Shown here: in pieces, positions 1 to 64,000 of the stretch
Layout of the letters: each line of letters opens with the position of its first letter
Numbering within the stretch: position 1 is the stretch's first letter
From: Slackia faecicanis
GTDB taxonomy: Bacteria; Actinomycetota; Coriobacteriia; Coriobacteriales; Eggerthellaceae
Reading direction: 5' to 3'
Assembly: GCF_003725295.1 (NCBI RefSeq)
Contig: NZ_QICB01000001.1
Coordinates: 310,001 to 374,000 of the forward strand
DNA: 64,000 nt
The notes under the pieces: generated by a model
Databases searched by the model: none
The model's input: only the letters and a program-made list of their open reading frames with translations
What the model was told of the DNA's origin: nothing
Made by a program: the position numbers and the translations under genes

Positions 1-22
1 ACGTATGCGAGACGAAACGCGC

Positions 23-40
23 GCCCGCCACGCGACGGGC
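23..40 (-). terminator. Weak hairpin after ABC-F gene
   Basis: On the minus strand a GCCCG/CGGGC stem with an 8-base loop lies just past the ABC-F stop codon. It is followed by a short GCGCGTTT tail rather than a real T-run, so it is only a possible terminator. Confidence 0.35.
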
Positions 41-54
41 TTCGAAGCAGGCGG

Positions 55-2136
55 CTAGGCCTCCTGCTGGCGCGCCATTTCCTCTTCGAGCTCTTCGGTG
101 AGCAGGAACCACTCCTCCTCCGCCTCGGCCAGGCGCTTCTTGATGCGGGCATGCTCTGCCACGGCATCCGAGCTCGCCGATTCGTTGATATAGAAATCGG
201 GGTCGGCCATCAGCTCGAGAAGCTCCTTCATGCGCGCGTTGTCGCGCTCCATCTGGGCATCGAGCTCGGCGATGCGCTTGCGATGGTGCTTCAAGGCGGC
301 ATAGGCCCTGTTGCGGGCCTCGGCTTCGCGGCGCTTCTGCTCCTTGGATTTCGGAGCGCTCGCGCGCGGAGCCGTCAGCTCGACGGGCTTTCCGGGAGCA
401 GCGGGCGCGGGCTGGGCGGCCTTCGCCTTCGCTTTCGCGCGCTTCTCCTTGGCCGCGCCGCGCTTCGCGCGCGAACGAACGTCGCCTTCGGGCTGGTCGA
501 GGAAGTCCTCGAGCGAAGACGCCGAAAGATCGCCGCCCTGCTCGAGCTGGCCCGACTTGAACAGGTAGTAATCGTAGTCGCCGTCGTAGACGGTCATCTT
601 GCCAGGGACCACTTCCACGATCTTGTTGGCCACGCTGCGAATGAGATGGCGGTCGTGCGTGATCAAGACGATGGTTCCATCGAAACGGTTCAGGGCCTGC
701 TCGAGGATATCGGCGCTCGCGATGTCCAAGTGGTTGGTGGGCTCGTCCAGACAAAGCAGAGGCGCGGGGGCCACGAGCATCTTCGCCAAGGCGAGGCGGC
801 ACTTCTCGCCGCCCGAAAGCACGCCGACCTTCTTATCGACCGCGTCTCCCTGGAACAAAAACGCGCCGAGGAGGCTTCTGACCTGGCTGATCGTCCAACC
901 GGGAGCCACGCGGTCGAGCTCTTCGAACACCGTGTTTCCGGGATAGAGCTCTTCGAGCTGGTGCTGGGCGAAGTAGGTCTTGCTCACGTGCACGCCGTAT
1001 TCGATCGACCCGGCATCGGGGGCCAAGGCTCCCGCGATCATCTTGAGCAGGGTCGATTTGCCGGCGCCGTTCGGGCCGACCAAAGCCACCTTCTCGCCGC
1101 GGAAGATGGAGAAATCGAGCCCGTCGTAGACATGCTTCTCGCCGAAAGACTTCGACACGCCGTCGAGGCGAACCACCATATCGCCCGTGCGCGGCGGCTG
1201 CACGAAGTTGAAATGCACCGTTTTCTTTTCCTGAGGCACTTCGATGCGCTGGATCTTCTCGAGCTTTTTCACGCGGTCCTGGACCTGCTTGGCCTTGGTG
1301 GGCTTGTAACGGAACTTCTCGATGAACGCCTCCATATGGGCGATCTCTTCGGCCTGCTTTTCGGCCTCCTGTTTCAGACGCTCGATATGCTCCTCGCGTT
1401 GACGCAGATACGACGAGTAGTTGCCCTTATACAGCTGCAGGCGGCCGCCATCGATTTCGGCGACGCGATCGACCATATTGTCCATGAAGGCGCGGTCGTG
1501 CGAAACCACCACCACGGCGCCTTCGTAGCCGCGCAGAAAGCCTTCGAGCCACTTCACGCTTTCGAGGTCGAGATGGTTGGTGGGCTCGTCGAGCAGCAGC
1601 ACGTCGGGCTTGCGAATCAAGAGCTTGGCCAAGGCGATGCGCATCTGCCAGCCGCCCGAAAACTCGTTCGTCGAGCGGGACATGTCTTCCTCTTTGAAGC
1701 CGAGGCCGAACATCACGCTTCTGACCTGGGATTCAAGAACGTATCCGCCCAGCGATTCGTACACGTCGCGCGCGCGGCCGCACGCCTTGAGCGCTTCCGG
1801 GGTCGGGTTGTCTCCCAGGCTTTCTTCGAGCTGCTGCAGGCGACGTTCGGCTTCGAGCACCTCGGACTGGCTGGAAATGACTTCTTCGAAAATGGAGCGG
1901 TCCTCCATTTCGATGGCTTCCTGCTCGAGATATCCCGCCTGGGCGCCGCGGGCGAACACGATCTGGCCTTCGTCGGCATCCTCGTTGCCCGTGATGATGT
2001 TGAGCAGCGTGGTTTTGCCGGCGCCGTTGGGGCCGACAAGGGCAAGGCGGTCGTGCGCCTCGAGGCGGAAGTTCACGTCGGAGAACAAAACGCGCCCGCC
2101 GAAGCTTTTGGACACGTGTTCTATCTGCATAATCAT
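55..2136 (-). CDS. ABC-F family ATPase (YdiF/Uup-like), ribosome-associated
   Basis: This 693-residue protein has two ABC ATPase domains in one chain and no membrane segment, the hallmark of ABC-F translation factors. Walker A motifs GPNGAGKTT (about residue 35) and GPNGAGKST (about 354) are each followed by an LSGG- or SGGW-type signature and an LDEPTNHLD Walker B. A lysine- and alanine-rich linker from about residue 540 leads to a charged coiled coil of roughly 90 residues. This matches YdiF/Uup-type members better than the shorter EttA encoded at 13-15 kb. ABC-F proteins act in the cytoplasm on stalled or initiating ribosomes, and some give antibiotic resistance. The substrate state cannot be told from sequence. 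A GAGGGTG ribosome site lies 8 bases before the chosen ATG; a second ATG follows two codons later. Confidence 0.9.
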
Positions 2137-2313
2137 ATTCGTTCACCCTCATACGCACGGAAGCGCCCGACGGCCATGCCGCCAGACGCAACCGAGAAAA
2201 TCAATTGCATGAAAAACAATCGCCTAGTCTACACGATTTCGCGGCCCCGCTTCCAGACGGCGCGCGGCTTCGACCGCCCGCCCCGACGAAGAAGATGCGG
2301 CGAATCCGCGCGC

Positions 2314-4083
2314 CTACCAGTGCACGATCACGGCATCGCCCGTCTTGATGACGCCGAACAGCGCCGCGGCCTTGTCGACCGACAGGTTGATGCACCCGTG
2401 GCTTCCGTAGGTCTTATACGCGTTCGGATCGCCGAACACCTTGTCGGGCTGCCACGGCGCATCGTGCAGGCCGATCATATTGCCGACGAAGGGCATCCAG
2501 TAATCGACAGGAGAATCCCATTCGGGCTTGTTCGTTTCAGGATCGACCGGCCCGCGCAGCGACACGTCGCGCTGGAGGTTTTTCAGCGAGTACACGCCCG
2601 TGGGAGTGTCGTCGTCGCCGTTCGGCTTGCCCGTCACGATGGGAGCGTCCCACACGAGCGCGCCCGATTCGTCGTAGTAATAGGCATGCTGCTCGGTCAG
2701 GTCGATGTCGCAATAAGCGTCCCAATCGCGGCCCGGCGCCGTATAGCCGTTGCCCGTCACCGAGGTGGGGATTTCCAAATCGCCCACGGTGCCGTTGCCG
2801 ACGGCCTCCTGGATGGCGCTCACCAATGCGGCCGAATCGACCTTCCAGCCGTAATCGCCGCCGCCCACTTCGACATGCTTGCCGTCGGGGCGCGTGTACG
2901 AACGCGTCTTGCCCACCGTATCGAGAGAAGACGCGAGCTTGTTGGCCCAAGCATCCAGAGCGGCGCTGTCGAGCACGGGCTCCATGTTCTCGTCGAACGT
3001 GATCCACTGAGAGATGGTCGAGCCATCGAGCTCGGCGATCTTCGTGCCGTCGGTGGACGACTTCAAAACCACGTCGCACCCGATCATCAGGTTCGCTTTA
3101 TCCGCAGCGGCGGCAAGGCGGCTGTCGCCGGCAAGGACCGCGGGCTTGATCAGCACCTCGTCGGTCAGCTTCACGGAGTCCTGCATGGAAGCGATGGCCT
3201 GCGCGGCCGCCTGAGTCACGGCGTCGGCGGAAACCTGCTTGCCGTACACCTCGTCAATGACGGCATAGGCGCCCTGGTCCGCATCGAACGCCACGTGCGC
3301 GTCGGCGGAAGGATCGGCGGCTTCGTTGAAGGCATCGACAACCTCATGCACGGCTTCGCTCAGCGACTCGGTATCGCTTGCGGCCACCATGCGCTCGGTC
3401 TCGTCGTGGCTGCCTCCGATGCGAAGCGGCCATTTCCAGGGCTCGGAATCGGCAAGCGCCTCTTCGACGATGGCGCGGGCATCGACGCCGATGCCCGCCT
3501 GGACGGAAGAAATGGTGAAATCGAGACCCTGGCCTTCGACCTGCAGCGTGTAATCGCGCTCGGCCTCGGAAAGCATAGCGGCGGCTTCGTCGGCGCCCTT
3601 CATGGACAAATCGAGCGCGCCCATGACCGTATTGGGGTAGAAACGACCCGTGAACATAACGGCGCCCGCCACGTAAACCACGGCAAGAAGCAGCACGACG
3701 GCGCCCGCCGTGATGGCGGCCGCCTTTCCCTTGCGCGACTTGGGGGCATGCTCGAACGCAGAGCCGTTCGCGGGATGCTGCGGTCCCGGCTGCTGGGGAC
3801 CCGCCTGGCGCGCGCCCCCGCGGGCACGGCGGGAAACATCCACAGGCATCACGCTGGTCGAGCCAGCAGCCGCATCGGGGGTCACGCGCGCATGCGCGCC
3901 CCTGCGCGCCTTCGCCGAGGCAGCATCGACGGGACGATACGCCGCCGTTGCAGCAAGATTGAACCCGCCCGTCGACGCAAGAGATTCGGCGCCGTTGCGA
4001 CCAGGGGGAAAACTCTCATGTTTCGCCTGGTCGCGCGTCGCTTCCGCGAAATCCCGATTCTTTGCTTCTTTCTTGCCGCTCAC
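2314..4083 (-). CDS. Membrane-anchored L,D-transpeptidase (YkuD domain)
   Basis: The 589-residue protein has an N-terminal cytoplasmic part of about 120 residues rich in Ala, Arg and Gln. One transmembrane helix follows (AVVLLLAVVYVAGAVMF). A long extracytoplasmic region resembles the repeated peptidoglycan-binding modules of actinobacterial L,D-transpeptidases. The C-terminal YkuD domain carries the catalytic SHGCIN motif with its nucleophilic cysteine. The family makes 3-3 cross-links in peptidoglycan or attaches proteins to it, outside the membrane. The start chosen is the GTG at 4083, because AGAGGG lies 8 bases upstream. The in-frame GTG at 4092 would sit directly against that ribosome site and adds only three residues. 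It appears monocistronic. Confidence 0.88.
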   Translation of the reverse strand: MSGKKEAKNRDFAEATRDQAKHESFPPGRNGAESLASTGGFNLAATAAYRPVDAASAKARRGAHARVTPDAAAGSTSVMPVDVSRRARGGARQAGPQQPGPQHPANGSAFEHAPKSRKGKAAAITAGAVVLLLAVVYVAGAVMFTGRFYPNTVMGALDLSMKGADEAAAMLSEAERDYTLQVEGQGLDFTISSVQAGIGVDARAIVEEALADSEPWKWPLRIGGSHDETERMVAASDTESLSEAVHEVVDAFNEAADPSADAHVAFDADQGAYAVIDEVYGKQVSADAVTQAAAQAIASMQDSVKLTDEVLIKPAVLAGDSRLAAAADKANLMIGCDVVLKSSTDGTKIAELDGSTISQWITFDENMEPVLDSAALDAWANKLASSLDTVGKTRSYTRPDGKHVEVGGGDYGWKVDSAALVSAIQEAVGNGTVGDLEIPTSVTGNGYTAPGRDWDAYCDIDLTEQHAYYYDESGALVWDAPIVTGKPNGDDDTPTGVYSLKNLQRDVSLRGPVDPETNKPEWDSPVDYWMPFVGNMIGLHDAPWQPDKVFGDPNAYKTYGSHGCINLSVDKAAALFGVIKTGDAVIVHW

Positions 4084-4226
4084 GCTTGCCACCCTCTGTT
4101 GAAAACCCGCTCGGTTCTTTCATCCGTGTAACCTGGATAGTTTACTTATCGCAGAAGCGATGCGTCAATAACGGCACAAACCACGAGAGCAACAAACACA
4201 AACGCGCCATCGACGGCGAAGACCCA

Positions 4227-4259
4227 GGCTTAGGGGACGTGCTTTTTATCCTATAAGCC
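4227..4259. repeat. Hairpin repeat, copy 1
   Basis: GGCTTA and TAAGCC flank an inner GGA/TCC pair and an A/T-rich loop. A related copy with GCTTA, CGGA, TCCG and TAAGC lies at 63928-63957. Both are followed by CGCTAAGCCGCC-like sequence and AAGCCC. The element lies between the L,D-transpeptidase and a tRNA unit and codes for nothing recognisable. Confidence 0.5.
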
Positions 4260-4331
4260 CGCTTTTTGTTCGCTAAGCCGCCAGGCCACAAGCCCAAAGT
4301 CCTGTACAAGCGCATATCGCGGGAATACGAA

Positions 4332-4364
4332 AAGAACCCGCAGACTTCCGTCGTGCGGGTTCTT
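4332..4364 (-). terminator. Terminator of tRNA-Val-Asn-Asn unit
   Basis: An 11-base-pair stem (AAGAACCCGCA with TGCGGGTTCTT) is followed on the minus strand by TTTTCGTATTC. It lies 12 bases past the last tRNA-Asn. Confidence 0.85.
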
Positions 4365-4375
4365 GAAGATTCATA

Positions 4376-4450
4376 TGGCTCCCCGGGTAGGATTCGAACC
4401 TACAACCTATCGGTTAACAGCCGAGTGCTCTGCCGTTGAGCTACCGAGGA
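4376..4450 (-). tRNA. tRNA-Asn (GTT), copy 2
   Basis: The reverse complement folds into a full cloverleaf with a TCCTCGG acceptor strand, anticodon GTT in the loop CTGTTAA, a GGTTCGAATCC T-arm and an encoded CCA. It is identical to the copy at 4497-4571 and is the last gene of the unit. Confidence 0.97.
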
Positions 4451-4463
4451 ATGTAGAGAATAC

Positions 4464-4485
4464 AAGACCCGCCTGAGCGGGTCTT
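4464..4485 (-). terminator. Hairpin between tandem tRNA-Asn genes
   Basis: A 9-base-pair stem AAGACCCGC/GCGGGTCTT with a 4-base loop separates the two tRNA-Asn genes. The tail lacks a long T-run, so it may act as a processing site or a leaky terminator that lowers the distal copy. Confidence 0.6.
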
Positions 4486-4496
4486 GAAAGTTTCAA

Positions 4497-4571
4497 TGGC
4501 TCCCCGGGTAGGATTCGAACCTACAACCTATCGGTTAACAGCCGAGTGCTCTGCCGTTGAGCTACCGAGGA
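4497..4571 (-). tRNA. tRNA-Asn (GTT), copy 1
   Basis: Complete cloverleaf on the minus strand with anticodon GTT and encoded CCA. It lies 6 bases past tRNA-Val(CAC) in the same transcript. Confidence 0.97.
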
Positions 4572-4577
4572 ATGAAA

Positions 4578-4652
4578 TGGTGGGCGTTACAAGATTTGAA
4601 CTTGTGACCCCTTCCGTGTGAAGGAAGTGCTCTCCCCCTGAGCCAAACGCCC
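4578..4652 (-). tRNA. tRNA-Val (CAC)
   Basis: Cloverleaf with acceptor GGGCGTT/AACGCCC, anticodon loop TTCACAC giving anticodon CAC, and an encoded CCA. It is the first gene after the promoter at 4710-4767. Confidence 0.97.
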
Positions 4653-4709
4653 ATTTCATGTGCTCTTTTCGCTTTGGAGTTGTTTCCTTAGCGCCAAGCG
4701 CAGGACAGT

Positions 4710-4767
4710 ATATTACGCACATCGCCCAGTCTTGGCAAGCCCTTTTTTCAACTTTTTTGAAAAAGTT
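4710..4767 (-). promoter_or_regulatory. Strong tRNA promoter with A-tract
   Basis: On the minus strand TTGCCA (4738-4733) and TAATAT (4715-4710) are separated by exactly 17 bases. They are preceded by an A/T tract containing AACTTTTTTGAAAAAGTT. The same module occurs before the other three tRNA units in this window. Confidence 0.85.
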
Positions 4768-4784
4768 GGTCCTGCACTCCCGAA

Positions 4785-5192
4785 CTACTCGGAGGCGCCT
4801 GCGTCGAACGCCTCCACGACGCGCGCGATTGCATCGAAGCACGCATCCTGGATCAGCCCATTGCCCCTGACGCGGTTCGAAGGCTCCCGAAGCACGTCGT
4901 CTTTCAGCCGCTCCAATGCCGCGGCCGAAACCGCGCCCGAAGACTCCGCCATCCAAAAGATCAGTTCGCCGCACTTGATCGACCTCCCGAACGTCGCGTC
5001 GGGAGCGCTCGCGGCCGACCACGATTCGATCAAGTGCCAATACTGCGTAGGGCGGTCGATGCCGCGTTCTCGCGCGCGATCTATATATCCGCCGCGTTTC
5101 TGAACGTACCCGCCCGCGATAAGGTCGTCCGTAAGCGGGGTTGCAACATCCTTCTTATCTATGAAGAACGCGCGAACCTGGTAGTTTTTCAT
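4785..5192 (-). CDS. Hypothetical protein, 135 residues
   Basis: I do not recognise this protein. It begins MKNYQVRAFFIDKKDV, has no signal peptide or membrane helix, and contains two cysteines, one in each half. The N-terminal half has a basic stretch (YVQKRGGYIDRARERG) and the C-terminal half is predicted helical. The ATG at 5192 is preferred over a GTG at 5204 because AAAGG lies 11 bases before it, while the GTG abuts that site. Third-position GC is high, as in its neighbours, so it looks like a resident gene. It lies just upstream of the tRNA promoter, in the same direction, and is flanked by AT-rich DNA. Confidence 0.7.
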   Translation of the reverse strand: MKNYQVRAFFIDKKDVATPLTDDLIAGGYVQKRGGYIDRARERGIDRPTQYWHLIESWSAASAPDATFGRSIKCGELIFWMAESSGAVSAAALERLKDDVLREPSNRVRGNGLIQDACFDAIARVVEAFDAGASE

Positions 5193-5416
5193 CGCCCCGC
5201 ACACCTTTCAGGAAACGCCTTCCCGTCCGTCTGCACGCCGCCCGACGGCACGTGTCTTACATACCTTCTTCGAAGCGCCGCACCGACACGCACCGGCGAC
5301 AAAGCCCCTTCGCTGCCGCCGATGCGTCTTTTTGGCCCTATTAACTAACGTGATATTTTCACTATATAGATGCCACTTTTCCTTTTCTATACTTTTGGTC
5401 TTGCCGTTATAAATAT
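5193..5416. other. AT-rich intergenic region
   Basis: No gene is recognised here. The region turns AT-rich after about 5340 and leads into the inverted repeat at 5417-5454. It would hold the promoter of the small gene that starts at 5192. Confidence 0.5.
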
Positions 5417-5454
5417 TTCGATATATTCGATAAGTTCATATTGAATATATCGAA
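5417..5454. promoter_or_regulatory. Perfect 12-bp inverted repeat (operator candidate)
   Basis: TTCGATATATTC at 5417-5428 is mirrored exactly by GAATATATCGAA at 5443-5454 across a 14-base spacer. The AT-rich arms in a GC-rich chromosome suggest a dimeric repressor site. No regulator gene lies beside it. Confidence 0.55.
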
Positions 5455-5627
5455 TGCAAACATCGCAGAATACGCTTCGAATCCGTCGAGCCATGCGATC
5501 GAGGGCGGCAAGGTCGAGTTCGTGCTGCAGCATGGGCAGAAGGCCGTCGTGAGGAAGTCCCGCAGGGAGCCGGGCCGTACGCAGCCCGACTCCACCGACA
5601 GCCTGCTCCGATACGAAGCGCTCTTCC
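5441..5627 (+). pseudogene. Possible gene remnant beside the inverted repeat
   Basis: A plus-strand reading frame with locally coding-like GC-rich codons starts at a TTG inside the inverted repeat. It reads about 60 residues (IAEYASNPSSHAIEGGKVEF, then VLQHGQKAVVRKS). It then runs into the 3' end of metQ on the opposite strand, where its sequence becomes an antisense shadow. It has no clear ribosome site and no recognised family. It may be the 5' fragment of a lost gene whose operator survives, or simply chance. Confidence 0.25.
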
Positions 5628-6485
5628 CTACTGCTTCAGCGCTTCGACGCTTGCACTCTTGCCAGGATAGACGCTCAAAGGCTCGAAGTGGATCTTGGCC
5701 ACGCCCGCCAGATCGGTGCCGTTCTGAGCATTGTAATCGTCCAGATACGGCTGGTGCTGGAAGTAGTTGGCGTCGAGGTCGCCTTCGGAAAGCGCCACAT
5801 TGGGCTGCACGTAATCGGTGAATTCGACCACTTCGAGCACCCAGCCCTTCGCTGCCAGCACGTCTTTCACCTGAGCGAGGATCTCGGCATGGGGCGCGGG
5901 CGATGCGCCTACCTTGATGACGACGTCGTCGCCTTCCGCCTGCGGGATATCGCCCGCCGCGCCCGGCTCGAACACGGCCGTCACGGCGCCGCTATAGGCG
6001 GCGGCGATGAACTCCTGCACCTCGTCGCTTTGCAGCGCCGCCAGAAGCGCCGCGGTCTTGACCGAGCCCTCATCGCCCGCACGGACCACGATCACGTTGG
6101 CGAACTTATCGGCAGCGGCCGAAGCGGCATCCTCCGAAGCGAACGCGGTAGCCGGATCGAGCCCTGCGCCGATCGCGTAATTGCCGTTGATCACCGCCGC
6201 GTCGACATCGGCCGTCACGCGCGGCAGCGACGCCGCCTCCGTCTCGACGATTTCGATGCCGTAGGGGTTTTCGACGATGTCGTTTTTAGTCGCCGCAAGG
6301 CCCGCGCCTTCGGCCAGCGTGATCAACCCCTGGTCTTCCAGCAGCAGAAGCGCTCGCGCCTCGTTGGTGGCGTCGGAAGGAACGGCGACCTGCTTGGCCG
6401 CGCCGCCGCAGCCGGCAAGCGAGAACGCAAGCGCGAATGCCGCTGCGAAACCTGCGCACGACAGGATGAATTTCTTGAATTTCAT
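5628..6485 (-). CDS. metQ: D-/L-methionine-binding lipoprotein MetQ (NlpA family)
   Basis: The 285-residue protein has a type II signal peptide ending in the lipobox LAGC (lipidated Cys at about 26). It is therefore anchored to the outer face of the membrane. The body matches NlpA/MetQ in length and order: an HAEIL-type motif near the mature N terminus (GASPAPHAEIL), DYVQPN, and DLDANYFQHQPYLDDYN. It captures methionine for the MetI/MetN importer. Two features suggest expression partly separate from metNI: a 166-base gap after metI with a small hairpin, and a 7-base-pair inverted repeat directly before metQ. Binding-protein excess over the membrane parts is usual for such importers. Confidence 0.93.
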   Translation of the reverse strand: MKFKKFILSCAGFAAAFALAFSLAGCGGAAKQVAVPSDATNEARALLLLEDQGLITLAEGAGLAATKNDIVENPYGIEIVETEAASLPRVTADVDAAVINGNYAIGAGLDPATAFASEDAASAAADKFANVIVVRAGDEGSVKTAALLAALQSDEVQEFIAAAYSGAVTAVFEPGAAGDIPQAEGDDVVIKVGASPAPHAEILAQVKDVLAAKGWVLEVVEFTDYVQPNVALSEGDLDANYFQHQPYLDDYNAQNGTDLAGVAKIHFEPLSVYPGKSASVEALKQ

Positions 6486-6505
6486 GGTTTCAGCCTTTCT
6501 TTCGG

Positions 6506-6532
6506 GTGCACGAACCTAGCGCGGCCGTGCAC
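6506..6532 (-). promoter_or_regulatory. Inverted repeat in the metQ 5' leader
   Basis: GTGCACG at 6506-6512 pairs with CGTGCAC at 6526-6532, about 20 bases upstream of the metQ start. It could be an mRNA stabilising hairpin or an operator. Confidence 0.4.
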
Positions 6533-6631
6533 GTTTCGATTTCATAGATTCTTTTGTCGAGATTCCGTCAGGAGATGATTTTCGTATCGCGGCGCCATAC
6601 CTGAGCGCCCTCGCGGCACTTCGAATGAAAA

Positions 6632-6648
6632 GCCCTACGGCAAAGGGC
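6632..6648 (-). terminator. Leaky terminator-like hairpin between metI and metQ
   Basis: GCCCT/AGGGC with a 7-base loop is followed by TTTT on the minus strand directly after metI. The stem is short, so partial termination is more likely than full. Confidence 0.4.
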
Positions 6649-6651
6649 CGG

Positions 6652-7329
6652 CTAACGCAAGCGGTGATCCGTCCTGCGCGCCGCAGCGCTGGCCAGGCTC
6701 TGCGCCAACTGCACGATGACGATACACAGCACGATCGCCGCGATCATCACGTCGTCCTGATAGCGCTGGTAGCCGTAGCGGATGGCGATATCGCCCAAGC
6801 CGCCCGCGCCCACCGTGCCTGCCATGGCGACGAAGCCGAACAGCGTGATGAACGTGATGGACAGACCGCGGATCAGCGAAGGAGCGCTTTCGGCCAGCAG
6901 CACTTTGAACACGGTCTGCGCGGTGGAGGCGCCGAAGCTCGATGCGGCCTCCACCAGGCCCTCATCGACTTCTGACAAGCTCTGCTCGACCATGCGTGCC
7001 ACGAAGGGAACCGCCGCCGCGGACAGCGGCACGATGGCGGCGGCGACGCCGAGCGACGTTCCCACGATGGCGCGCGTCGCAGGGATCATGAACACGATCA
7101 GGATGATGAAGGGAATGGAGCGGCCGATGTTGACAAGCCATCCGACGACCGCGTTGAGCACGCGATGCGGATGCAGGCCGCCCGGCGCCGTGAGGACGAG
7201 CAGAACGCCCAGGGGAATGCCGAGCGCGTACGCGAACGCCGTGGAAAGCGCGGTCATCACTACGCTGTCCACCGTGCCCTGCGCCATGAGCGCGCCGTAC
7301 TGGTCGAGAAACGATGCGATGGACTCCAT
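6652..7329 (-). CDS. metI: Methionine ABC importer permease MetI
   Basis: The 225-residue inner-membrane protein has about five hydrophobic helices and the EAA loop typical of binding-protein-dependent permeases (EAASSFGASTAQTVFKVLL). Length and sequence fit MetI, which forms a homodimer through which methionine passes. Its ATG follows the metN stop codon directly (TAAATG), so translation is coupled to metN. The AAGGCGG ribosome site lies inside the end of metN. Confidence 0.93.
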   Translation of the reverse strand: MESIASFLDQYGALMAQGTVDSVVMTALSTAFAYALGIPLGVLLVLTAPGGLHPHRVLNAVVGWLVNIGRSIPFIILIVFMIPATRAIVGTSLGVAAAIVPLSAAAVPFVARMVEQSLSEVDEGLVEAASSFGASTAQTVFKVLLAESAPSLIRGLSITFITLFGFVAMAGTVGAGGLGDIAIRYGYQRYQDDVMIAAIVLCIVIVQLAQSLASAAARRTDHRLR

Positions 7330-8118
<789 letters not shown>

Positions 8119-8181
8119 GATTCCTCATACATACCATAGGGGGAAACAACGAGAATGCGGCACGATACGGCCGCCCGGAAG

Positions 8182-8274
8182 CTAGGCCTGAGTATCGGCC
8201 CATGCGCCGATAAACCCAGGCTTGGGCATGTGCATCGGCATGAAGCTCATGGTATGTGCGGAAACGAAAATCAT
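8182..8274 (-). CDS. Methionine-rich leader peptide of metNIQ (30 aa), leaderless start
   Basis: This 30-codon frame begins MIFVSAHTMSFMPMHMPKPG and ends in TAG. Five of its first 16 residues are methionine, with codons 9, 12, 14 and 16 clustered. It lies between a good promoter and metN. The -10 box ends at 8282, so transcription should start at about 8275-8274, on the A of its ATG. It has no ribosome site and would be translated as a leaderless mRNA, which is common in Actinobacteria. The segment at 8221-8206 (codons 18-23) can pair with 8199-8186, and 8197-8185 can instead pair with 8172-8163. This is the layout of a ribosome-controlled attenuator. No T-run follows either hairpin, so the output step is unclear. 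The function is inferred. Confidence 0.55.
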   Translation of the reverse strand: MIFVSAHTMSFMPMHMPKPGFIGAWADTQA

Positions 8275-8275
8275 G

Positions 8276-8309
8276 CGAATCACTATAGTGCGTTAGAGTG
8301 ATTCGTCAA
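8276..8309 (-). promoter_or_regulatory. metNIQ promoter overlapped by an operator
   Basis: On the minus strand TTGACG (8309-8304) and TATAGT (8287-8282) are 16 bases apart. A perfect inverted repeat, CGAATCACT at 8276-8284 and AGTGATTCG at 8297-8305, spans the region from the -35 box to +1. CACTATAGTG at 8281-8290 is itself palindromic. A repressor bound here would block transcription. Confidence 0.7.
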
Positions 8310-8325
8310 GAAGAAATATGAAAAA

Positions 8326-8352
8326 AGCCGCCCGTTTCGGTAACGGGCGGCT
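8326..8352 (-). terminator. Terminator after zinc-ribbon gene
   Basis: An 11-base-pair stem AGCCGCCCGTT/AACGGGCGGCT with a 5-base loop is followed by TTTTTTC on the minus strand. It ends the phoH-era-zinc-ribbon unit just upstream of the metNIQ promoter. Confidence 0.92.
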
Positions 8353-8387
8353 CGATGGGCCGAACGCGTTTCAGGCGACGATGCGCG

Positions 8388-9347
8388 CTACGAAACCTTT
8401 TCGGGCTTGGCGGCGTCATAAAGCTCGTCGTAACGGTCCAAGTGCGACTTCGCCTTTCCCTGGGTGTACGTCGCCAGAATCTCGTCTTTGTGCTCGGAGG
8501 GCTTTTCGAAGGTCACGTCGAGCGCCCATGCGTTCGTCAAAGCGCTCACGCGGCCGACCTGGCATTCGTACAGCTCGATCACCGTCTGCGCCTGCTCGGC
8601 GTAGGCGGACTGCGACGGAATATGCATGGCCTCGATGCCCTTGAGGTCGTTTTGAAGGTCCGCGAGAACCTTGTCGGCGAACTCCTTGGAAGCGGTGCGC
8701 GTCGGCATGGAATTGGCCAGGAAGTTCGCATTGAACTCCTCGACGCAGGTGCCGATGCGCTCGTCATAGGACGACAGCTTGCCGTACGCGGCGTCGAGCG
8801 AATTGAATATCTCGGCCTCGGTAAGCTTGACCTGGGATTTGTCATCGATCTTCGCAGAAGACGACTCGTCCTGCGCCTTGTCGGGCGCCTCCGCCGAATC
8901 CTTGTCCAGGTCGGAAGCGGCATCCTGCTGCGAAGCCTCGGGCGCGGGCGCCTTGTCGTCGACGCCCGACACGGCGATGGGCTCCTTCTGCTGGTCGCCG
9001 CCCCATCCGCCGAAATACGCGGCGGCGAGGACGCCCGCCGCCGCAAGCAAGAGCACGATCACCGTCGCCGCTGCGATAAGGGCGGTTTTACGAGGACGCT
9101 TCGCGCTATCGAGCGAGAAACGCTTCTGCTTGTTGTCGGTGTTGACGACCACGGAGTCGCGGTCGAGGCGCAACGTGGCATCGGCCGGAAGCTGTCGGCC
9201 GTCCACGATGTCGAAGCCGCTCAGGGTATCGACCTGTTTCTTCGTGCCGTCGACCGTCACGGTTTCGAGAATGCGTCCGCCGCATTCTCCGCAAAACCGC
9301 GCGCCCGGCTCCAAAGGAGCGCCGCACCACGTGCAGAACTTGGCCAT
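8388..9347 (-). CDS. Zinc-ribbon membrane protein, function unknown
   Basis: The 319-residue protein starts with a treble-clef zinc ribbon (Cys 5, 8, 19, 22 in CTWCG and CGECG). A short beta-rich segment follows, then one transmembrane helix at about residues 87-112 (ALIAAATVIVLLLAAAGVLAAA). After it come an acidic low-complexity linker and a helical extracytoplasmic domain of about 150 residues. Similar zinc-ribbon membrane proteins are frequent in Coriobacteriia and Firmicutes and are mostly uncharacterised. The ATG lies 3 bases after the era stop codon, so the two are co-translated, and a strong terminator follows. The outer domain is not one I can name. Confidence 0.75.
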   Translation of the reverse strand: MAKFCTWCGAPLEPGARFCGECGGRILETVTVDGTKKQVDTLSGFDIVDGRQLPADATLRLDRDSVVVNTDNKQKRFSLDSAKRPRKTALIAAATVIVLLLAAAGVLAAAYFGGWGGDQQKEPIAVSGVDDKAPAPEASQQDAASDLDKDSAEAPDKAQDESSSAKIDDKSQVKLTEAEIFNSLDAAYGKLSSYDERIGTCVEEFNANFLANSMPTRTASKEFADKVLADLQNDLKGIEAMHIPSQSAYAEQAQTVIELYECQVGRVSALTNAWALDVTFEKPSEHKDEILATYTQGKAKSHLDRYDELYDAAKPEKVS

Positions 9348-9350
9348 GGC

Positions 9351-10256
9351 CTAGATGCCCTCTCCGTATCCGAAGCGACGGATCTGGTTCAGATCGCGGC
9401 GCCAATTCTTCTTCACCTTGACCTGCAAGTCCAAAAACACCTTGCAGCCGAGCAGCTGCTCGAGGTCGTGACGGGCCTCGATGCCGACCTTCTTGATGCA
9501 CTCGCCGCCGCGGCCGATGATGATGCCCTTCTGGCTATCGCGCTCGACGTAGACCACCGCATAGATGCGATACATGTCCTTGCCGCGGTCGTATTCGATC
9601 TGGTCGGCCGACACGCCGATGGAATGAGGCACCTCGTCGCGGAAGCTGCGCAGGATCTTCTCGCGGATGAACTCGGCGACGAGCACCTCGAAGGGCTGGT
9701 CGGTGTCCATATCGTCGGGGAACCATTTCGGACCCTCGGGAAGCCAGCGCGCCACCGCGGTCTCGAAACCCTCCACGTTGAAGCCCGACTTGGAGGAAAG
9801 CACCACCTCGTCGTCCCAGCGGCCCAAAGCGCGCGCCGCCTCGAGCTGTGCGATCACCGTGTCTTTATCGACCAGGTCGGCCTTGCTGATCACCAAGATC
9901 TTACGCGCATGGCGCACGGCGCGCACCTGCGCCGCCACCCATTCGTCGCCGCGGCCGATCGGCTTGCTCGCATCGATCAGAAATGCCACCACGTCGACGT
10001 CTTCCATAGCCTTGATCGCGCTCGTGTTGAGCTCTTCGCCCAGAGCGTCGTGGGGCTTGTGCAGGCCCGGCGTGTCGACCATGATCATCTGGACGTCGTC
10101 GCGCGTCACGATGGCGCGAAAACGGTGCCTGGTGGTCTGGGCCGTATTCGACGTAATCGCCACCTTGTGGCCGACCACGGCGTTGATCAGCGTGGACTTG
10201 CCGGCGTTGGGGCGGCCGACCAGCGTCACGAAACCGCTCTTGAACTTCTCTGCCAT
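9351..10256 (-). CDS. era: Ribosome assembly GTPase Era
   Basis: The 301-residue protein has G1 GRPNAGKST, G3 DTPG and G4 SKAD in place of NKxD. It ends in a KH RNA-binding domain with IIIGRGGECIKKVG. It matches Era of other bacteria, which binds the 3' end of 16S rRNA during 30S maturation. A longer frame reaches back to 10391, but the ATG at 10256 has GAAGGAGA 7 bases upstream and gives exactly the usual family length. It lies 94 bases after phoH. The usual neighbour ybeY is not between them. Confidence 0.95.
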   Translation of the reverse strand: MAEKFKSGFVTLVGRPNAGKSTLINAVVGHKVAITSNTAQTTRHRFRAIVTRDDVQMIMVDTPGLHKPHDALGEELNTSAIKAMEDVDVVAFLIDASKPIGRGDEWVAAQVRAVRHARKILVISKADLVDKDTVIAQLEAARALGRWDDEVVLSSKSGFNVEGFETAVARWLPEGPKWFPDDMDTDQPFEVLVAEFIREKILRSFRDEVPHSIGVSADQIEYDRGKDMYRIYAVVYVERDSQKGIIIGRGGECIKKVGIEARHDLEQLLGCKVFLDLQVKVKKNWRRDLNQIRRFGYGEGI

Positions 10257-10350
10257 AGGATGGTCTCCTTCGTTTTCATCGACGGGCTTACGGCCCGCGT
10301 CTTCTTTCGTCTTCGCCCTCGGCGCGCGATGCGCCCGAAAGCCCGCCCGG

Positions 10351-11322
10351 TCAGCTTCGAGAGCCCTGCTCTTTCGCCGCCGCGCGCTCATAGGCCTCGA
10401 CGATGCGCGCCACCAGGTTATGGCGCACCACGTCGCGGCCAGTCAGCGTGCAGAACGCGATGTCGTCGACATCCTGCAAGACGCTTTGCACGCTTTTGAG
10501 GCCCGAAAGCCCGCGAGGCAGGTCGAGCTGGGTGATGTCGCCCGTCACGACCATCTTCGAATTGAACCCGAGCCTGGTGAGGAACATCTTCATCTGCTCG
10601 GGCGTGGTGTTTTGCGCCTCGTCCAAAATGATGAAGCTGTCGTTGAACGTGCGGCCGCGCATGAACGCGAGCGGAGCGATTTCAATCACGCCGCGGTCGA
10701 TCAGGTCGCGGGCGCGTTCCATATCGGTCATATCGAACAGCGCGTCGTACAAGGGCCTGATATAGGGGTCGACCTTCTCGGTCAGCGTGCCGGGCAAAAA
10801 GCCCAGGTTCTCCCCCGCTTCGACCACCGGGCGCGTGAGGATGATGCGGTTCACGTCTTTGCGCTTGAGCGCGGCCACGGCCATGGCCATGGCCAGATAG
10901 GTCTTGCCCGTGCCCGCGGGACCGATGCCGAACGTCACCGTGTTGGAACGGATGGCGTCGACATAGCGCTTCTGGCCGGCCGTCTTGGGACGGATCGCGC
11001 GGCCGCGATACGTGAGCAAGATGTCCTCGCGCAGGATGGACGGAGCGAATTCGCCCTGACGCAGAAGCTCGACGGCGCGCAGCGCGTCATCGACCGTCGG
11101 CGCCGTTCCCGACGCGGCCATCTTGATCAGATCGCCGAACAAAGCAGTCAGGCTTTGCACCTCGAGCGAATCGCCCGAAAGGATGATGAGATTGCCGCGC
11201 ACCGTGATGCGTGCGGCGAACGCGTCCGCGATCGCATGAAGGACCGTGTCGGAAGGGCCGACGATGTCCGTCATATCGACGTGATCGGGAACAGTGAGTG
11301 TTATGCGTGCTTCGTCATTCAT
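10351..11322 (-). CDS. phoH: PhoH-like ATPase
   Basis: The 323-residue protein has an N-terminal KH-like segment and a PhoH P-loop ATPase domain. The domain carries Walker A GPAGTGKT (about 132), Walker B FIILDEAQNTTPEQM and the sensor VVTGDITQLDLP. Members are thought to act on RNA together with YbeY and Era. The start at 11322 lacks a ribosome site. A TGCTAAAAT extended -10 element ends 7 bases before the ATG, so the mRNA is probably leaderless. Confidence 0.92.
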   Translation of the reverse strand: MNDEARITLTVPDHVDMTDIVGPSDTVLHAIADAFAARITVRGNLIILSGDSLEVQSLTALFGDLIKMAASGTAPTVDDALRAVELLRQGEFAPSILREDILLTYRGRAIRPKTAGQKRYVDAIRSNTVTFGIGPAGTGKTYLAMAMAVAALKRKDVNRIILTRPVVEAGENLGFLPGTLTEKVDPYIRPLYDALFDMTDMERARDLIDRGVIEIAPLAFMRGRTFNDSFIILDEAQNTTPEQMKMFLTRLGFNSKMVVTGDITQLDLPRGLSGLKSVQSVLQDVDDIAFCTLTGRDVVRHNLVARIVEAYERAAAKEQGSRS

Positions 11323-11328
11323 GCGAGC

Positions 11329-11337
11329 ATTTTAGCA
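11329..11337 (-). promoter_or_regulatory. Extended -10 promoter of phoH, leaderless transcript
   Basis: TGC followed by TAAAAT (11334-11329) on the minus strand forms an extended -10 element. No good -35 box is present, as expected for that type. Transcription would start at or within a base of the phoH ATG at 11322. Confidence 0.6.
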
Positions 11338-11537
11338 AAGACGGGGCTTCGCGCGGGCGCCCCGCATCAAAAGAAGGCCGCAGTCGAACAACATTGCCCT
11401 TCTCTTGCAATTCCGACACGAAACGTCCATACGAAAGGCCTCGGCGAGGAAAAATGCCCGGGCGCGCCCCTCTTCGAGAGGGTCGACGGCTTCGCCGATC
11501 ATCCCCTCGCGCTTCAAACCGCCTCCAAACGTGAAAA
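11338..11537. other. Intergenic region upstream of phoH
   Basis: No recognised gene. A minus-strand frame of about 60 codons (11332-11517) starts at a TTG behind GGAGG and contains CRNC and two more cysteines. It overlaps the phoH promoter and has no family likeness, so I do not call it a gene. Confidence 0.4.
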
Positions 11538-11565
11538 GACCCGGAATGAAGATTCATTCCGGGTC
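11538..11565 (-). terminator. Terminator of the NhaC gene
   Basis: A 13-base-pair stem GACCCGGAATGAA/TTCATTCCGGGTC with a minimal loop is followed by TTTTCACG on the minus strand. A near copy of this hairpin lies at 25380-25411. Confidence 0.85.
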
Positions 11566-11641
11566 AGATATCGAGAGTTCGGTCCGGCATGCGGCCGGAC
11601 GCTCGAAAGCCCTTCTTCGAAGGAAAGCGGCCTGCGGCGCG

Positions 11642-12979
11642 CTATTCGCCGTCGTAATGACGCTTGTCAGGAATGACGAAAATAAAGACGAGCGAGCTGA
11701 GCAGCAGCAGGAACGGATAGAACAGCAGCGGCATAATCTGGAACGCGGACACCGCATAGCCCAGTTCGGCCGCAGCGGACACGGCAACCAGCATCTGGGC
11801 GCCGTAGGGGATCACGCCCTGGAAGACGCAGGAGAAGGTGTCGAGCAGCGACGCCGTCTTGCGCTTGGAGATGTCGTAAGTCTTGGCCATATCGGATGCG
11901 ATCGGGTTGGCCATGACGATGGCCACCGTGTTGTTAGCGGTGGCGACGTCCATCGCGCCGACGAGCAGGCCCATGCCGAGCATGCCGCCCTTGCGGGACT
12001 TGAACAGGCTCTTGATGCCGTTGAGCAGGGCAACGAAACCGCCGTGCTCGCGGATGAGCGCGCAGATCGCGCTGACGAGCACCGCGACCATGGTGGTCTC
12101 GAACATGCCGGCGGCGCCGGAGCCCATGTTGGCGAGCAGCTCGGTGGCAGGCGTGGCGCCCGTGGCCACCATGATGACCGTGCCGGAAAGGATGCCGAGC
12201 AGCAGCACGATGAAGACGTTGATGCCGACGATGCCGCCGATGAGGACGATCACGTACGGAATGAGCTGGATCAGGTCGTAATCATGGGAGATGCTGCCGT
12301 TGAGGTCGGCGCCCATGGAAAGCACCAAGATCAGAATCAGCGTGACGATGGCCGCGGGAAGCGCGATCTTGAAGTTCTCACGGAACTTATCCTGCATCTT
12401 GCAGCCCTGGCCCTGGCAGGCGGCGATCGTGGTGTCGGAGATGAACGACAGGTTGTCGCCGAACATGGCGCCGCCCATGACTGCGGCGATGCACAGCGGC
12501 AAATCGAAGCCGGAAGCGGCCGAAACGGCCACGGCGATCGGCGCGATCAGCGTGATGGTGCCGACCGAGGTGCCCATCGACACGGACACGAAACAGCTCA
12601 CCACGAACAGGACCGCCACCGCGTATTGCGGAGGGATGACCGACAGCAGCAGATACGCCACGCTTTCGGCGCTATCGCGACCGACCACGCCGACGAAGAT
12701 GCCGGCCGCCATGAAGATGAGAATCATCGTGACGATGGTCTTATCGCCTATGCCTTTTCCCATAACCGCAAGTTTCTCCTCGAAGGGAAGCTTGCGGTTC
12801 TGGAAGCACGCGACGAGCAGCGCGATCAGGAACACCACGACGATGGGGATGTTGTAAAAGCCCATCGAGATACCCATGACGTACTCGAACACGATGCCGA
12901 TGCCCAGATACAGGACCAGAAAGACTCCGATAGGGAGCAACGCCTTGACGTTGCCCTTCTCCTTCGCTTCGTTTTCCAT
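11642..12979 (-). CDS. NhaC-family Na+/H+ antiporter
   Basis: The 445-residue polytopic membrane protein has about eleven hydrophobic helices. It carries the NhaC-family signature regions (VSMGTSVGTITLIAPIAVAV, MGGAMFGDNLSFISDTTIAA). The family exchanges protons for Na+ and, in some members, organic ions such as malate/lactate. The acidic and polar residues in the GDNLSFISDTT loop are the likely ion-binding region. AAAGGTAGGAA precedes the ATG. The gene stands alone between ettA and its own terminator, so context gives no substrate hint. Confidence 0.88.
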   Translation of the reverse strand: MENEAKEKGNVKALLPIGVFLVLYLGIGIVFEYVMGISMGFYNIPIVVVFLIALLVACFQNRKLPFEEKLAVMGKGIGDKTIVTMILIFMAAGIFVGVVGRDSAESVAYLLLSVIPPQYAVAVLFVVSCFVSVSMGTSVGTITLIAPIAVAVSAASGFDLPLCIAAVMGGAMFGDNLSFISDTTIAACQGQGCKMQDKFRENFKIALPAAIVTLILILVLSMGADLNGSISHDYDLIQLIPYVIVLIGGIVGINVFIVLLLGILSGTVIMVATGATPATELLANMGSGAAGMFETTMVAVLVSAICALIREHGGFVALLNGIKSLFKSRKGGMLGMGLLVGAMDVATANNTVAIVMANPIASDMAKTYDISKRKTASLLDTFSCVFQGVIPYGAQMLVAVSAAAELGYAVSAFQIMPLLFYPFLLLLSSLVFIFVIPDKRHYDGE

Positions 12980-13132
12980 TTCCTACCTTTCAAACGGGTT
13001 TCGAAAGAGGCGCGCATGAAACGCCTCAGATCTATTGCGAAGGCGCCGCCGCGGAAAAGCCCGAAGCAGACGCCCTTCATGCGCGAAGAAGGGCGCCCGG
13101 CTTCGCGCCGGCGCGCCCTGTCCGCGACGCGC

Positions 13133-14812
<1,680 letters not shown>

Positions 14813-14897
14813 GCGACACTTCCCTTCTTCAGGTTCGGTTCAAGAAACACGCCGAGGCCGCGCAGGGCGAAGCCGGGGCGCTTCGTGCGAAAAAAGA

Positions 14898-14916
14898 ACG
14901 CGGTTTCACGCCGCGT
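14898..14916 (-). terminator. Terminator upstream of ettA
   Basis: ACGCGG/CCGCGT stem with a 7-base loop followed by TTCTTTTTTCG on the minus strand. It is the second of two terminators between the iron-sulfur trio and ettA. Confidence 0.7.
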
Positions 14917-15112
14917 CCTGCGTATTCTACCGGGCGGAACGGCGCTTCGCCGCAGCATTTCGCCGCAGCGACGCGGCAAAGGCGCCTCCGCCCGCCCGAA
15001 AGGGCGCGCTCGCTCCCGCGCAAACCCGTCCATACGAAAGAACGCGGCCGAAGCCGCGTCCTTCCCGTTGCGCCGTACGCCCCGCCGCGCCGGCGCGCCT
15101 CCGACAGGCCCG
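14917..15112. other. Intergenic region between redox trio and ettA
   Basis: The roughly 300 bases between ettA and the trio hold two minus-strand terminators (14898-14916 and 15042-15059). They should also contain the ettA promoter, which I could not pick out. No gene is seen. Confidence 0.5.
15042..15059 (-). terminator. Terminator of the redox trio
   Basis: ACGCGGC/GCCGCGT stem with a CGAA loop, followed on the minus strand by TCTTTCGTATGG. It lies 54 bases past the AsrB-like gene. Confidence 0.75.
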
Positions 15113-15979
15113 TCAGAAGTCGCGCGCGACCGACGCCAGCTCTTCCTCGGTGAACACCGGGCCGTCCAGGCAGATGAAGCGGCCGCCGATATTGCACCGG
15201 CCGCATTTGCCCACGCCGCACTTCATGCGCGCCTCGAGCGTGGTGATGATGTCTGCGGGCGACACGCCCAGCTCGGAAAGCGTCGCGCGGCACGTGCGGA
15301 ACAGGCTCGGCCCGCCGCACAGCACCACGGCGCGGTTCTCCGTCGAAAGCCCGTTGTCGCGAAACACCTGCTCGAGATACGGCGCGGTATAAGAAACCGG
15401 GCCGTCCCAATCGTCGCTTCCGTGGTAGACGCTCACGTGGACGTGCGTGTCGGGCCTGTTCGGCCAATCGTTCGTCAGCTCGTCCAGATAGACCAGGTCG
15501 GCCTTCGAGCTGGCGCTGTACACGATATCGATGCGGCCGTAATCGTCGCGATGGTCGAGGCAATGGCGGATGAACGAGCGCACCGGCGCCAAGCCGATGC
15601 CGCCCGACACGAAGAGCATGTCGCGGCCGCGGCACGATTCGTACGGAAACCAGTTGCCGTACGGCCCGCGCAGGCCAACCTGGTCGCCCTCGCCCAGCTC
15701 GTGGATGCGCTCCGTCACGAAGCCGACGCGCTTCACGGCCATTTCGACGTAATCGTCGCCGAACGAGGTCGCCGCGAACATGCACTCGCCGAACGGAGGC
15801 ACGGACAGCATGCCCAGTTGGCCCGGCAGCACGTCGAAGGGACGCGCGCCGTCGAGCGTCTGCAGGCGGATCGACTTCACGTCGCGCGTCTGGCTCTCGA
15901 TCCGGACGACCCTGCAGACCTGGGGAACATAGGGCTCGCACAGATGGGCGCAGCCGTGGAAAATCCCGATCTTAGACAT
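15113..15979 (-). CDS. FAD/NAD(P)-binding [2Fe-2S] electron-transfer subunit (AsrB/hydrogenase-gamma-like)
   Basis: The 288-residue protein belongs to the ferredoxin-NADP reductase-like family that includes anaerobic sulfite reductase subunit B, hydrogenase gamma subunits and FlxA. An FAD-binding barrel comes first (with GPYGNWFPY), then an NAD(P) domain (FVSGGIGLAPVRSFIRHCL). A C-terminal cysteine cluster CGVGKCGRCNIG binds [2Fe-2S]. It would pass electrons between NAD(P)H and the iron-sulfur partner encoded upstream. The ATG at 15979 lies inside the end of that gene behind GGAGAGG, so they are coupled. The trio lacks a catalytic sulfite reductase or hydrogenase subunit here. Confidence 0.85.
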   Translation of the reverse strand: MSKIGIFHGCAHLCEPYVPQVCRVVRIESQTRDVKSIRLQTLDGARPFDVLPGQLGMLSVPPFGECMFAATSFGDDYVEMAVKRVGFVTERIHELGEGDQVGLRGPYGNWFPYESCRGRDMLFVSGGIGLAPVRSFIRHCLDHRDDYGRIDIVYSASSKADLVYLDELTNDWPNRPDTHVHVSVYHGSDDWDGPVSYTAPYLEQVFRDNGLSTENRAVVLCGGPSLFRTCRATLSELGVSPADIITTLEARMKCGVGKCGRCNIGGRFICLDGPVFTEEELASVARDF

Positions 15980-16970
15980 CGGCCTCTCCAATCCGCTCGA
16001 TGATGCGCGTTATATCCACCGATGCGGGGCACTCCCTCATGCATCTGCCGCACCCGACGCACAGGCCCGTTCCGTAGCGCTGCTCGAAGAAGCACAGCTT
16101 ATGCATGAAGCGCTGGCGCACCCGCGCGCTTTTGCGGGCGCGCGGGTTGTGGCCGCCCGCCATCTGCGTGTAATCCGCGAACATGCAGCTGTCCCAGCAG
16201 CGGAAACGCGAGCCTTCGTCGGCACGGACGTCCTGGCTGATGTCGAAGCAATAGCATGTCGGGCAGACGAAGGTGCAGGTGCCGCACGTCAGACACGATG
16301 CGGCGACGTCTTCCCAAAGGTCGTTTTCGAACAGGTGCGGAAGCTTTTCGGCCAGCCCTTCGGCATCCACCTCGAGGGTGCAGGCCGCGCGCTTGGGCGC
16401 CGACGCGGGCGCCCAAGCGCTCACGGCGTCTCCCCACGCGCGCACGGCCGCCTCGCCGCGCGGCGTCTGCGCCGCCGCTTCGTAGCAGTCGCCGCAATCG
16501 GTCAGCAGCACGTCGGCAGAAGGCGCGGCTCCCGAATCGACGCCCATCGACGAGCAGAAACAGGTCCTGTCGGCCGTCGGGCACGCCATGGCCACCACGG
16601 TCGCGGCGTTGCGGCGCGCCTCGTAGAACTCGTCGACGAACCCCTTCGTCAAAAACACCTGGTCGAGCCTGTCGATCGACGCCATATCGCACGGCCGCAC
16701 GCCGAAGACGGTGAACGGGGCGTCGGCAAGCGCCGCCTGCTCGATCGAAAGCTCCCCTTCGTGCCTTTTCCAGCGATACATCTTCTCCGTCGCCGGGAAG
16801 AACAGCTCCTTCGGCGGCTCCTTGGTGTTCTGCATGTCGAACGCCGGCACCACGCCTTCGCCGAACTCGACGAACTTCGAGCCGCCGCTCACCTTGCACG
16901 GGACGAAAACCGGCTGCGTTGCCGAGATGCGCTCGAGAAGAGCGGCGACGGCGCTTTTCGAAATCGCCAT
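15972..16970 (-). CDS. 4Fe-4S dicluster electron-transfer subunit (AsrA/hydrogenase-beta-like)
   Basis: The 332-residue protein resembles anaerobic sulfite reductase subunit A, sulfhydrogenase beta subunits and FlxB. The N-terminal domain has GVRPCDMASIDRLD and the C-terminal half holds two [4Fe-4S] ferredoxin motifs (CLTCGTCTFVCPTC and CVGCGRCMRECP). Additional conserved cysteines occur in TCFCSS and TDCGDCY. It should shuttle electrons between the flavoprotein and the HdrC-like protein. GAGGCCGCTC precedes the ATG, and the stop overlaps the next start by 8 bases. The whole unit is probably a soluble cytoplasmic complex. Confidence 0.85.
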   Translation of the reverse strand: MAISKSAVAALLERISATQPVFVPCKVSGGSKFVEFGEGVVPAFDMQNTKEPPKELFFPATEKMYRWKRHEGELSIEQAALADAPFTVFGVRPCDMASIDRLDQVFLTKGFVDEFYEARRNAATVVAMACPTADRTCFCSSMGVDSGAAPSADVLLTDCGDCYEAAAQTPRGEAAVRAWGDAVSAWAPASAPKRAACTLEVDAEGLAEKLPHLFENDLWEDVAASCLTCGTCTFVCPTCYCFDISQDVRADEGSRFRCWDSCMFADYTQMAGGHNPRARKSARVRQRFMHKLCFFEQRYGTGLCVGCGRCMRECPASVDITRIIERIGEADV

Positions 16971-16981
16971 GAGCGGCCTCC

Positions 16982-17284
16982 TTACATGAATTCCTCGACG
17001 TCGTCGGTCCTGTACGTGCGCAGCGGATCGGGGCCGCCATCGCTCAGGCCGCCGCCTTCGTAGGGTCCGAACAGGCGGTCGATATCGCGCACCTGCTTAT
17101 GCACGAGGCTCATGAGCGGCAGATCCATGGGACACACGCGCTCGCACTCGCCGCATTCGATGCAGCCTGCCGTGCATTTGCCGCGCTGATAGCAGTCTTT
17201 AAGATTCACTCCGGCGTCGGATGCGATCGCGGCTATGCGCCGCCATTGCGATTCCCGCGCCTTCGTCAGGACGACCGGACCCAT
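16982..17284 (-). CDS. HdrC-like 4Fe-4S protein
   Basis: The 100-residue protein contains two cysteine clusters (CYQRGKCTAGC and CIECGECERVCP) like HdrC of heterodisulfide reductase. The long C-terminal CCG domains are lacking. The ATG at 17284 is chosen because AAGGAG lies 8 bases upstream; a longer frame to 17329 has no such site. As the first gene of the trio it probably receives or donates electrons for the AsrA-like subunit. No HdrA, HdrB or MvhD homologue is adjacent, so the final partner is unknown. Confidence 0.8.
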   Translation of the reverse strand: MGPVVLTKARESQWRRIAAIASDAGVNLKDCYQRGKCTAGCIECGECERVCPMDLPLMSLVHKQVRDIDRLFGPYEGGGLSDGGPDPLRTYRTDDVEEFM

Positions 17285-17602
17285 AGCACGCTCCTTCCAC
17301 GCGAACGTACACCCACCATGACCAGGCAATACGAAGCTAAGCCCTCAAGGGCCCGGAATTTTTTCATTGTCGGATCGATGGGCGGAGGAAGAGATATTCC
17401 TCCCTTTGTGCAATTGAAACTATCTCACTGATAATTGGGTCCGTGGCACACAAGATGGCCGCCGACGCTATTGGCCGCCAATCGGCGCAACCGTGCGCCC
17501 CCTGCCGTTCGCCGCCCGTTTCTCAACTCGAATTATGAATGCATCTCCATGATTATGCAGAACGTATGCACGCCCGAAAGGTCTGCCCGAGTGTAAAACG
17601 AA
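17285..17602. other. Regulatory region upstream of the redox trio
   Basis: No gene is seen. A perfect inverted repeat, GGAGGAA at 17384-17390 and TTCCTCC at 17397-17403 with a 6-base spacer, is an operator candidate about 100 bases before the HdrC-like start. The rest is AT-richer than coding DNA and must contain the trio promoter, which I could not assign. Confidence 0.45.
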
Positions 17603-17630
17603 GGCGCCTGGCCTTGAAAGACCGGGCGCC
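17603..17630 (-). terminator. Terminator of the nucleoid-associated protein gene
   Basis: A 9-base-pair stem GGCGCCTGG/CCGGGCGCC is followed by TTCGTTTTAC on the minus strand, 19 bases past the stop codon at 17649. Confidence 0.65.
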
Positions 17631-17648
17631 TCGAAAGACGGCTTTCGG

Positions 17649-18713
17649 CTAGCGGTTCTCGATGCTGCCGATGTTTTTCAACTCGATACTGATCAGGCCG
17701 TTGGGGGCGTTGACGAACTCGATGTACTCGGAGCTGTTGCTGTATTCCGAAGGAAACGTGATTTCGATGCCCGTATCCGTTCGTATCTTGTGATTTTTCG
17801 CCACGCGCTGGGCCACTTTCTTCTCGACGGGAATGCGCTCGGGAAGCCGCTCTTCGGCCACCGCCTGCTCGAAGCGCTTCTGCAGGGGCTCGTCTTCGAA
17901 CACGTCGGCCGCCATGTCCCACGGAGCCAGATACTCCTCGTCGTCGGCCGCTTCGTTCACGCACGCCTTCGCTTTCGAAAGCGCCACCGCCGTATTGGCG
18001 CCGTATTCCTCGGCGACCTCTTCGACGATGCGGGTCACCGCATCGATGACCTCTTTGCTCGACGCCTCGTTGGTGCACTGCAAAAGCCCGTCGGGAATGA
18101 TCAGGCGGTCTTCGCCCGAAATGGAGCGCGGCTTGTCGCAGAAAAGCACGGACATCGAACGCAGGTCGACGACCGCATACGAGGCCACCTTCTGCGAAGG
18201 ATTGGGAAGGATGGCGTAATGGCGGGCGATCGAATTGCGCACCGCCCCGTTGTCGGCGCGGCCCACTTCATGCATGTAGGCCTGTTTGCTTTCCAGCAGC
18301 AGCAGGGCGAAATAGCGAGGCGTGCGGCCGTCGAAGGCCTCGTCGACCGCATCTTCCCTTTCGGTGCCCGCCTCGATTTCGGCATCCTCCTCGAAATCGA
18401 TCGCGAGCAGGTCGGCCGATGCCGCCTTGTCCTGATGCTCCAGCTGACCGCAAAGATACTGCGCCGCCTCGATGGACAGATCGACGAAATCGACCCCGCC
18501 GTCGCGATAGGCGCGCAGCCTCTCGGCGAACATGCTGTCATCGGAAAAAGAGCCGTGCTTGTTGTCGATATTCGAAAGCGCGCGGCGGGCGTGCGTGGCC
18601 ACGTAGTTTTTCACCTGGCGGCTCGACAGATCGAGCTCTTCTTCAGAAAAGACGTTCACGCACGAATTGAAATCGAAAACGTGCAAGACGGCATGGTTGA
18701 TACGGGTGCTCAT
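17649..18713 (-). CDS. Nucleoid-associated protein (NdpA/YejK family)
   Basis: The 354-residue protein matches the 37-kDa nucleoid-associated family in overall pattern. It opens INHAVLHVFD, and has internal blocks RTPRYFALLLLESKQAYMHE and DLRSMSVLFCDKPRS. A C-terminal OB-like end contains TDTGIEITFPSEY. YejK binds the chromosome in E. coli, but its exact role is not known; some family members are nuclease-island or phage-associated. The start at 18713 has GAAGG 5 bases before it; a longer frame to 18788 has none. It stands alone between two terminators. Confidence 0.75.
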   Translation of the reverse strand: MSTRINHAVLHVFDFNSCVNVFSEEELDLSSRQVKNYVATHARRALSNIDNKHGSFSDDSMFAERLRAYRDGGVDFVDLSIEAAQYLCGQLEHQDKAASADLLAIDFEEDAEIEAGTEREDAVDEAFDGRTPRYFALLLLESKQAYMHEVGRADNGAVRNSIARHYAILPNPSQKVASYAVVDLRSMSVLFCDKPRSISGEDRLIIPDGLLQCTNEASSKEVIDAVTRIVEEVAEEYGANTAVALSKAKACVNEAADDEEYLAPWDMAADVFEDEPLQKRFEQAVAEERLPERIPVEKKVAQRVAKNHKIRTDTGIEITFPSEYSNSSEYIEFVNAPNGLISIELKNIGSIENR

Positions 18714-18776
18714 AAGCCTTCGTTCCTCGTTCGACTCGTTGGTTCGATATGCGGCCATACAGGATAGCACGCGAAA

Positions 18777-18815
18777 GCGGCCCGGCACCCGAAGCGCGTT
18801 CGGATGCCGGGCCGC
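18777..18815 (-). terminator. Terminator of fdhE
   Basis: An 11-base-pair GC stem GCGGCCCGGCA/TGCCGGGCCGC encloses a second CCGAA/TTCGG stem. The tail on the minus strand is only TTTCG, so it is strong in structure but weak in T content. Confidence 0.65.
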
Positions 18816-18861
18816 GAATGCACGAGGCGATGCCGCCGGCGGCTCTAGGACGCGAACGCCC

Positions 18862-19770
18862 CTAGCCCTGCGCCGCGTCGGCCTGCTCCTGGGCGGCCAG
18901 CTGGTTGAGGGCTATCGAGTCGAGACGCGCCATGACCACGTCTTCCACGTCGAAGGAGAACGGGGCGAGTGCGTCGTCCTGGAACACGGTGCGCATGTAG
19001 CCGCCGCACTCGTCGCAGGTGGCGATGCGATGGGAATCGTCGCCTTCCACGTTGAAGTAATGCAGATGGCCCTGGTTGCGCGTGCCGCAACGGGCGCAGC
19101 GCACGCGTTCGAACGCCCACGTGCAACCGCATTGCGCGCACCACAGGGTTTTCGCGCGGCCGTCGCTTTTCTTGGTGACGCCCACGCGGGCCGCCGTGGC
19201 GGGCGCGCCGCACACGGGGCACTCGAGCGGATGGCCCTCGTCGGCGCCTGCGTCTTCGAGCGCGCGCTGCAAGGCCGCCGCGGAAGGCTCGACGAGCGCG
19301 CGCAGGGCGTAAAACACCGCCGACACGATGACGGAAGCCGCCGCCTCGTCGGCGCCGTCGGCCAGAAGCCTCTGCGCGAACGCGTCCACATAGGCGGACG
19401 GATTGCTGCCCGCCACCTCGAGCGGCGAGCCGTCGATGGCCGCCGCCCAATCGAACGAGGAAAGCGCGGTCGTCGCCTCGGGCGCGAACCCGCCCTTTTC
19501 GGCGATGCAGGCGGCCACGGCGCCGCACGCGTCGGCCAGAACCGCCGCATCGATCGCAAGCGACGCGCGATGGAGCACGGGCGCGCCCTCCGCAGCCCAG
19601 GCGCGCAGGTCGTCGGCCGCAGGCATCACATGCGCGCGCGGAGCATGCTCGGCCGCGATCCGCTCGCGCACGTCCCAGATCGCGCGGAAGAACGCGAGCC
19701 TGGCGTTGTCGGCATCGTCGAGCTGCTTTTCATATGCGGCCAGCGCCGCATCCGCCAACTTCAGATTCAT
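18862..19770 (-). CDS. fdhE: Formate dehydrogenase accessory protein FdhE
   Basis: The 302-residue protein has an N-terminal helical domain and a C-terminal rubredoxin-like fold. Four CxxC pairs are visible (CPVCG, CAQCG, CARCG, CDECG), as in FdhE. E. coli FdhE binds the Tat-exported formate dehydrogenase catalytic subunits before export and is linked to cofactor sulfur and iron-sulfur handling. The start at 19770 is preceded by GGGAGAG; a longer frame to 20082 runs back into the cytochrome gene. It lies 235 bases after that gene, with two hairpins between, so it may be expressed at a lower level. Confidence 0.88.
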   Translation of the reverse strand: MNLKLADAALAAYEKQLDDADNARLAFFRAIWDVRERIAAEHAPRAHVMPAADDLRAWAAEGAPVLHRASLAIDAAVLADACGAVAACIAEKGGFAPEATTALSSFDWAAAIDGSPLEVAGSNPSAYVDAFAQRLLADGADEAAASVIVSAVFYALRALVEPSAAALQRALEDAGADEGHPLECPVCGAPATAARVGVTKKSDGRAKTLWCAQCGCTWAFERVRCARCGTRNQGHLHYFNVEGDDSHRIATCDECGGYMRTVFQDDALAPFSFDVEDVVMARLDSIALNQLAAQEQADAAQG

Positions 19771-19836
19771 GGATACTCTCCCATCCCGGCCGAAATGCGG
19801 CCGAGTCCGAATTCCTGCATGAAACGCATTCGAAGC

Positions 19837-19875
19837 GAAAGGCGCCTTATCGAACGAAGCGACAAGGCGCCTTTC
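19837..19875 (-). terminator. Hairpin 2 between fdh cytochrome gene and fdhE
   Basis: GAAAGGCGCCTT/AAGGCGCCTTTC, 12 base pairs, with only TTTCG after it on the minus strand. It may attenuate readthrough into fdhE. Confidence 0.5.
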
Positions 19876-19945
19876 ACGTCGAACGACGGCCCGAAGCGCC
19901 GCCGCCGGCACGAGCCGGGATAGCGGCGCGTCGGGCCGTCGAGAA

Positions 19946-19982
19946 GGCTGGAAAGCGCGCCGCGCAGGGCGGCTTTCCAGCC
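19946..19982 (-). terminator. Hairpin 1 after fdh cytochrome gene
   Basis: GGCTGGAAAGC/GCTTTCCAGCC, 11 base pairs with a GC-rich inner loop, then TTCTC on the minus strand, just past the stop at 20006. Confidence 0.55.
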
Positions 19983-20005
19983 GAAAACACCCGAGTCGAA
20001 AACGC

Positions 20006-20770
20006 CTACTTGCGCTTTTCGACCACGTTCTTGCCGTCTTCGAGCTCGGCACGGGCCCAATGGCCCCAGTGATAGAGCGCATCGGATTCGGAGACGAGGC
20101 CGTCGCCGAACATGGCGCGATGCATGCCCCTGTACGGCTGGAAGATGCCGCCGCCCAGGAAGATGTGCGCCAGACCGAACACGGCGATGCCCAAAAAGCC
20201 CAGGTCGTGCAGGAACAGCATGACGCCGTAGACGGTCGCGCCGAAATCGAGCACGGTGGTGTCGAGCAACAGGGCGATGCCCGTGATGCCCATCAGGCCG
20301 CCGAACAGCCACAACATGCCGTCGGCGAAACGCTGGCCGCTTTTGACCTCGCTCTGGTCGGGCATGTGGATGAAGCGGGCCATGAACAGGTACGGGAAGA
20401 AGAGGATCATCCACTTCTTATCGTCAGAATCCCACTTCGCGAACAGGTTCTTGAAGATGTGCACGACGCCCTTGGGAGCCATGATCGCGCTGATCAGCGG
20501 GACGGCGACGAACAGCACGCCGAGCACGCGATGCGCCATGCGGATCACGAACACCGTATCGGCGCCGATGGCCTGGCCCAGGGCCGGGACGAACACGAAC
20601 AGGCCGCTGAAGCACAGCAGGATGCAGCACACGATGGTGATGCCGTGCGTCCAGCGCGCTTGCTTGGAATGGCGCTTGATGTATCGGCCCGTCTCGCTCG
20701 CCTTGCGCTCTTCGAGGAACTCTCGGTCGAGGGCTTCGTCGGCGGCGGAAACCTTCACGGCGCTACTCAT
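20006..20770 (-). CDS. Formate dehydrogenase cytochrome b (gamma) subunit
   Basis: The 254-residue membrane protein is the FdnI/FdoI-like diheme cytochrome that passes electrons from the beta subunit to quinone. The N-terminal tail (KRHSKQARWTHGITIVCCIL) leads into the first helix with a heme-ligand-type histidine. Further helices follow, with more histidines in FVIRMAHRVLGVLF and AVFGLAHIFLGGGIF. Four main helices are visible. AAAGGAGG precedes the ATG, which overlaps the end of the beta-subunit gene by 8 bases, so the two are coupled. Confidence 0.9.
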   Translation of the reverse strand: MSSAVKVSAADEALDREFLEERKASETGRYIKRHSKQARWTHGITIVCCILLCFSGLFVFVPALGQAIGADTVFVIRMAHRVLGVLFVAVPLISAIMAPKGVVHIFKNLFAKWDSDDKKWMILFFPYLFMARFIHMPDQSEVKSGQRFADGMLWLFGGLMGITGIALLLDTTVLDFGATVYGVMLFLHDLGFLGIAVFGLAHIFLGGGIFQPYRGMHRAMFGDGLVSESDALYHWGHWARAELEDGKNVVEKRK

Positions 20771-21701
20771 GGCTGCCTCCTTTCTTCTTCGGCAGGTTCT
20801 CGGTCAGATGCTCGACGACCGTCAGCTCGTCCTGAGCGTCGCCGTGCTTGACGACCTCGCCGGTGTCGACATCGATGGTATCGCCGGTCTTCTCGTTGTA
20901 CGCGAGGTTCTTGTGGCGATAGCCGGCCGCCAGGGCGAACATGGCGCCCAGGCCGAGCACCGTGGCGCCCGTGCCGACGGCCGTGATGGGCTTCATGATC
21001 TGCTGCAGGCCGACCATGGGGCTCACCTTGGGATCTTCGACCTGGCCATGCGCCTCGACGCCGTATTTCAGCACCTGGATCACATGGAGGCCGCCCATTT
21101 CGTTCTCGCCGTACACGGTCGCCTTCTCGTAGCCGTGGGCCTTGAGGAACTCGACGCGCTTATGGGCGATGGCGATCATCTCGTCGCGGTCGCCGAACTG
21201 CAGAGCGCCCGGCTGACAGGTGCTCACGCATGCGGGCGCCATGCCGTTTTCCACGCGGTCGATGCAGCCCGTGCACTTGTTGACCTTGCTCTGCGCGCCG
21301 TAATAATGCGGCACGTCGAAAGGACAGGCGCTGCTGCAGTACTGGCAGCCGATGCACTTGGAGTCGTCGACGGAAACGAAGCCGGTGGCCTCGTCTTTGA
21401 CGAGCGCTCCGCCCGGGCAGACCTGGGCGCACGGGGCGTCCGAACAATGCTGGCAGCTGCGGCGGCCGAAGGCCCACGCGATGCTCTTGTTCGACATGCC
21501 CTCTTCGGCCTCCATCTCGTTGAACGTGATGATCAGGCGCGTGTCGCCGTTGACGTCGGGCGGGTTTTGGAGCGTGCCCGAGAACACGTTCTCGTTAAGC
21601 CCCGTCGGCGACGGCAGGCCGTTCCAGCATTTGCATGCGATCTGGCATCCCTTGCAGGCCGTGCATTTGGAGGAATCGAACAATATTGCTTTTTCACTCA
21701 T
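20763..21701 (-). CDS. Formate dehydrogenase iron-sulfur (beta) subunit
   Basis: The 312-residue ferredoxin-like protein has four cysteine clusters for [4Fe-4S] centres (CTACKGCQIAC, CQHCSDAPCAQVC, CIGCQYCSSAC, CTGC...PACVSTC). Near the C terminus is one hydrophobic anchor (ATVLGLGAMFALAAGY). This is the FdnH plan. It carries electrons from the molybdenum/tungsten-selenium catalytic subunit across to the cytochrome. It has no signal of its own and would be co-exported with the Tat-bearing catalytic subunit. GGGAGTG precedes the ATG. It is 13 bases after the catalytic gene. Confidence 0.93.
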   Translation of the reverse strand: MSEKAILFDSSKCTACKGCQIACKCWNGLPSPTGLNENVFSGTLQNPPDVNGDTRLIITFNEMEAEEGMSNKSIAWAFGRRSCQHCSDAPCAQVCPGGALVKDEATGFVSVDDSKCIGCQYCSSACPFDVPHYYGAQSKVNKCTGCIDRVENGMAPACVSTCQPGALQFGDRDEMIAIAHKRVEFLKAHGYEKATVYGENEMGGLHVIQVLKYGVEAHGQVEDPKVSPMVGLQQIMKPITAVGTGATVLGLGAMFALAAGYRHKNLAYNEKTGDTIDVDTGEVVKHGDAQDELTVVEHLTENLPKKKGGSHE

Positions 21702-21714
21702 GCCAATTCACTCC

Positions 21715-24700
21715 CTATGCCTTCTCGATGTCCACGAGGAACGCCTTGTACTCGGGCGTGAACGAGTTGGGGTCGCCCACGTTCGGGGTGAGGTCGTTCA
21801 CGGTGTCGCCCGTGCCGAAGACGCCGGCCCAGCTGTAGTGATGGGTCAGGCCCACCAGGTGCTGGGTTTCGCCGTGCACCGTCAGCGGCTTGATGCGCTT
21901 GGTGACCATGGCGTCGACCACGACCGATCCGCGGTTGTTGAACACACGCACCTTGTCGCCCTTCTCGATGCCCTTCTCGGCCGCCAGCTCTTCGCTGATC
22001 TCGACGAACTGGGACGGCATGGCCTCGACGAGCGCCGGGCACATGCGCGACTGGCCGCCGGTCTGCCACATCTCGGTGACCGAGTACGTGGTGGCAACGA
22101 TCGGGTATTCGGCCGAATCGCCCTTGCGGGTGGATTCGTTGCGCGCGAACTGCATGCAGGGGCTGTTGAGGGCGCCGTTGAGCGGATTGCTCTCGACAGG
22201 CGTCTCGAACGGCTCGTAGTGCTCGGGCAGCGGGCCGTCGGCCATGCCGTAGCTCTCCAGGCGGCCGTTTTGCTCCCACAGCATGAAGAAGGCCTTGTCG
22301 TTCGGCGGAACGGGCTTGCCGTTCTTGGCCGCGACGAAGTCGGCGGCGTCGACCAGGTTCCACTTGTCGCCGGTCCACTCGACCAGGACCTTCTCGGGGT
22401 TCCACGGCTTGCCCGCCATGTCGGCGGAAGCACGGTTGTACAGGATGCGGCGGTTATTCGGCCAGGCGTATGCCCAGGTCGAATTCAGGCCGATGCCCGA
22501 AGCGTCGGAATTGTCGCGACGGCCGATGGGCTGCTCGGCCGCATCGAGCGGCGCGTCGTTGTTGCTCCAGAAGCCCGAGTAGATCCACATCGCGCATGCG
22601 GTGGAGCCGTCGGCCTTCAGGTCGCCGTAGCCCGGAAGCAGGTCGGTCTTAGGCGCGGCGGACGTCGTGTTGCACTCGGTGCCTGCGACGCGGTAGCCGT
22701 TGAGCGCCCACGCCACGGGACGCGGGTCGATCTTGCCGTCGACGTAGTAGTCCCACTTCGTCTTGAGAATCGGGTCGGGGTTGGCGCCGCCCTCTTCCTC
22801 GTACAGACGGCAGACCTCGCGCCAGATGAGGTCGCACATCTCGTAGTCGGGCTTGGCCATATCCCACGGCTCGACCGCCTTGTTGCGGTACTGCATCCAG
22901 CGGCCGGAGTTCAAGATGATGCCCGGCTTCTCATAGATCAGCGCGCACGGCAGGAAGTACACCGTGGTGTCGATTTCCTCCGGATTCATATCCGGGGCCT
23001 TCCAGAACGTGGCCGACTCGGTGGCCACCTGGTCGGCGACGACCAGCCAGTCGAGCTTGGCCATGGAACGGCGGACGAAGCCTGCGTTCGGAGCGGAGTG
23101 ACACGGGTTCATGCCCCAGTTGAAGTAACCCTTGATGACGCCCTGGTCCATGAGTTCGAACGTGGACATCATGGTGAAGTCGGGCGACGTGGGGACCTTC
23201 GGCCACCAATCGTAGCCGTAGTCGTTTTCGACCGTGGCGTTCTCGCCGAACCATTCCTTCAAGCTGGAGATGAGGAACTTGGGCTTGTTGGTGTAGTAGC
23301 CGTCGGAATACGTCTGGGACTCGAGCCACTTGCGCAGCGAGGAGCGGTCGGTGGTGTTGGCCCACTTCAGATATGCGGGATGCTCGTTGACCAGCATGCC
23401 CATGTCGGTAGCGCCCTGGACGTTGGGCTCGCCGCGCAAAGCGTTGAGGCCGCCGCCGGGAACGCCGATGTTGCCCAGGAGAAGCTGCAGGACGGACATG
23501 GCGCGCGTGTTCTGGGCGCCGTAGGTGTGCTGCGTCTGGCCGAGCGCGTACAGGACGGCGCCCGCCTTGCCGGGCTGGCCGGTGGAGGCGTAGGTGGAAT
23601 ACACCAGCTCGAGCGTCTCTTTGTCCATGCCGCAGATGCTGCACACGGTGTCCATGTCGTAGCGGGAATAATGCTTCTTGAACTGCTGGAAGACGCACAG
23701 CGGGTCTTGCAGGGTCATATCGCGCTTGGGATGCTGCACCACGGGAGGAGTGAACTCGGGCACGCCCTCTGCGACGGCCCATGCGTAATCGCCGCCTTCG
23801 GAGGTGTCCCAGACGGTTTCGGACTCGACCTGGTAGTGCCAGCTGTGGTTGCTGTATTTGCCCGCCTCTTCGTCCCAGCCGCTGAAGAAGCCGGTCGCGG
23901 GATCGAATTCGTATTCGGGATCGAGCAGGTAGGAAGCGTTCGTGTAGTTCAGCACGTATTCATGCTGCCACAGATCGTTTTCGATGATGTAGTTGTACAG
24001 ACCGCCGTAGAACGCGATATCGGTGCCCGAACGGATGGGGCAATAGATATCGGCCTGCTCGGCCGTACGGGTATAGCGCGGGTCGACGACGATCCACTTC
24101 GCGCCGCGCTCGTGGGCCTTATGAATCCACTTCGAGCTGACGGGGTGGTTTTCCGCGCTGTTGGAGCCGATGTTCATGATGACGTCGGCGTTTTGGAAGT
24201 CGCACCAATGGCTCGTCATAGAGCCGCGACCGAATGATGCTGCCAGACCGGCAACGGTGGGGCCGTGTCAAACACGGGCCTGGTTGTCGACTGCTACGAC
24301 GCCCAGGCTGCGCATGGCCTTGAGGATGAGATATTCTTCCTCGGAGTTCTGCTGGCTGCCGCCCAAGCTCGCGATGGCGGGCGTGTAGTTCACCGTGAGG
24401 CCGGTCTCGTCGGTTTCGACGAAGGTGGCGTCGCGCGTGTCTTTGACGTTGCGCGCGATTTCCTCGATGGCGTCTTCCCAGCTGATTTCCTCCCAATCGG
24501 AAGCGCCCGGACGGCGCACCATAGGACGGGAGATACGATCGGGGTTTTTGACGACCTCGCGCGTCTCGGGATCGACGATGTTGCGAAGCTGGAACATCGA
24601 AGCACCCTTCGGGCACAGACCGCCCTGATTGATCGGATGGTCGGGATCGCCCTCCAGATTGATCAGCTCGCCCTCGCGAACCGAGCACAGCGAGCCGCAA

Positions 24701-24870
24701 CCGCCGGCGCAATAGCAGCAGATATTCGTGTACTCTTCGGTGTTCACGAGCTTCCAGTTCTTATCGGGCTCGACGGCGAGTGCCGGCGAAGCCGATGCGA
24801 GTTGGAATGCGGCGCCTGCCGCGAACGTGGCGCCCGCGGCCTTGAAAAAGCCCCTGCGTGTCAGGTCCAT
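21715..24870 (-). CDS. fdnG: Selenocysteine formate dehydrogenase catalytic subunit (TGA = Sec201), Tat-exported
   Basis: Read through one in-frame TGA at 24270-24268, this gene gives 1051 residues, the size of FdnG-type subunits. Without readthrough it would be two broken frames ending at 24268 and restarting at 24219. The residues around the TGA are NQARV-Sec-HGPTVAGLAASFGRG, the known active-site context, and a SECIS hairpin follows. The N terminus carries a Tat signal (TRRGFFKAAG). A [4Fe-4S] site CCYCAGGCGSLC follows, with LCPKGAS. It oxidises formate to CO2 with a bis-MGD Mo or W cofactor outside the membrane and feeds the beta and cytochrome subunits. AAAGGAGACGAGG precedes the ATG. 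The symbol is by homology to E. coli. Confidence 0.95.
24239..24270 (-). promoter_or_regulatory. SECIS element for Sec insertion
   Basis: Directly after the TGA, GTTGCC (24255-24250) pairs with GGCAGC (24244-24239) and presents GGTCT in the loop. The loop and spacing match the E. coli fdhF/fdnG elements recognised by SelB. Confidence 0.92.
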
Positions 24871-25379
24871 AGCCTCGTCTCCTTTCTTTCTTTCACTGCG
24901 GTGTATACGTTTTCGAAAATCGAAGCATGCGCTCGGAAAATGGACGGGCGCATGGCTCGAAAGTCGGAAACGAGGGGGCGTTACCCTCCCGTTACATTGA
25001 TCAATGGTAGCATTGCGGCATCAATTGGACCGAAAGAACGCAAAGCGAAGCCGTTTGATTCGGCAAATGGACGCATCATGTATAAAAGCCAAAAAACATG
25101 CTTTCATTGAGATTAAAACGTGCTTTTTTCTAGATTCCGCTCATGCGGCGAATTTGTCGAAATTCCCTGGGGATCGCCGCGCCGCAGCATGTTGAATAAT
25201 AGAAAACGCGGCTCGAACGGCCGCCCGATTCCGCATCGCCGCGAATGGGCTTCGGCGTCGCGGAAGTCCCTCGCACCGCCCGGCCCGCGCCGACGCGCAA
25301 GCCGACGGCGCCACCTTCGCCGAACAAAGCGACGGTCGCGGCGGCCCGACGCGGCGCATCGCATCTTTCCTAACGCAAG
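24871..25379. other. Long regulatory region upstream of formate dehydrogenase
   Basis: About 500 bases without a recognised gene or tRNA-Sec. It contains TTTTCGAAAA at 24910-24919, the 12-base palindrome CATTGATCAATG at 24995-25006, and two direct repeats AAAAC(A/G)TGCTTT at 25093-25104 and 25115-25126 whose starts are 22 bases apart. These are candidate binding sites for regulators of the fdh operon. I could not assign its promoter. Confidence 0.5.
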
Positions 25380-25411
25380 CGGACCCGGAATGAAGATCCA
25401 TTCCGGGTCCG
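25380..25411 (-). terminator. Hairpin after the selenium operon
   Basis: A 13-base-pair stem CGGACCCGGAATG/CATTCCGGGTCCG with a 6-base loop lies 70 bases past DUF3343. No T-run follows. It is a near copy of the terminator at 11538-11565. Confidence 0.6.
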
Positions 25412-25481
25412 ACATGAAAGATTCAAGCCGTCGTTTCGGGCTTTTCCGAGACATCGCGGCGCTTCGCCCGCGAACAGGCGT

Positions 25482-25727
25482 TTAAAGCTTTTCGACCAGA
25501 TCGAACGATCCGTCCTTATCGGCATACAGCGATGCGAGGCCTTTGATCTGCTCGACGCCTTCGGCGAGTGCGCACGCGGCGGCCGTATCCTGCGCCGCGA
25601 AACGCAGCGACATGCCGCAGCCTGCGGAGATGGCCTTCGGCGTGGGGATCATGGCGGGCTTGGCCTGCGCGAGCGCATGATAGGCCGCCATGGCCGCATG
25701 GGTCGATTCGAACGCCATCACATACAT
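25482..25727 (-). CDS. DUF3343 protein, putative Se/S carrier
   Basis: The 81-residue protein starts MYVMAFESTHAAM and contains the conserved SAGCGMSLRF block with a single reactive-type cysteine, typical of DUF3343. The family is repeatedly found next to YedF and selenium genes and is annotated as a putative Se/S carrier protein, without biochemical proof known to me. A GTG at 25739 that overlaps the yedF stop codon (GTGA) is a possible alternative start adding four residues. It is the last gene of the selenium operon. Confidence 0.8.
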   Translation of the reverse strand: MYVMAFESTHAAMAAYHALAQAKPAMIPTPKAISAGCGMSLRFAAQDTAAACALAEGVEQIKGLASLYADKDGSFDLVEKL

Positions 25728-25735
25728 GGACTCGA

Positions 25736-26356
25736 TCACAGCTCGATCACCTTCGCGGCCTCGCGCATGCGGCCGAGGATGTCGTACATGTTGGACACCT
25801 CGCCCACGGCCAGCTTCTCCTTCAGGCCGTAGAAATCCAGGCACGTGCCGCATACGAGCACCTCGGTGCCCTGTTCCATCAGCTTGCGGACGCTTTCGAT
25901 GTTTTGGTCCTGGCCCTCGACGAGCAACTTGACGCCCTCGTTCATGAACAAAAGCGACGCGGGGGGATCGCCCGCTTCGGAAAGCGTGTAGAGCGCCATC
26001 TTCATCAGGTTGCCGCCCAGTTCGCCCTCGCTCGTGCCGATGGCGTCGCTTTTGATGAACACCGCGTAGCCGCAACCCATCGGACCGCAGGCGCCTTGCA
26101 CGGGAGCGGCGGCGTCAGGCGTCGTCAGTTCGACGGCTTCGGCGCGCTCGCCCACGGCGAACGAAACGAGCCATCCGCCCTCGATCGCGTCGACGGAAAC
26201 GCCGATGCCCTGCTTCTCGCCCAGCCTGGAAAGGTTTTTCACCGCGGTCTCGTTGTCGACCTGCACGGCAAGCTCGGTGCAACCCGCATCGAGCTCCTTT
26301 TTCGCCATGACCAGCGGCAGCGGACACTGCTTGCCGAACGCGTCGATGATTTTCAT
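25736..26356 (-). CDS. yedF: Selenium metabolism protein YedF (TusA-DsrE fusion)
   Basis: The 206-residue protein has an N-terminal TusA/SirA-like domain with the GKQCPLPL motif (Cys 10 is the likely carrier residue). A linker with GPMGCGYAVF leads to a C-terminal DsrE-like domain containing VLVCGTCLDFYGL. This two-domain form is the YedF family, which co-occurs with selenium-using genomes and is proposed to carry persulfide or selenopersulfide. TAGGAGG, formed in part by the stop codon of the upstream gene, precedes the ATG, so translation is coupled. Selenium specificity is family-level inference. Confidence 0.9.
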   Translation of the reverse strand: MKIIDAFGKQCPLPLVMAKKELDAGCTELAVQVDNETAVKNLSRLGEKQGIGVSVDAIEGGWLVSFAVGERAEAVELTTPDAAAPVQGACGPMGCGYAVFIKSDAIGTSEGELGGNLMKMALYTLSEAGDPPASLLFMNEGVKLLVEGQDQNIESVRKLMEQGTEVLVCGTCLDFYGLKEKLAVGEVSNMYDILGRMREAAKVIEL

Positions 26357-26367
26357 AATCGGTCCTC

Positions 26368-27549
26368 CTACAGCATTTCGATGAAGGCGGCGATGCGGGT
26401 TTCGAGCTGGCCCAGATCGCCGGTCGAGTAATCGGTCTCGACCTTCAGGTAGGGAATGCCGCGCTCCTCGCATGCGGCCGCGACCTTCGCGGACTCGACG
26501 TTGAACGTGTGGCACGCCTGCAAAACGACCTCGATAACGCCATCGACTTGATATTTCTCAACCATGGCGAGGCTGTTTTCGATGCGTCCCTCGTTCGGCG
26601 TCATGACCGAGCAGTTGATGCCCAGGTAACGGTCGGAGATGGCGCGCAGGATATCGTCGGCATCCTCGTCGATCAGCATACTCTGAGTACGCTCTCCGGA
26701 GCAATCGTCGAGGCACACGATCGCGCCGCCGTTGCGTTCGATCGTCATGCCCACCTTCTGGATCACGCCGCCCGAAGGGCAGCCCGTGAGCATGATGCGC
26801 TTGGCGGAAGCGGGCACGGGGCGCTCCCTCGCCTCATAGGCGGCAAGGCGGTCGTCGGCGAGCTTTTCGACCGACTCGACGAACTTCTCGACGTCGAAGC
26901 TGAAGGTGCTCTTAAGCAGCGTGGTCATCATCTCGACGCCGCTCATCGCAGGCGGCGTGTTCTCCTGCAGCGCATAGAGCTTGTTGAAGGCGCGGCGGGC
27001 GCGGTTGCGCAGGCGCACGGCGTCGCGCAGGGCCTCGTCGGTGATCTCCACGTCGAAACGGCGCTCGAGCTCCTGCTTGAGCAGCTCGACCTCTTCGCGC
27101 CAGATGTCGGACGCATAAGCGCGGCCCTGGCTCTGCGGAAGATGCAGCACGTACGTCGGCTTGATGTCGTTGAGAAGCTCGTACATCTTCTTCTTGCCGT
27201 CGCAGGTGGTCTCGCCGATGATCAGGTCGGAGAAATAGGTGTAGGGGCACTTCTGCGTGAGCGCGAAGCCGTAGGTGCCCTTGATCAACGGGCAGAGGTT
27301 CTTCGGCAGCACGGCCTCGGCGTCGGGAACGGTCTCATTGCTCATGCCGCACAGGCCGACGGCGGCGATGCCCGCGGCATCGAGCAGCTCGAGCGGCGTG
27401 TAGGAGCACAAGCATCCGGCGAGCTTGCCGCCGTTCTGCTTGAATTCCATCGCGGCGATGAAGCCCGCGCGACGGGCGTCATCGAACGCCTCGAAGATCT
27501 CGGGCAGCGTGTCGGGGGCTTTCTGCGGCGTGGTGTTTTCCTGGCTCAT
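26368..27549 (-). CDS. Single-subunit HgdB-like protein, candidate double-cubane cluster protein
   Basis: The 393-residue protein belongs to the 2-hydroxyacyl-CoA dehydratase D-component family. It has [15 protein letters not shown] near residue 50, [18 protein letters not shown] near 95, LTGCPSGGV near 265, and [19 protein letters not shown] at the end. Only one such subunit is present, paired with an activase, and no CoA-transferase or second dehydratase subunit is near. That pattern fits double-cubane cluster proteins, which do low-potential reductions of small molecules, better than an acyl-CoA dehydratase. Context suggests a reductive step in selenium or iron-sulfur chemistry, which is inference. 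The start at 27549 has AAGGA 9 bases upstream. Confidence 0.75.
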
Positions 27550-27627
27550 GGACATCGTTCCTTTCATGGTCTGGAATGTCGGATTCGTATGGGAAGACCT
27601 CTGCATCGGCTGCAAAAGGGCCTTTGC

Positions 27628-28428
27628 CTAAGAAGCGCTCAGCGCCGCTCCGATGGCGCCGGCGAAACGGGCTTCGGGCGTCGTGCGCACCGGCGCGCCG
27701 AGGGCGCCGGCGAGACGCTGCACGACATAGGCCTCGTCACACAGGCCGCCCGTGAGCACGTAGGAGTCGCCGCCCACCTGGGATACCAGCGGAACCACCT
27801 TGGCGACCACCGAGTCGATGACGCCGCAGGCGATGTCTTCGCGCGGGATGCCGCGGCCGATCAGCGAGATGACCTCGGATTCGGCGAACACGGTGCACAT
27901 GGAAGAAATGGGGGTCGGCTCGCCTTCGCGCGCCAAGACCGACAGCTCGGGCATCGAGACGCCGAGCCTGTTCGCCATGATCTCGAGGAATTTGCCCGTG
28001 CCCGCGGAGCACTTGTCGTTCATGACGAACTTCGCCACCTTGCCCTTCGCCAGGCGGATGGCCTTGGTGTCCTGGCCTCCCACGTCGACCACCGTCACGT
28101 CGTCGCCGAACAAGAACGCGGCGCCGCGGCCGTGGCAGGTGATTTCGGTGACGGCCTTGTCGGCGAACGGAACCGAGATGCGTCCGTAGCCCGTGGCCAC
28201 CGTGGAAGCGCGCGGGTCTTCGACGTCGTACCCCTGCAAGCGCAGCTCCTCGGCAAGCCTTGCCGCCGCGTCGGCGCTGTTGTAGCCCGTCGGGATGGCC
28301 GTCGTGAACGCGAGCTTGTCGCCTTCGAACACGGCCGCCTTCGCCGCCGTCGATCCGATATCGATGCCGACTCGAATCGGCTTCACGGCGTCGAGGCCGC
28401 CCATCTGTTCTTTGCAATCAGTCGTCAT
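27628..28428 (-). CDS. ASKHA-type activase (HgdC/DCCP reductase-like)
   Basis: The 266-residue ATPase has the phosphate-binding DIGSTAAKAAVF motif and VDVGGQDTKAI. Two cysteines in NDKCSAGTGKF and SSMCTVFAESEV bridge one [4Fe-4S] cluster across a homodimer in this family. It couples ATP hydrolysis to injection of a low-potential electron into the HgdB-like partner encoded next. Its ATG overlaps the desulfurase stop codon (ATGA). A gap of 78 bases follows before the partner gene. Confidence 0.88.
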   Translation of the reverse strand: MTTDCKEQMGGLDAVKPIRVGIDIGSTAAKAAVFEGDKLAFTTAIPTGYNSADAAARLAEELRLQGYDVEDPRASTVATGYGRISVPFADKAVTEITCHGRGAAFLFGDDVTVVDVGGQDTKAIRLAKGKVAKFVMNDKCSAGTGKFLEIMANRLGVSMPELSVLAREGEPTPISSMCTVFAESEVISLIGRGIPREDIACGVIDSVVAKVVPLVSQVGGDSYVLTGGLCDEAYVVQRLAGALGAPVRTTPEARFAGAIGAALSAS

Positions 28429-29564
28429 CGTTCGCTCGCAATCGTCTCGAGTGCCTCCAAGGCAGCATCTATTTCTTCATCCGTATTGAGGTGGGAGAAG
28501 CTGAAGCGCACCACGCCCCCGTCCTGCGTGCCGAGCGCCTTGTGCATCAACGGCGCGCAATGGGCGCCCGCTCGCGTGCAGATGCCGTATTCCATCGACA
28601 GGCGCATCGACGCCTCGGCGGCCTCCATGCCGTCCACGTCGATCGCCGCGATCGCGCAGCGGGCATCCGAGCCGCCGCCTACCACGCGCACGCCAGGTAT
28701 GGCGCGCACGCCGTCGAGGAAACGCGCGCACAGGCGGGAAACTTCCCCTGCAACGGCATCGATGCCTTTGTCCTGCAGGTACGCGATGCCCGCCGCAAGG
28801 CCCGCCAGGCCGTGGGCGTTCGCCGTGCCCGCCTCCAGCGCATCGGGCATGAAGCGCGGATGGCGCTCGTCGAAGCTGTGCACGCCCGAACCGCCTTCGG
28901 AATACGGCGCCACCTCGATATCGCGGGCGACGCACAGGCCGCCCGTACCCTGAGGGCCCAAAAGGCTTTTATGGCCGGTGAAGCACATGATGTCGGCGCC
29001 GAGGGCGGCATGGTCGAGGGGCATAACGCCCGCGCTTTGCGCGATATCCAGGATGAACAGCGCGCCGGCATCGTGGGCAAGGCGCGCCATGGCGGCCGCG
29101 TCGTAGACGTCGCCCGTCACGTTGGACACGTGCGTCACGGCGACGACATCGGGATTCAAGCCAAGCAGGCGTTCGTATTCCCGCATGTCGAGCGAGCCGT
29201 CGGGGCGGATGGGAGCCACGTCGACGGCGCATCCGCGCTCGTCGCGGGCTTTGAACAAGGGGCGCAGCACGGAATTGTGCGACGCGGCCGTAGTGAGCGC
29301 GCGGCCGTGCGCGGGAAGCGTTCCCGCGATGGCGGCATTGAGCGCGGCCGTGGCGTTCGCCGCGAATGCGACGCGCGAAGCATCCGGCGCCCCGAGGAAT
29401 TCGGCCGTGCGCATGCGGGCGTCATAGAGCGCCTCGCTTGCCGCGAGAGAGGCTTCGTGGACGCCGCGGCCCGGCCCGCCGAACGAGCACAGGGCGCGCG
29501 AGACGGCCTCTACGACCTCGGGGGGCTTTTTCATGGTCGTGGCCGCATTGTCGAGATAGATCAT
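28425..29564 (-). CDS. Cysteine-desulfurase-like aminotransferase, EF_2568/TIGR01977 type
   Basis: The 379-residue class V aminotransferase has the N terminus MIYLDNAATTMKKP, the PLP lysine in FTGHKSLLGPQGTGG, and the sulfur- or selenium-accepting cysteine in AGAHCAPLMHKALGT. These short-loop enzymes (EF_2568 type) cluster with selenium genes and are proposed to mobilise selenium or sulfur for labile selenium cofactors. AAGGTGA lies 6 bases before the ATG at 29564; a longer frame to 29738 is unsupported. It is the first gene of the operon with the activase, HgdB-like protein, YedF and DUF3343. Sulfur versus selenium preference cannot be read from sequence. Confidence 0.85.
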   Translation of the reverse strand: MIYLDNAATTMKKPPEVVEAVSRALCSFGGPGRGVHEASLAASEALYDARMRTAEFLGAPDASRVAFAANATAALNAAIAGTLPAHGRALTTAASHNSVLRPLFKARDERGCAVDVAPIRPDGSLDMREYERLLGLNPDVVAVTHVSNVTGDVYDAAAMARLAHDAGALFILDIAQSAGVMPLDHAALGADIMCFTGHKSLLGPQGTGGLCVARDIEVAPYSEGGSGVHSFDERHPRFMPDALEAGTANAHGLAGLAAGIAYLQDKGIDAVAGEVSRLCARFLDGVRAIPGVRVVGGGSDARCAIAAIDVDGMEAAEASMRLSMEYGICTRAGAHCAPLMHKALGTQDGGVVRFSFSHLNTDEEIDAALEALETIASER

Positions 29565-30013
29565 GGGAATCACCTTGCAAACTGATCGAAGCATGAAAAG
29601 ACGGGCCGCACGAACGCAGGCCGAGAATCGGGTGCAAGCGCAGCCGAACCGTCGCGCGAAAATGCGGCGCGACTCTTTCGCGATGCAGCGAATCGATTGA
29701 ACGTGCGAGGCAGAGAAAAAGCTGACGCGGCGCTGCAAGCAGAGATGCGCCGGTCGCTATTCAGTATAGAACGCCGCGTGAAACCAGGCCGCCGCAAGCG
29801 GCGGACGGTCGCGTTCGAAGCGTGAGCGTCACTTCGAAAATATGCACTGCGACACGTTATTTCCTGCTTTTATATTCAAGAGATACCGTCGAATTGCATA
29901 TTTTATCCAGGTAAGATCGAGCCGGCCTTCCGATAACGCTTCAATGCCGGAGCACGAAGCCGCGCGGCAGGGCGAGCCGCGGGCGTGGCGCGACGAGCGG
30001 CGGGCGCGGCGCG
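29565..30013. other. Intergenic region upstream of selenium operon
   Basis: No gene is seen. A TATACT -10 candidate lies at 29768-29763. A perfect 10-base inverted repeat, AAAATATGCA at 29837-29846 and TGCATATTTT at 29895-29904, lies in an AT-rich island further upstream. It resembles sites before the hydrogenase operon. Confidence 0.5.
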
Positions 30014-30047
30014 CAAAAAAAGAATGGCGGCATGACGCCGCCATTCT
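30014..30047 (-). terminator. Terminator of hydrogenase operon
   Basis: AGAATGGCGGC/GCCGCCATTCT, 11 base pairs, followed by TTTTTTT on the minus strand, 30 bases past the cytochrome gene. Confidence 0.93.
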
Positions 30048-30076
30048 TTCGAAAAGCCGTGGATGCGCGATCGCGT

Positions 30077-30763
30077 TTAGTGATCGAGCTTGTCCTCGCC
30101 GGAAATGTTGTGCTTCTCCGGGTCGTAGGTCAAGCCGCCGTGCTCGGTTCCGAAGAACATGAGCTTAGAGGGGGCAAGACCCTCGATGTTGGCCAGGTAG
30201 GCATGAAGCATCGTGAAGCAGATGAACACGAACATCATGAAGTAGTGGATGATGCGCACGCTCATGGCTCCGCCCATCATGTTGATGGCAGCCTCGAACA
30301 TCGGCAGGTTGGCCGTGGGAGGCCACAGCAGCAGGCCGGTGAAGAACATGAACGCCAGCAGCAGCGGAATGGCCAGATAGGAAAGCTTCTGGGGCACGCC
30401 GAGCTTTGCGGACAGCGGATGGTCCTTCTTCAGGAACAGGTAGTACTTGATCCATGCGCCGAGCTGATGCTTGTTGTCGGCCTGGGGCAGCCAGGTCTTG
30501 TAGTCGGGCACCAGTTCGCGCGTGCCGCCCGCAGGAGCGGACTTCACGGTGAAGGCCAGCACGATACGCACCAGGCAGTTGATGAAGATCACGAAGCCGA
30601 AGAAGATATGGGTGCCGCGAGCGATGCCCATGAACTCAGGCCAGAACGGGAAGTGAATGCAAAAGCCCGTCACGATCAACAGGATCATCGCGATCAGGTT
30701 GACCCAGTGGGTCACACGGAACGGCGCGGGATGCGCTTCGCGGTAATGCGCGAGATGGGCCAT
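30077..30763 (-). CDS. hyaC: [NiFe] hydrogenase b-type cytochrome subunit
   Basis: The 228-residue membrane protein has four or five hydrophobic helices and histidines placed as in HyaC/HydC cytochromes (PFRVTHWVNLIAMILL, THIFFGFVIFINCL, VRIIHYFMMFVFICFTMLHAY). It anchors the small and large subunits at the outer membrane face and passes electrons from H2 to quinone. Its ATG is one base after the large-subunit stop codon. A strong terminator follows, so the operon ends here. No maturation protease gene (hyaD type) follows, unlike many hya operons. Confidence 0.92.
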   Translation of the reverse strand: MAHLAHYREAHPAPFRVTHWVNLIAMILLIVTGFCIHFPFWPEFMGIARGTHIFFGFVIFINCLVRIVLAFTVKSAPAGGTRELVPDYKTWLPQADNKHQLGAWIKYYLFLKKDHPLSAKLGVPQKLSYLAIPLLLAFMFFTGLLLWPPTANLPMFEAAINMMGGAMSVRIIHYFMMFVFICFTMLHAYLANIEGLAPSKLMFFGTEHGGLTYDPEKHNISGEDKLDH

Positions 30764-30764
30764 C

Positions 30765-32402
30765 TTACTTCACCCCCCAAGGGCTGGTAACGGTTTCGAA
30801 CTTCTTGCCCGTCTTCGGCTCGACGATGTGCACGGCGCATGCGGTGCAGGGGTCGAAGCTGTGGACGGTACGCAGCGCGTTGATGGGCTTCTCGATGTCG
30901 GCCACGGGCACGCCGATCAGAGCCTGCTCCAGCGGACCGTAGTTGCCCTTCGGGTCATGCGGAGCGAGGTTCCAGGTGGACGGAATGATGATCTGGTAAT
31001 CCTCGATCTTGCCGTCCTTGACCTTTTCGGAATGGTAGAGGGCGCCGCGCGGAGCCTCCCAGAAGCCGGTGCCTTCGCCGGTGATGTGGTCGGGAATCTC
31101 GAAGTAGGCGCTGTCGCCGCCCTTGACGGCCTCGCACAGCTCTTCGACCCATCCCTTCATCAGCGTGGCGATGTAGAGGGTCTCGATCTGGCGGGAGCCG
31201 GTACGGCCGAGCGTGTTCTGCAGCGCGGAAAGGTCGCCCTTCTTCGCGCCGAGAGCCTCGAGCAGCGAGTCGATGTGCTCGACGACGAAGGGAACGTTGC
31301 GCTTGTAGGCCACGAGCAGGCGGGCGAAGCCGCCGGTCTCGAGGGACTTGCCGTCATAGAGCGGGCACTTGTTCCACGTGTAGCGATCGTCGACGTTGTA
31401 CTCCGTGAAGGCAGGCTTGACGCCCTGCTCGAACGGAGGCAAGTCGGCATCGCCCTCGTACCAGGAGCGACCGACGTACTCGGTAATCTTGGACTCGTCG
31501 ACGTCGGAGAGCTTGAAGTTCTCGTCGAGGACGCCTGCGGGCAGGTAGCGGTCGTTCATCTCCATGGACGGACGCTCGAAGACGCCCCATGCAGCGTAGC
31601 GGCCGATGCCCTTGCCGAACGTGGCCGCCTCGGGATAGAACTTCGCCACGGCGAGCGTGTCCGGGATCATCGTGGAAGCGATCCAGTTGTACAGCTCGTC
31701 GACGAGGCCCTTGAGGTCGTCGAGCTTCTCCTCGGTGGGAACGAAAGCCGTGCCGCCGGGGACGATCGTCATGATGTGGGGCATCTTGCCGCCGAGCAGG
31801 GCGGCGATCTCGGATGCCTTGCTCTGCATCTGCAAAGCCTCGAGGTAATGAGCCGTCAGGATGAGGTCGGCCTCGGGGGTGAGGTTGTACTCGCCCGTGT
31901 CGAACCAATTGCCGCTGAAGATGGAGAGCTGGCCGTTCTCGGCGAACTTCTTCAGGCGGTCCTGCAGGCCGACGAAGTCGGCGGACGGCGTGCCGAGCTC
32001 GGCGGCCAGGTCGTAGGCGGCCGTCGCGTCGGCGGAAAGCGCGTTGAGCGGGTTGACGTAATCGAGGCCGGCCAGGTTGTAGAACCACAGGATGTGGCTG
32101 TGCAGGAACTGGGAACCTTCGATCAGGTTGCGGATGATGCGGGCATTGTTCGGAATGCTGATGCCGTAGGCCTTCTCAGCCGCGATGGAGGAAGCATGGG
32201 CGTGCGAAACCGGGCAGACGCCGCAAATGCGCTGCACGATCTGCGCCGCGTCCTCGGGCGTGCGGTCGCGCACGACGAGCTCCATGCCGCGGAAGCAACC
32301 GCCGGAAACCCATGCGTCGGTAACCACGCCGTCGGTGACTTCCATCTCAGCGCGCAGGTGGCCTTCGATGCGGGTGATCGGGTCGATGATGGAACGTGCC
32401 AT
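30765..32402 (-). CDS. hyaB: [NiFe] hydrogenase large subunit (group 1, membrane-bound uptake type)
   Basis: The 545-residue catalytic subunit has the two nickel-binding motifs RICGVCPVSHAHASS near residue 60 and DPCTACAVH near the C terminus. After that histidine a tail of about 20 residues remains, which a maturation protease must remove. It binds Ni-Fe(CN)2CO and splits H2. It is folded with the small subunit and exported on that subunit's Tat signal. The ATG overlaps the small-subunit stop codon (TAATG). Context with a Tat small subunit and cytochrome b supports H2 uptake. The family resembles hydrogenases of other Coriobacteriia, which is background knowledge rather than a tested call. 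Confidence 0.96.
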   Translation of the reverse strand: MARSIIDPITRIEGHLRAEMEVTDGVVTDAWVSGGCFRGMELVVRDRTPEDAAQIVQRICGVCPVSHAHASSIAAEKAYGISIPNNARIIRNLIEGSQFLHSHILWFYNLAGLDYVNPLNALSADATAAYDLAAELGTPSADFVGLQDRLKKFAENGQLSIFSGNWFDTGEYNLTPEADLILTAHYLEALQMQSKASEIAALLGGKMPHIMTIVPGGTAFVPTEEKLDDLKGLVDELYNWIASTMIPDTLAVAKFYPEAATFGKGIGRYAAWGVFERPSMEMNDRYLPAGVLDENFKLSDVDESKITEYVGRSWYEGDADLPPFEQGVKPAFTEYNVDDRYTWNKCPLYDGKSLETGGFARLLVAYKRNVPFVVEHIDSLLEALGAKKGDLSALQNTLGRTGSRQIETLYIATLMKGWVEELCEAVKGGDSAYFEIPDHITGEGTGFWEAPRGALYHSEKVKDGKIEDYQIIIPSTWNLAPHDPKGNYGPLEQALIGVPVADIEKPINALRTVHSFDPCTACAVHIVEPKTGKKFETVTSPWGVK

Positions 32403-33640
32403 TACTGGTTGCCTCCCTTCTTCTTGCTAGCGGCTTCGAGGTCTTCTTTCGGGTACACGCCGATGGCCTTATCGGGGTGCTTGGCATCCCATGCGCGCAC
32501 CTTCTCGAAATCGGCGCCCTTGGGAACGCGGCCGGCGGCCTTCATGCCGAAGCCGTGGACCACCAGAGCGGCGGCGACGATGCCGGTCACGCCGAGCGCG
32601 ATAGTGCCGGGCTGGACCACGAAATCGCCGATGCGCAGGTCGCGGTGACGCTTGTAGAACGGCGTGTTGACCTCGACCCAGTTCTGGCCCGGGTTCTCGG
32701 GGTTGGCCTCGCAGCAACCGATGCAGGGAGCGCCTGCCTCGACGCACCAGCTGCGACGATGGTTGTAGCGCACGACGCCGCAGTTGGCCTTGGTCTGAGG
32801 ACCGCGGCAACCCAGCGGGTACAGGCAGTAGCCCTTGGCCTCTTCCGGAGAGCCGAACTGATAGACGAACTCGCCGTTCTCGAAGTGGCCGCGGCGCTGG
32901 CAGTTGTCATGCACGGTCTGGCCGAAGATCTGCACGGGCTTGTTCTCGGCGTTGAGCTCGGGAAGCTTGTCCAGCAGCAGGACGTCGATCAGGATGGCGC
33001 AGAGCCACTCGGGGTTCGGCGGGCAGCCGGGAATGTTGATGACGGGGGTCGCGATGCCCTGCTCCTTGAGGAACATCTGGACGCCCTCGGCGCCTGCCGG
33101 GTTGGGATGGGCGGCCATCCAGCCGCCGTTGACGGCGCAAGAGCCCAGGGCGACGACCGCGTTCGCATGCTCGGCGGCCTCGATCAGGTGCTCGTTGCCG
33201 GTCTTGCCGGCGATGCGCAGGGCGTTGCCGCCCCAGCCGTGAAGCACGGCGCCCTCGTAAACGAGGATGTAGTTGCCGGCCTTGATGGTCTGCTCCTTGG
33301 CTTCCTCCATGGACCAGCCCGCGGCGGCGCTCAGGGTCTCGCTGTAGTTCAGCGAGATCATTTCGAGCACGACGGCTGCGGCATCGGGAGCGTCGAGCTG
33401 AGCGAACGCCTCCGTGCAGCCGGTGCAGGATGCACCCTCGATCCAAATGACGGGGTACAGATCGCCCTGGCTCGCTCCGATGACGGACTCTTCGAGCGCC
33501 TGGGCCACGCGGGGAGCGGCGGCCTCTCCCAGACCGACCATGACCGCGAGCGTGCCACACAGTTTCATGAAGCTACGACGCGAGACGCCTCGCGCATCGA
33601 GCATACCCTGAAACTCTGAGACAGTGGCTTCGTTGTCCAT
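32402..33640 (-). CDS. hyaA: [NiFe] hydrogenase small subunit, Tat-exported
   Basis: The 412-residue protein has a Tat signal (SRRSFMKLCGTLAVMVGL) and the proximal-cluster motif EGASCTGCTEAF. Cysteines for the medial and distal clusters follow (GCPPNPEW, CLYPLGCRGPQTKANCG, GAPCIGCCE). A C-terminal membrane anchor comes last (TIALGVTGIVAAALVVHGFG). This is the group 1 uptake plan. It wires electrons from the large-subunit active site to the cytochrome. AGGAGGTG precedes the ATG. A 400-base AT-rich leader with several inverted repeats lies upstream. Confidence 0.96.
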   Translation of the reverse strand: MDNEATVSEFQGMLDARGVSRRSFMKLCGTLAVMVGLGEAAAPRVAQALEESVIGASQGDLYPVIWIEGASCTGCTEAFAQLDAPDAAAVVLEMISLNYSETLSAAAGWSMEEAKEQTIKAGNYILVYEGAVLHGWGGNALRIAGKTGNEHLIEAAEHANAVVALGSCAVNGGWMAAHPNPAGAEGVQMFLKEQGIATPVINIPGCPPNPEWLCAILIDVLLLDKLPELNAENKPVQIFGQTVHDNCQRRGHFENGEFVYQFGSPEEAKGYCLYPLGCRGPQTKANCGVVRYNHRRSWCVEAGAPCIGCCEANPENPGQNWVEVNTPFYKRHRDLRIGDFVVQPGTIALGVTGIVAAALVVHGFGMKAAGRVPKGADFEKVRAWDAKHPDKAIGVYPKEDLEAASKKKGGNQ

Positions 33641-33961
33641 ACATACACCTCCTATTAGATGTGTCGAAAATACTGACAGGCGGCATTATGCGCGAACTGT
33701 TGCCGTCCTGACACCTAAAAATGACATTTATGCAAAATTCCTGTTCAAAGGCATAAAAATGTTACGAAAATATGCCGCGGTAGCAACGAAATATTACATA
33801 TTTTGAAGCGGGTAACATACCCCAGGTCAGAGGCCTGCACCATAGGCGCATCACCCCATAAAGGTGATGGTTCGAAAACGCGGTATCCATCTGAAAATCC
33901 TGCCGAATCCGCGCTCCCGTCAAATGGGCGATGCAGAATTATGCATATGCATAAAATAAAT
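33641..33961. other. Regulatory region upstream of hydrogenase operon
   Basis: This AT-rich stretch has no gene. It holds TTTATGC/GCATAAA (33727-33733 and 33751-33757), AAAATATG/CATATTTT (33767-33774 and 33797-33804, starts exactly 30 bases apart), CATCACC/GGTGATG (33849-33855 and 33863-33869) and the 16-base palindrome TTATGCATATGCATAA at 33939-33954. These are likely operator sites. No known riboswitch is recognised. Confidence 0.55.
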
Positions 33962-33987
33962 GGAGCCGCATGCATATATGCGACTCC
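33962..33987 (-). terminator. Terminator of rubrerythrin gene
   Basis: GGAGCCGCAT/ATGCGACTCC stem followed by ATTTATTTTA on the minus strand, 55 bases past the stop codon. Confidence 0.7.
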
Positions 33988-34041
33988 TTGCAGGGCATGC
34001 GACGCTTCGCACACCATCCCTTTGAGACGATGGGCCCGGCC

Positions 34042-34581
34042 TTAGTAGTTTTCGGCGCGGATTTCGAAATGGGCGCGCGGATGGTTGCACACCGGGCAGA
34101 CTTCGGGAGCCTCCGTGCCGATGTGGATATGGCCGCAGTTGTTGCACTTCCACGCGTACACTTCGCCGCGCTTGAACACCTCGCCCGCATTGATGCGCTC
34201 GGTCAGCTTGCGATAACGGGCCTCGTGTTCTTTTTCGACCGCAGCCACGCCGTCGAAAAGACGGGCGAGCTCGTCGAAGCCCTCTTCGCGAGCGGTCGCG
34301 GCGAATTCGGCGTACATGTCGGTCCACTCGTAGTTCTCGCCCGACGCCGCGTCGGCGAGGTTTTCGAGCGTCGAAGGGATCGAACCGCCGTGCAGCGCCT
34401 TGAACCAGAGCTTGGCATGCTCGGACTCGTTCTTCGCCGTCTCGGCGAAAATGTTCTGAAGCTGGACATAGCCGTCCTTTTTCGCCTGCGATGCGTAATA
34501 CAGATACTTGGTGTGGGCCTGAGATTCGCCGGCGAACGCCGCCATGAGGTTCTTCTCGGTCTTGCTTCCCTTCAGTTCCAT
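34042..34581 (-). CDS. Rubrerythrin
   Basis: The 179-residue protein has an N-terminal four-helix diiron domain ([57 protein letters not shown]). A C-terminal rubredoxin domain carries two CxxC pairs ([10 protein letters not shown] and CPVCNHP). It reduces hydrogen peroxide in the cytoplasm of anaerobes using NAD(P)H-derived electrons. GGGGAGAG precedes the ATG at 34581. The gene stands alone next to the hydrogenase, fitting an oxygen-sensitive lifestyle. Confidence 0.95.
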
Positions 34582-34737
34582 GGTCTCTCCCCTTTCCACG
34601 AAGACGGTCGCGGGCGCGTCGCTCTTCGGCGGCGCGCGCATGCGCGAAGGCGCCGCATGGGAAACGACGCCTGTGTCAAGAATATCACGGCGCCTAGGCC
34701 CTGACGAAAAACGACACGAAACGGGAAACCCGAGACG

Positions 34738-35601
34738 CTACGCCTTCCAGCCGCCCTCCGTCAGAGAGAAGAATCCTTCGCAGGACAGGTCGGCCATGAT
34801 CGAACGGTACTCCTGAACGGGCACGCGGTCGCGTCCCGCGCGCAGCTCTTCGGCATCGAGGCGCGCATGCAGCTCTTCGTCGGCGATGCCGGGGCATGCC
34901 ATGACTTCGCGCACGATCCAAGCGCGCTTCTGCCGGCGCGACCCCTCGAATGCGCTCTGGCGCGTATACGACGCCGAACGCCTCGTCGGGTTGACCTGAG
35001 TCTTTTTCAGATGCGCGCCCACGTCGAGCAGCGCGTAATACCAGCCGCGCACGTCTTCGGCAGGACACGCCGCCTCCACCAGCGGACGCAGCTGCTTGTC
35101 GGTCACGCGCTCAGCATCGGGAAAGAACTCGTGGATGAACACCGCGCGCACGTTCGTCTCTATATATATGCAGGGGACATCGCGCGAAAACGCCGTGATT
35201 CCCGCCGCCGTCGCCTCTCCGATTCCCGGCAGCTTGCAAAGCTCGTCGACGCCCACGGGGAGCGCCCCGCCGAATTCGGACGCGCAGATATCCGCCGCGC
35301 GCTTAAGCGCCAGGGCGCGCCGGTTGTATCCCATGCCCTGCCACTCCTCGACCACATCGGCGCTCGACGCCGCCGACAAGGCGTCGACCGTGGGAAATCG
35401 GGCTATGAAGCGCTCCCAGCGCGTCAAGACGCGCGCGACCTGGGTCTGCTGCAGCATGACCTCGGAAATCCAGATGGCATACGGGTCGCGCGTATTGCGC
35501 CAAGGAAGGTCGCGATAGAGCTCTGCGCCCTGCTCGCGCACGCGGCGGACGAATGCGTCGATGTCGTCGGACGAAACGCCGTTCGGCAGCGCGGCCGTCA
35601 T
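34738..35601 (-). CDS. MutY-like A/G-specific adenine glycosylase lacking the iron-sulfur cluster
   Basis: The 287-residue protein has the MutY catalytic block EVMLQQTQVARVLTRWERF, the helix-hairpin-helix LPGIGEATAAGITAF, and ALLDVGA with the catalytic aspartate. In MutY the next 20 residues hold four cysteines for [4Fe-4S]; here that stretch (HLKKTQVNPTRRSASYTRQS) has none. The NUDIX-like 8-oxoG recognition domain is also missing; a short helical tail replaces it. It is expected to remove adenine opposite 8-oxoguanine, but specificity is less sure without that domain. Its ATG overlaps the Rrf2 stop codon (ATGA), so both are co-translated. Confidence 0.82.
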   Translation of the reverse strand: MTAALPNGVSSDDIDAFVRRVREQGAELYRDLPWRNTRDPYAIWISEVMLQQTQVARVLTRWERFIARFPTVDALSAASSADVVEEWQGMGYNRRALALKRAADICASEFGGALPVGVDELCKLPGIGEATAAGITAFSRDVPCIYIETNVRAVFIHEFFPDAERVTDKQLRPLVEAACPAEDVRGWYYALLDVGAHLKKTQVNPTRRSASYTRQSAFEGSRRQKRAWIVREVMACPGIADEELHARLDAEELRAGRDRVPVQEYRSIMADLSCEGFFSLTEGGWKA

Positions 35602-36008
35602 GCGCGGCGCTGCCCCTCGAACAGCGATTCGAGGGTGATCGATCCGAAATATTCCTTCATCAGGTCGTCGGCGCGCTTCCATACGCCGCGGAACTCGCAT
35701 TCGCGGCAACGCTCGCAGTAGCCGGAATCGGCGGCGCACGGCGACATGTTGATCGGGCCCTGCAGGGCCTCGAGCACCTCGAGCAGCGTGGTGGTGGTCG
35801 GATCGCACGCCAACGACAGGCCTCCCTTGGCGCCGCGCACCGTTTTCAGAAGGCCTGCGTGCACCAGGTCATGCTGGATGCTGCGCGCGAACGCGTATGG
35901 AATGTTTTCGCGCTCGGCCACCTCGGACACGGACACGTAGGCGTCTTTGCTGTCGTAGGCCGCGCGGATGATACGGCATGCGTAATCGCTTCGACGGGTG
36001 AGTTCCAT
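35598..36008 (-). CDS. Rrf2-family iron-sulfur transcriptional regulator
   Basis: The 136-residue protein has the Rrf2 winged helix (MELTRRSDYACRIIRAAY, RGAKGGLSLA). Three or four cysteines (CAADSGYCERCREC, about residues 91-104) are placed like those that hold [2Fe-2S] or [4Fe-4S] in IscR and NsrR. It probably senses iron-sulfur status, oxygen or nitric oxide. GAGG precedes the ATG, which is 2 bases after the AAA+-like stop codon. Co-translation with mutY and the AAA+-like gene is clear, but its targets are not known. The spacing of the cysteines differs from classic IscR. Confidence 0.9.
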   Translation of the reverse strand: MELTRRSDYACRIIRAAYDSKDAYVSVSEVAERENIPYAFARSIQHDLVHAGLLKTVRGAKGGLSLACDPTTTTLLEVLEALQGPINMSPCAADSGYCERCRECEFRGVWKRADDLMKEYFGSITLESLFEGQRRA

Positions 36009-36010
36009 GA

Positions 36011-37576
36011 CTATTCCTCGCCTTCCCCGCGCGAAGCGACGTCGCGGCCGGCATCGTCGATGCGCTCGAGCTCTTCCAGATGGTTGCGGAAATCGGTGGC
36101 CACCGCGTCTTCGAGGAAGCGGTACTCGTCCGACTCGAGGGGCTGGAAGTTGGCGATGTGCTCGAACATCATGCTCTGCGTGATGGGCACGTAGCGGCGC
36201 AGCTTCAGACCCTGCCTGTAGGCGTCTTCGACCGCCTCGCGCGCCGCGGCCACGATGTCGAAGCGGGCGAGATTGCGCGAAACCCTGGTCAGACGGGCCA
36301 GGTCGAGCTGACGGATGGAAGGATGGTCGAGCGCGATGGCGTTCCAGATCCGGCGGCGCTCGAGCTCGTCGGGAAGATAGATGTCCACGATGTTCATGGG
36401 CTCCATGATGTCATAGAGGATACCCTGGTCGAACGCATCCCCCGCCACGGAGGCGAGCACGTAGATATCGGGGTTGCCCACCGCGGAGCCGATCAGGCCG
36501 AACGCCTCGCGCGCGGCGCGCGACATGCTGGCGAACATGATGCCTTCGCCCTCGGTCGCGGATGCAGCCTCGATGAGCGGAGCGCCCCACAGGTCGATGT
36601 CTTCGAGCAGAAGCACGCTGGGAGATTCGAGGGAAAGCCTGCTGTTGCCGTTCATGCGGGCGGGACGGTCGGCCGCCGTGGTCACGCACAGAACCGGCAT
36701 GCCCTGAGGGCCCGGCTGCATCTGCACGCGCAGCGTAGGAAGACCGAGCTCGCCGGCCGTGGCGGCCATGAGCAGGCTGGCGTCTTCGCGCGAGGACGTG
36801 CGAAACACCACGCTGCCCGAGGCGGAAAGCTTGTCGAGGCCGTGCTGGGCGCGCAGCGTGTCGAGAAGCAGGCGGTATTCTTCGTCTTCTTTCACGCCGA
36901 TGCCGAGGGCGCGCACGTCTTCGACGGCCGATTCGAAGCCGACGAGGTCGTCGAAGCCCATGGGCCTGCCCGTCAAAGGCGATTTCGACGAGGCGTCTTC
37001 GGAGGCGTCTCGATCGTCCGCGGCGTCGGCGGCCGAATCGCGAGCCGGCGCGGCCTGCTCCTGCTCCTGATCCCGACCCTCTTCGCGAGGAAGCGACAGG
37101 GCGTCGGCGGGAGCGGACGTGCTCATGAGCGGCGTAACGCGCGCGATGCGCGCCTGGGCGCCTATTTCGTCCGAGATCATATCGGCCATGTCTTCGAGGT
37201 CGGAACGGGAAATTCCGAACTCGGAAAGCTTGTCGAGGGCCATAGACTGCAGGTCGAGGCCGAAATCTTTCGCCTCGTCGGCGGACAGATGCGGCTCGAG
37301 CTTGTCGTAGATGTATTCGGCGATCGAACGCTCGCGCAGATCGCACGCGAGCTTCCATGCCTCGCGCAGAGCCGCCACGGCTTCCATGCCGGGAAGCGGG
37401 GCGCGCTTGCAGGCCTCCTCATACGCCGTCAGATACAGATGCATGGCGAGCACGCGATCGCCCGCTTCGAACGCCTCGCGCGCCGCGGCGGAATAATCGG
37501 TCGCGCCACACTGGGCGGCGTCGTTTCCATGATGCTGGTCGGCGATGTTCGCTTCGTTATCGTTCGATTCGAGCAT
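36011..37576 (-). CDS. AAA+-like protein with degenerate P-loop (pseudo-ATPase candidate)
   Basis: The 521-residue protein has an N-terminal helical repeat-like region of about 140 residues and an acidic linker (about 150-200). An AAA+-shaped C-terminal domain follows. A Walker B-like strand SVLLLEDIDLWGAP and an FtsH-like lid (LPDELERRRIWNAIALDHPS, then ARFDIVAAAREAVEDAYRQG) are visible. The expected Walker A position (SGSVVFRTSSREDASLLMAA) has no GxxxxGK[ST]. It may bind but not hydrolyse nucleotide, or serve as an adaptor. Its operon with Rrf2 and mutY is the only hint of role. AAAGGAGGTGG precedes the ATG. Confidence 0.7.
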   Translation of the reverse strand: MLESNDNEANIADQHHGNDAAQCGATDYSAAAREAFEAGDRVLAMHLYLTAYEEACKRAPLPGMEAVAALREAWKLACDLRERSIAEYIYDKLEPHLSADEAKDFGLDLQSMALDKLSEFGISRSDLEDMADMISDEIGAQARIARVTPLMSTSAPADALSLPREEGRDQEQEQAAPARDSAADAADDRDASEDASSKSPLTGRPMGFDDLVGFESAVEDVRALGIGVKEDEEYRLLLDTLRAQHGLDKLSASGSVVFRTSSREDASLLMAATAGELGLPTLRVQMQPGPQGMPVLCVTTAADRPARMNGNSRLSLESPSVLLLEDIDLWGAPLIEAASATEGEGIMFASMSRAAREAFGLIGSAVGNPDIYVLASVAGDAFDQGILYDIMEPMNIVDIYLPDELERRRIWNAIALDHPSIRQLDLARLTRVSRNLARFDIVAAAREAVEDAYRQGLKLRRYVPITQSMMFEHIANFQPLESDEYRFLEDAVATDFRNHLEELERIDDAGRDVASRGEGEE

Positions 37577-37712
37577 GCGCCCACCTCCTTTGCAATGTTC
37601 ATCGGTCCTTCGCGCGCAAAATGCCTACGCGAAGGTAGCAGTTCTCATACTGCAGTGTAATGGGAAGGGGCGCGAACGGCAAACGCCGAGCAAAAGACTC
37701 GGGTTACGCCCC

Positions 37713-38414
37713 TCATTTCTCCACAGACACGTCCCAATCGAGCACGTCCCAGCCGCGGCGACGCGCCTCGCGCGCGAGCGGCCTGTCGGGAGTGACGGCG
37801 AAGCCGCGCGTGGCCGCGGCGAGCATGGGAATGTCGGAATGATGGTCGCCGTACGCCTCGACGAGCTCCCATTTGCCGGCGCCGTAGCGGGCATCGGCAT
37901 AGGCGCGGATCGCATTGACCTTTTCCTCGCCTTCGATGCATGCGCCGTCGACGAGCGTGGTATAGCGGCCTTCGGCGTCGACCGCCATCTCGGTGCACAG
38001 GCACCCGTCGAAAGGATGCCTTTCCTGCGCGCGGCGAACTATCGGCCCGAACGTCGCGGACACGACGAGCACCTCCACGCCTTCGGATCGCAAACGCTCC
38101 ATAGCGGCGTCGGCTTGCGGACGGAAACGCCCCGGCGCCTCGATCGTCGTGTCGTAGAATTCGGCGAGAAAACGGTCGACCTGCTGCTTCGGCATTCCCT
38201 CGAACGCGGTGAACACCTGGCCGCGCACCCAGGACTCGCTCTGCGGCAGGCGCAGCTTATAGGCCGCCGCCCATGCGAGAACCTTCGTTATGACGCGCTT
38301 GCGCAGCATATCGAGCCTGTTCAGATGGCGGACAAGGATCACAGGGGAATTGCCCTGGATGGATGTGCCGTCGAAATCGAATGCGGCGATCTTGCGTATG
38401 GCTTCTTCGGACAT
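37713..38414 (-). CDS. HAD-IB family hydrolase (SerB/phospholipid phosphatase-like)
   Basis: The 233-residue protein has the HAD motifs DFDGTSIQGN (I), VVSATFGPIV (II), and GDHHSDIPMLAAA (IV), with a helical cap typical of subfamily IB. These enzymes dephosphorylate small phosphomonoesters such as phosphoserine or lysophospholipid head groups. The motif-I context with T after DG and the positively charged cap do not settle the substrate. The first ATG is used; GGGGCG upstream is a weak ribosome site. It is followed by a 136-base gap before the AAA+-like gene. Confidence 0.85.
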   Translation of the reverse strand: MSEEAIRKIAAFDFDGTSIQGNSPVILVRHLNRLDMLRKRVITKVLAWAAAYKLRLPQSESWVRGQVFTAFEGMPKQQVDRFLAEFYDTTIEAPGRFRPQADAAMERLRSEGVEVLVVSATFGPIVRRAQERHPFDGCLCTEMAVDAEGRYTTLVDGACIEGEEKVNAIRAYADARYGAGKWELVEAYGDHHSDIPMLAAATRGFAVTPDRPLAREARRRGWDVLDWDVSVEK

Positions 38415-38498
38415 GGCCCGCGCCCCTTCGTTTCACGATGCTCATTCAAGATGACAGAAAGAGAATTATACCACGCGATCGAAAGGGCGGGAAAACGA

Positions 38499-38535
38499 AA
38501 GCGCCGCGCGCATCGTCTCGACACGCGCGGCGCTT
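38499..38535 (-). terminator. Terminator of ABC exporter operon
   Basis: AAGCGCCGCGCG/CGCGCGGCGCTT, 12 base pairs, followed by TCGTTTTCCC on the minus strand, 13 bases past the stop codon. Confidence 0.85.
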
Positions 38536-38547
38536 CGCGGCTGCGGG

Positions 38548-40410
38548 CTACTCCCCCTCCCCTTCGCCTTCGAACTGGGACTCATAAAGCTCGGCGTATG
38601 CTCCGCCACGTGCGATCAGCTCGTCGTGCGTGCCCTGCTCGACGATATCGCCGTCGGAAAGCACCAAAATCAGATCGGCGTTGCGGATCGTCGAGAGCCT
38701 GTGCGCGATGACGAACGACGTACGGCCCTCCATCAGCTTGTCCATGGCCATCTGGATGCGGCGCTCCGTGCGCGTGTCCACCGAACTCGTGGCCTCGTCG
38801 AGGATCAGCATGCGGCGGTCGGCCAAGATCGCGCGGGCGATGGTGACCAGCTGGCGCTGGCCCTGGCTGATATTGCTCGCGTCCTCGTTGACCATCATGT
38901 CGTAGCCGCCCGGCAGCGTACGGATGAAATGGTCGGCGAACGCCGCGCGGGCCGCCGCCTCGACCTCTTCGTCGGTCGCGTCGAGGCGTCCGTAGCGGAT
39001 GTTCTCGCGAATCGTGCCTTTGAACAGCCACGTGTCCTGCAGCACCATGGAAAACATCGAGCGCAGCTCGTCGCGGTCGATATCGCGCACGTCGGCGCCT
39101 CCGATGCTGATCGAGCCGGCGTCTACGTCGTAGAAGCGCATGAGCAGCTTCACCATAGTGGTCTTGCCCGCGCCCGTCGGACCGACGAGCGCCACGGTGC
39201 GGCCGCTTTCGACGCGCGCCGAGAAATCCTTGATCACGGGCTCGTCGGCGTTGTAGCCGAAGCGGACGTGGTCGAAGACGACCTCGCCCGACGCCGCATG
39301 CGCCGCATCCGAGCCGCGCGAAGGCTCCTCTTCGGGGGCTTCGAGGAATTCGAACACCCGCTCTGCCGAAGCGGCCATCTGCTGCAAGACGTTGGACACC
39401 TGGGCGAGCTGGGTCATAGGCTGCGTGAAGTTCTTCACGTACTGCACGAAGGCCTGGATGTCGCCCACCGTGATCGAGCCTTTGATGGCGAACGCGGCGC
39501 CCGACACGGCCACTGCGACGTAGCCCAGATTGCCCACGAAGCTCATGACGGGCATCATCAGGCCCGAGAGGAACTGCGATTTCCACGCGGACTCGTAGAG
39601 CACGTCGTTGGTCTTGCGGAACTGCTCGAGCGCTTCGTCCTCCTTGCCGAAGGCGCGCACCACCGTGTGGCCCGAAAACGTCTCTTCCACCTGGCCGTTG
39701 ATCGCGCCGAGGTTCTTCTGCTGCGCGCGGAAATAGCGCTGGCTGCGCGAAACGACCGCTTTGACCAGCAGAAGCGACAGCGGAATCACCAGAAGCGCGA
39801 TCAGGGTCATGGGCACGTTGATCGTGAGCATCATGGCCACGACGCCCACCACGGTGACGCTGCTCGTCACCAGCTGGGTCAGGCCCTGGTTGAGGCTTTG
39901 TCCCAGCGTGTCGACGTCGTTGGTGATGCGCGAGAGCACGTCTCCCGTGCTCGTGCGCTCGAAATAGCCCATCGGCATGCGCGATATCTTCTCGGCGATA
40001 CGGCGGCGCAAAAGATAGCAGGTCTTCTGCGAAACGCCGGTCATAAGCCAGCCCTGCACGAACGAGCAGGCCGCCGAAAGCGCGTACAGCCCGATCGTGA
40101 CGAGCAGGATGGAGGCGATCGCGTCGAAATCGATGCCGCCCGTGCCCGCGATCTTGGCGCCGACGCCCTCGAACAGCTCGGTGGTCGCGGTCGAAAGCAC
40201 CTTGGGGCCGATGATGTTGAACACCGTCGAACCGATGGCGAAGACGAGCACCGCCGCCAATGCGAACTTGAAGGTCGCCATCAGCGAAAGCATCTTCTTC
40301 ATGGCGCCCTTGAAATCGCCCGCCTTCTCGCCGGGCATCATACGATGATGGCCTCCATGGCCGCCCATGCCGTGACGGCGAGGCGGCATGGCGGATCCGT
40401 CCTGATGCAT
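38548..40410 (-). CDS. ABC exporter half-transporter, subunit 2
   Basis: The 620-residue protein has a His- and Gly-rich N terminus (RHGMGGHGGHHRMM), six transmembrane helices, and a C-terminal ATPase with Walker A GPTGAGKTT, signature ISQGQRQLVTIARAI and Walker B MLILDEATSSVD. With its partner it forms a heterodimeric type IV exporter of the BmrCD/TM287-288 kind, which exports drugs or lipids. Its ATG overlaps the partner's stop codon (TGATG). The catalytic glutamate after Walker B is present here. The signature differs from LSGGQ (ISQGQ), a common variant in these pairs. The metal-binding-looking N terminus is unusual. Confidence 0.92.
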   Translation of the reverse strand: MHQDGSAMPPRRHGMGGHGGHHRMMPGEKAGDFKGAMKKMLSLMATFKFALAAVLVFAIGSTVFNIIGPKVLSTATTELFEGVGAKIAGTGGIDFDAIASILLVTIGLYALSAACSFVQGWLMTGVSQKTCYLLRRRIAEKISRMPMGYFERTSTGDVLSRITNDVDTLGQSLNQGLTQLVTSSVTVVGVVAMMLTINVPMTLIALLVIPLSLLLVKAVVSRSQRYFRAQQKNLGAINGQVEETFSGHTVVRAFGKEDEALEQFRKTNDVLYESAWKSQFLSGLMMPVMSFVGNLGYVAVAVSGAAFAIKGSITVGDIQAFVQYVKNFTQPMTQLAQVSNVLQQMAASAERVFEFLEAPEEEPSRGSDAAHAASGEVVFDHVRFGYNADEPVIKDFSARVESGRTVALVGPTGAGKTTMVKLLMRFYDVDAGSISIGGADVRDIDRDELRSMFSMVLQDTWLFKGTIRENIRYGRLDATDEEVEAAARAAFADHFIRTLPGGYDMMVNEDASNISQGQRQLVTIARAILADRRMLILDEATSSVDTRTERRIQMAMDKLMEGRTSFVIAHRLSTIRNADLILVLSDGDIVEQGTHDELIARGGAYAELYESQFEGEGEGE

Positions 40411-42590
40411 CACAGCGAACCGCCTCCTTTCAATTCCTCTTCCGACAACTGCGAGAGCGCGATTTCGCGATAGGTCTCGCACGTGCGCATGAGCTCGTCA
40501 TGGGTGCCGCAACCCGCCACGGAGCCGTTTTCGAGCACCACGATGCGGTCGGCCGTAAGCACGGTGGAGATGCGCTGCGCCACGATCAGCACCGTCTTGC
40601 CGCGCAGGCCCTCGGCGATGGCGGCGCGCAGGCGGGCGTCGGTCTTATAGTCGAGCGCCGAGAAGCTGTCGTCGAACAGGTACGCGCGCACGTCGGCGGC
40701 AAGGGCGCGGGCGATCGAGAGGCGCTGGCGCTGGCCGCCCGAAACGTTCGAGCCGCCCTGCGCGACCGGCGCGAGCATGCCCTCTTCGCGTTCGGCGACG
40801 AAATCGGCCGCCTGCGCGAGTTCGACCGCCGCGCGCATGCGCTCTTCGCCCATGGACGGGTCGCTGTAGCCTACGGTGTCGGCTATCGTGCCCGAGAACA
40901 GAAACGCCTTCTGCGGCACGTAGCCGAACTGGGCACGCAGGTCGTGCTGCGCCATGGCGCGCACGTCCACGCCGTCGACGCGCACCGACCCGGAGTCCAC
41001 GTCGTAGAAGCGCTCGACCAGCTTGATGACAGTCGATTTACCCGAACCGGTCGAGCCGATGACGGCCGTGGTCTTGCCCGCTTCGGCGGTGAAGCTGACA
41101 TGGCTGAGCACGGGATCGCTTTCTTCGTCGTAGGAAAACGTCACGTCGTCGAAGACGATTTCGACGCCCTCGCTTCGGGGCTCCGCGAGGCTTTCAGGCT
41201 CGGCGGGGTCGGCGATGGAGCACGGCGCGGCAAGCACCTCGTTGACGCGCTTGGCCGCCACATCGGCGCGCGGCAGCATGATGGAGACCATGCCCAGCAT
41301 GAGAAACGACATGATGATGACCATCGAATACGTGATGAACGCGATCATGTCGCCCGTCTGGATGGTACCGGCGTCGATCGAAAAGCCGCCCACCCACACG
41401 ATGAGCACCGACACCGCATTCATCACCAGCATCATGGCGGGCATCATGAACGTCATGACGCGGTTGGTGAACAGCTGCGTGCGCATGAGCGCCGTGCTGG
41501 CCTGGTCGAAGCGGCCCTCTTCGTATTCCTGGCGGCCGAACGCCCTGATCACAGGGAGGCCGGTGAGGATTTCGCGCGACACGAGGTTCACGCGGTCGAT
41601 GAGCTTCTGCATGACCTTGAACTTCGGCATGGCGAGCCCCATGAGCACGGCGACCGTCGCGAAGATCGCCGCAACCGCCACCACGATGATCCAGCTCATC
41701 GAGGCGTCGGTGCGCGACACCATGACGATGCCGCCGATCGCGAGGATCGGCGCGTAAAGCACCATGCGCAGCAGCACCGTCACGACCATCTGGATCTGCT
41801 GGATGTCGTTGGTGGCGCGCGTGATCAGCGACGCGGCCGAGAATTTCTGCACGTCGGCATCGGAGAACGAAAGCACCTTCGCGAACAGCCTTTCACGCAG
41901 GCGCTTGGCGACGCCTGCGGCGGTACGCGAGGCGATATAGCCGACGGCGATCGCGGCGGCCGTCATCAGCGCCGCCACCGCAAGCATGCGGCCGCCGATT
42001 CCCAGCAGATAGCGCATCTGCATCGAATCCATATCGTAGCCGAGCTGCTCGTATTCGGCCTTCGCGGCGGAGACGGCCTGCTGGGCGACGAGCGACTCGT
42101 CGGCGCCCGAAACGGCGGAAAGCGCGGCGTCGGCCATCGCAAGCACGTCGTCTTTCGAAACGGCGCCCTGGGCATATGCGTCCGTGAGCGCGTCGAGGTC
42201 GATCGGTGCGTCGGATGCGAGGTCTTCGCGCGCGGAGGCCGTTTGCGCGAAATAGGCGAGCGCGAACGGCGTCGCGATACGTTCGTCCAGTTCGTCGCGG
42301 CGTTTCTCGCCCTGCTCGTTCAGTCGGCACGTGCCGTCGTCGGCCTGCTCGTAACACGCGCGGATGAACGACTCGTCCTCGGCAGGCGCGAGCATGCACA
42401 GCGCCTCGAACATAGAGGAGCGCACGGCCTCGGGCGCGGCGTCTTCGACGCCCGCCTGCTGGATGCCCACGTCGACCAGGTCGGACGTCAGGCGCGGCAG
42501 CGACAGGTCGGCGAACGCCTGCGCGATGAGCAGGACGATCACCAAGGCCACAGCGGCCTTGGATTCTTTCAGGTAACGTATTATGCGCAC
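40410..42590 (-). CDS. ABC exporter half-transporter, subunit 1, with large outer loop
   Basis: The 726-residue protein is an ABC exporter with a long insert of about 110 residues between the first two helices (about residues 45-200), predicted extracytoplasmic. The ATPase has Walker A GSTGSGKST, signature VSGGQRQRLSIARAL and Walker B AYLFDDSFSALD. The residue after Walker B is Asp-Ser rather than Glu, so this is the degenerate ATP site of a heterodimer; the partner has the competent site. The start is the GTG at 42590 with GGAAGGG upstream, overlapping the end of the MarR gene. Confidence 0.92.
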   Translation of the reverse strand: MRIIRYLKESKAAVALVIVLLIAQAFADLSLPRLTSDLVDVGIQQAGVEDAAPEAVRSSMFEALCMLAPAEDESFIRACYEQADDGTCRLNEQGEKRRDELDERIATPFALAYFAQTASAREDLASDAPIDLDALTDAYAQGAVSKDDVLAMADAALSAVSGADESLVAQQAVSAAKAEYEQLGYDMDSMQMRYLLGIGGRMLAVAALMTAAAIAVGYIASRTAAGVAKRLRERLFAKVLSFSDADVQKFSAASLITRATNDIQQIQMVVTVLLRMVLYAPILAIGGIVMVSRTDASMSWIIVVAVAAIFATVAVLMGLAMPKFKVMQKLIDRVNLVSREILTGLPVIRAFGRQEYEEGRFDQASTALMRTQLFTNRVMTFMMPAMMLVMNAVSVLIVWVGGFSIDAGTIQTGDMIAFITYSMVIIMSFLMLGMVSIMLPRADVAAKRVNEVLAAPCSIADPAEPESLAEPRSEGVEIVFDDVTFSYDEESDPVLSHVSFTAEAGKTTAVIGSTGSGKSTVIKLVERFYDVDSGSVRVDGVDVRAMAQHDLRAQFGYVPQKAFLFSGTIADTVGYSDPSMGEERMRAAVELAQAADFVAEREEGMLAPVAQGGSNVSGGQRQRLSIARALAADVRAYLFDDSFSALDYKTDARLRAAIAEGLRGKTVLIVAQRISTVLTADRIVVLENGSVAGCGTHDELMRTCETYREIALSQLSEEELKGGGSL

Positions 42591-43072
42591 GGGCCCTTCC
42601 CTTCCCCTTCGCAACGCTTCACGGAAGGACTTTGCTCGAAGAAATCAAGCACCGATTCGAGCGCATCGACCAGCTGCTCGATGCGCTCGGCGCCTACATA
42701 GGCGAACATTTCGTCCATGAAAGCGCGATGGGCGGAACGGCCCTCGGCGGCAAGGCCCTCGCCTTTTTCGGTAAGCACGAGTGCGACGGCGCGACTGTCT
42801 TCGTCGGAGCGCACGCGCTCCACATAGCCCTGCATCTCGAGTTTTTTGACCGACTGGGATACGGCCGAAGGCGTCACGCCGAAGCGGCGCGCCACGTCGG
42901 AGGGCCGCAGAGGCGTGCCGCTTTCGGCCGCCACGCTGACGCAACGGATGATCTGCATTTCGGCATGGGTCATACCGCAAAGCATTTCCGCAGGAACATA
43001 GCGCTCCCGATGGAAACGCCCCATAAGGTCGTAGAGTTTCGTACGCAAGGCCTCGGACTCTTCGTCGTTCAT
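42581..43072 (-). CDS. MarR-family transcriptional regulator of the exporter
   Basis: The 163-residue protein has the MarR winged helix (LRPSDVARRFGVTPSAVSQSVKKLE, then GYVERVRSDEDSRAVALVLTEKG) between dimerisation helices. It overlaps the exporter start by 10 bases, so it almost certainly controls that operon, responding to a toxic ligand. The ATG at 43072 has AAGGAAAG 8 bases upstream; the longer frame to 43192 lacks support. It is normally a repressor that also binds its own promoter. The AT-rich bases just upstream (about 43185-43225) are a likely operator region. Confidence 0.92.
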   Translation of the reverse strand: MNDEESEALRTKLYDLMGRFHRERYVPAEMLCGMTHAEMQIIRCVSVAAESGTPLRPSDVARRFGVTPSAVSQSVKKLEMQGYVERVRSDEDSRAVALVLTEKGEGLAAEGRSAHRAFMDEMFAYVGAERIEQLVDALESVLDFFEQSPSVKRCEGEGKGPCA

Positions 43073-43537
43073 GGACTCTTTCCTTTCTTCGCCGTTCGAT
43101 ATGCGAATGCCCGGCTTCGAGCGAGGCGGACGGCCAACGCGCGTCGAGCCCCTCTGCGAAGCGGGATGAGTGAAACGCATGAATTGTAGCACCTACATAA
43201 TGAAGTCTGTTAATTAAATAGAGCGCGTTTCGGATTCGTCATAAGAGAAGGCGGCGCGTTCGCGCGCGACCCTCTTGCGAACCTGCGAGGGGGGGGTCAT
43301 GCAAGTCTGCGAGGATCGCGCGGGCATGCGAAGGGTCGCGCGAGCATGTGAGGATCTTTGCGAGCATGCGAAGGGCATCGCGAGCATGCGGGTTTGCCTG
43401 GTCGCTGCTTATACGCTCCCGGCTTGCGATCCCATAAGGCTTTTCGCGAGCGTATGCGAGCATATAAAGGCTTTCGTGGACATATGGGGTCTTTCGCGGG
43501 CTTCCACGCCGCCATTCCGACTTTTTTCGCTGCAGGA
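43073..43537. other. Intergenic region with tandem repeats
   Basis: No gene is recognised. It contains the marR promoter region near 43190-43230 and the imperfect 20-base tandem repeats at 43308-43386. Degenerate similar words (GCGAGCATAT, GTGGACATAT) continue to about 43490. Confidence 0.5.
43308..43386. repeat. Imperfect ~20-bp tandem repeats, four units
   Basis: Four consecutive units start TGCGAGGATCG, TGCGAAGGGTC, TGTGAGGATCT and TGCGAAGGGCA, and each ends GCGNGCA. They occupy 43308-43326, 43327-43346, 43347-43366 and 43367-43386. Units alternate between two subtypes (GAGGATC and GAAGGG). Confidence 0.7.
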
Positions 43538-43588
43538 CAAAATTTTTTTAAAAAAGTACTTGCGCCGCACGGGGATAGTGGGTAATAT
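43538..43588 (+). promoter_or_regulatory. tRNA-Asp promoter with A-tract
   Basis: TTGCGC (43560-43565) and TAATAT (43583-43588) are separated by 17 bases and preceded by an A/T tract with TTTTTTTAAAAAAGT. It is the same module as the minus-strand tRNA promoters. Confidence 0.85.
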
Positions 43589-43627
43589 AACCGAGCTGTC
43601 TGACGCAGGAGCGAAAGACAACAACAC

Positions 43628-43704
<77 letters not shown>

Positions 43705-43714
43705 TCTGAATTCG

Positions 43715-43746
43715 AAAGAGTCGCTTCGGCGGCTCTTTTCTTTTAT
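43715..43746 (+). terminator. Terminator of tRNA-Asp
   Basis: AAAGAGTCGC/GCGGCTCTTT with a TTCG loop, followed by TCTTTTAT on the plus strand. Confidence 0.92.
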
Positions 43747-44233
43747 CCTCCCCCGCTCACCCTTCGTGTGCATGTCCGCCATGCCGAAACTGAGGCCCGA
43801 GGCCATTTTTCTGGCAGTTTGGCACGAATTGGCGATCATACATGCCTGATATGCGTGCAAACCACGCGACCAGCTGACATTTCCCCAGGTCGCGCCCATT
43901 CCCCCGCACCGTTTCATGGTCCATTTGCGCCAAACCAACGAAAAACCGGCACGAAACGCCTTTAAAATCCAAGAGGGCTTGAATGTCCGTATATATAACG
44001 CATAATTCAATATCTAATCTCAATTTAACGCATAATAATGCAAAGTGAGACAGTGTCCGAAAACGCAGAGATGGCACCCTCGATTCGCCGTCCCTGAAAT
44101 CCACGGAGTTTCTCCCGTGCGCACATCCGCAGATCGGGTCGACAAGGCAGCATCCATCCATCTATGGCGATGGCGGGTGGTTCGACGCAGACCGCGGGTC
44201 AGGCTGACAAGACGGCGCCCGGCCCATACGAAA
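43747..44233. other. Intergenic region without recognised gene
   Basis: About 490 bases between two convergent terminators. Codon use is not gene-like in any frame, and I recognise no RNA gene. Confidence 0.5.
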
Positions 44234-44257
44234 AACGCCCCGCCGAAGCGGGGCGTT
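44234..44257 (-). terminator. Terminator of the rod/radical-SAM gene run
   Basis: AACGCCCCGC/GCGGGGCGTT with a CGAA loop, followed by TTTCGTATGG on the minus strand. A second GC hairpin (GCGGAC/GTCCGC) lies just before it. Confidence 0.92.
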
Positions 44258-44291
44258 CGCGCGGACTTCGGTCCGCGTCGTATCTGTGCGC

Positions 44292-44939
44292 TTAGCAGGA
44301 CTCGGCCTGGCGCACGCGCATGATCGAAATCGCGTGCAGGCCCGTGCCCTCGAGCATGGCGTCCAGCAAGACGTCGGGCCTCAAGCTGCCCGTCTTCTTC
44401 GCCTCGAGCGTGAACGAAAGCGACGCATCGCCGCGCTCCATCTCGCCCACGATGAACTCGGACGGCACGAGCACCTTCTCCTTCTTCTTGCGCACCACCA
44501 CGATCTGCTCGGGAATCGCGCAGGCGGCGACGGCCTGACTCAGCGCATCGGCATCGTCGCGGCCGTCATCGAATGCAAGACGGACCTCGTAGGTAGAGAA
44601 CGGATACGCGACGCTGGCAGCCGCGTCCTCCTTGGTGATATAGCGCGCGGAATGCGGCATCAGGTCTTCGGCGCTCGCCGCGCGAAGGCGCTCCAGAGCG
44701 CGCTCGGGAGCCACGTATTCGGTCAGCTGCACATCGAAGATCTCCTCGTCTCCGCCCACGCCCACGGGCAGCGCTGCGCCGAAGGCCATCTTCATATGGG
44801 GCGAAAAGCCCTGGCTCACGGCGTAGGACAGATCGGCTCGACGCACGGCGCGCTCAAGGGCGCGCGCGACTTCGAGGTGGGACAGCATCACAAGGCGGCC
44901 TGCCATGCGATAGGTCACGCGCAGACGGAAATCAGCCAT
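44292..44939 (-). CDS. TIGR03936 family protein (DUF2344), radical-SAM-associated
   Basis: The 215-residue protein starts FRLRVTYRMAGRLVMLSHLE and contains GFSPHMKMAFGAALPVGV, the conserved core of DUF2344. In many bacteria it is a separate gene or a C-terminal fusion to the TIGR03960 radical SAM protein and lies near rplU/obg or rod genes. Its job is unknown; an RNA- or ribosome-linked role has been suggested from gene neighbourhood. The ATG overlaps the partner's stop by 8 bases. Confidence 0.9.
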   Translation of the reverse strand: MADFRLRVTYRMAGRLVMLSHLEVARALERAVRRADLSYAVSQGFSPHMKMAFGAALPVGVGGDEEIFDVQLTEYVAPERALERLRAASAEDLMPHSARYITKEDAAASVAYPFSTYEVRLAFDDGRDDADALSQAVAACAIPEQIVVVRKKKEKVLVPSEFIVGEMERGDASLSFTLEAKKTGSLRPDVLLDAMLEGTGLHAISIMRVRQAESC

Positions 44940-46812
44940 GGCGCACCTCCTGGGTCTGGATCTCGGTGTTCAGGCCCATGCACACGCCGCAGGCGGAGCA
45001 ATGGTCGAACGTGCAATCGGGCGTGGTCCTCTCCTGCTGGGCCAGCTTGCGTTCGCGCTGAAGAAACTTGACGAACAGGCCCGCGGAAAGATGAGACCAC
45101 GGCGGAATATAATCGGTATCGTAGGTTGCCTGGGCGACGCCTTCCATGCTCACGCCGCATTCCTCGCACGCCCGCTTCCAGATATCGAGCGAGAAATGCT
45201 CGGTCCATGCGTCGAAGCGAGCGCCCGAGCGCCACGCGGCCTCCACCACTTCGGCCACGTCGCGGCCGCCGCGGCTCATCATGGCCTCGACAAGCGACAC
45301 GTCGGGTTCGTGCCAATGCACGTCGACGGCGCGGTATTTCACAGAGCGGCGCAAAAGGTCGATGCGGCGCTTCGCCTCTTCAGGCGTGATCTGGCCGTCC
45401 CACTGGAACGGCGTCTGCGATTTGGGCACGAACAGCGCGCACGAAATGCTCACGCGCACGTTGCCGCGCTGATTTTCAGGAACCGCCTTCTTCGCGCGGT
45501 CGTAGGCGCGTTGAGCGAGACTCGCGATGCCTTTGATATCGTCGTCGGTCTCGGTGGGAAGGCCGATCATGAAGTACAGCTTGCAGCGGCGCCAGCCTGC
45601 GGCGAACGCCGCGTCGATCGCGCCGAAGAGGTCGTCTTCGGTGACGCCCTTGTTGATAACGTCGCGCAGGCGCTGGGTGCCCGCCTCGGGCGCGAACGTC
45701 AAACCGCCGCGCTTGCCGCCCGCCACGAGCTCGGCCATTTCGACGCCGAACGAATCGAGGCGCTGGCTGGGAATGGATACCGAAATGCCCTTGCCCTCGA
45801 GCGCGCGATTGAGCCTGCGCAAGATCTGCTCGATCTGGCTGTGGTCGGTCGACGAAAGCGACGTGAGGCTCACTTCGTCGTAGCCCGTCTCGGCAAGGCC
45901 GCGGCACACCGCCGACACGATATTGTCGGCCGAGCGCTCGCGCACGGGGCGATACATCATGCCCGCCTGGCAGAAACGACAGCCGCGCGTGCAGCCGCGC
46001 AGCACCTCGACGTTGAATCGGTCGTGGATGACCTCGGTATACGGCACGATCATGGGCTCGTAGGCGTCGGATTCGGCGAAACCGTCCCACAGGCGCTTTT
46101 CTATCACGGCGGGAACGTCCTCGTAGCGGGGAACGGCCCATGCGCCGCGCTCCTGGGCCTCGACCTCGTCGAGGATGTCATAAAGCGAAGGAACGTACAC
46201 GCCGTGCATATGCGCCATGGCGCGCAGCATTTCGGCGCGCGTCGCGCCTTCGGCCTTCATGGAGCGATGCAGCTCCAAAAGCTCGGGAAGCATCTCTTCG
46301 CCCTCGCCGAGCATGATCGCGTCGAAAAACGGCGCGTAGGGCTCGGCGTTGAACGCGCACGGGCCGCCGGCGAACACCATGGGGTCGCCTTCTCCGCGGT
46401 CCTCGGCGCGCAGCGCGATGCCCGCCAAGTCGAGGAATTCCAGCACGTTGGTGGCCGCGAGCTCGTGCGGAAGCGTGATGCCGATGGCATCGAATTCCGC
46501 AATCGGGGCACAGCTTTCCAGCGAAAACGCGGGAATGCCCTCTTTGCGCATGAGGTCGCACATGTCGGCCGCGGGCAGGAACGCGCGCTCGGCGGCCATG
46601 CCCTCCACGGCATTGACGCAGTTGCACAGAATACGCACCGCCTGGTTCGCCTGGCCGAGCTCGTAGGTGTCGGGATAGGTCATGCAGAAACGATACGGGG
46701 CCTCGGGTTTATACGTGCAGCCCCATTCGTGGTTCAAATAACGGGCAGGACGCTCGATCGAACGGCCAGCCTGGCGCAAAAGCCCCTCGATGCGGGGCCA
46801 GAGGTCGGTCAT
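44932..46812 (-). CDS. TIGR03960 family B12-binding-type radical SAM protein
   Basis: The 626-residue protein has an N-terminal B12-binding-like domain and a radical SAM core with GCTRGCRFCQAG, the CxxxCxxC cluster motif. Next comes LTFAPEAGTQRLRDVINKG, and a C-terminal cysteine-containing tail (TPDCTFDHCSACGVCMG). Members are widespread, often as a fusion with DUF2344; here the two are separate but overlapping genes. The reaction is not known. An AGGAA site precedes the ATG. Confidence 0.9.
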   Translation of the reverse strand: MTDLWPRIEGLLRQAGRSIERPARYLNHEWGCTYKPEAPYRFCMTYPDTYELGQANQAVRILCNCVNAVEGMAAERAFLPAADMCDLMRKEGIPAFSLESCAPIAEFDAIGITLPHELAATNVLEFLDLAGIALRAEDRGEGDPMVFAGGPCAFNAEPYAPFFDAIMLGEGEEMLPELLELHRSMKAEGATRAEMLRAMAHMHGVYVPSLYDILDEVEAQERGAWAVPRYEDVPAVIEKRLWDGFAESDAYEPMIVPYTEVIHDRFNVEVLRGCTRGCRFCQAGMMYRPVRERSADNIVSAVCRGLAETGYDEVSLTSLSSTDHSQIEQILRRLNRALEGKGISVSIPSQRLDSFGVEMAELVAGGKRGGLTFAPEAGTQRLRDVINKGVTEDDLFGAIDAAFAAGWRRCKLYFMIGLPTETDDDIKGIASLAQRAYDRAKKAVPENQRGNVRVSISCALFVPKSQTPFQWDGQITPEEAKRRIDLLRRSVKYRAVDVHWHEPDVSLVEAMMSRGGRDVAEVVEAAWRSGARFDAWTEHFSLDIWKRACEECGVSMEGVAQATYDTDYIPPWSHLSAGLFVKFLQRERKLAQQERTTPDCTFDHCSACGVCMGLNTEIQTQEVRHG

Positions 46813-46854
46813 GGAAATTCCTGTCTGTCGTTTCGTACAAAGCCGCGTCCGCGC

Positions 46855-48060
46855 TTAGCGCGCCACGCGGTCGTTGGCCTGCTTGACGGCGTCGGCCGCG
46901 GTATGGGCGATGCCTCGGACGCAGGCGAGCGCCTTCGAAGGGGCCTCGCGCACGGCCTCTTTCGCCTTCGATGCCGCAGCGTCGCGGGCCTGACGGCCCA
47001 TTTCGGCGGCGGCCTCCTTGGCCACCTGTCCGGTGCGCGTGGATGCCGCGGCATCCTGGACGGCGCGGCGGGCGTCCTCGACGACGCCTGCGATGCCGGC
47101 CATATTGCCGCCGTGCTCGAAATACTCGATCGCGGCGTGTCCCATGGCGCTCGTTCCCGCGTAGCCGATGCCGGCCTTGATGGCCCAGCCCAATGCAGGA
47201 ACCACGCCGACCGCCTGACGGGCCACGGCGCGGCAGGCGAATCCGCCGCCCACCACCACGGCGAGCTCCTTGACGCGCTCGGCGCTCAAGGGCTGGCCGT
47301 ACGCCGCGGCGATCTGCAGAACCATCTTCGCCTGATTGAGCGTCATGATCGGAAGGTCGGCGCCCGGGATGAACGCGACGAATCCGACGCCTGCGTTCTG
47401 GATCGACGTGGCGCGCACCGATTCGACCGAAAGCGGCTTGCGCACGAAGTCGAAAGCCTGGGCGAACGCGAGGCGCTTTGCCTTGAACGCCGCGACCACC
47501 CACTCGCCCATCTTGCGCGAAAGCTCGTCGGAGAACTCCTGCGTCAGAGGAATGGGCTCCAAGGCGAACGGGTCGCTCGGATCGAATGCCGAATAGACGC
47601 CCTCGGCATCGGCGTCTTCTTTGGTGATGTCGATCGGCTCGACCAGCATGACGATGCTGCCGTCCTTGATTTCGGGGGCGATCAGATCGCCTTCAGGAAC
47701 GGCGAACCCGTGCTCTCGGGCGGCGGCATCCACCAGTTCGGGAAGCGTGGTGACCACCATGACGGGAATGCCCGCCTCGCGCACGCGCGCGGCGATTTCG
47801 CCGACCTCGGGCGTGACGCCGGCGGCGATAACCGCCATGTCGCTGCGGGGGTCGAACACCGCGGAGGCGTCGGAGAAATAATTCACCGACACGCGGGCCT
47901 GCGGCGATGCGCTCGCGAACGACGAGCGCACGAAGGCCGCCAGGTCGGCGGGCGCCGTGTCGTCGAGCATCACCGAGACGCACAACGGCACCGAACGGGC
48001 GGCATCGACATCGGTCGCCTCTTGAAACACCGCCATGATATCGATAGGTATCTTCTTCAT
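46855..48060 (-). CDS. DUF697-type protein (YcjF-like C-terminal domain)
   Basis: The 401-residue protein has an N-terminal alpha/beta region of about 170 residues. It reads like a degenerate nucleotide-binding domain (MAVFQEATDVDAARSVPLCV, VIAAGVTPEVGEIAARVREA) without a P-loop. A DUF697 core follows (LPIMTLNQAKMVLQIAAAYG, VVGGGFACRAVARQAVGVVP) with hydrophobic helices. A C-terminal Ala/Lys-rich helix ends the chain. DUF697 is usually fused to a GTPase; here the GTPase motifs are missing. It lies between rodA and the radical SAM gene. AAGGGG precedes the ATG at 48060. Confidence 0.75.
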   Translation of the reverse strand: MKKIPIDIMAVFQEATDVDAARSVPLCVSVMLDDTAPADLAAFVRSSFASASPQARVSVNYFSDASAVFDPRSDMAVIAAGVTPEVGEIAARVREAGIPVMVVTTLPELVDAAAREHGFAVPEGDLIAPEIKDGSIVMLVEPIDITKEDADAEGVYSAFDPSDPFALEPIPLTQEFSDELSRKMGEWVVAAFKAKRLAFAQAFDFVRKPLSVESVRATSIQNAGVGFVAFIPGADLPIMTLNQAKMVLQIAAAYGQPLSAERVKELAVVVGGGFACRAVARQAVGVVPALGWAIKAGIGYAGTSAMGHAAIEYFEHGGNMAGIAGVVEDARRAVQDAAASTRTGQVAKEAAAEMGRQARDAAASKAKEAVREAPSKALACVRGIAHTAADAVKQANDRVAR

Positions 48061-48180
48061 GGGAATCCCCTTCGAACATTCGCTTCGGACGGAACGCGTG
48101 CCGATGCGCCGCATTCCGCCATTCGATTCACCTTACCACGCACGCTTCGCGGCCGTGCGCTTATCGACCGCTTCTCCGCA

Positions 48181-49380
48181 TCATCGATGCGCGTAGACCG
48201 AGCCGATCAGACCGAGCAGCGAGAAATTGACCAGCATGAACGACGAGCCGTAGCTCATAAACGGCAACGGGATGCCCGTGACGGGCATGAGCCCGATGTT
48301 CATGCCGATGTTCTCGAGGATCTGGAACAGCCACATGCCCACGATGCCCATCACGATCAGCGTGCCGAACAGGTCGCCCGCGTTGCGCGCGATGCGGATG
48401 CAGGAAAGCACGAGCGCCAGGTACAGGCCGAGCAGCAGCAGCGCGCCCACGAAGCCGAACTGCTCGGCGAGCACGCAGAAGATGAAGTCGGTCGGCGCCT
48501 CGGGAACGAAGCCCAGGCTCGACTGCGACGCGTTCAGCAGGCCCTTGCCGAAAAAGCCGCCCGATCCGATGGCGATCATGGCCTGGTTGAGGTTGTAGCC
48601 CGCGCCCGACGTGTCGGCGCCCGGATCCAAAAAGACCAGCAGGCGGTTGCGCTGGTACTGCTTGAGCAGCTTGTATTCGCCCGTGGCGTTTTTCAGCATC
48701 TCGTCGACGGCGAACACCGTGGCCACCGCGGCCACCAACGCGCCCAGCGTGATCAGCAGATACTTCAAGCGCGCGCCGCCCATGACGAGCGTCACGCCGC
48801 CGATGAACAGGTACACGAGGCCCGTGCCCAGGTCGGGCTGGGTCATGATGCACGCGAAGGGAATGAGGATGTAGCCCAAAGCCTTCAGATATTCGCGCGG
48901 GTCGTCGAGGTTGCCGCCGTAGCGCGCCAGCACGCTCGCATCGAGCAGGATCACCGTTATCTTGGCGAACTCGCCCGGCTGCAGCTGCATGCCCACGTTG
49001 ATCCAGCTCTGCGCGCCTTTCGCCTCCACGCCGATGATCGGCAGATGAGGCGAAAGAATCAGCGCCACGTTCACGATCAGGAGCAAGGTGGTATAGCCCG
49101 CGAGCTGGCGATAGTCGATCGAATAGAAGACCATCATAGCCACCACGCCCAAGCCGACGCCCATCAGCTGGCGTGTGAACGAATAATCCTCGTTGCCCTG
49201 GACCGCCGACCAGACCACCAGAAGGCCGTAGGCGATCAGGCAGAGCGCGATGGCGACGAGCGACTTCGGAATGGCGTCCATGAAGCCGCGCTTGCGCCGC
49301 GTCGCACCGTCGGGAGAACCCGACCCGACCACGCCGCCTTCGGGCGTGCGGACGCGATCGATCTCGTTGAATCCGGCCAT
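48181..49380 (-). CDS. rodA: Rod-shape glycosyltransferase RodA
   Basis: The 399-residue SEDS-family membrane protein has about ten helices and the motif block WINVGMQLQPGEFAKI, followed by GTGLVYLFIGGVTLV. It polymerises glycan strands in partnership with PBP2. The gene is one base after pbp2, as in other rod operons. A conserved Asp in the large loop region is expected but I did not pin it down. Confidence 0.95.
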   Translation of the reverse strand: MAGFNEIDRVRTPEGGVVGSGSPDGATRRKRGFMDAIPKSLVAIALCLIAYGLLVVWSAVQGNEDYSFTRQLMGVGLGVVAMMVFYSIDYRQLAGYTTLLLIVNVALILSPHLPIIGVEAKGAQSWINVGMQLQPGEFAKITVILLDASVLARYGGNLDDPREYLKALGYILIPFACIMTQPDLGTGLVYLFIGGVTLVMGGARLKYLLITLGALVAAVATVFAVDEMLKNATGEYKLLKQYQRNRLLVFLDPGADTSGAGYNLNQAMIAIGSGGFFGKGLLNASQSSLGFVPEAPTDFIFCVLAEQFGFVGALLLLGLYLALVLSCIRIARNAGDLFGTLIVMGIVGMWLFQILENIGMNIGLMPVTGIPLPFMSYGSSFMLVNFSLLGLIGSVYAHR

Positions 49381-49381
49381 G

Positions 49382-51505
49382 CTAGTCGACCCTTCCTGCG
49401 CCCGTGCCGTGATACGGGACGGACTGCGTGATCTCTTCCGTGGGAGTGAGCTCCTTGTCGAGGGCGCCCTGGCCGAGCTTCACGCACCCGTCCATGACCT
49501 TCGCCGCGATAGGGGCCGCGGCGGTCGCGCCCGCGCCGCCCTCGGTGATGACGCACGTCACGACGTATTTCGGCTTGTCGTAAGGCGCATACATCGCGAA
49601 CCACGCATAGCCGTCGTGCTCGGCCCATTCGCCCGTGCCCGTCTTGCAGGCGCACTCGTAATCGTATTGCGACAGCAGATCGGGAATGGAGGCGTCTTCT
49701 TCGGCCACGCCGCGCAGCGCGTCGCGCACCGTTTCGAGCTCGGACTTGCGCACGTCGGGCTCGCCCGTGAACTCGGGCTCGTGGCCCACCACCTTCTCGC
49801 CGCTGGAATTGCGCACCTCTTTGAGCAGGTTCGGCTTGGGAAGCTTGCCCGTGGCCACGCCTGCGTAGCCCACGGCCATCTGCAAGGGGGTCACGATGAC
49901 GTTGCCCTGGCCAATTACCATGTTGGACATGTCGCCCGGCTGCCACTGGCCCTGTTCGGGAGCGTTTTCCCAGTTCTTGGCCTTCCACTCGGGCGTCGGC
50001 ACCACGCCTTCGCCTTCGCCGTCGAGCTCGATGCCCGTCTTCTTGCCGAAACCGAATTCCTTGACGTAGTTGGCCATGGCGTCCATGCCGAGCGTCGGGG
50101 CGGAATCGTAGAAGTTCTTCGCGATCTCGTAGAACACCGTGTCGCACGAGATCACCATGGCCTGGCGAAACGATATGGGTCCGTGGCCGTCGAGCTTCCA
50201 GCAGTTCTGTCCGTACGACTCGCCGAAGCCCGTCCATCGGCCGGTGCAGTTCCACGAGCGCGACGAGTCGGCGAAGCCGTAATGAAGGCCCGCCATGCCG
50301 GTGAACGCCTTGAACGTGGAAGCGGCGGGATACTGGCCCGCGATGCAGCGGTTGAGCAACGGAGACCCCGACGACTCCTTGTCGTTGTAGCGGTCCCAGT
50401 CGTCCTGGGACACGCCGCCGACGAAGTGCGTCGGGTCGAACGGCGGGAAGCTCGCCATGGCGATCACGTCGCCGGTATCGACTTCCATCGCCACCACGGC
50501 GCCCGATGTGCCCGTGCCGCCGCCAATCACGCCGTGCGGCGCGATCAGGGACTGAAGCTCTTCCTCGGCGATCTTTTGCACCTTGGCCGAAATGGTGAGG
50601 TACAGATCGCTGCCCTGCGCGGGAGGCGTTTCGCTGCGCACTTCGTGCACGGTGCCGTCGACGTCGGAAACGACGACCTTCGCGCCGTGCGAGCCGAACA
50701 GATAGCCGTCATAGGTCAGCTCGACGCCCGATTGGCCCACTTCGTCGCCGCTTTGGTAATCGCGGCCGGCGGGAATGGCCCCGAGCTGGGCGTCGGTCAC
50801 GGTGCCCGTATAGCCGAGAACCTGGCCGGCCAGGCCTTTGTAGGGATACACGCGCTTCGAGCGCCTCTGCACGCTCACGCCGGGAAACGCGTCGGGATGC
50901 TCGGCGATGAACGCCACGTCGCGCGGCTTGGCGTCGGAAGACACCTCGCGCTGCGCCTGCGCGCCGCCGCTCGTGTCCAGGATGCGCTGCCTGACCACCG
51001 CGTAAGGCACGCCCGTCAGCGCGGAAAGGCGCATGAGGACGCTGCGGTCCTGGGCCACTTCGGCATCGGCCACGATCGCGGGCGTGATCTTGTTGTCCAC
51101 CATGACGATGCCTTCGGTATCGTAGATGCGCCCGCGCGCGGCGGGCGTCTTGATGGTGGTGAGCTGGTTCTCGTCGGATTTCGCGCGGTATTCGCCCGAA
51201 GAGAGAACCTGCATGCTCCACAGCTTGATGGACAGGCTGCCGAAAATGCCCGCGATCAGAACGCCGAGCGCCGTGTAGCGCGGCCTGAGCCGGTCTTTCA
51301 ACGGGCTGTTCGAGCTTTGATGCGCGCCTGCCGACGCCGCCATCGATTCGCCTTTATGCATGCGCAGCGGCTCGGCGGAGCCGATCGAAGAAACGGATTT
51401 CGCCACCGAAGATCCGGGTTTCACCGAACGCGAACGATAGTAGATGACCAGCGCGGCGCCCGATATGGCCAAAATGACGATGGCCGTGATGATCGCCGTT
51501 ACCAT
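49382..51505 (-). CDS. mrdA: Penicillin-binding protein 2 (elongation transpeptidase)
   Basis: The 707-residue class B PBP has an N-terminal membrane helix (TAIIVILAISGAALVIYY) and a pedestal domain. The transpeptidase domain has the SxxK motif AASTFKAF, the SxD motif ISCDTVF and the KTGTGEW motif. It cross-links peptidoglycan with RodA, MreC and MreD in cell elongation. A cytoplasmic/linker stretch (about residues 40-70) before a second hydrophobic segment is longer than in E. coli PBP2. AAGGAGG precedes the ATG. The operon order is mreB-mreC-mreD-pbp2-rodA. Confidence 0.95.
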   Translation of the reverse strand: MVTAIITAIVILAISGAALVIYYRSRSVKPGSSVAKSVSSIGSAEPLRMHKGESMAASAGAHQSSNSPLKDRLRPRYTALGVLIAGIFGSLSIKLWSMQVLSSGEYRAKSDENQLTTIKTPAARGRIYDTEGIVMVDNKITPAIVADAEVAQDRSVLMRLSALTGVPYAVVRQRILDTSGGAQAQREVSSDAKPRDVAFIAEHPDAFPGVSVQRRSKRVYPYKGLAGQVLGYTGTVTDAQLGAIPAGRDYQSGDEVGQSGVELTYDGYLFGSHGAKVVVSDVDGTVHEVRSETPPAQGSDLYLTISAKVQKIAEEELQSLIAPHGVIGGGTGTSGAVVAMEVDTGDVIAMASFPPFDPTHFVGGVSQDDWDRYNDKESSGSPLLNRCIAGQYPAASTFKAFTGMAGLHYGFADSSRSWNCTGRWTGFGESYGQNCWKLDGHGPISFRQAMVISCDTVFYEIAKNFYDSAPTLGMDAMANYVKEFGFGKKTGIELDGEGEGVVPTPEWKAKNWENAPEQGQWQPGDMSNMVIGQGNVIVTPLQMAVGYAGVATGKLPKPNLLKEVRNSSGEKVVGHEPEFTGEPDVRKSELETVRDALRGVAEEDASIPDLLSQYDYECACKTGTGEWAEHDGYAWFAMYAPYDKPKYVVTCVITEGGAGATAAAPIAAKVMDGCVKLGQGALDKELTPTEEITQSVPYHGTGAGRVD

Positions 51506-51514
51506 AGAGCCTCC

Positions 51515-52039
51515 TTAACGCAGTCGTATCGTGGAAGATTCCGGCGCCACATGGTTCGAGGCGCCGCGCGCGAACAGGGCCGAAAGCACGGGAAGCACAA
51601 TCAGGCAGACCGCGCAGTCGTAGAGCGCGCACGGAAGGGCGCGCATCAAAAGCGCATCGGCCGCAGTGATGTCGGTGGTGGCCACGTAGAACAGCGCATA
51701 GCACGCTTCGACCAGAAGCGACGAGGCCATGGTGATCAGAAGCGACACGGAAAGCGTATCGTTGCCGAGACGCATCGAGGCGCGGCTCGCGCAAAACGCC
51801 ACCAGGGCCAGCAGGGCCGCCATGACGCCAGGCGTGCCGCTGAGCACCAGGTCGTACACCATGCCGAGAGCGAATCCGACCACCATGGTGGAATCGGCGG
51901 GGCGAAGCATGGCGGCCACGCCCACGAACACGAGCACGAAATCGGGCATGGCGCCGAAGATAGCGATCGAAGGCGCCAAGATCAGCTGCAGCGCAAGGCT
52001 CGCCAAGCCGGCGAGGAACAGAAACACCGAACCGCGCAT
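51515..52039 (-). CDS. mreD: Rod-shape protein MreD
   Basis: The 174-residue membrane protein has five or six helices and the pattern typical of MreD (LILAPSIAIFGAMPDFVLVF). It bridges MreC to the PBP2/RodA complex. Its start is preceded by GGGGAG that includes the mreC stop codon, so translation is coupled. Confidence 0.9.
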   Translation of the reverse strand: MRGSVFLFLAGLASLALQLILAPSIAIFGAMPDFVLVFVGVAAMLRPADSTMVVGFALGMVYDLVLSGTPGVMAALLALVAFCASRASMRLGNDTLSVSLLITMASSLLVEACYALFYVATTDITAADALLMRALPCALYDCAVCLIVLPVLSALFARGASNHVAPESSTIRLR

Positions 52040-52042
52040 CGG

Positions 52043-52969
52043 CTACTCCCCTGCCGTCGCGCCGGCCGGCTTCTTCGACGCGCCGGATGCCGAATCGGCG
52101 GCCGCGGACTCGTCGGCCGGCTGCTCGGCGGCCGACATGACCACCGTGACCTCTTCGAGCGGGTCGGCGACGGACAGAGGCGACACGACGATCGTGCGGT
52201 CGGAGGTGCCCGCGGAAGCGCGGACCGCCGAAACCGTGCCCAGCTCCATGCCGCGGAAGTAGCTTCCGCCCAGGCCGGACGTCACGATGACGTCGCCCAC
52301 CTTCACTTCGACGGAAGAATCGACGTTTTCGAGATACAGCAGGCCCTCTACCGAGCCTTTCACCACGCCTTCGGCGCGATTGCTCTGGATGTAGACGGAA
52401 ACGCCGCTTTGGGGGTCGTCGATCAGGCGCACCTTACACGTCAGGGGGCTCACCTCGACCACCTGCCCCAAAAGGCCGCTGGAGCCCATGACCGGAAGGC
52501 CGGGCTCGACGCCTGCGTTGGAGCCCACGCCCACGGTGATCACGCGGTCCCACGCATCGGAGGCAAGGCCGATCACGCGGGCCGTCACGCCTTCGGTGGC
52601 GTACTGGTCGGACAAATCGAGCAGGCCCTGGAGGCGCTGGGCCTCCTGGCGATATTCCTCGAGCTGGATGACCTGCGATTTAAGCTTGGCGTTCTCTTCT
52701 TTGAGCGCGGTGTAGGACTGGTCGCTCACCGTGGCGTTCTCCACCGCATCGCCCGCGGCCTCTTCGGCGAAAGCGACGCCCGTTCCGAGGAACTGGACCG
52801 GGGCGGCCGCCATGCCCGTGACCGACTGGACGTTATGCAGGAATCCGTCTTGGCTTTCGCGGCTATAGACCGAAGCGCACACGACCGCCACCACGAGAAG
52901 CGTGACGAGCAGCGCCACGCCGCCCGGCGCCATCGACTTCTTATGGACGGTCGGCTGTTTGAATGCCAT
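52043..52969 (-). CDS. mreC: Rod-shape protein MreC
   Basis: The 308-residue protein has one N-terminal membrane helix (GGVALLVTLLVVAVVCASVY). A coiled coil of about 35 residues (ALKEENAKLKSQVIQLEEYR) leads to the two-barrel outer domain (VITVGVGSNAGVEPGLPVMG, VTSGLGGSYFRGMELG). It dimerises and activates PBP2. The Ala/Ser-rich C-terminal tail is low-complexity. GGAGGTG lies upstream of the ATG. Confidence 0.94.
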   Translation of the reverse strand: MAFKQPTVHKKSMAPGGVALLVTLLVVAVVCASVYSRESQDGFLHNVQSVTGMAAAPVQFLGTGVAFAEEAAGDAVENATVSDQSYTALKEENAKLKSQVIQLEEYRQEAQRLQGLLDLSDQYATEGVTARVIGLASDAWDRVITVGVGSNAGVEPGLPVMGSSGLLGQVVEVSPLTCKVRLIDDPQSGVSVYIQSNRAEGVVKGSVEGLLYLENVDSSVEVKVGDVIVTSGLGGSYFRGMELGTVSAVRASAGTSDRTIVVSPLSVADPLEEVTVVMSAAEQPADESAAADSASGASKKPAGATAGE

Positions 52970-53039
52970 ACGCTACGTACACCTCCATGAAACGAGAGCG
53001 CCGGACGCGATGTCCGGCGCGAAACAGCGATACGGCCCC

Positions 53040-54116
<1,077 letters not shown>

Positions 54117-54273
54117 AGAGAGTGTCCTTTTCCGTTTCGTTTTCTCTATTTTCAGCATGCCCCTTAGGCGTAGCCGTTAAACCCGTTCATTCTAGCACAC
54201 GCCAAATTGCGAAAACGCAACGCAGACCGCATACACACAAAGGCCGAATCGAAGCAGAGCTCGAAGACGAGAA

Positions 54274-54299
54274 ATGCCCGCGCGAAAAGGCGCGGGCAT
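54274..54299 (-). terminator. Terminator of serA
   Basis: ATGCCCGCGC/GCGCGGGCAT with a 6-base loop, followed by TTCTCGTCTT on the minus strand. Confidence 0.75.
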
Positions 54300-54335
54300 C
54301 GTTTCATGCACATGGATGCAGGAGCTTCGGCCTCG

Positions 54336-55898
54336 CTACAGGCGAATGCTCCATGCGCGCGTGGCGCCGATGGCATCGGACACGCGATCGACCACCTCTT
54401 TCGGCGCTTCGCTTTCGACGTTCAGGAACACGAGCACCTCATGGCAGCCGGCGCGCTTGCCGATCGCCATGGTGGAGATGTTGATCCCCTCTTCGCCCAA
54501 GATGGTGCCGATGCGGCCGATCTGGCCGGGCTCGTCGGCATACAGGAACACCAGGGAGTGGTCGGCGGGAACCACATCGAGGCGATAGCGCAGAATCGAT
54601 ACGATATGCGCCTCGTGCAGCGAGCCCGGAACCGTGACCGAGATCTCGAGGCCGTCGGCCTCCATGGACACGATCGAATCGTAGCCGCGCGAATCGGCCG
54701 AGGCGCACGCGTCCATCTTCACGCCGTGGCGACGCGCCGAAGCGTCGGCGTTCTCGGTGGAAACGGATGCCTGACCGTGGCGGGAAAGCACGCCGCCGAG
54801 CGCCGATGCCGACAGCACCTGCAAATCGCCCGCGCACGGGCCGGCAGCCATGATGGACAGGGTCTTGGGAACGTCGCCGCCGAGCTGGGCGAGCATGCTG
54901 CCGCACATCTGGCATGCAGGAATGTATTTCGCCACCGAGTCGGCCAGGTCGTCGGCCACCATGTTGATGACCGTGGGAACCACGAGGCCCTCGAGGCCGT
55001 TGGCAACGTAGCGCGCGATGTTGACGCCTGCGCGCATCTGGGCCTCTTCGGTGTTGGCGCCGAGGTGCGGGGTCAGAACCGCACGGTCGAACTCGGCCAA
55101 GGGGGTATCGGCGGCAGGCTCGGATTCCAGCATGTCGACGCCGCAGGCGAACACGCGCCCCGCGGCCATGAAATCGGCCATCGCGGCCTCGTCGATGATG
55201 CCGCCGCGCGCGGTGTTCACCAGCACCACGCCGTCTTTCATCATGGCGAACTGCTCGGCGGCGAACATGTGGTAGGTCTCCTCGGTGCGCGGAACGTGCA
55301 CCGTGATGAAGTCGGCCAAAGGCAGCACTTCGCTCATGTCGTCATACAGCGCCACGCCGAGCTGGCTCGCGCGCGACGGCGAGCAGTACGGATCGTAGCC
55401 GACGACGCGCATGCCGAAGGCGCGGGCGCGCTCGGCCACCAGGCCGCCGATGCGGCCCAAGCCGAAGATCGCGAGGGTTTTCTCGAAAAGCTCGTGGCCC
55501 ATGAACGCGTCGCGGCGCCACGCGCCCTCGTGCACCGACGCGTTGGCGGCGGGCACTTCGCGGGCGGCGGCCAGCATAAGGGCCATGGTGTGCTCGGCCG
55601 CGGAAACGATGTTGCTGGTGGGCACGTTGCACACGGGAATGCCGCAGGCCGTCGCTGCATCGACGTCGATATTGTCGCAGGTCACGCCCGCGCGGCCGAT
55701 GATTTTGCAATTCTTCGCCGCCGCGATCACCTCGGCGGTCATCTGCGTGGCGCTGCGGACGATGAACGCATCGTAGTCGGGCGCGACCGCAAGAAGCTCG
55801 TCGGGGGTCAGATCATAACGGGTATCGACCGTATAGCCCTTCTTCTCGAGAATGGCGATTCCCTCGTCGACGATCTTGTCGGTTATCAGAATCTTCAC
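54336..55898 (-). CDS. serA: D-3-phosphoglycerate dehydrogenase, long form with ACT domain
   Basis: The 520-residue protein is a type I (long) phosphoglycerate dehydrogenase. It has the NAD-binding GLGRIGGLVAERARAFG and the catalytic regions NTARGGIIDEAAM and TPHLGANTEEAQ. An intervening ASB domain and a C-terminal ACT domain (SLVFLYADEPGQIGRIGTIL) bind serine for feedback. It begins serine synthesis. The GTG at 55898 is chosen because AAGGGAG lies 7 bases upstream. A TATAAT box at 55972-55967 suggests a transcript that begins near 55960, where an upstream in-frame GTG at 55958 could give a 20-residue extension. Confidence 0.95.
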   Translation of the reverse strand: MKILITDKIVDEGIAILEKKGYTVDTRYDLTPDELLAVAPDYDAFIVRSATQMTAEVIAAAKNCKIIGRAGVTCDNIDVDAATACGIPVCNVPTSNIVSAAEHTMALMLAAAREVPAANASVHEGAWRRDAFMGHELFEKTLAIFGLGRIGGLVAERARAFGMRVVGYDPYCSPSRASQLGVALYDDMSEVLPLADFITVHVPRTEETYHMFAAEQFAMMKDGVVLVNTARGGIIDEAAMADFMAAGRVFACGVDMLESEPAADTPLAEFDRAVLTPHLGANTEEAQMRAGVNIARYVANGLEGLVVPTVINMVADDLADSVAKYIPACQMCGSMLAQLGGDVPKTLSIMAAGPCAGDLQVLSASALGGVLSRHGQASVSTENADASARRHGVKMDACASADSRGYDSIVSMEADGLEISVTVPGSLHEAHIVSILRYRLDVVPADHSLVFLYADEPGQIGRIGTILGEEGINISTMAIGKRAGCHEVLVFLNVESEAPKEVVDRVSDAIGATRAWSIRL

Positions 55899-55966
55899 GG
55901 CATACTCCCTTGCAGGCATAGACGGCGAAACAGTGCATATCCGCAGAAGGCGGACCACGAAACCCG

Positions 55967-55972
55967 ATTATA
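55967..55972 (-). promoter_or_regulatory. serA promoter -10 box
   Basis: A perfect TATAAT on the minus strand, preceded by TGGG but without a clear -35 box. It is about 70 bases upstream of the chosen start. Confidence 0.6.
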
Positions 55973-56055
55973 CCCACGAGCCCGCACAGCCCGCCGCCTG
56001 CGCCGGAGCAGCGGCGTGAAGACGCGCCCCAACGTGTCGCGCGCCGGGGAAAACG

Positions 56056-57042
56056 CTACGAAGCGGCCTGGGCGGCGCGGGCCGTGAGCACGCGCGAACG
56101 GCCCGCGAGGTCGGCCACGACGCGCACGTCTTCGTAACCCGCTTCGCGCGCGAGGCGGGCGGCCTCGTCCAGGCAGTCCTCATGCAGCTCGAACGCGAAC
56201 GCGCCGCCCGGCTTCAAAAGCATGCGCGCCTGGTCGAGCAGGCGACGATACACGTCCAGCCCGTCGGCTCCGCCCGCAAGCGCCAGCCGCGGCTCGTGCT
56301 GCGCCACCTCTTCGGGCAAACGTTCCATCACGTCGTCGGGAATATAAGGCGGGTTCGACACCACCAAATCGAACGCGCCCGGAAGCTCGTCGACGAGCGT
56401 TCCCGCCAGGTCGCATTCGCGCACTTCGACGCGTTCGTCCAGGCCGAGCGCCGCCACGTTCTCGCCCGCAAGCGATGTCGCGACGGGAGAAATATCGGTC
56501 GCCACGATGCGCGAGCACGGGTATTCGTAAGCGATCGAGCACGCGATGCAGCCCGAGCCCGTGCACAAGTCGGCCACCAACGGGCCCTGCTGCGCGTCCT
56601 CGCACGCCGCCCGGCACGCTTCGCCTTCCGACGAGAGGAGCGCCTCTTGCTCGTCGAGGGAAAGCGAATCCGTCGCGCAGCGGCGCTTTTGCGCGGGAAG
56701 GAGCGCCAGTGCCTCGCTGACCAGCACTTCCGTTTCAGGGCGCGGAATCAAGACGCCCTGCCTGACCTTCACGGCGATATGGCGGAACGCCACTTCCCCG
56801 GTGATGTATTGCAAAGGCTCGCCCGCGCCGCGCCGCGACACGTAGCCGCGCAAGATATCGCGCTCGTCCATGGACAGGGGCCGTTCGAAGTTCACGTACA
56901 GGTCGATACGGCGCATGCCCGTGGCCTCGGCCAGAAGCCATTCGGCGGAAAGGCGGGGGTTCTCGTCGCCTTTCCTTTCGAGATAGCCCACCGTCCAGTC
57001 GAGCGCGGCCTTGACCGTCCATACTTCGGCGGAATTCGCCAT
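56056..57042 (-). CDS. prmC: Release factor glutamine methyltransferase PrmC
   Basis: The 328-residue protein has the SAM-binding motif VADLCTGSGCIACSIA and the substrate motif VVSNPPYIPDD, typical of PrmC/HemK. It methylates the GGQ glutamine of the release factors. An insert of about 25 residues around residue 140 (DSLSLDEQEALLSSEGEA) is longer than usual. It follows prfA after 144 bases with a terminator between, so the pair is adjacent but may be partly uncoupled. AAGGAGGGG precedes the ATG. Confidence 0.94.
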   Translation of the reverse strand: MANSAEVWTVKAALDWTVGYLERKGDENPRLSAEWLLAEATGMRRIDLYVNFERPLSMDERDILRGYVSRRGAGEPLQYITGEVAFRHIAVKVRQGVLIPRPETEVLVSEALALLPAQKRRCATDSLSLDEQEALLSSEGEACRAACEDAQQGPLVADLCTGSGCIACSIAYEYPCSRIVATDISPVATSLAGENVAALGLDERVEVRECDLAGTLVDELPGAFDLVVSNPPYIPDDVMERLPEEVAQHEPRLALAGGADGLDVYRRLLDQARMLLKPGGAFAFELHEDCLDEAARLAREAGYEDVRVVADLAGRSRVLTARAAQAAS

Positions 57043-57125
57043 GAATGCCTTCCCCTCCTTGCCTGCGCGCCGATGCGCACGGCCTGTCGAAGCCGTCGCC
57101 CTCGGCGAAAAGCCTGTCTATAGAA

Positions 57126-57150
57126 AAGCGCCCGGACACGCCGGGCGCTT
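57126..57150 (-). terminator. Terminator between prfA and prmC
   Basis: AAGCGCCCGG/CCGGGCGCTT with a 5-base loop, followed by TTCTATAG on the minus strand. Confidence 0.8.
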
Positions 57151-57186
57151 CGATGCGAGAAACCGTATCCCGCACGCGTTCGAAAA

Positions 57187-58245
<1,059 letters not shown>

Positions 58246-58408
58246 TCTATTTCCCTTATTCGAGCGGCGCAAAGCCGCGTTTTCCATTCATAGAGATTTG
58301 CCAACTGCATATATTACCACGCCCGGCGCCTCGTCATGGGCTTTCCATAGCAGCCGTTCGGCCCCGCGCAAGAACCGGCGCAGACCGCGCGCGGTCCGGG
58401 AAAAAGAA

Positions 58409-58448
58409 AGGCCCCGCGCCGCACGGACGGATCCGCGGCGCGGGGCCT
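58409..58448 (-). terminator. Terminator of substrate-binding protein gene
   Basis: AGGCCCCGCGCCGC/GCGGCGCGGGGCCT, 14 base pairs, followed by TTCTTTTTCCC on the minus strand. Confidence 0.92.
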
Positions 58449-58462
58449 GAACGCTTCGAAGC

Positions 58463-59449
58463 CTATTCGGCCACCGAGAAGGTGCCGTTCGACTCGTCGT
58501 AGGTCATGGCCTTGGCCAGATAGCCCTTGTCATGCATCCAATCGAGCACGGGCTGCACCATGGCGGCCGTAGGCAGGGCCGCTTCGGGGTAGGTGCTGAT
58601 CGCATAGGTATCGGCGACCGGCGCAGGCAGGTTGGCCTTTTCCACCAGCAGCGAACGATACGCCTCGGGATCGGCGTTGATCGAGGTCACGGCCTCGTTC
58701 CATGCGGCGCGCACCATATCGAGCGTCTTATCGCCGCCATCGGAGAGCCAATCGGTGCGCACGGCCAGGACGGACTGGCTGATGTTTTCGCCCTGGGTGT
58801 CGTCGGCCAGAAGCACCATGCCCGTCTGCTCTCCGAGAGCAAGCAGGCTTGCAGGGAGCGCCGCAGCCGCGACCTGGTTGTTCGCCATGGACTCGTAGCG
58901 GACGGGCATCTTCTTGATTTCTTCCTTGACCACCTGGTCGGCAGGAACGCCCGCGGCCTCCATCAGCTTGTCCATCACGTATTCGGGAACGGTGTTGGAG
59001 CCGACGCCGATGCCCTTGCCCGCAAGGTCGGCAAGGCTTTTGATTCCGGATTCAGGCGAGGTCATGATGCCGAAACGGCCCTGAGACGCCTCGGCGCCGA
59101 GGGTGACCCAGGCAAGCTGGACATCCACGCCGGAAAGCTTGAGGGACGCCGCCTGCTGCACGTCGGTCATGGCCGCATCGATTTCGCCCGCGGCGAACGC
59201 GGTGGAAAGCTCCTGGGCGCTCTGGAACGTGACGATCTCGACCTTCGCATCGCCGTAGAGGCCGTCCTGCTCGGCGACCCAGAACGGCAGCGCGTCCTCG
59301 GTCTGCATGGTGCCGATGCGCATGGCGGGCACCTGCGCCTCTTCGGCCTTTTCCTGCGGCTCCGAAGCGCCGGAGCATCCCGCGAGCGCCAGGCCGCACG
59401 CGAGCACGGCCGCGCACGCCAATGACATGAGAACCTTCTTCATCTTCAT
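58463..59449 (-). CDS. Orphan ABC substrate-binding lipoprotein (NMT1/SsuA-like)
   Basis: The 328-residue protein has a type II signal ending in ALAGC, then a periplasmic-binding fold of the NMT1/SsuA/TauA class (TEDALPFWVAEQDGLYGDAK, FAAGEIDAAMTDVQQAASLK, GKGIGVGSNTVPEYVM). Such proteins bring aromatic, sulfonate, riboflavin- or thiamine-precursor ligands to an ABC importer. No permease or ATPase gene is adjacent; a terminator follows and prfA is next. The start at 59449 or 59443 is preferred to 59461, which abuts GGGAGG. The ligand is not clear. Confidence 0.85.
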   Translation of the reverse strand: MKMKKVLMSLACAAVLACGLALAGCSGASEPQEKAEEAQVPAMRIGTMQTEDALPFWVAEQDGLYGDAKVEIVTFQSAQELSTAFAAGEIDAAMTDVQQAASLKLSGVDVQLAWVTLGAEASQGRFGIMTSPESGIKSLADLAGKGIGVGSNTVPEYVMDKLMEAAGVPADQVVKEEIKKMPVRYESMANNQVAAAALPASLLALGEQTGMVLLADDTQGENISQSVLAVRTDWLSDGGDKTLDMVRAAWNEAVTSINADPEAYRSLLVEKANLPAPVADTYAISTYPEAALPTAAMVQPVLDWMHDKGYLAKAMTYDESNGTFSVAE

Positions 59450-59592
59450 AGTGTTCGACATCCTCCCTTTCGTCGAAACGGACCCTCTCGGACCGCCGCG
59501 CGAGACGCCTTGAAAAGACGTCCGGACACGACGAAACGGGCCACAATGCGGCCCGTCCGATTAATCAACATACCATATACCTTACAAAGCGC

Positions 59593-60531
59593 CTACGAAA
59601 GCGAGAGGAACTCGAAAGCGGACTGAGCGGCGTTCGCGCCGTCGCCAACGGCGGTAGAGACCTGACGCAGCGGTTTCGTGCGCAAGTCGCCCGCCACGAA
59701 AACGCCGGGGATGTTCGTCTTGCCCGTTTCGTCGGACACCACGTATCCGCCGCGATCGAGCTCAAGGCCCGCACCGGCCAGCAGGGCGTTTTTCGGCGCG
59801 GTTCCCACCGCGACGAACATGCCCGCGACATCGATTTCGGAAGCCTCGTCCGTTTTCACGTTGCGAAGCGTCAGGCCCGAAAGCTTGCCTTCTTCATCGT
59901 GCAGCGCGTCCACCACGCTATCGAGATGCATGGTCAGGTTGGACAGCTCGCGCAGCGGCTCGGTGTAGACGGCATCGGCGCGCAGGGCGTCACGACGATG
60001 GATCAGGTGCACCTCGGAACAAATGCGCGCCAGGTACAAAACGTCGCCGACGGCCGTGTTGCCGCCGCCGACCACCGCCACGGCCTTGTCGCGGAAAAAG
60101 CCGCCGTCGCACGTGGCGCAATACGACACGCCACGGCCGGCCAGCTCGCCTTCGCGCTCGACGCCCAGCGGCCTGGGCTCGGCGCCCATGGCCAAAATGA
60201 CGGCGTCCGCCGTGTACGCAGCGCCCGAAGCGGTGACGATCTTTTTAGGAGAAGCGTCCAGCTGAAGTTCGACGACCTCTTCGCCGACCGTCTGCGCGCC
60301 GAAACGCGCCGCCTGGCCGCTCATGGCGAACGCCAGCTCGAATGCGGAAACGCCGTCGGCGAAGCCGGGATAGTTATCGAGCTGCTCGGTATCAGTCATC
60401 TGGCCGCCCGGCCCCATGCGTTCGAACGATGCGGTGGAAAGGCCCGAGCGAGCGGTATACAGCGAAGCCGTCATGCCTGCGGGGCCCTGCCCGATCACGG
60501 CCACGTCGAAATGCTTCTCTTGAGTGCTCAT
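59593..60531 (-). CDS. trxB: Thioredoxin-disulfide reductase
   Basis: The 312-residue flavoprotein has the FAD motif VIGQGPAGMTASLY, the redox CATCDGGFF motif and the NADPH motif VVGGGNTAVGDVLYL. It reduces thioredoxin in the cytoplasm. The gene follows trxA after about 115 bases with a terminator between. GAAGGAGG precedes the ATG. Confidence 0.95.
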   Translation of the reverse strand: MSTQEKHFDVAVIGQGPAGMTASLYTARSGLSTASFERMGPGGQMTDTEQLDNYPGFADGVSAFELAFAMSGQAARFGAQTVGEEVVELQLDASPKKIVTASGAAYTADAVILAMGAEPRPLGVEREGELAGRGVSYCATCDGGFFRDKAVAVVGGGNTAVGDVLYLARICSEVHLIHRRDALRADAVYTEPLRELSNLTMHLDSVVDALHDEEGKLSGLTLRNVKTDEASEIDVAGMFVAVGTAPKNALLAGAGLELDRGGYVVSDETGKTNIPGVFVAGDLRTKPLRQVSTAVGDGANAAQSAFEFLSLS

Positions 60532-60609
60532 AGGAATCCTCCTTCGAAACGGACCGGCAGCGTGAAATGCATCCGCGATGCCGCACGACCCGCGATCTTA
60601 TACGAAAAA

Positions 60610-60631
60610 GCCCGGCTCCGAAGAGCCGGGC
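60610..60631 (-). terminator. Terminator of trxA
   Basis: GCCCGGCTC/GAGCCGGGC with a CGAA-type loop, followed by TTTTTCGTAT on the minus strand. Confidence 0.92.
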
Positions 60632-60646
60632 GTCTCATGCGTCGAT

Positions 60647-60955
60647 TTAGTCGAGGAGAGCGAGCAGGCCCTGCTTGGGCTGAGCGCCCATGGAAGTCTT
60701 CTTGATCTGCCCGTTCTCGAACACGATCATGGTGGGAACGCTCATGACGCTGTAGCGCTGGGCCAGGTCAGGAGACTGATCGACATCGACCTTGTAGACC
60801 TTCGCCTTGCCGTCGACTTCCTCGGCCACTTCGTCGAGGATGGGAGCGACCATCTTGCAGGGGCCGCACCAGGTTGCGAAGAAATCAACCAGGACGGGGA
60901 CGTTGGACTCGAGGACTTCGGACTGGAATTCGGAGGAGCTGATAACCTTGGCCAT
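60647..60955 (-). CDS. trxA: Thioredoxin
   Basis: The 102-residue protein has the canonical active site WCGPCK, the cis-proline region SVPTMIVFENG, and normal length. It reduces protein disulfides and is recycled by TrxB encoded next. GAAAGGTCC precedes the ATG. Its promoter (61037-61064) gives a leader of about 75 bases. Confidence 0.96.
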   Translation of the reverse strand: MAKVISSSEFQSEVLESNVPVLVDFFATWCGPCKMVAPILDEVAEEVDGKAKVYKVDVDQSPDLAQRYSVMSVPTMIVFENGQIKKTSMGAQPKQGLLALLD

Positions 60956-61260
60956 GATAGGACCTTTCTCTGATGTCGGTCATGCTGAGCGGGCTTTCAC
61001 CAGGCTTCGCATGCCGAGCGCTTATTTGATACCTGAATAATAGCATATAGAGAAAAGGATGCAAACGGCGTTGTCGGCGAACGGTTTTCGCCACGATTCC
61101 TGCACATAACGCGCCGAGCCCGGTCGCGCGGACGAGGCAAGCGCCCGACCAGGCGGAAACGCGGCCCATGAATTTCGACGCTTTCGCGACAACACCCTTC
61201 CCCATGCTTGACCGCCGATACCATTTCGCCGACGATGGCATGAACGAGGAAGGAATCAAA
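60956..61260. other. Divergent promoter region between trxA and the patatin gene
   Basis: Besides the trxA promoter on the minus strand, TTGACC (61208-61213) is a possible -35 box for the plus-strand gene. Its -10 box is poor. No other gene is seen. Confidence 0.45.
61037..61064 (-). promoter_or_regulatory. trxA promoter
   Basis: TTGCAT (61064-61059) and TATTAT (61042-61037) on the minus strand are 16 bases apart. Confidence 0.65.
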
Positions 61261-62181
61261 ATGAAGCAATCGTATTCCACCCGCACGGCCCTCGAACGCA
61301 CGCCGGCATACGAGGGCGCGACCATCATGGACGCCGACCTTATCTTGGAAGGCGGCGCGATGCGAGGCCAATTCACGGCAGGCGTGCTGGACTTTTTCAT
61401 GGACCACGGAATCTGGTGCAAAAACGTCTACGGCACGAGCGCCGGAGCGCTGAACGGATACAACTACATCGCAGGCGAATTGGGGCGCACCTGCTACCTG
61501 AACACGAAGTACTGCACGGACTCGCGCTATCTATCGATGCGCAACTTCGCACTCACCGGCAGCGCGCTGCGACGCGATTTCATGTTCGACGCCATTCCCA
61601 ACGAGCTCGACCCCTTCGACTACGACGCGTTTCGCGATTCTCCGATGAATCTGACCACCGTGGCGAGCAATATCGAAACCGGCGAGGCCGATTATCACAC
61701 CATGGAAGAAGCGCGCAGCGAGCGCGAGATTTCGTACTTGCAAGCATCGGCGAGCATGCCGCTCGTGTCGAAGATCATCGAGGTGGACGGCAAGAAGCTG
61801 CTCGACGGCGGAACGTGCGACAGCGTTCCCCTGCTTCGCTCGATGCTCGACCACCGCGCGAACAAGCGCATCGTGGTGCTGACGCAGGACGAGACCTACG
61901 TGAAGGGCCCCAACAAGACCATGCCGCTCGCCCGTCGCATCTACGACGAGTACCCGCTGTTCCTCGATCGCATGGAATACCGCCACATCGAATACAACCG
62001 CACGTATCGATGGATCAAGCGCCTGCACGATGCGGGAGAAATTTTCATGATCCAGCCCGCGAAGCCCGTGACCATCTCCAATTTGGAGAAAGACCCCGAG
62101 AAGCTCTTCGACCTCTACGAGCAGGGCTACGCCGAAGCAGCGCTCCATTACGCCGAGCTGATGGAATATCTGGCACGCTAA
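61261..62181 (+). CDS. Patatin-like phospholipase
   Basis: The 306-residue protein has the patatin oxyanion motif LEGGAMRGQFTAGVLDFF, the nucleophile elbow GTSAGALNGY and the catalytic aspartate in LLDGGTCDSVP. It resembles YjjU/RssA-type bacterial patatins, which hydrolyse phospholipid or lysophospholipid acyl chains in the cytoplasm. The ATG at 61261 has AGGAAGGA upstream; the longer frame to 61168 is unlikely. It is the only confident plus-strand protein gene in the window. A long GC hairpin follows. Confidence 0.9.
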   Translation: MKQSYSTRTALERTPAYEGATIMDADLILEGGAMRGQFTAGVLDFFMDHGIWCKNVYGTSAGALNGYNYIAGELGRTCYLNTKYCTDSRYLSMRNFALTGSALRRDFMFDAIPNELDPFDYDAFRDSPMNLTTVASNIETGEADYHTMEEARSEREISYLQASASMPLVSKIIEVDGKKLLDGGTCDSVPLLRSMLDHRANKRIVVLTQDETYVKGPNKTMPLARRIYDEYPLFLDRMEYRHIEYNRTYRWIKRLHDAGEIFMIQPAKPVTISNLEKDPEKLFDLYEQGYAEAALHYAELMEYLAR

Positions 62182-62258
62182 AGCCCGCAGAAAGCGCGCC
62201 GTTCGTCCGAAACGCCCGCCGCATCTATTCCCCGAAAGAATCGAACGGCGGGCTTTTT
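62180..62258 (+). terminator. Terminator of the patatin gene
   Basis: AAAGCCCGC at 62180-62188 can pair with GCGGGCTTT at 62248-62256, followed by TT. A competing stem CGCCGTTCG/CGAACGGCG shares the same 3' side. It works on the plus strand. Confidence 0.65.
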
Positions 62259-62376
62259 CGTGGCCTTGTAATCGGCGCGGCGAACAAGAGGGCCTGCGGG
62301 CCGTAAGACAAAAGCGAGTTATGCTTCAAAAGCCGCCTTTTGCGCGATGCATATATATAGGTAAGGAAAACGAAAA

Positions 62377-62398
62377 AGGCCCCGCTTTCGCGAGGCCT
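62377..62398 (-). terminator. Terminator of tRNA array 1
   Basis: AGGCCCCGC/GCGAGGCCT with a TTTC loop, followed on the minus strand by TTTTCG. The same hairpin follows array 2. Confidence 0.92.
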
Positions 62399-62406
62399 GT
62401 GCAATC

Positions 62407-62482
62407 TGGAGCGGACAACGGGGCTCGAACCCGCGACCCCAACCTTGGCAAGGTTGTGCTCTACCAACTGAGCCATGTCCGC
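62407..62482 (-). tRNA. tRNA-Gly (GCC), array 1 distal copy
   Basis: Cloverleaf with acceptor GCGGACA, anticodon GCC in TTGCCAA, T-arm GGGTTCGAGCCC and CCA. Identical to the copies at 62603 and 63362. Confidence 0.97.
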
Positions 62483-62485
62483 ATA

Positions 62486-62559
62486 TGGAGGCGAGAACCG
62501 GATTCGAACCGGTGGTGAGGGCTTTGCAGGCCCCTGCCTTACCACTTGGCCATCTCGCC
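62486..62559 (-). tRNA. tRNA-Cys (GCA)
   Basis: Cloverleaf with acceptor GGCGAGA/TCTCGCC, anticodon GCA in CTGCAAA, and CCA. It is the third gene of array 1. Confidence 0.97.
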
Positions 62560-62570
62560 TTTTGTCAAAG

Positions 62571-62594
62571 CAGGTCCCGCCGAAACGGGACCTG
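62571..62594 (-). terminator. Internal hairpin of tRNA array 1
   Basis: CAGGTCCCG/CGGGACCTG, 9 base pairs, between tRNA-Gly and tRNA-Cys. Only CTTTG follows, so it may be a processing site or a leaky terminator. Confidence 0.5.
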
Positions 62595-62602
62595 AACATT
62601 GC

Positions 62603-62678
62603 TGGAGCGGACAACGGGGCTCGAACCCGCGACCCCAACCTTGGCAAGGTTGTGCTCTACCAACTGAGCCATGTCCGC
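62603..62678 (-). tRNA. tRNA-Gly (GCC), array 1 proximal copy
   Basis: Complete cloverleaf with anticodon GCC, four bases after tRNA-Val(GAC) in transcript order. Confidence 0.97.
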
Positions 62679-62681
62679 AAA

Positions 62682-62756
<75 letters not shown>

Positions 62757-62800
62757 ATTCGCTGTGGTTCGAAGCGAACCGCTCGAACCGACGAGTTGAT

Positions 62801-62848
62801 ATATTATCCCTTGGATGCCTTCGATGCAAGTACTTTTTTTGAAAAAGT
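62801..62848 (-). promoter_or_regulatory. Promoter of tRNA array 1
   Basis: TTGCAT (62829-62824), 17 bases, TAATAT (62806-62801) on the minus strand, with an upstream A-tract containing ACTTTTTTTGAAAAAGT. Confidence 0.87.
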
Positions 62849-63331
62849 TTCCCGGAACGGAAGAAAGATAATTCGCCGCTCTGTCGGCAATACGCATTTC
62901 ACCTGGTCAACCGCAAAATACTTGCAGGATCGAAGCGGAAGGGGCGTACATAAAGCCCGGTCGACAGTAAACGCGACATGGGCGCATGTCGAAGAAACCG
63001 TGCCGATCCCCTCGTTGCCTTGCGGTTCGGAAGGACGCAACAAGGTTCGACGCCGTCCGACAAGGTCGGCTTAGCGGATGCGCTTTCGTCCGCGAAGGCG
63101 CAAGGTCTGCCGCGCTTCGGTCCCTACGCCCGCAAAGACAGCAGGCCCGCCAGGGCCATCGATGCCGGCAGCACACGCCATAGCGCGCGGTCGAGGCGAA
63201 AGAAGGCGGCTCTTGCGCACGCAGGAGGCGTAGCGCATCTATCGAGAGCGCGCTGCAGGCAAACGTGAGCGAGACGTCGGAAGGCAACCCGTCAACATAG
63301 ACGATCTTCGGGTTGTATCGAAAAACGAAAA
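62849..63331. other. Spacer between tRNA arrays
   Basis: About 480 bases without a confident gene. A minus-strand stretch in about 63150-63290 looks gene-like in two frames joined by a frameshift (ALSIDALRLLRA, then RALWRVLPASMALAGLLSLR before a stop) and may be a decayed gene end. Confidence 0.4.
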
Positions 63332-63353
63332 AGGCCCCGCTTTCGCGAGGCCT
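63332..63353 (-). terminator. Terminator of tRNA array 2
   Basis: Same hairpin as at 62377 (AGGCCCCGC/GCGAGGCCT), followed by TTTTCG on the minus strand. Confidence 0.92.
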
Positions 63354-63361
63354 GTGCAATC

Positions 63362-63437
63362 TGGAGCGGACAACGGGGCTCGAACCCGCGACCCCAACCT
63401 TGGCAAGGTTGTGCTCTACCAACTGAGCCATGTCCGC
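63362..63437 (-). tRNA. tRNA-Gly (GCC), array 2
   Basis: Cloverleaf identical to the array 1 copies, anticodon GCC, encoded CCA. Confidence 0.97.
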
Positions 63438-63440
63438 AAA

Positions 63441-63515
<75 letters not shown>

Positions 63516-63559
63516 ATTCGCTTGTCGTTCAAGTGCTTTGCTCGAAGCGACAAATCGAT

Positions 63560-63600
63560 ATATTAACCGTTGTCCAAAGCGAGCGCAAGCACTTTTTTGA
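63560..63600 (-). promoter_or_regulatory. Promoter of tRNA array 2
   Basis: TTGCGC (63588-63583), 17 bases, TAATAT (63565-63560) on the minus strand, preceded by TTCAAAAAAGT. Confidence 0.87.
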
Positions 63601-63927
63601 AATTTCTTTCCGAATCAGAGCCGCCTTTCGCGCTCCATGCATCGCAAAGATAAGCGACCATGGGTTTCACCTGCGAAAACATTGGTATCGAATCCGATTC
63701 GCCTTGAAATACAAGTAAAAGAAATAGCAGCTGCATCCTGCGACAAAAGCATCTGCATCGGAAAAGACAGAGTGAGAAACCAGGGTTATAGGACGAAAAT
63801 GATCGACCTGAAACGAAAAACCCGCCGTGGCGAAGCAAACGGCGCCGCACCCGAAACGTCTCCGGCGCGTCGCCCCGCCTTCGTCGCCCGCCCCTTTACC
63901 TTCGCGACAGGCACAACGCATTTCGGA
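63601..63927. other. Terminal intergenic region
   Basis: No recognised gene. A plus-strand frame at 63637-63933 (98 codons) has mixed codon use and no ribosome site. I take it as chance. Confidence 0.4.
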
Positions 63928-63957
63928 GCTTAACGGACACACTTTTATCCGCTAAGC
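63928..63957. repeat. Hairpin repeat, copy 2
   Basis: GCTTA-CGGA and TCCG-TAAGC arms around a 10-base A/T-rich loop, followed by a CGCC-rich flank with AAGCCC. It is related to the element at 4227-4259. Confidence 0.5.
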
Positions 63958-64000
63958 CGCCGCCAAGCCCCCATTTCGGACCGGCAGCCCTCGAGCCCTG

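Follow-up and report, generated by a model that had tools for sequence, protein, structure and literature searches.

Methionine genes are best known under the control of SAM riboswitches, T-boxes or repressors. In the LEU element, found upstream of leuA in Actinobacteria, a run of Leu codons in the leader pairs with the leuA Shine-Dalgarno (SD) sequence (Seliverstov et al., 2005; PMC1262725); for methionine operons the same paper reports that no structure was conserved, and it refers to evidence that regulation does not need the Leu codons. Leaderless short ORFs encoding poly-cysteine are described as attenuating downstream genes in mycobacteria (Canestrari et al., 2020, according to passages in PMC9031893 and PMC13236596). 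A leaderless leader peptide, metL, precedes metNIQ in Streptomyces lividans with no typical terminator; it was reported from one genome, and its mechanism is only proposed (PMC8079986).

The window analyzed here is the whole stretch of 64,000 nt from Slackia faecicanis (contig NZ_QICB01000001.1, positions 310,001 to 374,000), in which a methionine-rich frame precedes metNIQ. Like the LEU element, its leader RNA appears to form a base stem from regulatory codons and the target SD around two internal helices; it differs in the amino acid (methionine, not leucine) and in that a pseudoknot is described for LEU. The poly-cysteine attenuators, as the citing papers describe them, resemble it in using a short ORF that contains codons for the amino acid under control; that ORF is leaderless in their case and probably so here, but they involve cysteine and mycobacteria. 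S. lividans metL, reported as leaderless, precedes the same operon; its peptide (MSTTSDRTPATEATTTPGARCMCRRMCAF) contains just two internal Met together with three Cys, and metL anticipates the idea while showing no visible sequence similarity. In Trp-type attenuators, as is proposed for the present leader, RNA folding depends on where the ribosome stands among the codons of the amino acid being sensed; these leaders do not conserve the Trp-type terminator or the 2:3 antiterminator. We infer that the leader would work like the LEU element and the leaderless poly-cysteine leaders, and would fall outside the Trp-type family as tested.

Promoter, leader frame and target genes

All features below are on the minus strand of the window. 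A promoter scan returned TTGACG-16-TATAGT as its sole site (0.3 expected in shuffles), with the -35 hexamer TTGACG at 8304-8309 and the -10 hexamer TATAGT at 8282-8287, 7 nt before the leader ATG; this is the promoter named in the first-pass annotation. From its position, the window transcript would be expected to start at or near that ATG. The leader ORF (8182-8274) consists of 30 codons (8274-8185, ATG at 8274) and a TAG stop codon (8184-8182), and encodes MIFVSAHTMSFMPMHMPKPGFIGAWADTQA. Translation of the frame gave Met codons at 9 (8250-8248), 12 (8241-8239), 14 (8235-8233) and 16 (8229-8227), as had been annotated, and this cluster (8227-8250) is matched by an enrichment of in-frame ATG across leaders.

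The leader stop codon is separated by 63 nt from metN (7330-8118), encoding a methionine ABC transporter ATPase (best NCBIfam model TIGR02314, 3e-93, below the curated cut-off; Pfam ABC_tran). It is followed by metI (6652-7329), encoding the permease (NF008049 MetI, above cut-off), and metQ (5628-6485), encoding the substrate-binding lipoprotein (PF03180 NlpA, 2.5e-73; NCBIfam MetQ models below cut-off). This lipoprotein appears to be circularly permuted, with residues 31-171 corresponding to positions 98-235 of the NlpA profile and the first part of the profile seemingly coming after them. The protein is matched end to end in five other Slackia genomes, and its halves occur in swapped order in more distant relatives.

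The leader promoter is directly preceded by a strong intrinsic terminator (8325-8353), which belongs to the gene upstream. The promoter is itself spanned by a dyad, CGAATCACT-12-AGTGATTCG (8276-8305), perhaps an operator, which has one more site in the genome, with 3 mismatches, and is absent from most relatives (L006 carries CGCTTTA-11-TAAAGCG). The dyad was rejected as the main regulator, its exact copy being present in the window genome only.

Distribution and coding evidence in Coriobacteriia

Among 138 Eggerthellaceae genomes, 85 contain metN, and the upstream regions of approximately 70 metN loci were read (some loci being the same genome from two sources). A homologous leader precedes metN in 24 of the 138 genomes, covering 12 genera; these were retained from 26 genomes matched by a covariance model built from Eggerthellaceae leaders (R1), the other two (G133 and G081) being doubtful or false. 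The first-pass annotation had proposed aligning related leaders. Once aligned, the frame and its Met codons were found to be conserved in the 24 genomes, and hairpin P1 (described below) carries compensatory changes; the frame is kept in other families as well. Slackia equolifaciens (L035) is among the species that carry the leader.

R1 matched 86 of 398 Coriobacteriia genomes, a few by chance, and 40 of the match regions were read individually; most of the leaders read at class level precede metN (peptide example, MITTAAHITMMMVMEMPSPGHFVMSRGQRGHAETGRLR). A second model (R2), built from 15 class leaders, matched 114 of the 398, again with a few by chance, and recovered the window leader at its exact start although no Eggerthellaceae had been used to build it. 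Covariance-model matches L210, L211, L277 and L278 were set aside as doubtful or false. In further families, a relative with its own SD (FVMMMDMMMTQPG) precedes metY (TIGR01326, above cut-off). These metY-type leaders have 4-6 internal Met codons (peptide example, MVRLSAFVMMMDMMMTQPGS) and were classed as SD-led because GGAGGTG lies 11-14 nt before the ATG in 27/27 examined. Genome G243 combines two leaders of the metY type with one that precedes metN. In genome G018, the leader occurs a second time (L212, G018:C53:11-113), at the end of a contig that does not extend to the gene it would control. In relatives without the leader (e.g., L012 and L018), metN seems to lie directly 3' of the end of a MetQ-like gene, and a leader is therefore not expected there.

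Outside Coriobacteriia, a 296-genome sample of the phylum yielded two R1 matches only (L240 and L243); neither is established as a leader, and L240 appears to lie inside a coding region. A comparison of the leader with Rfam covariance models gave no family matches, in keeping with the earlier statement that the leader holds no SAM riboswitch, and no account of this element was found in open-licence literature. SAM-I riboswitch matches occur elsewhere in the genome (G000:C1:104141-104230 and C1:415975-416067; L281 and L282), one barely above and the other barely below the gathering score.

ATG triplets were counted by frame. They fall 69 in frame versus 3 and 5 out of frame in Eggerthellaceae leaders, 125 versus 10 and 4 in other metN-type leaders, and 152 versus 3 and 17 in metY leaders. 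Eggerthellaceae leader peptides are 25-30 codons long (38 in L027), with Met at 12% of internal codons and, almost without exception, H at codon 7; the Met codons stand immediately before strand 1 of P1, and the stop codon immediately after strand 2. The start of strand 1 varies in offset from 36 to 51 nt, yet is always in phase 0. In 45/48 metN-type leaders, 7-9 nt separate the -10 box from the ATG, and in Eggerthellaceae leaders the box is preceded at 16-17 nt by a hexamer of the TTGAC/TCGAC type. A simple search for an SD motif before the ATG of metN-type leaders matched none. The metN-type leaders are probably leaderless, the -10 to ATG spacing being the geometry expected of leaderless transcripts. 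Conserved frame, in-frame ATGs and -10 spacing together support the initial proposal that a leader peptide with Met codons, whose frame is probably leaderless, acts in cis on metNIQ.

Pairings of the leader RNA

Two hairpins were identified. P1 is formed by strand 1 (GCCUGGGUUUAUCGGC, 8206-8221), right after the Met codons, and strand 2 (GCCGAUACUCAGGC, 8186-8199), right before the stop codon; both strands are conserved with compensatory changes, and in L188 the P1 sequence is replaced with its pairing retained (GGUCUGAG/CUCGGACC). The pairing of 8221-8206 with 8199-8186, one of the two annotated initially, is real. P2 (GCGGC-8-GCCGC, 8157-8174) follows the stop codon and has a counterpart with compensatory changes in other families. 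The other annotated pairing joins 8197-8185 to 8172-8163; the window allows it, through CGAUAC:GUAUCG and a bulged GGCC:GGCC, but it is lost beyond the nearest relative, L004, as judged by inspecting leaders. The leader RNA is foldable, as annotated. By itself, the window leader has a fold that exceeds shuffled sequences by a small margin (z -1.9); the argument rests on conservation.

Comparative evidence points to a third pairing, missed in the first-pass annotation, that would join codons of the leader to the SD region of metN. This base stem (P0) was delineated by MFE folds and duplex permutation tests. Its 5' strand (8249-8263) comprises UUCC (8263-8260) and ACAUACCAU (8257-8249), and its 3' strand (8121-8137) comprises AUGGUAUGU (8137-8129) and GGAA (8124-8121), overlapping the metN SD GAGG (8126-8123); 8257-8249 would pair with 8137-8129, and 8263-8260 with 8124-8121. 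In leader sequences and whole-leader folds, P0 joins leader codons ~4-13 to the target SD segment. Duplex energies with own versus exchanged SD regions were -19.1 versus -15.1 kcal/mol in Eggerthellaceae (0/20000 permutations), -23.4 versus -21.5 kcal/mol in other metN leaders (p 0.0045) and -29.4 versus -24.0 kcal/mol in metY leaders (0/10000 permutations), in tests that take sequences as independent and with near-identical rows removed in the Eggerthellaceae set only.

In the Coriobacteriales alignment, RNAalifold placed P0 on the SD unprompted, and two-sided changes were seen in only 1 of 7 P0 pairs; in the metY alignment, the long P0 was not shown by RNAalifold. P0, P1 and P2 jointly scored above all 500 shuffles on five measures, mainly via P1 and P2. 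An SD-anchored alignment (Eggerthellaceae and one further family) left out L008, L141 and L190, which have no anchor motif, a decision made after the anchors had been seen; in it, 89% of core P0 cells were paired versus 20-49% when slid, and P0 covariation gave no signal above shuffles. Within Eggerthellaceae, no P0 covariation signal is obtained because the columns vary too little. The all-family alignment (A4) was not used, strand 2 being misplaced. For P0, these comparisons give good support from complementarity and weak support from covariation, and a base stem with the SD region appears better supported than a Trp-type switch.

Proposed attenuator and alternative explanations

We consider it likely that the leader is a methionine-responsive translational attenuator before metNIQ, in which Met-tRNA would be sensed through ribosome position; the start site, leader translation, stalling, and the direction and size of the response are all as we infer them. 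The transcript would begin at the leader ATG or one or two nt from it, and the 30-codon frame would be translated. With ample Met-tRNA, the ribosome would clear the Met codons and leave the leader; leader codons ~4-13 would then pair with the segment holding and preceding the metN SD, forming P0 around P1 and P2, and metN would be translated poorly. With scarce Met-tRNA, the ribosome would pause on the early Met codons and cover the 5' strand of P0, the SD would be free, and the importer would be produced.

The switch was modeled with a 28-nt ribosome footprint. In the window, the modeled probability of an open SD rose 13-180 fold with the ribosome A-site at codons 2-13 and was unchanged from codon 14 on; a ribosome at Met14 or Met16 had no opening effect. 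Averages of 19 Eggerthellaceae and 21 other leaders had the same shape with smaller effects. The modeled opening is positional and not Met-specific, any ribosome in codons 2-13 being sufficient; the gain relative to swapped 3' halves was not significant (p 0.13), and in some leaders (e.g., L008, L021 and L027) modeled stalling leaves the SD closed. What the model establishes is limited to the feasibility of the geometry.

The first-pass annotation had likened the leader to a Trp-type attenuator. In a transcription attenuator of that type, a ribosome at the Met codons would allow strand 2 to pair with strand 3, and P2 would otherwise terminate. Such a reading could draw on the window P2 and its tail (ATTCTCGTTG), which pass a permissive terminator scan, on L213 and L219 from other families, where GGCGGG..CCCGCC followed by TTCTTTTT competes with a hairpin that directly follows the stop codon, and on the U-tracts missing from some proposed actinobacterial attenuators. 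It is nevertheless unlikely: relatives beyond L004 do not keep the 2:3 pairing, only 5/50 leaders combine a stem with a U-tract (TTTT) behind it, and the annotated 1:2 versus 2:3 competition is not upheld. An intrinsic terminator was rejected as the general output on the same count, the tail in the window being weak. The annotation had also allowed for a translational output, and the rarity of terminator U-tracts and the complementarity of the leader to the metN SD region both favor this. Rho-dependent attenuation, with leader translation or stalling governing Rho access between the stop codon and metN, would account for the absence of a conserved terminator and has been proposed earlier for actinobacterial cys leaders, but it is very improbable, leaving unexplained the complementarity of leader codons to the SD region.

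The compact base stem with two inner hairpins is riboswitch-like, and some conserved positions lie outside helices, but a Met- or SAM-binding riboswitch with a chance frame is highly unlikely given that ATGs are nearly all in frame, indels before strand 1 keep the frame, P1 and the peptide end are replaceable (L188), the metY version gives the frame its own SD, and Rfam holds no match. A functional Met-rich micropeptide with incidental RNA structure would explain the conserved H and MPKPG residues; we regard it as extremely improbable, since much of the conserved part is paired RNA, base pairs compensate, and length and C-terminus vary widely. A point against the translational attenuator itself is that methionine shortage should limit initiation as well, and sensing of methionine by elongation is puzzling because Met is also needed to start the leader.

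The arrangement recurs across the class and also stands before a methionine-synthesis gene, and the probable role of the leader is therefore to turn on methionine supply when a ribosome stalls for want of this amino acid. On balance, we lean towards a previously undescribed, class-wide methionine attenuator of Coriobacteriia, in which a leader frame, mostly leaderless before metN and SD-led before metY, would sense elongator Met-tRNA, the Met-codon region would lie within the SD-masking strand, and import and synthesis would share one ribosome-sensing RNA. Being conserved among Slackia and its relatives in the gut, it offers a test case for elongation-based methionine sensing, and it suggests that leaderless-frame attenuators may be more widespread in Actinobacteria than catalogued.
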